DNA of 30,777 nucleotides, taken from the IMG/VR virus record IMGVR_UViG_3300025849_002387, positions 1-30,777 of that record. The stretch is one strand, 5' to 3'. The notes below the pieces were generated by a model, which was not told where the DNA came from, did not search any database, and saw nothing but the letters and a program-made list of their open reading frames with translations. The stretch comes from a virus. A program made the position numbers and the translations under genes. Of the stretch, positions 1-30,777 are shown piece after piece. Positions within the stretch are counted from its first letter, which is position 1; every line of letters begins with the position of its first letter.

Positions 1-86
1 AAACAGCTATCGACCAAACAGTAGCGCACTATTTAAAGAAAGTTGAATTTATCGACGGACCTAAAATAGTAAAAACCTTTAAATAA
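1..86 (+). CDS. C-terminal end of an unknown upstream gene (partial)
   Basis: An open frame entering from the left edge reads 27 codons (first complete codon at 3) and stops with TAA at 84-86. The last residues are KKVEFIDGPKIVKTFK. No family can be named from so short a tail. It lies 32 nt upstream of groEL on the same strand, so it probably belongs to the same early or middle gene run. It could also be a chance open frame, but the codon choice (ATA, TTA, AAA rich) matches the neighbours. Confidence 0.55.
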   Translation, partial: TAIDQTVAHYLKKVEFIDGPKIVKTFK

Positions 87-94
87 ACCAAACT

Positions 95-113
95 CAATTA
101 AATTAAATTAAAT
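95..113 (+). promoter_or_regulatory. TTAAA-repeat leader upstream of groEL
   Basis: Nineteen bases made of one C followed by AATTAAATTAAATTAAAT lie 5 nt before the groEL ATG. The identical 19-mer recurs at 6942-6960 just before the gene at 6969, and a shorter form precedes the gene at 26900. There is no Shine-Dalgarno sequence. In Bacteroidota, AT-rich unstructured leaders serve translation initiation; a part in phage transcription is possible but unproven. Confidence 0.5.
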
Positions 114-118
114 CAAAT

Positions 119-1672
119 ATGGACGCAATTGTCAAAAACCTTAACTTCGGCGAAGAAGCCAGAGTTAATGTATTTAAAGGAATAGAAAAACTCACAAGAG
201 CTGTTAGCTCCACACTCGGGGCTAGCGGCAAATGTGTGATGCTTGAGGATCATACTGGAAAGCCCGTTATTACAAAAGATGGTGTTACTGTAGCAGACTC
301 GATAGTCTTGCTTGATCCTATAGAAAATATGGGAGCAACGCTTTTAAAAGAAGCAGCTAGAAAAACAGTTAAAGAAGCAGGTGATGGCACAACAACAGCG
401 ACAGTTTTAGCTCACGCTATACTTGAAGAAGCTTATAAGGTTGCAGATAAAACAAACTCAAGAGAGTTGAAGGACGGTATAAATAAAGCCGTTGAAAATG
501 TGGTTAAGTTTTTGCAGTTAGCATCTGTAGATGTTAAAGGCGATATGATAGATCAAATAGCTACAATATCTACAAACAACGACCCTGAGCTTGGTAAAAT
601 TATAGCAGACGCTTTTAGAGCGGTTGATAACACAGGTGTGGTCATGATGGAAACAGCTTCAGATGGTAAAACATGTGTTGAGGTTGTAGATGGTGTTCAG
701 TATGACAAGGGAATTAAAAATTCTCACTTTATAACTAACAAAGCGGTTAAGACTGCTGAGTTGGAAAAACCATTGGTTTTACTTTTAGAGTCACCAGTGG
801 ATACGGTTAGACAAATACAATCAGTGCTAGAGTATGTAATAAAAAACAACAAACCTTTGCTTATCATAGGCGATTTAGAACAAGGTGTTTTATCAGCTCT
901 GGCAATGAATAAAATGAAAGGAGCCATAAAAGTGAACGTTATTGACGCACCAACTTACGGAATAAGCAAGCAGCAGATGCTTGAAGATCTTTCACTTCTA
1001 ACTGGCGCAACTATTATAAATGAAGATCTTGGAGATGATATGGACATGATACAACCAGAGCACTTAGGATCTTGTGTTAAAAGTATAACATCTCATCAAG
1101 ACACTGTTTTGCAAGTAGCAGAACCCAGCGATGAAGTTTTAAGTGTTATAAGTGATTTAAAGAAAAAGCTTTTAGTAGAGAAAAATCCAAACAACCTTAT
1201 TAAACTTGAAAAAAGATTAGCAATGCTTTCAGCTAAAATAGCTATTGTAAAAGTAGGTGCTAATTCAGAAATAGAATTAAAAGAAAAAACAGATAGAGTA
1301 GAAGACGCTATCTGTGCTACTAAGGCTGCTATTAAAGAAGGGATTGTTCCTGGTGGTGGTATTGCTCTATTAAATGCCGCAACAAACTTAAAACCTAATT
1401 CGATTGGCGAAACAGTGTTACTTGAAGCCATAAAAGCACCATTCAAAGTTATACTTGAAAATGCAGGTGTTGAAAACGTGGAGACACCAATTAGAAAAGG
1501 GCAAGGTTACAACGTGGTTACAGGAAAAATGGTAAATATGACAAAGTCAGGTATTATAGATCCTTTACTCGTCACTAAGAGCGCTCTTCAAAATGCAGCT
1601 TCCGTAGCAACTACTATTTTATCTACAGATTGTGTAATTAATAATTTAAGAATTAATGAAGGCGGTAGGTAA
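119..1672 (+). CDS. groEL: Phage-encoded chaperonin GroEL (Cpn60)
   Basis: A 517-residue group I chaperonin that forms ATP-driven folding rings in the cytoplasm. Visible signatures are TKDGVTV at residues 52-58 (D54 matches the nucleotide-site Asp52 of E. coli GroEL), GDGTTTATVLA from residue 88 (D89 matches Asp87), and RVEDAICATKAAIKEG plus PGGGIAL in the second equatorial half, whose VED carries the residue equivalent to catalytic Asp398. It is about 30 residues shorter than E. coli GroEL and ends NLRINEGGR, lacking the flexible GGM-repeat tail. The ATG at 119 gives the normal N-terminal length. It is followed by an overlapping groES, the reverse of the usual bacterial order. Sequence divergence and phage neighbours argue for a viral copy, likely used to fold virion or replication proteins. 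Identification is firm; the client proteins are unknown. Confidence 0.96.
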   Translation: MDAIVKNLNFGEEARVNVFKGIEKLTRAVSSTLGASGKCVMLEDHTGKPVITKDGVTVADSIVLLDPIENMGATLLKEAARKTVKEAGDGTTTATVLAHAILEEAYKVADKTNSRELKDGINKAVENVVKFLQLASVDVKGDMIDQIATISTNNDPELGKIIADAFRAVDNTGVVMMETASDGKTCVEVVDGVQYDKGIKNSHFITNKAVKTAELEKPLVLLLESPVDTVRQIQSVLEYVIKNNKPLLIIGDLEQGVLSALAMNKMKGAIKVNVIDAPTYGISKQQMLEDLSLLTGATIINEDLGDDMDMIQPEHLGSCVKSITSHQDTVLQVAEPSDEVLSVISDLKKKLLVEKNPNNLIKLEKRLAMLSAKIAIVKVGANSEIELKEKTDRVEDAICATKAAIKEGIVPGGGIALLNAATNLKPNSIGETVLLEAIKAPFKVILENAGVENVETPIRKGQGYNVVTGKMVNMTKSGIIDPLLVTKSALQNAASVATTILSTDCVINNLRINEGGR

Positions 1673-1916
1673 AAATATAATTATAAAAAAGACAAAACAA
1701 GGAACCACTAAAACAAAAGGTGGTCTTCTCTTGGCAGAAACACATAGAGATGACATTAGGTATATTGAAGCTTCTGTTGTCTCAGCAGGTGATGAAATAA
1801 ACAACTTAGAAAAAGGTAGTGTTATACTATACGATAAACACGCTGGACATAAGATAGAGGTTGACAAAGAAACATATCACGTTATAAAAGTAGTAGACGT
1901 TGTGGTTGTTTTATGA
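1656..1916 (+). CDS. groES: Phage-encoded co-chaperonin GroES (Cpn10)
   Basis: An 86-residue GroES, the lid that caps the GroEL folding chamber. It shows the N-terminal strand (KNIIIKK), a mobile loop ending in GGLLL at residues 22-26 (equivalent to GGIVL of E. coli GroES, which docks on the GroEL apical domain), a central strand EASVVSAGDEI, and KGSVILYDKHAG with EVDKETYHVIKVVDV at the C-terminus. It starts inside the last codons of groEL (17-nt overlap, different frame), so translation is probably coupled and the two proteins co-expressed. The stop overlaps the next start as ATGA. The length is slightly below the 95-97 residues usual in bacteria. Family assignment is secure by motif and by its position next to groEL. 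Confidence 0.93.
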   Translation: MKAVGKNIIIKKTKQGTTKTKGGLLLAETHRDDIRYIEASVVSAGDEINNLEKGSVILYDKHAGHKIEVDKETYHVIKVVDVVVVL

Positions 1917-2359
1917 GGCGTTTAGAAACAGACGATATAAAAAACCTTAATCTTATGAAACATTATAGGATTATAAGAAAATGGGCTTGTAGGAATAACG
2001 ATTTAAACGATGCAGATTTAGAGTTATTAATATACTTAGATTGCATAGATATGTTTAGAAAAAAAGACTTTCAAGATGGTTCATATTCTTATAGCTGGGA
2101 CAACCGTCGCTGGAACAGAATGTTGAAACAAGGTTGGATAGTTGTTTGGAGAAAAAGAAACAGAACAACTCAAAAATACCATATATATAAAACATCTATT
2201 AAGTGTAAGCATTTGATAAAAAGAATTTATCGCATGATGCTTGGTTTAGAGGATATACCCACAAGCAACCATAGAAACAGTATTATGAAGGGTAAAACAT
2301 ATACAGATAAAGTTCTTATAACTTCTATTAAAAACGTAAACAAAGATAAAAACAGATAA
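1913..2359 (+). CDS. Putative winged-helix protein
   Basis: A basic 148-residue protein whose first 105 residues look like a compact helical/winged-helix domain: helix HYRIIRKWACR (17-27), an acidic helix DADLELLIYLDCIDMF (33-48), then SWDNRRWNRMLKQGWIVVWR (61-80) with a basic hairpin KRNRTTQKYHIYK that resembles a wing. MarR-like and other winged-helix proteins share this order, so DNA binding and regulation are plausible, but no defining motif is present. The basic, Asn-rich tail is probably disordered. The start overlaps the groES stop as ATGA, so it is likely translated with the chaperonins. I recall similar proteins in marine Bacteroidota phages; their function is not known to me. An RNA-binding or structural role is possible. 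Confidence 0.7.
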   Translation: MRRLETDDIKNLNLMKHYRIIRKWACRNNDLNDADLELLIYLDCIDMFRKKDFQDGSYSYSWDNRRWNRMLKQGWIVVWRKRNRTTQKYHIYKTSIKCKHLIKRIYRMMLGLEDIPTSNHRNSIMKGKTYTDKVLITSIKNVNKDKNR

Positions 2360-2360
2360 A

Positions 2361-2711
2361 ATGAAAGCTAACAATAACGAATCTCCGCTAGAATTTGGTT
2401 TTGGTGGTAATATGGCAGCGATGATTCAAGCCGCTAGAAATAGAGCTCCAGGTCGAGGTCAAACCGCGGCAATGTTAGGTGGTAGTCTTAGTGGTCAAGC
2501 AAAAGAATTATTTGAAGCAAGCCAAACTGCTCAAAACCCCGAAATGACCAATACACCACCTGCTCCATATAACACTCTTGGTGGTGCTCAACCGGTTTTT
2601 AATCCTCAAGCGCAGCAAGCAGCTCAAGGTGTTTATGGTAGTTGTGATCAAAGACAAAACGCAGTAGGTGCAACTCCTATATTTAAGAAAAAATGCAACA
2701 AAAAATACTAA
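2361..2711 (+). CDS. Small Gln/Ala/Pro-rich protein of unknown function
   Basis: A 116-residue low-complexity protein, rich in Ala, Gln, Asn and Gly, with no membrane segment. Near its N-terminus it has ESPLEFGFGGNM (7-18), which resembles the SPL element found in several neighbouring small proteins. A helix AAMIQAARNRAPGRG follows, then a disordered Gln/Pro stretch. Two cysteines lie near the C-terminus (C95 and C112), in a basic tail KKKCNKKY. One base separates it from the preceding stop, so it is part of the same operon. No family recognised. A minor virion or assembly role is only a guess from context. Confidence 0.6.
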   Translation: MKANNNESPLEFGFGGNMAAMIQAARNRAPGRGQTAAMLGGSLSGQAKELFEASQTAQNPEMTNTPPAPYNTLGGAQPVFNPQAQQAAQGVYGSCDQRQNAVGATPIFKKKCNKKY

Positions 2712-2712
2712 T

Positions 2713-2910
2713 ATGAAAAACATTAAAAACTTAAAAGTAGACCTATCAGGTCAGGTAGGTGAAAATGCTATTTGGGACGGACCATTAAGCAAAGAAGGTT
2801 TTCCAATGGGAAAAGGTTCTAGCTCAGGTAAAGATGGATTAGAGGTTTCTAAGTACCCTTGTGGTCACGGAGGAGGACCAATTACACAACGCGCTAAAGC
2901 TTTTAAATAA
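2713..2910 (+). CDS. 65-residue Gly-rich protein with a PCGHGGG motif
   Basis: The frame is open further upstream, but the ATG at 2713 is the better start: it follows the previous stop directly and avoids a 44-nt overlap. The product has a short hydrophilic N-terminus (MKNIKNLKVDLSGQVG), a central GPLSKEGFPMGKG segment and a C-terminal YPCGHGGGPITQRAKAFK. The single Cys-His pair could bind metal with a partner but is not a zinc finger on its own. The stop overlaps the next start as TAATG, indicating coupling. The family is unknown; similar tiny proteins are common in this part of related phage genomes as far as I recall. Confidence 0.6.
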   Translation: MKNIKNLKVDLSGQVGENAIWDGPLSKEGFPMGKGSSSGKDGLEVSKYPCGHGGGPITQRAKAFK

Positions 2911-3560
2911 TGGAAAATTTATCTAAATTCTCAGGGCCTTTTATGCAAAAAAGTCCTTTGTATAATAAAGCTGATAGACTTAGAGAAAGAGCTAAAAGAA
3001 GATCTAAAAGATTAGGTGAAACACAAGATTACGATTACGAAGATGCTAAAGTTCAAAAGCTTTTATCTAAAGCTGAAAAAGCTGAAAAATCAAAGCCTTC
3101 ATTAGAAAACGATGCTAGAGTTGATGCGTCTTATGAAAGACCTGATATGCCGCCTGTTAACTACGGAACACCATTAAATCAAGTTTCTCCTCAATATGGG
3201 TCGGCCTCTGCATACGTGTCTATTCAACCAGCTTTGCAAAACTTGCAAAAAAAAGCAGTTGCTAACTCTGAAGAAGACACTACTAAAGGTAAAAAATCCA
3301 AACAAGTCGTAAACACTTCTACCGGTGACCAAGTTGGTGCTACTAAAAAAGAACAAGATATTTCTAAGCCAACACGAGACTCTGAATTAGCAAGGGAAAA
3401 ATACAATACTTTTCAAGATTCAACTAGAGTTCAATCTATAGATGGTGATTTTTATAGAGTAGATGGCAAAGGTAATATACATTCTATGAAGTTTGACAAA
3501 TTAGGAAAAAGAGTATTTGACATGGATAAGGTTTCTAAAGCCATGGGAAAATTTTATTAA
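2910..3560 (+). CDS. Basic, partly disordered protein with SPL N-terminal tag
   Basis: A 216-residue hydrophilic protein. It begins with FSGPFMQKSPLYNKADRL (7-24), a PF...SPL patch shared in looser form with neighbouring small proteins, followed by a strongly basic helix RERAKRRSKRLG (25-36) that could contact DNA or RNA. The middle (about 60-165) is rich in Lys, Ser, Thr and Pro and is likely disordered. The C-terminal 45 residues look folded: DGDFYRVDGKGNIHSMKFDKLGKRVFDMDK could form a small beta unit. No enzyme motif is present. Its position in the small-gene array and TAATG coupling to the gene before suggest a shared role, possibly as a virion-associated protein. Function unknown. Confidence 0.65.
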   Translation: MENLSKFSGPFMQKSPLYNKADRLRERAKRRSKRLGETQDYDYEDAKVQKLLSKAEKAEKSKPSLENDARVDASYERPDMPPVNYGTPLNQVSPQYGSASAYVSIQPALQNLQKKAVANSEEDTTKGKKSKQVVNTSTGDQVGATKKEQDISKPTRDSELAREKYNTFQDSTRVQSIDGDFYRVDGKGNIHSMKFDKLGKRVFDMDKVSKAMGKFY

Positions 3561-3716
3561 ATGAAATCAAAAGGCTTAGGAGACAGCATAGAAAAATTTA
3601 CTAAAACTACTGGTATCAAAAAAGTAGTGGACGCGTTTAGCGAAAAGTTAAACGTGCCTTGTGGTTGTGCTGCTAGAAAAGGAGCATTAAACAAAATATT
3701 TCCTTATAAAAAATAA
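3561..3716 (+). CDS. 51-residue protein with a PCGC motif
   Basis: A short frame directly abuts the preceding stop (TAA then ATG) and ends with TAA at 3714-3716. The protein begins KGLGDSIEKFTKTTGIKKVV, an amphipathic helix pair, and continues with VPCGCAARKGALNKIFPYKK, whose CxC followed by basic residues could bind a metal ion or form a reactive pair. Codon use is like the neighbours, and the tight spacing on both sides (next ATG after 3 nt) supports expression. I recall comparable small LGD-x-IEK proteins with a CGC motif in other phages, but no function. It is too short for standard gene callers and may be missed. Confidence 0.65.
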   Translation: MKSKGLGDSIEKFTKTTGIKKVVDAFSEKLNVPCGCAARKGALNKIFPYKK

Positions 3717-3719
3717 TAT

Positions 3720-4028
3720 ATGGCTTTCAAACTAAATAACCCACCTTTCCACATGGACAACACTCCAATATATCGAGTAGATATGGAAGATGGTGTTATG
3801 GGAAAAGCTAATAACAATGGTTCTATAACCATAAATAAAGATTTACATCCAGACGATGTAGAAGATGTAGTTGCTCACGAAAAAATTCATTTAGAACAAA
3901 TGGACAGAGGTGATTTAGATTACGACGACAAATACGTTTATTGGAAAGGTAAAAAATATTCACGAGCACAAATGAAAGAAGGTGCTAAAAACCTACCTTG
4001 GGAAGCTGAGGCTTATAGAAGATCATAA
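3720..4028 (+). CDS. Small zinc metallopeptidase (HEKIH)
   Basis: A 102-residue protein with the zinc-peptidase signature VVAHEKIHLEQM: H53 and H57 are predicted zinc ligands and E54 the general base. Downstream, LPWEAEAYR (92-100) offers E95 or E97 as a third ligand, giving the HExxH...E layout of small gluzincins. The N-terminus NNPPFHMDNTPIYRVD (6-21) resembles the proline patch of neighbouring proteins and ITINKDLHPDDVED leads into the active helix. There is no signal peptide or membrane segment. Possible jobs are processing of virion proteins, destruction of a host protein, or lysis support; the sequence does not decide. It lies 0.6 kb upstream of the holin. The stop overlaps the next start (TAATG). 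Peptidase fold fairly sure, substrate unknown. Confidence 0.78.
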   Translation: MAFKLNNPPFHMDNTPIYRVDMEDGVMGKANNNGSITINKDLHPDDVEDVVAHEKIHLEQMDRGDLDYDDKYVYWKGKKYSRAQMKEGAKNLPWEAEAYRRS

Positions 4029-4237
4029 TGAAGACATCTAAGACAGGTTATTTAAAAAACAGCCCTGATGTTAACAAGCCTCAAAATATTATACAAGGAG
4101 GCTATATAACAATGAAAGGAGTCGAGTTTAAAGTACTAGGTACTGATGATCGAGGATATACAAAAATAATGTACCCAGGATATGATTATATATTTCCTGG
4201 TGCTAAATACGTAATAGAGACACCAATTAAAAAATAA
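4028..4237 (+). CDS. 69-residue protein, beta-rich, unknown function
   Basis: A small protein starting with MKTSKTGYLKNSPDVNKPQN, in which NSP recalls the SPL patch of its neighbours, followed by an all-beta-looking body: GGYITMKGVEFKVLG, then YTKIMYPGYDYIFPGAKYV. A tandem turn-strand pattern such as this suits a small barrel or SH3-like fold. No catalytic motif or membrane segment is seen. It overlaps the metallopeptidase stop by one base, so the two are probably translated together. It might be an inhibitor, substrate or virion partner of the peptidase, but that is only context. Family not recognised. Confidence 0.6.
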   Translation: MKTSKTGYLKNSPDVNKPQNIIQGGYITMKGVEFKVLGTDDRGYTKIMYPGYDYIFPGAKYVIETPIKK

Positions 4238-4242
4238 AAAAA

Positions 4243-4611
4243 ATGAAACCATTTACAAACAAATATTCAATTGCAGCTGGATCACCTCTACATTTAGGAG
4301 GATCTAAAAAAAACAACGGGGACGGCGATACAGCTTTTAGCGATTCAAAAAAAGACGGAAACATGGTTTCAAGAGGTCTTGTAGCTGCTAGGAATGCTTT
4401 AGATCCTAGCGCTGAACGAGCTTTAGGAAATCAAAACAGTAGCAATCAAATGTTTGATTATGACGGCGACGGTGATACAATGTTTAATGACTCTAATAAC
4501 GATGGAACTATGCTTTCAAGAGGTCTTATAGCAGCAAGAAACTACTTAGATCCTAGCGCTGAACGAGCTCTTGGAAATGAAAATAGCAAAAGTCAGCTTT
4601 TTGATCTTTAA
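4243..4611 (+). CDS. Protein of two 49-residue repeats with DGDGD loops
   Basis: A 122-residue protein. The head MKPFTNKYSIAAGSPLHLGG (1-20) carries the PF...SPL patch. The rest is two tandem copies of one unit (residues 27-75 and 76-122): DGDT-x-F-x-DS-x-x-DG, then [ML]-x-SRGL-x-AARN-x-LDPSAERALGN. The DYDGDGDTMFND stretch looks like an acidic, calcium-binding-type loop (dockerin or EF-hand flavour), and the SRGLxAARN helix is invariant. Copies match at DNA level over short stretches, so the duplication is either recent or selected. The following gene, the holin, abuts it directly. I do not recognise a family; possible roles include a virion protein with metal-dependent assembly. Confidence 0.68.
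   Translation: MKPFTNKYSIAAGSPLHLGGSKKNNGDGDTAFSDSKKDGNMVSRGLVAARNALDPSAERALGNQNSSNQMFDYDGDGDTMFNDSNNDGTMLSRGLIAARNYLDPSAERALGNENSKSQLFDL
4321..4608 (+). repeat. Two tandem 147-nt coding repeats
   Basis: Unit 1 covers 4321-4467 and unit 2 4468-4608 (slightly shorter at the C-terminus). A 24-nt stretch beginning TTAGATCCTAGCGCTGAACG is identical at 4399-4422 and 4546-4569, and TTCAAGAGGTCTT is identical at 4368-4380 and 4515-4527, both pairs exactly 147 nt apart, which keeps the reading frame (49 codons). Between these islands the units differ at synonymous and non-synonymous sites. Confidence 0.85.
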
Positions 4612-5010
4612 ATGAAAAAAATAATTCAATGGCTAACAGGTGGCGTTATCAAAGAAGTTGGTGACGTCATCGACAAGCTTACTACAACCGAAGAAGAAAG
4701 GTTAGAAGTAAAGAAACAAATACAACAGATACTAGAAGACGCAGATAGCAAAGCTCAAGAAGAAGTTAGCAAGCGTTGGGAAGCAGATATGAAGTCTGAT
4801 AGTTTTTTAAGTAAAAACATTAGACCTTTTATATTAATATATTTAACTGTAATATTCACGTCTTTATGTTTCTTTGATGGTAACATAGGTGAGTTTGAAA
4901 TAGCTGAAGAATATATACCAATATTTCAAACATTACTAGTAACCGTATATGGAGCTTACTTTGTAGGTAGAACTTGGGAAAAAGCAAAATCAATAACAAA
5001 CAATAAATAA
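4612..5010 (+). CDS. Phage holin, GTA-type three-transmembrane family
   Basis: A 132-residue membrane protein. It has a short hydrophobic N-terminal stretch (IIQWLTGGVIKEVGDVI, 4-20), a long charged coiled-coil (about 22-65), and two clear membrane helices at about 72-88 (PFILIYLTVIFTSLCFF) and 102-118 (IPIFQTLLVTVYGAYFV). The sequence SKNIRPFILIYL and the closing YGAYFVGRTWEKAK match the pattern of the gene-transfer-agent-type 3TM holin family. Such holins form pores in the inner membrane at the end of infection. No endolysin is recognisable beside it; the peptidase at 3720 is the nearest enzyme. It directly abuts the repeat protein's stop. Confidence 0.82.
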   Translation: MKKIIQWLTGGVIKEVGDVIDKLTTTEEERLEVKKQIQQILEDADSKAQEEVSKRWEADMKSDSFLSKNIRPFILIYLTVIFTSLCFFDGNIGEFEIAEEYIPIFQTLLVTVYGAYFVGRTWEKAKSITNNK

Positions 5011-5015
5011 ATAAA

Positions 5016-5495
5016 ATGGCAAACAATCAACCAATCAGTGGTATACCAGTTGTAAGCTTTAGTGACATACTAAACATACCCAAACCCGGTGTTATAGTGT
5101 CTGGAACTAATACCACGTCTGGAGTAACATTAACAGACGCTACTAAAAATTTTACAAAATCAGCTACAAACAAACAAGGTTACATCATATCATCAGGAGA
5201 CGTTGTTTATGACATTACTACTGGTGTTTTTATCGAAATAACTTCTGTCACTAGTGCTACAGAAATATTATTATCTTCATCTATAGCTGTTGGTGATTAT
5301 GAGATATTTAAAGGAAATAAATTAAAATCAGATGGTTATAGTTTATTCGTTGGAACTGGAGGTAATTTAATTTTAGAAACTGTAAATGGACAAGAAGTAA
5401 CACTTAAAAACGTTGCTAACAACTCTTATGTACCTCTTCAAGTGGCTAAAGTAAAATCTGGTACAACAGCACTTGACATCGTAGCACTTAACTAA
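5016..5495 (+). CDS. Putative virion decoration or spike protein
   Basis: A 159-residue beta-rich protein without charged clusters. The middle (DVVYDITTGVFIEITSVTSATEILLSS) alternates like a small barrel. The last 40 residues are the clearest part: NGQEVTLKNVANNSYVPLQV followed by AKVKSGTTALDIVALN. The pattern x-VT-x-KNV-x-x-x-S-[YF]-[VL]-P-[LV]-QV ending in GTTA-x-x-IVAL recurs in small virion surface proteins of many tailed phages, from memory. It precedes two further genes of the fibre cluster. Assigning it to the capsid surface or to the tail is not possible from sequence. Confidence 0.62.
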   Translation: MANNQPISGIPVVSFSDILNIPKPGVIVSGTNTTSGVTLTDATKNFTKSATNKQGYIISSGDVVYDITTGVFIEITSVTSATEILLSSSIAVGDYEIFKGNKLKSDGYSLFVGTGGNLILETVNGQEVTLKNVANNSYVPLQVAKVKSGTTALDIVALN

Positions 5496-5496
5496 C

Positions 5497-5649
5497 ATGC
5501 CTAGTATATTAGCAAACGCAAACGCTATATTAGCGATACCAAATACACCAGGAATTGCTGTTGGTCCCATAACTGGATATATATTGCAAGAAAATGGAGT
5601 CGATAAAATTATTGCAGAAAACGGAACTGATTTAATGATCAGAGAATAA
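5497..5649 (+). CDS. 50-residue protein in the fibre cluster
   Basis: A short frame one base after the previous stop, ending TAA at 5647-5649. The N-terminal half, ILANANAILAIPNTPGIAVG, is hydrophobic; the C-terminal half YILQENGVDKIIAENGTDLM contains two copies of an E-N-G unit (QENGVDKIIAENGTDL) that resembles the LQENGDxLLLE repeats found near the ends of some phage fibre proteins. It may be a virion accessory piece or a fibre tip/attachment peptide. It lies 12 nt before the fibre gene, with which it is probably co-translated. Confidence 0.6.
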   Translation: MPSILANANAILAIPNTPGIAVGPITGYILQENGVDKIIAENGTDLMIRE

Positions 5650-5661
5650 AAAACAAAAAAA

Positions 5662-6918
5662 ATGGCAGATATAAAATTTTCACAATTTACATCACAAACT
5701 AATTATACTAGCGTACAAGAAATAGTTGGTTATAATGGTTCTAGTAATGTTAGAATATCACCTAGCGACTTGATTTCTTCTTGGAATGGAAGACAATCAA
5801 CACTAAGGTTTCAAAATAATATAGTAGGAACATCTAGTTTACTTGAAGTTGGCGCTTCATCACATACACAAACGGATTTAAATATAGTTACTAGCGCAAC
5901 AGGCAGTTATCAAGTCAACGGTCTGAATGCTCTGTTATATGATGGAACAAACTGGGATTTAGCTAGTGGAGCTATTGATGTAGCGCCCACAGCTATTACT
6001 CTTGATCGTGATCTGCTTGTTAATTCAACAAACATAAGAGGGACAAATCTCGCATTGGGTAGGAATGCTTCTACGCCAGTTATAAAAAATGCTGGCGCTT
6101 CAAATGGGAGTTTATTTTTTGGATCCAATACAAGTTTTGGAGAAACCTGGGCTGGTGTAACTGTAATTTCAAACGAAAGTACTTCATTTTCTGGAGTTTT
6201 GTTTGATGGAACTCTAGCATCTACGGTTGGTAGAATTTTAACAAACCCAAATGGTGGTGGAGGTGCTACTGGTTTTCCATCAACTGAAACTATGGGTACC
6301 TGGAAATTTAACAAATATGGCGTTGGTAATAAAATAGATAATGACACTCCTTACGCTCTTGGTATCGACGCTAGCGGTCATTTAAAAGAAAATTTACGTA
6401 ATCCTAGCTGTCAAGTTAAAATATCAGGAGTCGCAGGACTTGCTAATACAAACAATGTAACAGACTTTTTAGTACCTTATAATACCGTAACTGTTAACGA
6501 TGATGCTACAATATTCAACCCTATTACAACTGGTGGTTTAGGTAGTCAAGGTGCAATACAAGTTTTAAAAGCTGGTAGATATGCTTTTCAAGCTAGATAC
6601 TCTTCTTTCGACTTAGCCCAAGCTAGTTTACCAACGGTTGACGGTAATAAGTTTTTTAGAATAACTGCTTCCACTGATACAGTTGCGGCTGGTATTGGAA
6701 CTAAACAATGCGTATTACAAGACTTGATTGTTGCTACATCTGTAAACGGAGAGGCTGTAGTTACAGGATCTGGATATATGGACTTAAACGCTAACGATTA
6801 TTTTAAGATCGTTGGATTTCACAACGGAGCAACAGGTGGATCTGGAACACAAGGTTTCCCTGTTAACAATAATGCATTATTCAATGAACCTCAACTTTGG
6901 CTTGTAAAAGTGCAGTAA
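5662..6918 (+). CDS. Putative receptor-binding fibre with C1q/TNF-like tip
   Basis: A 418-residue protein starting MADIKFSQFT, a common beginning of virion-attached fibre proteins. Residues about 30-240 are Gly/Ser/Thr/Asn-rich with alternating beta pattern, typical of a trimeric fibre shaft. From about residue 250 the sequence (FLVPYNTVTVNDDATIF, then QVLKAGRYAFQARYSSFDL, GYMDLNANDYFKIVGF and a final NEPQLWLVKVQ) has the strand order of C1q/TNF-type jelly rolls that form fibre tips in other phages. The probable role is recognition of the cell surface. The start is preceded by an A-only run rather than a Shine-Dalgarno site. The long antisense frame inside it is a shadow. Receptor unknown. 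Confidence 0.72.
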   Translation: MADIKFSQFTSQTNYTSVQEIVGYNGSSNVRISPSDLISSWNGRQSTLRFQNNIVGTSSLLEVGASSHTQTDLNIVTSATGSYQVNGLNALLYDGTNWDLASGAIDVAPTAITLDRDLLVNSTNIRGTNLALGRNASTPVIKNAGASNGSLFFGSNTSFGETWAGVTVISNESTSFSGVLFDGTLASTVGRILTNPNGGGGATGFPSTETMGTWKFNKYGVGNKIDNDTPYALGIDASGHLKENLRNPSCQVKISGVAGLANTNNVTDFLVPYNTVTVNDDATIFNPITTGGLGSQGAIQVLKAGRYAFQARYSSFDLAQASLPTVDGNKFFRITASTDTVAAGIGTKQCVLQDLIVATSVNGEAVVTGSGYMDLNANDYFKIVGFHNGATGGSGTQGFPVNNNALFNEPQLWLVKVQ

Positions 6919-6941
6919 GCGAGGTAACTATAAACATATAA

Positions 6942-6960
6942 CAATTAAATTAAATTAAAT
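6942..6960 (+). promoter_or_regulatory. TTAAA-repeat leader, identical to the groEL leader
   Basis: The 19-mer CAATTAAATTAAATTAAAT here is identical to 95-113, and ends 8 nt before the ATG at 6969. It occupies most of the 50-nt gap after the fibre gene, which has no hairpin. It may be a translational enhancer or part of a phage promoter for the next operon. Confidence 0.5.
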
Positions 6961-6968
6961 AAAACAAG

Positions 6969-7196
6969 ATGGCAAAAATTACAGAAAAACAATTAGAAAA
7001 ACTATCTAAAGCAAACAAGGAGTTAGAATCTATTATTTTAGAAATAGGTATTTTAGAAAGCAAAAAACACAGTTTATTACATAAAGTTGCAGAAGTTAAT
7101 AAGTTTTTAGAAGAGCAAAAGGTTGAGCTTGAAAAAGATTATGGCAAAATATCTGTAAACTTAGATACTGGAGAATATACAGAGATTAAAGAATAG
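6969..7196 (+). CDS. Small coiled-coil protein
   Basis: A 75-residue, almost entirely helical protein with heptad spacing from residue 8 to about 58 (LEKLSKANKELESIILEIGI, then HSLLHKVAEVNKFLEEQ), ending in a short beta tail YGKISVNLDTGEYTEIKE. The helical hairpin plus tail is a pattern I recall in small proteins of marine phages, of unknown function. It follows the second TTAAA leader, so may open a new operon that runs into the packaging genes. It could be a chaperone or adaptor for virion assembly, but nothing in the sequence shows this. Confidence 0.68.
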   Translation: MAKITEKQLEKLSKANKELESIILEIGILESKKHSLLHKVAEVNKFLEEQKVELEKDYGKISVNLDTGEYTEIKE

Positions 7197-7200
7197 TATA

Positions 7201-7428
7201 GTGGATTCAATTATAAGAAAAATAAGTATTGGATCTGACTACAAAAGCGATGCTATGCACTATTCTGTAGGCCAGCAAGTTTATGGTGGTCACGAAATAA
7301 CATACATTGTTTTTGACAGTGAAGATTCATCTTATAATATTCACATTAAGAAGAACGAAGAAGTGTTGCCTTGGAAGAAATTTAACTCTAATATGGCTAT
7401 TTCTGTTGAATATGATTTAGAGTATTAA
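7201..7428 (+). CDS. 75-residue conserved-type phage protein, GTG start
   Basis: The frame starts with GTG (MDSIIRKISIGSDYKSDAMHY) four bases after the preceding stop; no in-frame ATG lies near the N-terminus before residue 19, and the first 20 residues look like a true conserved N-terminus. The rest is beta-rich: GQQVYGGHEITYIVFDSED, SYNIHIKKNEEVLPWKKF, MAISVEYDLEY. No catalytic motif. I recall very similar small proteins in uncultured marine phages, function unknown. The stop overlaps the next start as TAATG. Confidence 0.65.
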   Translation: MDSIIRKISIGSDYKSDAMHYSVGQQVYGGHEITYIVFDSEDSSYNIHIKKNEEVLPWKKFNSNMAISVEYDLEY

Positions 7429-8033
7429 TGAACTCCATGTATGACTTTATAGTAAAGCCGGTTGGTCAAAAGTACAACAACACGGTGAATGTAGGTGGTA
7501 AAGAGCTTACGGTTAACACGAAGATAGAAAGCTGGAAGTTTGTAAATAGACTAGCTGAAGTTGTTCAAGTTCCATCTGAGTTTGAATCCAGCATAAATGT
7601 TGGTGATGAAGTTATTATACATCAAAACGTGTTTAGAACTTTTTACGATATGAAAGGTAAAAAGAAAAAAAGTAGATCGTTTCTAAAAGAAGATCACTAT
7701 CTCTGCGCTTTTGATCAAATATACTTATATAAAAATAAAAGCGGTTGGCACACGGTGGGAAAAAGATGCTTTGTTCAGCCTATAAAAGACAATGACGATC
7801 TAACGATTGAGAAAGAAAGAGCACTTGCTGGTATATTAAAATACGGTAATAAGTCGCTAGAAGATGTTAGTGTAACTCCTGGTGACATTGTGGGTTTTAA
7901 ACCAAACAGTGAGTGGGAGTTTTTAGTGGACGGTAAGCGTCTTTATTGTATGAAATCTAATGATATTGTAATTAAATATGAATACCAAGGAAACGAAGTT
8001 GAATATAATCCAAGCTGGGCAAGTTGCAGTTGA
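7428..8033 (+). CDS. Double GroES-like barrel protein (putative co-chaperonin relative)
   Basis: A 201-residue protein that I read as two fused GroES-like domains. Half 1 (about 5-102): DFIVKPVG strand, a loop with GGKELTVN, NRLAEVVQVP, then SINVGDEVIIHQNVF (55-69) and EDHYLCAFDQIYLYK. Half 2 (about 112-185): CFVQPIKDND, ALAGILKYG, SVTPGDIVGFKPNSEW (148-163) and VDGKRLYCMKSNDIVIKY. Both follow the order of GroES: first strand, [GN]-x-V/I strand, VGD-x-V-x-F, a hairpin, then a closing strand pair SESDILAIV. No GroES-type GGIVL loop is obvious. It could assist the phage GroEL or use the fold for another purpose, such as virion structure. The C-terminal end overlaps the next gene by 56 nt. Fold proposed from pattern alone. 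Confidence 0.62.
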   Translation: MNSMYDFIVKPVGQKYNNTVNVGGKELTVNTKIESWKFVNRLAEVVQVPSEFESSINVGDEVIIHQNVFRTFYDMKGKKKKSRSFLKEDHYLCAFDQIYLYKNKSGWHTVGKRCFVQPIKDNDDLTIEKERALAGILKYGNKSLEDVSVTPGDIVGFKPNSEWEFLVDGKRLYCMKSNDIVIKYEYQGNEVEYNPSWASCS

Positions 8034-8253
8034 GGAACTAATAAAAGTAGCTAAAGAAGCTATCGTTGATTCAGGAGATGATATCACAGCAGATAGATTA
8101 AAAAACGCCGCAGCTACAAAGAAGTTAGCTATATTTGATGCGTTTGAAATACTAGGTAGATTAGAAGCTGAAGAGGCATTGTTAAACGAAAAACCTGCAG
8201 AAGTAAAGGAAGAGAAATCTTTTAGAGGTTTTGCTGAAGGGAGATCTAAATAA
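7978..8253 (+). CDS. Small helical protein next to TerL; candidate small terminase
   Basis: A 91-residue, mostly helical protein: TKLNIIQAGQVAVEELIKVA (6-25), then ADRLKNAAATKKLAIFDAFE and ILGRLEAEEALLNEK, ending in FRGFAEGRSK. Its position immediately before the large terminase (stop and start share TAATG) is where a small terminase subunit often lies, and a helical oligomerising core would fit. But no helix-turn-helix DNA-binding element is evident and 91 residues is short, so this role is only a candidate. The ATG at 7978 lies inside the previous gene, giving a 56-nt overlap; there is no later in-frame ATG to use instead. Confidence 0.6.
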   Translation: MNTKETKLNIIQAGQVAVEELIKVAKEAIVDSGDDITADRLKNAAATKKLAIFDAFEILGRLEAEEALLNEKPAEVKEEKSFRGFAEGRSK

Positions 8254-10463
8254 TGTACGAGCAAACTCTATATAAAGTCTTAAAAGACTACGTAAAACCA
8301 CACGCTATAGCTAAAATGAATAAAGCTAAAAAGTGGAGATACGGTTACAATGAGGATTATGATATTATTGTTATAAGTAAAACCGGAGAAATAGGTGAAA
8401 TTTATGAAATACAAGATTTAAAAATAGCTTTACCAAAAGCTGATAATGTACATACATTTGAAGATGACAGGTGGAAGCACACTGAATACCCAAAGGAACT
8501 TAGTAAAATCAAGTCAGTATTTGATTGGGAAGAATACCCTTTGGACTTTAAAGAAAAATGGTATGATTACATTGATGAAGAATTTAATAGAAGAGAACAA
8601 GGCTTTTGGTTCTATAATAAAGGTTTGGCTACTTACATTACTGGTACTAACTATATGTACTTGCAGTGGAGCAAAATTGATGTTGGGCAACCAGACTTTA
8701 GGGAATCAAACAGATTATTCTATTTATTCTGGGAAGCTTGTAAAGCCGACCCGCGCTGCTATGGCATGTGCTACCTTAAAAATAGACGGTCAGGTTTTTC
8801 ATTTATGGCAAGTGGGGAAACGGTTAACCAAGCAACAATATCTACGGACGCACGCTTTGGTATACTCTCGAAATCTGGACCCGATGCAAAGAAGATGTTT
8901 ACTGACAAAGTTGTCCCAATATCAGTTAACTATCCCTTCTTCTTCAAACCGATCCAAGACGGTATGGATAGGCCAAAGACAGAACTGGCGTACAGAGTAC
9001 CAGCATCAAAGTTCACAAGGAGAAAACTCGATTCCAACGAGAAGCTCAAGGAAATTACCGGTCTCGACACAACGATCGACTGGAAGAACACAGGCGACAA
9101 CTCGTACGATGGGGAAAAATTAAAACTACTAGTACACGATGAAAGTGGAAAGTGGGAGAGACCTACAAATATATTAAACAACTGGCGAGTAACCAGAACT
9201 TGTTTAAGATTAGGTTCTAGAGTTATTGGTAAGTGTATGATGGGATCAACATCAAACGCTTTAGATAAAGGAGGAGGTAACTTTAAAAAACTTTACAATG
9301 ATTCAGACGTTACGCAAAGAAACGCCAATGGACAGACACGCTCAGGACTCTATTCTTTGTTCATACCTATGGAATGGAACTACGAAGGATACATTGATTC
9401 TTATGGCTTTCCTGTATTCAACACACCAAAAAAAGGGGTTGAAGATCCACACGGAACAAAAATAACACAAGGCGTAATAGAGTATTGGGATAATGAAGTG
9501 GAAGGTTTAAAGTCTGATCAAGACAGTTTAAATGAATTTTACAGACAGTTTCCACGTACAACAAAGCACGCGTTTAGAGATGAATCAAAACAATCTCTAT
9601 TTAACTTGACAAAGATATACGAGCAAATAGATTTTAATGAGGATTTAAAAAACTCCATTAACGTTACTCAAGGAAGCTTTCAATGGCAAAACGGAGAGAA
9701 AGATACGAAAGTTATATTTGTACCAAATAAAAGTGGTAGATTCAGAGTTTCTTGGATTCCACCTTTAAATCTCCAAAATCGTGTAATAATAAAAGGTGGT
9801 TTAAAATATCCAGGCAATGAACATTGTGGAGCTTTTGGATGTGATAGTTACGATATATCAGGTACAGTTGATAAAAGAGGTTCTAATGGATCTTTGCATG
9901 GTTTAACTAAGTTTAGCATGGAGGACGTGCCTCCAAATCATTTCTTTTTAGAATATATAGCTAGACCTCAAACCGCTGAGATATTTTTTGAAGATGTTTT
10001 AATGGCTTGTGTTTTTTACGGAATGCCAATACTAGCAGAGAATAATAAACCTAGATTATTATATCATTTTAAAAGAAGAGGTTATAGAAAGTTCTCTATA
10101 AACAGGCCAGATAGAAAGTATAATAAATTATCAGTAACAGAGAAAGAGTTAGGTGGAATACCAAACTCTAGTGAAGATATAAAGCAAGCACACGCTGCTG
10201 CTATTGAAACTTACATAGAAAGTTTTGTGGGATTAAAAGAAACAGGTTATGGTGATATGTTTTTCCAAAGAACACTGGAAGACTGGGCTAGATTTAACAT
10301 AAACAACAGAACAAAGCATGATGCTTCTATTAGTTCTGGTTTAGCTATTATGGCTTGTAATAAACATAGATACACGCCGAGTGCGCCTTTAAAAACCAAC
10401 GCGGTTAATTTAGGTATAAAAAGATACGACAATACAGGACTTACGTCTAAAATAAAAAGTTAA
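8253..10463 (+). CDS. terL: Terminase large subunit (packaging ATPase-nuclease)
   Basis: A 736-residue packaging motor that translocates DNA into the prohead and cuts it. The ATPase domain carries a deviant Walker A KNRRSGFS (176-183) with the lysine at the front, as in lambda gpA (KSARVGYS), and Walker B LLVHDESG with D296 and E297. The coupling motif MMGSTSN follows at about 330. The nuclease part shows FGCDSYD (D531, D534), fitting the first acidic residue of the RNase H-like terminase fold. A segment at 8745-9118, between Walker A and B, has unusual codon use (listed separately). It lies directly before the portal gene, with no gap. The whole frame is intact. Family and role are clear; the packaging strategy (cos or headful) cannot be told. 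Confidence 0.93.
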   Translation: MYEQTLYKVLKDYVKPHAIAKMNKAKKWRYGYNEDYDIIVISKTGEIGEIYEIQDLKIALPKADNVHTFEDDRWKHTEYPKELSKIKSVFDWEEYPLDFKEKWYDYIDEEFNRREQGFWFYNKGLATYITGTNYMYLQWSKIDVGQPDFRESNRLFYLFWEACKADPRCYGMCYLKNRRSGFSFMASGETVNQATISTDARFGILSKSGPDAKKMFTDKVVPISVNYPFFFKPIQDGMDRPKTELAYRVPASKFTRRKLDSNEKLKEITGLDTTIDWKNTGDNSYDGEKLKLLVHDESGKWERPTNILNNWRVTRTCLRLGSRVIGKCMMGSTSNALDKGGGNFKKLYNDSDVTQRNANGQTRSGLYSLFIPMEWNYEGYIDSYGFPVFNTPKKGVEDPHGTKITQGVIEYWDNEVEGLKSDQDSLNEFYRQFPRTTKHAFRDESKQSLFNLTKIYEQIDFNEDLKNSINVTQGSFQWQNGEKDTKVIFVPNKSGRFRVSWIPPLNLQNRVIIKGGLKYPGNEHCGAFGCDSYDISGTVDKRGSNGSLHGLTKFSMEDVPPNHFFLEYIARPQTAEIFFEDVLMACVFYGMPILAENNKPRLLYHFKRRGYRKFSINRPDRKYNKLSVTEKELGGIPNSSEDIKQAHAAAIETYIESFVGLKETGYGDMFFQRTLEDWARFNINNRTKHDASISSGLAIMACNKHRYTPSAPLKTNAVNLGIKRYDNTGLTSKIKS
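8745..9118 (+). other. Segment of terL with foreign base and codon use
   Basis: Within terL, this stretch switches from the genome's A/T-ending codons to C/G-ending ones: runs such as TTCTTCTTC, and many ATC, AAC, GAC, TAC, AAG, CTC and TCG. A hand count gives about 45% G+C over 8881-9120 (108 of 240), against about 35% in the 120 nt after it. The reading frame and motifs stay intact. It spans the ATPase core between the Walker A and Walker B motifs. A recombination tract from a relative with other codon habits is the simplest reading. Confidence 0.75.
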
Positions 10464-12851
10464 ATGAATATATATACTAATACTAGAAGTGCTTTCCCTA
10501 GCCAAGTGGTCGGTGATTTAGAAAAAGCTAGCTTGAAATATGGCAAGCAAGTTGCTCAGGCTATAGAAGGAGAGTGGTTTAGTCAAGGTAGAACTACAGG
10601 GAATAGATATTTAACTAATTGGAATAATTTTAACCAATTAAGACTATACGCTAGAGGAGAGCAAAGTACACAAAAATATAAAGATGAGTTGTCTATAAAT
10701 GGCGATTTGTCTTATTTAAACTTAGACTGGACTCCGGTACCCATTTTGTCTAAATTTGTTGACATTGTGGTTAATGGTATATCGCAAAAGTCTTACGATA
10801 TAAAAGCTTACGCGCAAGACCCTTCTTCTGTAAAGAAAAGAACTGATTACGCTTCTAAGCTTCATGAAGACATGCTAGCTAAAGAGTATTTAGAAAATCT
10901 AAAGCAGACGCTAGGTATTGACGACTATCAATCACCAAGCCCAGGTGTTGTGCCAGAGACAAAGGAAGACTTAGAACTGCATATGCAACTTAGTTACAAG
11001 CAGTCAATTGAAATAGCTCAAGAAGAAGCTATATCAACTGTTTTAGCTAAAAACAAATACGATCTAACTAGACGTAGACTTAATATGGATTTAGCCGTTT
11101 TAGGTATTTCTGCAGTTAAGACTAGTTTTAATACATCTGAAGGAATAGTTGTTGATTATGTTGATCCAGCTTACATGGTTTACTCGTACACGGAAGATCC
11201 TAACTTTGAAGACATATATTATGTAGGCGAAGTAAAATCTGTTACAATACCAGAGCTTAAAAAAGAGTTTCCTAATACTTCACAAGAAGAGTTAGAATTA
11301 ATTGAAAAAATGCCTGGTAATAAATCATATATACAAGGTTACGGTAACTACGATAATAATACAGTGCAATTATTGTACTTTGAATATAAAACATACCAAA
11401 ACCAAACGTTTAAAATAAAACAAACAGATCAAGGTTTATTAAAAGCTATAGAAAAACCAGACTCTTTTAACCCACCAGAAAGTGACATGTTTGAAAGAGT
11501 TTCAAGATCTATAGAGGTTTTGTACAGTGGTGTAAAGGTTTTAGGGACTGAAACCATGCTTAAGTGGGAATTAGCAGAGAATATGTCAAGACCAATGGCT
11601 GATACTACTAAAGTGCGTATGAATTATTCTATATGTGCACCTAGAATCTATAAGGGACGCATTGAGTCTCTTGTTGGTAAATGTACTGGTTTTGCAGATA
11701 TGATTCAAATAACGCATTTAAAACTTCAGCAGGTCATATCTAGAATGGTACCAGATGGTGTTTATTTAGACATGGACGGATTAGCGGAGGTTGATTTAGG
11801 TAATGGCACGAATTATAATCCAGCCGAGGCTTTAAACATGTATTTTCAAACAGGTAGTGTTGTTGGTAGGTCGTTAACACAAGACGGTGAAATGAACGCT
11901 GGTAAAATACCTGTTCAAGAGTTAAACAGCTCTGGAGGTAATGCTAAAATAGCATCTTTAATACAAACGTATCAATACTATTTACAAATGATACGCGATG
12001 TAACAGGGTTAAACGAAGCTAGAGATGGTAGTTTACCTGATAGAAATACACTGGTGGGCTTACAAAAATTGGCCGCTAACGCTTCGAACGTAGCCACTAG
12101 ACACATAACTCAGTCTAGCTTATACTTAACGTTAAATACAGCTGAAAACATAGCGTTAAAAATAGCTGACGCATTAGAGTTTCCTTTAACTAGGAATTCT
12201 TTGAAAAACTCCATATCGACTTATAACATTAAAACTTTAGACGAAATAGTTGAATTAAATCTGCATGATTTTGGTATATTCTTAGAGTTAGATCCAGACG
12301 AAGAAGAGCAAGCTCAATTAGAGGCTAATATACAAGCTTCTATACAACAAGGCGGTATAGATCTTGAAGACGCTATTGATCTTAGACAGATCAAAAACCT
12401 TAAGCTTGCTAATCAAATGCTTAAAATTAAGCGTAAGCAAAAGCAGGAGCAAGATATGTTAGTGCAGCAATCTAACATACAAGCGCAAGCTGACGCTCAA
12501 GCTAGTACTGCAGAAAAAACAGCAATGGCGGAAGTTCAAAAACAAGAAGCTATTAGTGGTTCAAAAGTTCAATTTGAACAAGCTAAAAGTCAATTGGAAA
12601 TACAGCGTATGCAGATAGCTTCTCAAATAGAAATGCAAAAAATGCAGCAACAATTCCAGTACGATATGCAGCTTAAACAAATAGATACGCAATCTATTAA
12701 CCAAAAAGATGTGGTTAAAGAAGATAGAAAAGACAAGCGTATTAAAATGGAGGGCACGCAGCAAAGTAAAATGATAAGTCAAAGACAAAACGATGGACCT
12801 TCAATAAACTTTGAATCCACAGCAGATGTGGAGCCAACTGCTTTTTTATAA
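10464..12851 (+). CDS. Portal protein
   Basis: A 795-residue protein directly after terL (TAA then ATG). It has the size and layout of portals of crAss-like and related podoviruses: DLSYLNLDWTPVPILSKFVD at 81-100 and a following VVNGISQKSYDIKAYAQDP, which matches the pattern I recall for that group. The middle holds the clip/stem region; from about 640 to 760 is a Gln-rich helix with QSNIQAQADAQAS and QMQKMQQQFQYDMQ-type repeats, likely the helical crown or barrel entering the head. It would form a 12-subunit ring at one vertex, dock terminase, and later the connector. No signal or membrane segment. Identification rests on position, size and motif memory. Confidence 0.86.
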   Translation: MNIYTNTRSAFPSQVVGDLEKASLKYGKQVAQAIEGEWFSQGRTTGNRYLTNWNNFNQLRLYARGEQSTQKYKDELSINGDLSYLNLDWTPVPILSKFVDIVVNGISQKSYDIKAYAQDPSSVKKRTDYASKLHEDMLAKEYLENLKQTLGIDDYQSPSPGVVPETKEDLELHMQLSYKQSIEIAQEEAISTVLAKNKYDLTRRRLNMDLAVLGISAVKTSFNTSEGIVVDYVDPAYMVYSYTEDPNFEDIYYVGEVKSVTIPELKKEFPNTSQEELELIEKMPGNKSYIQGYGNYDNNTVQLLYFEYKTYQNQTFKIKQTDQGLLKAIEKPDSFNPPESDMFERVSRSIEVLYSGVKVLGTETMLKWELAENMSRPMADTTKVRMNYSICAPRIYKGRIESLVGKCTGFADMIQITHLKLQQVISRMVPDGVYLDMDGLAEVDLGNGTNYNPAEALNMYFQTGSVVGRSLTQDGEMNAGKIPVQELNSSGGNAKIASLIQTYQYYLQMIRDVTGLNEARDGSLPDRNTLVGLQKLAANASNVATRHITQSSLYLTLNTAENIALKIADALEFPLTRNSLKNSISTYNIKTLDEIVELNLHDFGIFLELDPDEEEQAQLEANIQASIQQGGIDLEDAIDLRQIKNLKLANQMLKIKRKQKQEQDMLVQQSNIQAQADAQASTAEKTAMAEVQKQEAISGSKVQFEQAKSQLEIQRMQIASQIEMQKMQQQFQYDMQLKQIDTQSINQKDVVKEDRKDKRIKMEGTQQSKMISQRQNDGPSINFESTADVEPTAFL

Positions 12852-12861
12852 AGTAAACAAT

Positions 12862-12883
12862 TATTTAATTATATTATATTATG
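12862..12883 (+). promoter_or_regulatory. 22-nt AT leader at the scaffold gene start
   Basis: The 22 nt from 12862 to 12883, TATTTAATTATATTATATTA then TG, including the start codon, are identical to 15630-15651 at the start of the gene after the capsid protein. No Shine-Dalgarno sequence is present. Identity over 22 nt at two separate start codons suggests a functional translation or transcription element of late genes. Confidence 0.55.
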
Positions 12884-14074
12884 TCAGTAGAAACAAAACA
12901 AGAAGGTGAATTTACCTTAAAAGGTAGAAATAAAAAAACACCAAAAAAGTTAGTCAAAAACGAAGAAATTACCAAAGTAGATCTAACAAAACCAGAAGCA
13001 CAAGGCGAGGTTGTACCAGATGTAACTAAAGTGGTAATTCCAAAAGAAGAAAAAAATGCCGTTCAAGCACAAGAGACAAATGATAGCAATGCTGTTGTCG
13101 AAGAACCCAAAGACAGTAGCAACAGCGAAACAGTGGTTGAAGAAGTACGGACCACCGAAAAAACAGTAGAAGAATCTCCAATCCAAATCATTGAGGAGGT
13201 AATAGAGACTGAACAAGAGTTAAAAGAAGCTATAAGAGATGAAAAAGTTTTAGGTAAGCAATTACCAGAAAACATTGAAAAGCTGGTTAGCTTTATGGAA
13301 GAGACTGGTGGAACGATTGAAGACTATACAAGACTCAACGCGGATTACTCTAATGTAGATGATAAAACATTATTAAAAGAATATTACAAAAAAAATAAAC
13401 CTTATCTAGATAATTCAGATGTAGAGTTATTATTAGAAGACTTTGATTACGACGAAGATCTAGACGAGGATAGAGATATACGTAAGAAAAAACTTGCGTT
13501 TAAAGAAGAAGTTGCAAAAGCCAAAGGCTTTTTAGAAGAAACCAAGGTTAAATATTACGATGAAATCAAGTTGAGATCAAATGTAAACCCTGAAGCTAAA
13601 CAAGCAATAGACTTTTTCAATAGATATAATAAGCAGCAAGAAGTAGCTAAGCAACAACACCAAGCTTTTAAGGAAAATACCAAAAAGCTTTTTACTGATG
13701 ATTTCGAAGGTTTCGATATTAATGTTGGTGAAAAGAAATTTAGGTATAAAATACAGAACGCTAATAAAGTTGCAGAGAACCAATCAAACATAACAAACCT
13801 TGTCGGGAAGTTCCTAGGCAGTAATGGTGACGTTGTTGACCCCATTGGTTATCACAAAGCTATTTATGCCGCTGAAAACGTAGATAAGATTGCCGCTCAT
13901 TTCTATGAGCAAGGAAAAGCTGAAGCCGTTAAAGAAGTTGTAAATAAATCTAAAAACCTAAGTGATACTAAAGCTAGATCAACTCAGGGAGATGTATTTG
14001 TAAACGGATTTAAGGTTAGAGCTATTTCAGGTGCTGATTCTACAAAACTAAGAATAAAAAAATTTAAAAACTAA
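12881..14074 (+). CDS. Putative head scaffold protein
   Basis: A 397-residue, strongly acidic protein between portal and major capsid protein, the usual place of the scaffold. Residues 1-115 are disordered and rich in Glu, Val, Lys and Thr (for example KNEEITKVDLTKPEAQGEV). A helical region follows (about 110-290, with KKKLAFKEEVAKAKGFLEE and KQQEVAKQQHQAFKENTKKL), and the C-terminal third has IYAAENVDKIAAHFYEQGKAE and a basic tail TKLRIKKFKN, which could bind the capsid shell as scaffold tails do in other phages. No protease motif is present. It would line the prohead and leave or be degraded before packaging. Confidence 0.72.
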   Translation: MSVETKQEGEFTLKGRNKKTPKKLVKNEEITKVDLTKPEAQGEVVPDVTKVVIPKEEKNAVQAQETNDSNAVVEEPKDSSNSETVVEEVRTTEKTVEESPIQIIEEVIETEQELKEAIRDEKVLGKQLPENIEKLVSFMEETGGTIEDYTRLNADYSNVDDKTLLKEYYKKNKPYLDNSDVELLLEDFDYDEDLDEDRDIRKKKLAFKEEVAKAKGFLEETKVKYYDEIKLRSNVNPEAKQAIDFFNRYNKQQEVAKQQHQAFKENTKKLFTDDFEGFDINVGEKKFRYKIQNANKVAENQSNITNLVGKFLGSNGDVVDPIGYHKAIYAAENVDKIAAHFYEQGKAEAVKEVVNKSKNLSDTKARSTQGDVFVNGFKVRAISGADSTKLRIKKFKN

Positions 14075-14086
14075 AATTAAAAAATT

Positions 14087-15517
14087 ATGGCAACATCATT
14101 AACCCCACAATTTGGTTCAATCCAGCCGTCTCAAAAACAACAGACGTTGGATACCAATTATTTACAATTTAACGATCCAGCTGGAGCTGACTTTAGTTCT
14201 TTTGCTCAACAATATCTTCCTGAGATTTATGAGCAAGAAGTAGAGCGTTACGGAAACCGTACACTTTCTGGATTCTTACGAATGGTAGGCGCTGAAATGC
14301 CTATGACATCTGATCAAGTTATTTGGTCTGAACAAAATAGATTACACGTAGCTTATGACAGTGCTACTTTTGCAGTAGCAGCTGGACCACCAGCTGTTTC
14401 TACTATCACAGTTCTTGCAGCTGACACTAACGTTATTTCTGTTGGTGACACTGTAGTTGTTTTAGATGATAACGGAGCTGAAGCTAAATGTTACGTTAGC
14501 GCTAGTACAACTGGTCTTGGTGGTAACATCGTAGTAGAGCCTTATACTTCTACTGATTTAACTGCTGCTGGATTAGTAGGAACCGTTAAAGTATTCGTTT
14601 ATGGTTCTGAATATGACAAAGGATCACAAACTCCTAACTACAACAGCATTCAGCCAGCTTTTACTTCTTACTCTAACACTCCAATTATCATTAGAAGCCA
14701 GTACCAAGTAAATGGTTCTGACATGGCTCAGATCGGTTGGGTTGAGATTGCTACTGAAGACGGATCTTCTGGATACTTATGGTATTTAAAAGCTGAATCT
14801 GAAACTCGTTTACGTTTTGAGGATTACTTAGAAATGTCTGTAGTTGAAGGTGAAATTGCTGCTGCAGGTTCTGCCGCTTTAACAGCTAGCTCGAAAAAAG
14901 GTACTCAAGGTCTTTTTGCAGCTATCAAAGATAGAGGTAATGAGATGGTAGGATTTGCTCCGACAGCAGGTACTGTAGATGATTTTGACGATATCTTAAG
15001 AAACTTAGACACTCAAGGAGCTATTGAAGAAAACATGTTATTCTTAAACAGAGATATGACTTTAGCCTTTGACGATATGCTTGCTGGTCTTTCTTCTGGA
15101 GCTGATGGTGGTACTGCTTATGGATTGTTTGAAAACTCTGAGGACATGGCTTTAAATCTTGGATTTAGCGGTTTCCGTAGAGGATCTTACGACTTTTATA
15201 AGACTGACTGGAAATACTTAAACGATGCTTCAACACGTGGTGGGTTCACAAACACTGCTGCTATTGAAGGTGTTTTAATTCCAGCTGGAACTTCAACAGT
15301 ATACGATCAAGTATTAGGTACAAACATCAGACGTCCATTCTTACACGTACGATACAGAGCTTCTCAAGCTGATGATCGTCGTATGAAGTCTTGGTTGACT
15401 GGTTCAGCAGGAGGTGCTTTCACATCTGACTTAGATGCGATGCAAGTTAACTTCTTATCTGAAAGATGTTTAGTTACTCAAGCTGCTAACAATTTTGTTA
15501 TTTTTACTGCAGTGTAA
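14087..15517 (+). CDS. Major capsid protein
   Basis: A 476-residue protein with the place (after the scaffold), size and codon bias of the main shell protein. Its codons are the most C/T-balanced of the window (GGT, GCT, AAC, TTC), as expected for a highly expressed gene. The N-terminus is short and flexible, then EIYEQEVERYGNRTLSGFLR (about 44-63), reminiscent of the N-arm/E-loop region of HK97-fold capsids; a beta-rich insert at about 95-175 (AADTNVISVGDTVVVLDDNG) may be a surface domain; the end DLDAMQVNFLSERCLVTQA fits the P-domain helix. No cleavage site is evident. A hairpin terminator lies directly downstream. Confidence 0.87.
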   Translation: MATSLTPQFGSIQPSQKQQTLDTNYLQFNDPAGADFSSFAQQYLPEIYEQEVERYGNRTLSGFLRMVGAEMPMTSDQVIWSEQNRLHVAYDSATFAVAAGPPAVSTITVLAADTNVISVGDTVVVLDDNGAEAKCYVSASTTGLGGNIVVEPYTSTDLTAAGLVGTVKVFVYGSEYDKGSQTPNYNSIQPAFTSYSNTPIIIRSQYQVNGSDMAQIGWVEIATEDGSSGYLWYLKAESETRLRFEDYLEMSVVEGEIAAAGSAALTASSKKGTQGLFAAIKDRGNEMVGFAPTAGTVDDFDDILRNLDTQGAIEENMLFLNRDMTLAFDDMLAGLSSGADGGTAYGLFENSEDMALNLGFSGFRRGSYDFYKTDWKYLNDASTRGGFTNTAAIEGVLIPAGTSTVYDQVLGTNIRRPFLHVRYRASQADDRRMKSWLTGSAGGAFTSDLDAMQVNFLSERCLVTQAANNFVIFTAV

Positions 15518-15535
15518 AGTAAATTAATGTAATTC

Positions 15536-15570
15536 TTACCCTCGTTGAAATGACGGGGGTAATTATTACT
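15536..15570 (+). terminator. Rho-independent terminator after the capsid gene
   Basis: A 10-bp stem (TTACCCTCGT at 15536-15545 pairing with ACGGGGGTAA at 15553-15562, one G-T wobble) closes a 7-nt loop and is followed by TTATTACTT, a T-rich tract. It lies 19 nt after the capsid stop and would limit read-through into the next gene. Confidence 0.78.
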
Positions 15571-15629
15571 TTTATATGACATTAGCCCCTTACTAGTTAT
15601 ATACTATGGCTATTGTCACAATTTTAAAC

Positions 15630-15651
15630 TATTTAATTATATTATATTATG
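15630..15651 (+). promoter_or_regulatory. 22-nt AT leader at the gene after the capsid protein
   Basis: The second copy of the 22-mer described at 12862. It forms the end of the 131-nt gap 15518-15648, the largest gap in the window; 15571-15629 holds no further recognisable element, but an unrecognised promoter would be expected after the terminator. Confidence 0.5.
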
Positions 15652-16473
15652 GCTAAAAAAGCTACAGCAGAAACAATTGAGGTTGCACCTCAAAAGGAAA
15701 TTGTAACACAAGTTACTACTTCGGTAAAACCCACAAAACCAACGTGGGAAATTAAAGATAGAGTTTACTATTTGAATAAAAACAAAAAACCACTATCATA
15801 TACAATACCAACCAGGCATTCTAGAAAAACACCGTTACTATACTTTGACAAAAAAACAGGTGAACAAAAAGAAATTAGATATGCTACAAATCAAAACTCT
15901 GTATTTGTTGATGAACAAAAAGGTGAGGTTACAATGGGGCACATTGTCTTTAGAGACGGTGATTTAAGAGTTCCAAAAGAAAAGCAAAATCTTCAAAAAT
16001 TATTATCTTTATACCACCCTTTAAAAGGCAAGGTATATGAAGAGTTTAGCGCTGTAGAAGTAGCTATTGAACAATTAGATGTTTTAGATTTACAACTTGA
16101 CGCTATGAATCTAGCGAAACAAATTGACATTGATCAAGCTGAAGCTATTCTAAGAGTTGAGTTAGGATCTAAAGTTGATTTAATAAGTTCAAAAGAACTT
16201 AAAAGAGATACATTACTATTTGCTAGAAACAATCCAAAGTTGTTTATTCAATTGGTTCATGATGAAAATGTTCAACTAAGAAATGTTGCTATTAAAGCAG
16301 CTGAAAGTGGGATAATTAATTTATCTCAAGATCAAAGAACATTTACATGGGCATCAAACGGTAGAAAGTTAATGAACGTACCATTTGATGAAAACCCTTA
16401 TTCTGCATTTGCGGCTTTCTTAAAAACAGACGAAGGTGTAGAAATCTATAAGTCTATAGATAAAAAACTATAA
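15649..16473 (+). CDS. Conserved-type virion-cluster protein of unknown function
   Basis: A 274-residue protein between the capsid and connector genes. After a disordered head it has a beta region (YTIPTRHSRKTPLLYFDKKT 51-70, QKEIRYATNQNSVFVDEQKG) with a basic patch, then a helical middle (about 115-215, with EQLDVLDLQLDAMNLAKQID) and a conserved-looking tail LSQDQRTFTWASNGRKLMNV (225-244) followed by PFDENPYSAFAAFLKTDEG. I recall similar proteins in marine phages at this position, without a known function. It may be a head-completion, decoration or head-tail joining protein. It sits between two terminators, so is likely expressed at its own level. Confidence 0.7.
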   Translation: MAKKATAETIEVAPQKEIVTQVTTSVKPTKPTWEIKDRVYYLNKNKKPLSYTIPTRHSRKTPLLYFDKKTGEQKEIRYATNQNSVFVDEQKGEVTMGHIVFRDGDLRVPKEKQNLQKLLSLYHPLKGKVYEEFSAVEVAIEQLDVLDLQLDAMNLAKQIDIDQAEAILRVELGSKVDLISSKELKRDTLLFARNNPKLFIQLVHDENVQLRNVAIKAAESGIINLSQDQRTFTWASNGRKLMNVPFDENPYSAFAAFLKTDEGVEIYKSIDKKL

Positions 16474-16492
16474 AAACAGGTAATACTAATAT

Positions 16493-16518
16493 AGGGCTCG
16501 TTAACTCGGGCCTTTTAT
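16493..16518 (+). terminator. Rho-independent terminator after the gene at 15649
   Basis: An 8-bp stem (AGGGCTCG at 16493-16500 with CGGGCCTT at 16507-16514, two wobble pairs) around a 6-nt loop TTAACT, followed by TTATTATA. Together with the terminator at 15536 it brackets the gene at 15649. Confidence 0.72.
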
Positions 16519-16534
16519 TATAACAAAACATAAT

Positions 16535-17524
16535 ATGGCAGTAAACGTAAATACGGTATATCAAACCGTTCTTTTAATTTTAAATAAAGAACAGAGAGGT
16601 TATATAACTCCTCAAGAGTTTAATAATATTGCTAATCAAGTACAGCTAGAGATATTTAACTCGTATTTTCCAGACGGAGACCAGGCCAATAGAAAAAACC
16701 AGAATAATACACAGAATGATACTGAGTTTTATAATTCTTTTAACACTCAAGACTCTAGGTTAGATCCATTTAAGCTTACTACATCAGAGTTTGTTTATGA
16801 TGCTGGTAGAAATTCTTGGACATACCCATCAGATTCACTACCTATATCTAAATTAGGTTCAGTGTATTGTAATTACAATAACGCAAGCTACAAAGAAGCT
16901 GATAGACTTTCTCATAAACAATACAGATTAACCTCCGCGTCAAAATTAACAAGTCCCACTAAAAATCATCCAATATACAATGTTTCTTATACAGAAACTA
17001 ATTTTGAGCAAACAATAAATCTTAGTAGTTATCCTGGAGGTAATTTATTGAATTTTCCAGCAAACTCAAATATATCAACAAATAGTGGCGTGTATAATAA
17101 AACGCAAGGTATAAGCTATGGAACAGTTAGCTCTATATTGTCTGTAACGCCGGTTACACAAGTTCAAGTAACAGAAAACTTAACTATACTACCAACTCCA
17201 CCTGGTTTAGCGGATGAAATATTAATAACAAATCCTAATGACGTTAGCTTGTATCCTAGCTTATTTATAGATCCAAAACCAAATTCAATAGAAGTTTCTA
17301 CGGTAAAATCACCTACAATGGTAACATGGAGCTATCAAGTTCAAAGCAATGGATCTTATTTGTACAACGCTAGTAACTCTGTAGATTTTCAACTTGTTCA
17401 AGATGAGAAATCAAGAGTTATATTGGAAATACTTAAATACTGTGGTGTATTAATTAGAGAACCTGAAATAGCGCAGCAAGCAGCCCAAGCTGAAGCAGCT
17501 ATAGAAGTTAATGAAAAATCTTAA
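16535..17524 (+). CDS. Putative head-tail connector (ring) protein 1
   Basis: A 329-residue protein. Residues 1-45 (NTVYQTVLLILNKEQRGYITP, then FNNIANQVQLEIFNSYF) form a helical N-terminus of a type I recall from ring/connector proteins of crAss-like and related podoviruses; the middle is beta-rich and Asn/Thr/Ser-rich; the C-terminus returns to helix (QDEKSRVILEILKYCGVLIREPEIAQQAAQAEAAI), which would pack against the next ring. It lies right before a second connector gene, 6 nt apart. It would join the portal ring to the short tail. Exact ring number cannot be set from sequence. Confidence 0.68.
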   Translation: MAVNVNTVYQTVLLILNKEQRGYITPQEFNNIANQVQLEIFNSYFPDGDQANRKNQNNTQNDTEFYNSFNTQDSRLDPFKLTTSEFVYDAGRNSWTYPSDSLPISKLGSVYCNYNNASYKEADRLSHKQYRLTSASKLTSPTKNHPIYNVSYTETNFEQTINLSSYPGGNLLNFPANSNISTNSGVYNKTQGISYGTVSSILSVTPVTQVQVTENLTILPTPPGLADEILITNPNDVSLYPSLFIDPKPNSIEVSTVKSPTMVTWSYQVQSNGSYLYNASNSVDFQLVQDEKSRVILEILKYCGVLIREPEIAQQAAQAEAAIEVNEKS

Positions 17525-17530
17525 TAAACT

Positions 17531-18745
17531 ATGTCATTGATAACAGAAACTAACCAGCAATATTACCAAGGCGCTCAACCTTTTTTAACAACTACTACAG
17601 GAATTGGGCAGAGCTTTATAACTACATTTAATACAAATCTAGTTCTTGGCTCTTACGATCCAACAGACGTTGATTATGCTTTAAATAACTTTAAACTATA
17701 TTTTAGCGCAACAGGTTTGCCAGGTGACTGGGTGGAATATACTTCAGCTTATACCGTAGCTAATAACACTATAACAGTAACTGGATCTTTAAATCAAAAT
17801 GAGTATTTAGTTGTTCAGTTAAAAACATTAAGCGGTGGTAACTACGGAAGTCAAGATGCTTTTGGTGATACTGTAGAAGAAAACTACGGCGGCTATGAGT
17901 ATATATCACTTAACGATGCTATAGACAATTTTATGATTGGTTACGTCGGTGATGGTAAAATAATACAAAAAGTTAAAAAATCTGATGTTTTGTTTTTTGC
18001 TAAAAGATCTTTACAAGAATTTAGCTATGATACTTTAAGAAGTGTGCATTCACAAGAGTTAACAGTTCCAGCGTCGCTTAGTGTTCCACTACCGCAAGAT
18101 TATGTTAACCACGTTAAAATATCTAGGATAGATGAGTTAGGTGTAAAAAGACCTATATATCCTGTAAACAATTTAACAACAAATCCATACAGTCTTCCAG
18201 TTCAAGATGTTTCAGGAGTACCAGTTCAAGATAACTTTGGAGAAAATATACAAGGAACATCGATAACAGAGAGTAGATTTAATAACGCTAACCTAGGTTT
18301 ATTAAATTTAAACTTTTTAAACAATTCAGATGATTTCGCTTATTGGTGGAATTTATATGGTTACGAAGGTTCTTATACCGGTGGTATTTATGGTTTAGAT
18401 CCTCAATATGCAAATCCAAATGGGTGGTACAGCGTAAACAGAAGAGAAGGTAAAATGTCTTTTTCAAACCAACTAGTAAATAGTATAGTTGTGATAGAGT
18501 ATATATCTGACGGTTTATCAACTGACTTGGACACTAAGGTTCCTAAGTTGGCAGAAGATGCTCTATATGCATCTATATTGTATAATATAGTATCTGTTAG
18601 ATCAAATCAAAACCCAAATGATGTAATGAGGTTGAAGAGAGATAAAAGCGCTAAACTTAGAAATGCTAAGATTAGATTATCAAATATAAAACTAGATGAA
18701 ATAACTCAAGTAATGAGAGGTAAGTCTAAGTGGATAAAACACTAA
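17531..18745 (+). CDS. Putative connector/adaptor (ring) protein 2
   Basis: A 404-residue protein. The N-terminal 110 residues are beta-rich (YFSATGLPGDWVEYTSAYTV); from about 130 a helical block DAIDNFMIGYVGDGKIIQKV, then KKSDVLFFAKRSLQEFSYDT, SQELTVPASLSVPLPQDYVN and HVKISRIDELGVKRPIYPVN. That chain, plus the C-terminal KLRNAKIRLSNIKLDEITQV and MRGKSKWIKH, matches a widespread adaptor/tail-tubular family of short-tailed Bacteroidota and marine phages from memory. The insert around residues 210-300 (Tyr/Asn/Gly-rich) is loop-like. It ends six bases before the large tail gene. Confidence 0.75.
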   Translation: MSLITETNQQYYQGAQPFLTTTTGIGQSFITTFNTNLVLGSYDPTDVDYALNNFKLYFSATGLPGDWVEYTSAYTVANNTITVTGSLNQNEYLVVQLKTLSGGNYGSQDAFGDTVEENYGGYEYISLNDAIDNFMIGYVGDGKIIQKVKKSDVLFFAKRSLQEFSYDTLRSVHSQELTVPASLSVPLPQDYVNHVKISRIDELGVKRPIYPVNNLTTNPYSLPVQDVSGVPVQDNFGENIQGTSITESRFNNANLGLLNLNFLNNSDDFAYWWNLYGYEGSYTGGIYGLDPQYANPNGWYSVNRREGKMSFSNQLVNSIVVIEYISDGLSTDLDTKVPKLAEDALYASILYNIVSVRSNQNPNDVMRLKRDKSAKLRNAKIRLSNIKLDEITQVMRGKSKWIKH

Positions 18746-18751
18746 AATAAA

Positions 18752-21700
18752 ATGCCAGAAATTAATAATAATTTTCTCAGATCTAAAATGAACAAAGATC
18801 TTGACGATAGACTAGTTCCTAATGGTGAATATAGAAATGCTTTAGGTGTAAGCATTAGTCAATCAGAAGGACCTAACGTAGGTGCTTTAGAAGTAGTCCT
18901 TGGCAACAAAGACGTTTTTAGCTTAGCTGATGACATGCGGTTTATAGGTAGATTTGACGATGAAATAAATAATACAATTTATTTTCTAGCCACTGATTAT
19001 TCTGGTACCTCAGAAGCGCCTCCGTCTTCAACTCATCAAATCATAAAATGGGTTCAAGGCTCTCCAATTCCTGAAATTCTAGTAGATGGTTATTTTTTAA
19101 ATCTTAGTCAAGAAAATATAATAACTGGCATAAGTTTACTAGAAACACAGTTGTTTTTTACAGACAATAGGAATCAACCTAGAGTTATAGACGTGACAAA
19201 GCCTCTTGGTTATTACACTAAAGAAGAGCATGTGTCTGTAGCTAAGTTTTCTCCATATGAATCTATAAGTGTTTTGCAATCAAGAACGGAAACCGTTGTT
19301 AGTTCCCCTGCTGTAAATTCTATTGAATTAAGCAGTGTTGGTGGTGCTTCAGATGATGATAGAGTAAAAGTAGGAGATATAATATATAATGTTACGCAAG
19401 GAGCAGAATACGGGCACATTCAAGATGTTGATTACGCGACTAACATAATAGAGAGTGACAAAGACTTGACTGACCCAGACGAACAAGCGCCTGGCTACAC
19501 ATTAGCTAAACCACCAGTTGCTTCAGACGTTATAAGAATATCTAGATCTACAATGTCTGACGAATCTGAAACTCCTAATTGGCCAGGTGATCCTGATTTT
19601 CTTGAAGATAAATTCGCTAGATTTAGTTATAGGTTTAAGTATGACAACAACGAATACTCCCTTGTAGCGCCTTGGACTCAACCTATATTTATACCAAAAC
19701 AATTTGGGTTTTTTTATGAAAAAACAGACAACGAAGAAAATGCTTTTAGAAGCACAGTGTTAAACTGGTTTGACAATAGAGTTAATCAAGTTGGTTTATA
19801 TATACCATTTCCTTCTAACGAACCTGTTATAGATTATAAAATAAAAGAAATAGAGGTTTTATACAAAAAGTCTGACTCTGTTCAACAGCAAGTGTTAGAA
19901 AAAGTACCTATTAGTAAAGTTGCTTTTGATGCGTATAAACCAGAAAAGAATTATTTCAAATACACATACCAGTCTAGAAAACCATATAGAACTTTACCGG
20001 AAAATGTTACTACTAGAGTTTCTGACAAAGTGCCAGTAAGAGCTTTATCTCAAGAAATAATAAGTAATAGAGTAGTTTATGGAAATTTTGATGACAGATG
20101 GGATCCACCTGCTATAGATTACACAACACAGTCTGGTCCTAGAAGCTCTGAGTTTAGTGATGACGTTGCAGAGTACCCTAACCACACGCTTAAGCAAAAT
20201 AGAAATTACACTATTGGAGTCGTTCTTTATGATAAATACGGAAGAGCTTCAAGTGTTATAACATCAAACATACCTGATGTTCCTGGTGATAAAATATCTA
20301 CACTCTACCACAAGTACAAAGAAGAAGGTGATGTTGGTTATGGTGGTTTTACTGGCGTTTACAAAGTTTATGACTGGCTAGGTGATTCGCTTAGAATTAA
20401 CTTCCAAAACCCAATACCAGAGTTTCCTGTAAATAATTATCCAGGTGTTTACGCAGAAGGTACTATTTTCACATTAGACTCGCCTAATACAACTACAATA
20501 ACTACAACTGCCCCGTTCACTTATACTATAGCTGGAGGTGATTTTACAACACAGATGCCAGTTAATAATTATTTAAGAGGCTACAATGTAGATTACACTA
20601 AAATTACAAGTTCCACATTCACTGGTGGTAACACTATTGTTGTAACGGAAAAACAAATAGCTAATATATATGGATATACAGGTGGTTATCCTGGCCTAGG
20701 AACAGAAGAACCTAAGAGAGCATTTAAAATAAACCCTAACGGCTGGTATAGCTTTAGAGTAGTGGTGCAGCAACAAGAACAAGATTATTATAATGTTTAC
20801 TTACCTGGGCTTACAAATGGTTTTCCTTGGGACGGTGAAAAAATAGTTAATCCCTCTCTTGGCTCAAGCATTCCTTTAAATGAGCTTTTTCCACAAAATG
20901 TTAACAGAATATTAACAACTTCTTTAATATCTGATAACATAAATAAAATACCAAGAGATTTATCAGAGGTTGGGCCAGATCAAGAACAGTACAGATCCAG
21001 CAGTACAAAACTATTTTTAAGAGTTAAAAACACTGATAGATTATTTGATATCACAAGAACAGCTACTGGTACTGGTTATACAGATGCTATTGATTTACCT
21101 ACTTTCACCCTCACTGGTGTTGGCGTTGGATTAAGAGTTAGTATAACGACGATTGCTGGTGCTGTTGACACTGTAGGAATATATGAAATTGGATACGGCT
21201 ATAAAGATGGTGATGAAGTAGAAATAATTGGAACTGGAGCAGCTGCAGGGGCAAGGGCGGTGTTAACATCTGAAGATAAAAGAAATCAACTATATTTTCC
21301 AAATAGAACAGATCATTATGTAGCTCAAATAGGTAAACTACAAGAAATGCTAGACGCTAACGGCATTAATGATGTTACTAGTCTTCTTTATGATTACATT
21401 CCTTTTGATGGTTATTATTCTTCTGAAAGTAATCCATTTGTAGCTATAATAGAATTAAATAATACAGAGCCCGCTGGAGTAACTTGGCAACAGTGGTTTT
21501 CGAATAGACCTACACTACCTAGACTATCTATTTACGAAACAGAACCTTTTGAATCAGTTCTTGATATATACTGGGAAACTAGTACAAATGGTTTAATATC
21601 TGATCTTAATGATTTAATATTAACTACTTTTGACGGCGTTTTTGGTTTAACTGAATTTTCTACTAATTTTATAGAAAGCATAGACTACGCTAGTGCTCCA

Positions 21701-23620
21701 CAAGCTGTAACAGATGTGTTTTATGCAATAGATTCAACTGGTGGTAATGCTTCAGGTTTTGTTATAGATATAATCGAAGTTACAGACGGCGATGGAACTA
21801 TAATTCAGACGCAGTCAACACCAGCGGCTGATAAAACATTTACTATTCAACAAACTACTTTTCCAAGTGGAGATGAACTTGAAATATATTGTCAAAAGAA
21901 TTTTACCTTTACGGACACGAGTCACGTTGTTGATCAATATACAGTAAAAATGCAGTTCACACTCGCTGGGGAAACAACTATTCAACAAAGAATCATACGG
22001 CTGCAAAATGATTTTCCATTTTTTCAATTAACAGGCACAACGATCGCCACAGATTTATACGAAGTATTAGACACTGATAAAGATGTATCGCCTGTTGTTG
22101 CTTTATATAACGGGTCAGAACCCGATTCAGATCCAATTGCTGAAAATAAAATAGTTCAGCTTAATTTTGAAATAGTAGATGAACGAAGAGTTTTCCCTGG
22201 ACAGTCAATTGACACAAATATATTCACTGTAGATCCTATAACTTTTGATTCAGCAACTCAAAATGGTCAATCGTACTTAAGAGTTAACGAAACATTAACA
22301 ACTCCAGGTGAGCAATACTCGATGACATTAAGAGCTACTGACGCATCACAAGGAGTTGGATTTTTGTTATACGAAAGAACAATACAAGTCAATATAGGAG
22401 ATGGCCCCAAGTTTTTTGGTGGTCCTGGCGCAGTAATAAAATCTGCAGCAGAATCGGCTGGTAATTGGACTTGTGGAGGTTCGCAATCACCTGTTAGAAA
22501 TTTTAATGTATTTGATGGATTTTTAAGAGATGGAAATCCTGGGTGTACAGTTGGTTGTTGGGATAACGCTAACAATCCAATACCTGGTTATTATAGTAAC
22601 CCTTTCCCACCGCAGCAATACCAAATACCCGAAGCAGAGTCTAAAATATCTGGCCAATACCAAGTTCAAAACATAAATACACAACAAACGGATTTACAAG
22701 CAGAAGTAATATCTAGCATAGTAAATCCTGGAACTGGTTATGTAGAGGGAACACAACTTAATGTTAATGGTGGATCTGGTTTAAATATGACAGTAAATAT
22801 AACATCGGTGGATGGTAGTGGCGGTATTACTGGTGTTGAAATAGCAAATTCTGGAACTTTAGCTCCACCATTTGGTACTGGACCAACCGGATATGTAAAT
22901 GGTGATATAGTAACTGTTATTCAAGTTGGTTCTGGAAATAACGCAGAGTTAGAATTAGATGGAGGTATTACTTCTAATGCTTTTGTTGTGTCATATGAAG
23001 TTATTACTCCATTTGTACTTAATAATGGTAATGATTTTCAATTCAGCCCGGTCGGTACAGCTCTAAAAGAAGACTTTGAAATAATACACAAATATAGAGC
23101 AAATTCAAATTTATGTGATGGTAGTGATCCTCTAGTGAGCTTTAGCCCAGACTTCAATTGGGCAACTGCAACTGGTGGTGATAGAAAAAAGGGTTACCTT
23201 ACATTCAGCTACACAAATACCGCAAATAACTCTGCATCAATAGAGCATGTTATAACAAATATATTTAAGGAATCTCAAAAAAACGCTTCAACTCTAGATA
23301 ATATTGCAGGTGGACCTCAAGGGTTTTGTGGAACAGTAGATAAAGATCATCCAAGAATTCAAGGTACTATATATTTTAAAATAAAATTAAAAGCGTATGA
23401 TCCAACAGGTAAAGTTTTTGGTTCTACAACAAACCCTGGTTCTTTAACGGGTTGGGATTACTATGACGATAACAAGGTATTAGCTGAAGACACTTTAGGT
23501 ATGGTGTTTAGTGACATGCAAGGTTCTTGGAATTTTAGCACCTACGGGTGCCAATTGGGTATTAACGATCCGAGGTTTTCAAAAATTGTGGATTGTGGTT
23601 CCCAAAATTCTTGTGTGTAA
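18752..23620 (+). CDS. Large tail nozzle/stabilisation-type protein
   Basis: A 1622-residue virion protein. The N-terminus SKMNKDLDDRLVPNGEYRNA (about 11-30), RFSYRFKYDNNEYSLVAPWT near 290 and RNYTIGVVLYDKYGRASSVI near 485 are patterns I recall from nozzle, muzzle or stabilisation proteins of podoviruses, which bear a beta-propeller closing the tail (as T7 gp12). The C-terminal half adds Ig- or cadherin-like beta segments (about 1000-1240) and two copies of a GTGY...GD unit (about 771-832 and 1322-1395), probably surface-exposed and maybe glycan-contacting. A Cys-rich bit CTVGCWDNANN lies near 1265. It is larger than its relatives usually are, owing to the insertions. The next gene completes the tail. 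Confidence 0.75.
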   Translation: MPEINNNFLRSKMNKDLDDRLVPNGEYRNALGVSISQSEGPNVGALEVVLGNKDVFSLADDMRFIGRFDDEINNTIYFLATDYSGTSEAPPSSTHQIIKWVQGSPIPEILVDGYFLNLSQENIITGISLLETQLFFTDNRNQPRVIDVTKPLGYYTKEEHVSVAKFSPYESISVLQSRTETVVSSPAVNSIELSSVGGASDDDRVKVGDIIYNVTQGAEYGHIQDVDYATNIIESDKDLTDPDEQAPGYTLAKPPVASDVIRISRSTMSDESETPNWPGDPDFLEDKFARFSYRFKYDNNEYSLVAPWTQPIFIPKQFGFFYEKTDNEENAFRSTVLNWFDNRVNQVGLYIPFPSNEPVIDYKIKEIEVLYKKSDSVQQQVLEKVPISKVAFDAYKPEKNYFKYTYQSRKPYRTLPENVTTRVSDKVPVRALSQEIISNRVVYGNFDDRWDPPAIDYTTQSGPRSSEFSDDVAEYPNHTLKQNRNYTIGVVLYDKYGRASSVITSNIPDVPGDKISTLYHKYKEEGDVGYGGFTGVYKVYDWLGDSLRINFQNPIPEFPVNNYPGVYAEGTIFTLDSPNTTTITTTAPFTYTIAGGDFTTQMPVNNYLRGYNVDYTKITSSTFTGGNTIVVTEKQIANIYGYTGGYPGLGTEEPKRAFKINPNGWYSFRVVVQQQEQDYYNVYLPGLTNGFPWDGEKIVNPSLGSSIPLNELFPQNVNRILTTSLISDNINKIPRDLSEVGPDQEQYRSSSTKLFLRVKNTDRLFDITRTATGTGYTDAIDLPTFTLTGVGVGLRVSITTIAGAVDTVGIYEIGYGYKDGDEVEIIGTGAAAGARAVLTSEDKRNQLYFPNRTDHYVAQIGKLQEMLDANGINDVTSLLYDYIPFDGYYSSESNPFVAIIELNNTEPAGVTWQQWFSNRPTLPRLSIYETEPFESVLDIYWETSTNGLISDLNDLILTTFDGVFGLTEFSTNFIESIDYASAPQAVTDVFYAIDSTGGNASGFVIDIIEVTDGDGTIIQTQSTPAADKTFTIQQTTFPSGDELEIYCQKNFTFTDTSHVVDQYTVKMQFTLAGETTIQQRIIRLQNDFPFFQLTGTTIATDLYEVLDTDKDVSPVVALYNGSEPDSDPIAENKIVQLNFEIVDERRVFPGQSIDTNIFTVDPITFDSATQNGQSYLRVNETLTTPGEQYSMTLRATDASQGVGFLLYERTIQVNIGDGPKFFGGPGAVIKSAAESAGNWTCGGSQSPVRNFNVFDGFLRDGNPGCTVGCWDNANNPIPGYYSNPFPPQQYQIPEAESKISGQYQVQNINTQQTDLQAEVISSIVNPGTGYVEGTQLNVNGGSGLNMTVNITSVDGSGGITGVEIANSGTLAPPFGTGPTGYVNGDIVTVIQVGSGNNAELELDGGITSNAFVVSYEVITPFVLNNGNDFQFSPVGTALKEDFEIIHKYRANSNLCDGSDPLVSFSPDFNWATATGGDRKKGYLTFSYTNTANNSASIEHVITNIFKESQKNASTLDNIAGGPQGFCGTVDKDHPRIQGTIYFKIKLKAYDPTGKVFGSTTNPGSLTGWDYYDDNKVLAEDTLGMVFSDMQGSWNFSTYGCQLGINDPRFSKIVDCGSQNSCV

Positions 23621-23651
23621 TTTTAAGGTATAATAAGTAACTATAAAAAAT

Positions 23652-25058
23652 ATGGCAGCAAGTATAGAAATAACATATTACAACTCTTACTATGGTAAGA
23701 AGGTTATAAACGGAGCGCCTGATTATGCCGCGGTTATACCACCTTGGACCGGCCTAGTCCCCACTGGCCCTGGAGTTGGTCAATTCCCGGACCAAGCACT
23801 ACACGATTCTCAATGGTATATAGAAGAAGCTAGAATAAAAGGTGGATTTAACAACACTATAACCGATCTAGGTGTTAATGCTCATGCTGTTGAAGAAGAA
23901 CCAGATTTACAACGAAGAGGTAATGCTATGATATATTCTGGAATATATAATTCTAGAACAGGTATTAACCAATCAAACGTGTTTTCGGTAGCTGATAATA
24001 TCACTAAAGCTGTAGACCCAGCTTATGGTAGTATACAAAAGCTTTACTCAGAAGACGCTAGACTACTTATATTTCAAGAAGAAAAGGTGAGTAGTGCGCT
24101 GATAGATAAAGACGCTATATATACAGCTGAAGGCGGTAGCTTGTCAACACTAGCAAACGTGGTAATTGGCGACATTATTCCATACGTTGGTGAATATGGT
24201 ATTAGCACAAACCCTGAGAGTTTTGCTGTATACGGTTATAATAAATACTTTGCTGATAGAAATAAAAATGCAATACTAATGATATCAGGCAATAACATGG
24301 TAGAGATATCTAATCTAGGCATGAAAGGCTGGTTTAGAGATAACTTAGCTTATGTTGGTGTAACTGGTAAAATACAAGGTGGTTGGGATATACACAATAA
24401 ACAATATGTTGTTAGTTTACAAAACAATACCTTAAACTACAACAAAACACTAACATATGATGATGCCGTGAAAGGTTGGACATCTTTCATGCCTTGGGAA
24501 TTAAATGCAGCCGGTGTTGATAATGATTTTGTTTCTACAGCATCTAGCTTGAGAAATATGTTTTTTACCACAAGAAAAAATTCATTTTATAGACATTATT
24601 CTAGCTCTGTTCCTTATAATAATTTTTATGGCCAACAAGGAACCGCTAGCATAGACTTTGTGTTTAACGATAGCCCTTCTGTTGTTAAAAACTTTAGAAC
24701 AGTTAATTACGAAGGTAGTGACAACTGGAGAATGGATTTCTTATCCACAGAGTACGAGTCAACTAATACAATAAGCAGTTATGTTAATGGCGCTTATTTC
24801 TTACCAAACGTACAAGAACCTCAATATTTAGGTTTTTGGCAAAAAGAAGGTAAATACTTTTCAAACGTTGTAGCCGACGGTGTAAATAGTTCTTCAGCAA
24901 ACGCTTATAACGGAAGAGTTGTTACAGATGACATTCAAGGACAGTCTGCTAAAAGCGGAGTTAAAGGAACTGTAGGTAACGTTAGGTTTGTAGCAGACAA
25001 TACAAATGAAGCAGAGTTGTTTGCTGTATCAACAGTTTACAATTTTTCAAGTTATTAA
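23652..25058 (+). CDS. Tail stabilisation/nozzle partner protein
   Basis: A 468-residue beta-rich protein. Stretches SQWYIEEARIKGGFNNTITD, MIYSGIYNSRTGINQSNVFS, KLYSEDARLLIFQEEKVSSA and ALIDKDAIYTAEGG, then GYNKYFADRNKNAILMISGN near 195-215, match a tail family I recall from marine and crAss-like phages where they form part of a propeller. It may have split from, or pair with, the 1622-residue protein upstream. The segment 23701-23820 (VIPPWTGLVPTGPGVGQF) is Pro/Gly-rich and about 53% G+C, an outlier. The C-terminal end ELFAVSTVYNFSSY looks like a conserved closing strand. It probably lies in the tail, in contact with the host side. Confidence 0.78.
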   Translation: MAASIEITYYNSYYGKKVINGAPDYAAVIPPWTGLVPTGPGVGQFPDQALHDSQWYIEEARIKGGFNNTITDLGVNAHAVEEEPDLQRRGNAMIYSGIYNSRTGINQSNVFSVADNITKAVDPAYGSIQKLYSEDARLLIFQEEKVSSALIDKDAIYTAEGGSLSTLANVVIGDIIPYVGEYGISTNPESFAVYGYNKYFADRNKNAILMISGNNMVEISNLGMKGWFRDNLAYVGVTGKIQGGWDIHNKQYVVSLQNNTLNYNKTLTYDDAVKGWTSFMPWELNAAGVDNDFVSTASSLRNMFFTTRKNSFYRHYSSSVPYNNFYGQQGTASIDFVFNDSPSVVKNFRTVNYEGSDNWRMDFLSTEYESTNTISSYVNGAYFLPNVQEPQYLGFWQKEGKYFSNVVADGVNSSSANAYNGRVVTDDIQGQSAKSGVKGTVGNVRFVADNTNEAELFAVSTVYNFSSY

Positions 25059-25076
25059 TAATAAAATTATAAAAAT

Positions 25077-25787
25077 ATGCCAGCAGGAGCAATATTAGGA
25101 GTAGGCGCAAATATAGTGAGTAGTATATTTGGAGCTAGCAGCGCAAGGGCAGCAGCAAGACAAGCTGCTCGCGAAAAAGCAAGACTGAAAAGAAACCTTA
25201 ACAATCTTGAGCGTAGTAGACAAGAAATAGTAAATCCATACGGTGGTGTTAAAGACTTGTCTAGTCTAGCCAATGATTTATCTAGTCAAATATCAAATCC
25301 TTTTTCTAACTTAGGTGTTGCAACACAAGCGGCTGAAATGGAGATAGAGCAAGCTGATATATCGCTAGCAAACACTTTAGATACAATGATGGCAAGTGGA
25401 GCTGGAGCTGGAGGTGCAACCGCATTGGCTCAAGCAGCTTTAAAGTCTAAGCAAGGTGTTTCAGCTAGTATTGAAGCACAGGAAAAATCAAACGAAGATA
25501 AAAGAGCTCAAGGAGAACAAGCTATGCAGCAAGCCAAGTTACAAGAGCAAGTGAGAGTTCAAAGTATGCAAATAAGTGAAGGTGGTAGAGTGCAGGGTCT
25601 CACTGGTCAAGGCGAGTCTATTAGAATGCAAATGCAAGAGAATAGAGAGCAGGACAAGATTAATTACGTTAGAGGTCAATTAGCTGGCGCCGCGCAAGCA
25701 CAAGCGCAGGCTAAAGCAGACGAAACAGCTGGTATAATGGGTGCTATAGGTAGTCTTGGCGGTTTAGGCGCTGCATTTGGAAATTAA
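25077..25787 (+). CDS. Putative internal/ejection virion protein
   Basis: A 236-residue Ala/Gly/Gln-rich protein. The N-terminus AGAILGVGANIVSSIFGASS (3-22) is a hydrophobic Gly-rich segment; basic helix ARQAAREKARLKRNLNN follows, then helices with Gln repeats (QGEQAMQQAKLQEQVRVQ) and a Gly-rich end GAIGSLGGLGAAFGN. Such membrane-prone ends and long helices occur in podovirus internal proteins that form the ejection channel. The middle NTLDTMMASGAGAGGATALA resembles proteins I recall at this position in marine phages. Position after the tail genes and before another virion-like gene supports the idea. It is not proof; a scaffold-like role is the alternative. Confidence 0.65.
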   Translation: MPAGAILGVGANIVSSIFGASSARAAARQAAREKARLKRNLNNLERSRQEIVNPYGGVKDLSSLANDLSSQISNPFSNLGVATQAAEMEIEQADISLANTLDTMMASGAGAGGATALAQAALKSKQGVSASIEAQEKSNEDKRAQGEQAMQQAKLQEQVRVQSMQISEGGRVQGLTGQGESIRMQMQENREQDKINYVRGQLAGAAQAQAQAKADETAGIMGAIGSLGGLGAAFGN

Positions 25788-25796
25788 AAATAAAGA

Positions 25797-26894
25797 ATGG
25801 AAAATAAAAACATAATAAACAACCTTACTATAAAGCAAATAAACGAAAGCGACGCTTTAGCTTTTAGTAAAGACTTTGTTTCTAGAAGTCATGATATAAA
25901 TTTCGACATTCTTGGTAAAGCTTTTAAAGGTACTAGTAAAGTATACGCTAAGTTAAAAATAGCTATAGAAAACAACACGTGCACTTCTGAAGATTGTCAA
26001 TATGAATACGAACAATTAAAAAGATTACAGACAGCTCCTCAAAAATCTTTAGAGTTTTTAGAATTATTATTATCGCAATTAGAAATAACAGAATCCCCTA
26101 ATTTTGATCCTAACAATGACTACAGGTATACAGCGGCAAATTGTATATTTAAAGAAAAGCCTGGTTTTTCTAAAAGTGACGGCTATAATGTTATTTTGAA
26201 TATATTGGACGATGGTTCTCAAGAGATTATGTTTGAAGGACCAATGTTTACTACAGAGATACCTCACCCCTTAGACCCTTCTCACATGGTTGTAGTTCCA
26301 GACCCATTAATTATAAATAGTGTTGCGTTGGTTGCTCTAAGTGAATCTGACACCACTCTAGTTTCTAGTACTCCAGATCTAAACAAAGAAATGTTAGCAT
26401 TAGTTACTAAAGTAGGCTTGTTTGATCCAAGTAATATTTTAGAAGACGGTTCATTGTCTCCAACGGCTGTTATAGCAGATACGTTTATATTAAAAAACCC
26501 AGACGGTTCTTACGACTACGAAATAGTAGATATAGGTAATGGAAAAGGTAGAAACATACTTAAGTTTGATTTAGATAAAATTAATAAAAAATCAACTCCA
26601 TTCATAGAAGCTGAAATTGCTGGCTTAATGAGTTCTGAGCAAGAAACAGTAGCTGCTTGGAACGTTTACTTGTCAGATGGTAAATACTGGCTTTACGAAG
26701 AAGAACTGCCACTAGCTCCAAAGAACGTAGATTTATTTAAAGTAAAATACAAGGATTATTTTTACAACAACTATTTAACTCCATTTTTAACTAACCAACT
26801 ACCTACAGTTGAAGAAGATTCAGCTGTGTTTGATTTAGATGAAGGTAGGAAATCAAAAGCACAAAAGTTTTTACAAGATAACAACTTAAATTAA
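25797..26894 (+). CDS. Unknown protein in the ejection-gene cluster
   Basis: A 365-residue acidic protein without membrane segments. The N-terminal half is helical with a cysteine pair in NNTCTSEDCQYEYEQLK (about 59-75); the middle has a beta unit (YNVILNILDDGSQEIMFEGP, then MFTTEIPHPLDPSH); the C-terminal third, IEAEIAGLMSSEQETVAAWN followed by NVYLSDGKYWLYEEELPL, looks like a conserved core. No enzyme signature. It ends just 5 nt before the giant gene and has no terminator behind it, so the two are likely co-translated. A chaperone or virion partner of the giant protein is possible. Family not recognised. Confidence 0.62.
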   Translation: MENKNIINNLTIKQINESDALAFSKDFVSRSHDINFDILGKAFKGTSKVYAKLKIAIENNTCTSEDCQYEYEQLKRLQTAPQKSLEFLELLLSQLEITESPNFDPNNDYRYTAANCIFKEKPGFSKSDGYNVILNILDDGSQEIMFEGPMFTTEIPHPLDPSHMVVVPDPLIINSVALVALSESDTTLVSSTPDLNKEMLALVTKVGLFDPSNILEDGSLSPTAVIADTFILKNPDGSYDYEIVDIGNGKGRNILKFDLDKINKKSTPFIEAEIAGLMSSEQETVAAWNVYLSDGKYWLYEEELPLAPKNVDLFKVKYKDYFYNNYLTPFLTNQLPTVEEDSAVFDLDEGRKSKAQKFLQDNNLN

Positions 26895-26901
26895 ATTAAA
26901 T
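26886..26901 (+). promoter_or_regulatory. Short TTAAA leader at the giant gene start
   Basis: TTAAATTAAATTAAAT at 26886-26901 repeats the TTAAA theme of the leaders at 95 and 6942, here partly inside the last codons of the upstream gene and reaching into the ATG at 26900. Confidence 0.42.
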
Positions 26902-29900
26902 GACTTTAGAAGAAAAACTAATTGAATTACAAAGTGTTACTCCTCCGCTTAGTAGAGATGAAATAATAGCTGGTGTTGAAAAATTTAAGGCTTCTCAACC
27001 AAAGGTTGGTATAGATAGATTTGCTGAAGAAGCAGCAAAGAGAGAGGGTGTTGTGGAACAGGCGGATGCAACTGTAACACCCAACCAAACACCGGAGGCA
27101 TCCGAGAGCGTAGATACGGTTTCTCAATCAAATCAGCCTTCATTGGCATCACTATCACAGCAGATTAATGATTTTGGTAGAAAAATTCAATCTAAACCTG
27201 TAGATAGGACTAAGGTAATTAACGACTATCTACAAGAACAATATAAAAGCGTACCAAAAATAGGTGAAGTTATAACAGCTAATGATTACGAATATAAATA
27301 TGAAGCTGATGTAGACGAAGAAGGCAAATTAGATATGCAGGTTTTATACAAGGGACCTGAAGATGAAGAGTTTGTTAATGCTAGTGAAAAAGCTAAGAAC
27401 AATCCAAAAAACATAAAGCTACAAAACGCTGAAGCATCTATATTATCTCAGCTAGGTTTTTTACCTGAAGAAATAAAAGAGCAAGCATATGCGATGTTGC
27501 AACCTCAGCAACCTCAGCAAGCGCAGCCTGAAGACTTTGATCCAAACAGAGAAGGAACACAATCTTTTGATGACGTGTTGTTTTATGATTACGCAACACA
27601 AGGTTCGGAGCTTGATAGAGAATTAGTGGAGTCTAGTGCTACAATGGCAGAAATTAAAGAACAAAAGGCTCAAACAAGACTAGAGCAAGTTCTTGAGGAA
27701 TCACCAGACGCTCGTAAAGAGCTTGAAGAGCTTTACGCTGAAAGCCGTGTCAGTTACGAAAACGAAAAAGCTGGAATACAGGAAAAAATAGATGCTCTTC
27801 CAGCTGGTAATATAGGCAAGCTTAAAGAATATGAAAAACAATTAGTTGATTTAGAAGAAAAATATTCTAAAACAAGTTTATTGGAGAGCAAAAGTCTTAG
27901 AGTTGAATTAGATAAAGTGTTAGTTAATATGAAATCAGAAATAATTTCGAGATCTCATGAAGCTGCCACTGTTAAACCAAAAGAAGAACCTTCGATGGTT
28001 AACATATTTGGTGCTGCTTTGAGATCAGGTGGGTTAACTGGCGTTGGAAAAGTTATTTCAAAAATAACTGGAGATGTATTAGATCCTGTAGATAAAGACC
28101 TTTTAATTCAACAAGATTTTTATAAAAAAGCTAAAGAAATTTACGCTAATAAAAACGGTGTTGATGTTGATACTGTTGAAGATGAGGATGTTTATGACAT
28201 TGTCAGAGACATGTATATACAAAAAATTACTGAAGAAGAAAAAACAAGGCTATATGAAGATTTATCTAAAGATCACGTAAACAACTGGCTTGGCGGAACT
28301 AAAAGTTTTAAAGACATATTTGGAGATGAGGAAAAAGAGCAAAAAGAAAACTTACTTGCTGCTTATAAAGATCTTGATTTAAGAAAGGAAGAGCTTGTTA
28401 ATGCTATGGGTATTAAGTCTGTGTTTAATAATCACATGGAAAACTTAGATCTTGTAAATAGAACGTACTTAAATGAAGAAGACGCTGCCGCTGCTAGAGA
28501 GAGACTAAGAATACTTAGTTTAGATACGAAGGCTAATATTAATATAATTAATAATTCTTTAGACTCTGTATCAGAAAAAGTTAAAACAACAGCTGATCAA
28601 AAACTTTTTGCTAATCTTTATCAAAGAAACTACGGTTTTTTAACTGAGTTAGGTGGTCGAACATCCGCTATGGCTTTAGATTGGCTTGTCAATGGTAGCT
28701 TAGAAGCCGCTTCTAGATACGGTGTAACAGACCTTATTTTAGCGTCTAATCCTTTATCGCCAGACCCTATTTTAGCTAAAAAACTTGGATTACCAACACA
28801 AGGTAGAATGTTTACTAATAACATAACCAGTAGTGTTGATGGCTTGGTTGAAACTATAAATGAAGAAATGAGAATCCCCAAAACGTTTAGTGAATCTTGG
28901 GCTAGTGGTGACTGGAGAGATTGGGGTAGCGCGCTAATGACTTCAGCCGGTCAACAAATTCCTATATACGCGGTTTTAATGGGCACTGGTGGAGCTGCAC
29001 TACCTTTAATAGGTTTAGCTACTGCTGGTGGCAAGTTTAGAGAAATGCAAAAAGAAATCGATCTTGGAACTGCTGACTATAATATATTCCAAATGTATAC
29101 TGCCGCAACATTGACAGGAACTTCTGCGATTGCTACAGAATACGTTACACAGGGAATGCTTAAAAGATTAAATTTTTCATACAAAAACAATTTTGGTTTT
29201 AAACAAGGTTTTAATGAAACAATTGAAGGGTATTTAACAGGTCTTGGTAGATGGGCTAAAGATATGGGCGAAGAAGTCCCAAGTGAAGTACTAGACACTA
29301 TAGTAGGAAATTTTGCAGATAGATACGTATTAAAAAAAGAAGGTGTAAACCTATTTGATGGTGTTGGTGAAACGGTTTTTAGTACATTATGGACAGCTGG
29401 TGTTTTTGTAAGATCACCGTTAATTGGCTCGCAGCTAATGGCGCCTTTTAGAAGTAAACAATCATTTCAAGTAGTTGGTGAAAACGCAGCTAAGATAAAA
29501 GAGCTAATGAACGAGCTCAATACTAATAAAAACTTAGATGCTGAAGGTGTTAATCAAATTAAAGATCAAATAAATCAACTTTCAGTTAATAGTATGAAGG
29601 CATTAAAAGTCGAGTTTGATCGTCTTGATAAAATGACTGATGATGAAAAGAAAGTTTTATTAGATAATAAATCTAAAGAGTATGAGATTAAAAGGGATAT
29701 GAAAAAAATATCCGAAAATAACTCTTACACTAATGATCAAAAAAAATCATTGCTAGACGAAAAAAATAAACAACTTTACAGCGTACAAACTTCGTCTGCT
29801 AACGTTTTAGCTAAATATGTTCTTGAGGAAAACAAGCAAAAGAACATGCCTACTATTGAAAAATCTATTGAGAATGTTCAGAAAGTAACTAAAGAAATTT

Positions 29901-30777
29901 TAGACGAAGATCTAAATGTTGTAGATGACATGGATAAATTTACTGAAGAGACTGGACAACCTGCGTTTGTAGACGCTTTTGTTGATCCTAAAACCAGTAA
30001 GATATACATCAATAAAGAGTGGGCGGCAAGCGTAGGAGCTGTCACTGCTGCTGAGCATGAGCTTTTGCATAAAATTCAAAAGTCTTTATTTGACACTAAC
30101 CCAGCTAAAGCTGTTGAGGTAGTAAAAGACTTTCAAAAAACACTAAGTAAGACTGAATTAGACTTAGTACAGCAAAGAATAGATGAAAACTATCGCTACG
30201 AACTAGACAGTGAAGGTAATCTAGTGTTAGATGAAAAAGGTAATAAGATAGAGAAACCTTTTGAAAAGTACGCAGAAGAATATTTTAATATATTTTCTGA
30301 TCTTGTAGGTAGGGAAGAGATAGGTTTTACGGATAATCTAGGTGAGAATCTACTTAGGTTTTATAATAAAGTTAAAAACAAAATATTTCCGCCTTCCGCT
30401 GGTTTTACAAACCTAGAATTTAAAAACGGTAGAGACGCATATAATTTTATAAAAGATTATAATAAAAACATAAAGAAAGGTAAGGTTTCTGAAAGAGCTT
30501 CAGAGTTAATTAAAAAAGGCACAAAAACAACCAGTAAGGAATCAAAGCCGTCTATCACTAAAAGAGGTGCAGAATACGTTGGGCTTGTAAAAGAAGGAAT
30601 TCTTACTAATGAAGATTTAGTTGATATTATAAACTCACCATCTTCAAAACCTGTAGACAAGTTTGGCGCTATAGATGCTATAGTTGAAAACAATTGGCCC
30701 GTTATAAGTAATGCTATAAAATTCAACCCAACAGGTAGTATACCAATTGAAGCTGTGAAAACAGCGGTTACCGAGCA
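26900..30777 (+). CDS. Giant virion/ejection protein candidate with HELLH zinc-peptidase motif (partial)
   Basis: An ATG at 26900 opens a frame that runs to the window end without a stop: at least 1292 residues, C-terminus missing. Residues 1-110 are disordered; about 200-400 is helical, coiled-coil and Gln-rich (LQPQQPQQAQPEDF); about 684-712 has a hydrophobic segment (IPIYAVLMGTGGAALPLIGL) that could cross a membrane; then more helix. Near 1050 is TAAEHELLHKIQKS: H1053, E1054, H1057 form HExxH, and EKYAEEYFNIF (about 1122-1132) may supply the third zinc ligand. Size and hydrophobic patch fit podovirus internal proteins ejected into the host, as T7 gp16; a peptidase in place of a lytic transglycosylase would be unusual. 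The role is inferred, the motif is visible. Confidence 0.75.
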   Translation, partial: MTLEEKLIELQSVTPPLSRDEIIAGVEKFKASQPKVGIDRFAEEAAKREGVVEQADATVTPNQTPEASESVDTVSQSNQPSLASLSQQINDFGRKIQSKPVDRTKVINDYLQEQYKSVPKIGEVITANDYEYKYEADVDEEGKLDMQVLYKGPEDEEFVNASEKAKNNPKNIKLQNAEASILSQLGFLPEEIKEQAYAMLQPQQPQQAQPEDFDPNREGTQSFDDVLFYDYATQGSELDRELVESSATMAEIKEQKAQTRLEQVLEESPDARKELEELYAESRVSYENEKAGIQEKIDALPAGNIGKLKEYEKQLVDLEEKYSKTSLLESKSLRVELDKVLVNMKSEIISRSHEAATVKPKEEPSMVNIFGAALRSGGLTGVGKVISKITGDVLDPVDKDLLIQQDFYKKAKEIYANKNGVDVDTVEDEDVYDIVRDMYIQKITEEEKTRLYEDLSKDHVNNWLGGTKSFKDIFGDEEKEQKENLLAAYKDLDLRKEELVNAMGIKSVFNNHMENLDLVNRTYLNEEDAAAARERLRILSLDTKANINIINNSLDSVSEKVKTTADQKLFANLYQRNYGFLTELGGRTSAMALDWLVNGSLEAASRYGVTDLILASNPLSPDPILAKKLGLPTQGRMFTNNITSSVDGLVETINEEMRIPKTFSESWASGDWRDWGSALMTSAGQQIPIYAVLMGTGGAALPLIGLATAGGKFREMQKEIDLGTADYNIFQMYTAATLTGTSAIATEYVTQGMLKRLNFSYKNNFGFKQGFNETIEGYLTGLGRWAKDMGEEVPSEVLDTIVGNFADRYVLKKEGVNLFDGVGETVFSTLWTAGVFVRSPLIGSQLMAPFRSKQSFQVVGENAAKIKELMNELNTNKNLDAEGVNQIKDQINQLSVNSMKALKVEFDRLDKMTDDEKKVLLDNKSKEYEIKRDMKKISENNSYTNDQKKSLLDEKNKQLYSVQTSSANVLAKYVLEENKQKNMPTIEKSIENVQKVTKEILDEDLNVVDDMDKFTEETGQPAFVDAFVDPKTSKIYINKEWAASVGAVTAAEHELLHKIQKSLFDTNPAKAVEVVKDFQKTLSKTELDLVQQRIDENYRYELDSEGNLVLDEKGNKIEKPFEKYAEEYFNIFSDLVGREEIGFTDNLGENLLRFYNKVKNKIFPPSAGFTNLEFKNGRDAYNFIKDYNKNIKKGKVSERASELIKKGTKTTSKESKPSITKRGAEYVGLVKEGILTNEDLVDIINSPSSKPVDKFGAIDAIVENNWPVISNAIKFNPTGSIPIEAVKTAVTE

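Follow-up and report, generated by a model that had tools for sequence, protein, structure and literature searches.

A short Ser-Pro-Phe/Leu head recurs on unrelated small late proteins of one phage clade and may dock them in the virion

In one clade of phages, a short N-terminal head built around Ser-Pro-Phe or Ser-Pro-Leu recurs on small late proteins whose bodies are otherwise unrelated, and the selected use of this head is well supported by its enrichment across relatives, its conservation within protein families and its divergence at synonymous codon positions. The clade is represented here by an IMG/VR virus record, 30,777 bases long, analysed over its whole length and referred to as the window. 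On balance, the sequences and their placement favour, if not strongly, a docking motif for virion cargo, the partner of which would be the capsid interior or its core.

The heads of the window lie in a cassette of small genes between the groES-like gene and the holin (Table 1; genes are named by their start positions). The core motif, [ST]P[LFMIV] within the first 30 residues, is carried by four of the ten cassette ORFs from 1913 to 5495, as NESPL in 2361, FSGPFMQKSPL in 2910, PPFHMDNTPI in 3720 and KPFTNKYSIAAGSPL in 4243. Shuffling the first 30 residues of each of these ten proteins gives a mean of 0.44 matches, and four are reached in 0.035% of trials (P=0.00035). A sequence-only reading of this DNA had listed five neighbouring proteins with a related proline patch near their start; each of the five peptides is found in the gene named and four of them fit the one motif, whereas the fifth, in gene 4028, does not belong to the set. 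In relatives, the protein at the place of 2361 begins with MNSPLNQFGSIAS, MSKSPVNFGG or MSNSPLKLFG. The 65-aa body encoded next to it has no tag in the window and carries MKKSPLKMLEDK in locus L119, indicating that a tag has been gained or lost on one and the same body. The 2910 family contains a further conserved internal copy of the motif, NYGSPLN. The type of head found on the 4243 protein recurs on different bodies in L032, L046 and L008; its own body consists of two tandem 49-aa repeats (identity 36/49), each opening with a DGDGDTxFxDSxxDG (DxDGDG) loop that resembles the calcium-binding loop of EF-hands or dockerins.

Table 1. Features of the window, with the small-gene cassette and its tagged genes
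Feature	Position	Strand	Remarks
GroEL gene	119-1672	+	borders small-gene cassette upstream
GroES-like gene	1656-1916	+	borders cassette upstream; homologous genes in MW202828 annotated groEL and chaperonin 10 kd
Small-gene cassette	about 1913-4611	+	between groES-like gene and holin
Tagged 116-aa Gly/Ala/Gln-rich protein	2361-2711	+	SPL at residues 8-10 (2382-2390)
65-aa protein	2713-2910	+	no tag in window; same body tagged in L119
Tagged 216-aa basic low-complexity protein	2910-3560	+	head residues F7, M12, S15 and P16 invariant in alignment of 6 homologues
Bipartite tag FSGPFMQKSPL of 2910 protein	2928-2960	+	residues 7-17; spacing-6 type, like SSPFMAKSPLN
Internal copy NYGTPLN of 2910 protein	3159-3179	+	residues 84-90; N84, P88 and L89 invariant in alignment
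Small HExxH metallopeptidase-like protein	3720-4028	+	tag-like head MAFKLNNPPFHMDNTPIY at 3720-3773
Beta-domain protein, 69 aa	4028-4237	+	N-terminal NSPDV; not tagged
Tagged 122-aa protein	4243-4611	+	head MKPFTNKYSIAAGSPL at 4243-4290, then two 49-aa repeats
Holin, three transmembrane segments	4612-5010	+	untagged; PHROG 3427 E=4e-29; PF11351 above cut-off; borders cassette downstream
TerL, portal, 397-aa charged protein, major capsid protein	8253-15517	+	lineage markers, possible tag partners

The protein encoded by 3720 has H53, E54 and H57 invariant in 26 homologues, and its structure model shows a compact domain (mean pLDDT 86) in which residues 1-16 form a coil. Foldseek returns weak zincin matches to selecase, abylysin and IrrE at probabilities of 0.9-0.97 with E values of 0.17 or worse, and the HExxH motif together with the zincin-like modelled fold make the protein a candidate zincin metallopeptidase. 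Gene 4028 is outside the tag set because the SPD of its YLKNSPDV patch, with Asp after SP, belongs to the conserved 65-aa beta domain; S12, P13 and D14 are invariant in 20 homologues, and NSPDV was rejected as a tag. The 4028 protein, modelled at a pLDDT of 69, has a weak match to the virion structural protein phrog_36695 (E=1.6e-4). In 11 loci (L002, L008, L009, L017, L026, L027, L042, L047, L054, L056 and L057) the 4028 domain and the next tagged gene are fused in-frame, so that the tag would there be internal, between two domains. Tagged bodies fused behind another domain also keep the SP patch directly before the body, as in DMKNNSPANKKEFPEIK... and DMESPLELKDACYKK... (L274; L170 3963-4217).

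Across relatives, about 300 loci were gathered, the queries being the 3720 peptidase, TerL, a pair of tagged bodies and a pair of tag patterns, with ORFs called mechanically from ATG. Proteins were clustered into body families on the sequence beyond residue 30, and counts were family-weighted because the loci are relatives of one another; remote homology among the bodies could mean that fewer of these families are independent. The first 159 loci contain 213 non-redundant ORFs with a head of this kind on the plus strand versus 3 on the minus strand, and among small families the head is found on 43 of 178 versus 9 expected (maximum 17 in 200 shuffles). The motif in this first set is at background beyond residue 30, and the last 30 residues are likewise at background (3.9 of 158 families). 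In the enlarged set, the core motif is present in 91.9 of 548 body families versus 30.1 after shuffling (maximum 39.4) and the bipartite form in 35.8 versus 1.4 (maximum 5.6), and in 22 families with three or more members, half or more of the members carry the tag. As the core motif was set after inspection of the data, an unbiased tripeptide scan was added, in which SPF, KSP, SSP and SPL rank as the top four for N-terminal enrichment. Neither of the two outcomes named as refuting the sequence-only reading occurred: the patch is conserved in homologues, and its frequency lies far above chance.

The family-weighted consensus of the head is F-x3-F-x-[AK]-K-S-P-[LF]-N-Q, and its commonest form is bipartite, MSSPFQKKFSAKSPLN. 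Two copies of the motif occur in about a third of families, at a spacing of 10 (as in MSSPFQKKFSAKSPLN) or of 6 (SSPFMAKSPLN). In the FTAW family the core is retained in 47 of 49 members though head lengths differ. No genome-specific dialect of the tag is seen, as tags within a genome are no more alike than tags between genomes (118/500 permutations). Basic character is more pronounced in tagged than in untagged bodies, with a median net charge of +5.5 versus 0.0 per 100 aa. Two tagged bodies share the domain DUF6321, which is found without a tag in pelagiphages, Methylophilales phages and cyanophages, lying between scaffold and capsid genes in HTVC200P and close before TerL in MEP402. The FTAW body is similarly untagged in gut crassviruses, where in two of the three cases its gene adjoins that of the portal and is close to that of the MCP. 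The crassvirus FTAW homologues have a different common head of their own (PSYKDGGIHIKKKNRGKF / PSYKNGGIHIKKKNRGKF; L198 2471-2689, L200 2438-2689), and this may be a parallel head in gut crassviruses.

Tags are concentrated in late gene cassettes. Among small ORFs of six records, 35 of 140 late ones are tagged versus 3 of 102 early ones (p=1.3e-6). In the records G005 (68.9 kb) and G006 (60.7 kb), every tag is on an accessory gene of the late strand if occasional regex hits on dubious ORFs are set aside, and their early, lysis, tail-fibre, packaging and replication genes are essentially untagged. One cassette of G005 lies between groES and the holin position and the other at the end of the late operon, behind a giant gene. 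The second tagged cassette, behind the giant virion gene, is located at 65878-68850 and 1-1557 in G005 and at 2275-5085 in L170; that of the window would fall past its 3′ end. When loci are ranked by how closely their TerL matches that of the window, tags persist to an identity of about 73%, and below 70% none of 151 ORFs carries one (14 loci, including MW202828, elemo, phi38:1 and phi13:2), which makes the tag an innovation of one clade, a clade that encodes GroEL. A conserved gene of about 200 aa beginning MKSPFYFI in relatives is a chance match to the regular expression and was excluded from the counts of clade restriction and of peptidase association. No tags were found in loci lacking the lineage markers, and a 20-aa tag query against cultured phages gave no match. 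An occurrence of tags in another phage lineage was considered and rejected, as the four contigs that had suggested it, without the markers in view, carry the same MCP (71-75%) and simply show the second cassette.

After the holin, the genes of the window follow in the order TerL, portal, a 397-aa charged protein that is possibly a scaffold or core protein, and MCP, and then further virion genes. Cultured relatives by TerL and MCP are the Flavobacterium elemo, Cellulophaga phi38:1/Calle and related phages, and the tagged phages are a large uncultured group of marine, podovirus-like and probably flavobacterial phages. In the consulted part of its description, 'group 2' of marine Flavobacteriaceae phages has a GroEL gene and phi38:1-type structural proteins (PMC5332604). 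The GroEL gene and the elemo/phi38:1-type TerL and MCP of the window agree with this group, the tagged phages having the GroEL gene and phi38:1-like TerL, portal and MCP in common with it, and the two are likely the same. Common heads are not mentioned for 'group 2' in that part of the source, in which respect its description differs from the present finding.

Common heads could be a functionless by-product of gene shuffling, with 5′ ends copied between neighbours, and both the highly variable gene content of the cassettes and the near-identical heads on some neighbours (NKHSIAAGSPLH is present twice in L032) are in keeping with such copying. Similar tags on unrelated bodies of the same genome, however, use the same codon at 52% of identical residues versus 45-46% by codon-usage chance, and their serine codons alternate between TCN and AGY. 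With synonymous sites near saturation, the heads are not recent DNA copies and their similarity is held at the protein level, which argues against a shuffling by-product and equally against a nucleotide signal. The core moreover survives changes in head length, and early genes are without such heads, making shuffling a most improbable explanation. It is very unlikely that the tag serves chiefly as a site cleaved or recognised by the small HExxH peptidase of the cassette; the peptidase family, which bears a related head, was picked up in 62 of 68 tagged loci by a search that overlooks known copies such as that of L066, but its association with tags within the clade is not significant under this imperfect detection (p=0.12) and its catalytic activity is putative.

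Other partners for the head can be envisaged outside the capsid interior. Recruitment to a site in the infected cell, such as the membrane, the nucleoid or a replication or assembly site, would suit the many basic bodies, which are like DNA- or membrane-binding proteins, and any receptor of short linear motifs is conceivable; however, the small early genes, active in the cell, seldom carry a tag and the tags are limited to late genes of one clade, and this explanation is unlikely. About as unlikely, though a genuine rival, is binding to the phage's own GroEL/GroES, by which small basic late proteins would be folded or sequestered and not packaged. The heads are short hydrophobic/proline peptides, and groEL and groES adjoin the cassette in the window, as they do in most tagged loci showing that region, yet the elemo phages and MW202828 have GroEL without tags, the second tagged cassette lies far off behind the giant gene, and many bodies, being small or disordered, do not look like obvious clients of GroEL. 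Docking on the particle exterior or tail as decoration, or a role as mutual assembly glue, would fit the late-operon position, the resemblance of the neighbouring gene 4028 to part of a virion structural protein and the avidity suggested by two spaced copies, but is quite unlikely given that basic low-complexity bodies and a metallopeptidase fold seem unlike known decoration proteins.

That so many exchangeable late proteins bear one short, unstructured head under selection speaks for a common docking partner, and the absence of tags from small early genes, together with the placement of the same bodies among head genes elsewhere, leads to reading this partner as the capsid interior or core. 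As a docking motif for virion cargo, the short and unstructured head of this clade would anchor a large, interchangeable set of small late proteins to a single assembly component encoded by the phage, most likely the inner capsid face or the core/scaffold, and these passengers would so be packed into the particle for delivery alongside the DNA. Of the sorting tag first proposed from the window, the common head on unrelated bodies has held up, while the capsid destination is suggested indirectly by late accessory genes, basic bodies and untagged homologues near head genes. The untagged relatives with related capsids (elemo, phi38:1 and MW202828) count against the cargo reading and indicate that the function of the tag is dispensable for the capsid type. 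Further points against it are the lack of a genome-specific dialect of tag and receptor and the 11 loci in which in-frame fusion to the 4028 domain would place the tag internally. A fuller proposal, to which we attach a little less than even confidence, is that in this abundant clade the Ser-Pro-Phe/Leu head forms a sorting code of its own, unrelated to the T4 signal, by which an open-ended and quickly exchanged set of small proteins (roughly 4-12 per genome, from two late cassettes) would enter the virion to be injected, no classical prohead protease being involved.

To our knowledge, there are few systems, T4 foremost, in which the addressing of cargo to the phage head is understood in detail. 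The consensus of the T4 internal-protein propeptides includes a Glu cleavage site; the head consensus has no conserved Glu and, in an unaligned comparison, departs from the T4 consensus. The search for an S78 or ClpP-type prohead protease in six partial records gave no match while its positive controls worked, and a search for an S77 protease, run without a positive control, likewise gave none. In T4, the capsid targeting sequence (CTS) is carried by the internal proteins IPI-III and Alt, with the first 10 residues of IPIII sufficing for packaging, and is cleaved off by the prohead protease gp21 (PMC9026906). Both the T4 CTS and the SPF/SPL head are short N-terminal peptides on different-bodied, phage-encoded passengers that are non-structural, those of the present clade being putatively packaged; the SPF/SPL head differs in being Ser-Pro-hydrophobic, often bipartite and present on far more bodies. 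The targeting peptides of encapsulins dock cargo inside an HK97-fold shell through a short motif in an unstructured terminus, mostly C-terminal with occasional N-terminal forms such as the TVGSL ferredoxins (PMC8346489). They are LxxGSL-type peptides of a bacterial compartment with demonstrated shell binding, whereas the head is N-terminal, follows another consensus and would dock in a virion. The head would act in the manner of the T4 CTS and is akin in principle to the encapsulin peptides; given the unlike sequence, the lack of an S78/ClpP match in the six partial records and the presumptive nature of the binding, it is classed neither as a T4 CTS nor as an encapsulin peptide.

Crassviruses are, like the tagged phages, podovirus-like phages of Bacteroidota, and non-structural proteins are stored in their particle. 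In the part of the source at hand, the virion cargo of phi-crAss001, gp45 to gp50, consists of large conserved proteins of 60-277 kDa, and no short common N-terminal head is described for it (PMC10172136); the tagged proteins are far smaller. No earlier description of the SPF/SPL tag was found in the literature searched, which comprised open-licence papers. If the fuller proposal of a sorting code is true, hundreds of 'hypothetical' marine phage proteins would become recognisable as injected cargo by sequence alone. Such a readable tag would predict which of the many uncharacterised small proteins from the late genes of ocean phages accompany the DNA into the host, would offer modular protein loading into another capsid type and would explain the clustering of unrelated, fast-changing genes.

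The MCP of the tagged clade has a faintly tag-like N-terminus (window 14087-14150; MxLTPQFGxIxPSQ, sometimes SPLFGxIxPS, as in the MCPs of L116 and L148), and the MCPs of MW202828, elemo and phi38:1 are without one. The MCP and portal N-termini (MxLTPQFGxIxPSQ and NSAFPSQVV) are not claimed as versions of the tag, being suggestive in few members only. Downstream of the holin, an ORF of 50 aa at 5497-5649 (MPSILANANAILAIPN...), under the 60-aa limit for listing, is conserved in relatives with 6 members. A related phage region with a TerL identity of 66% (L368, CP070801.1 861146-883347) lies within a deposited complete archaeal chromosome of Aenigmatarchaeota, where it is probably a mis-assembly or contaminant.
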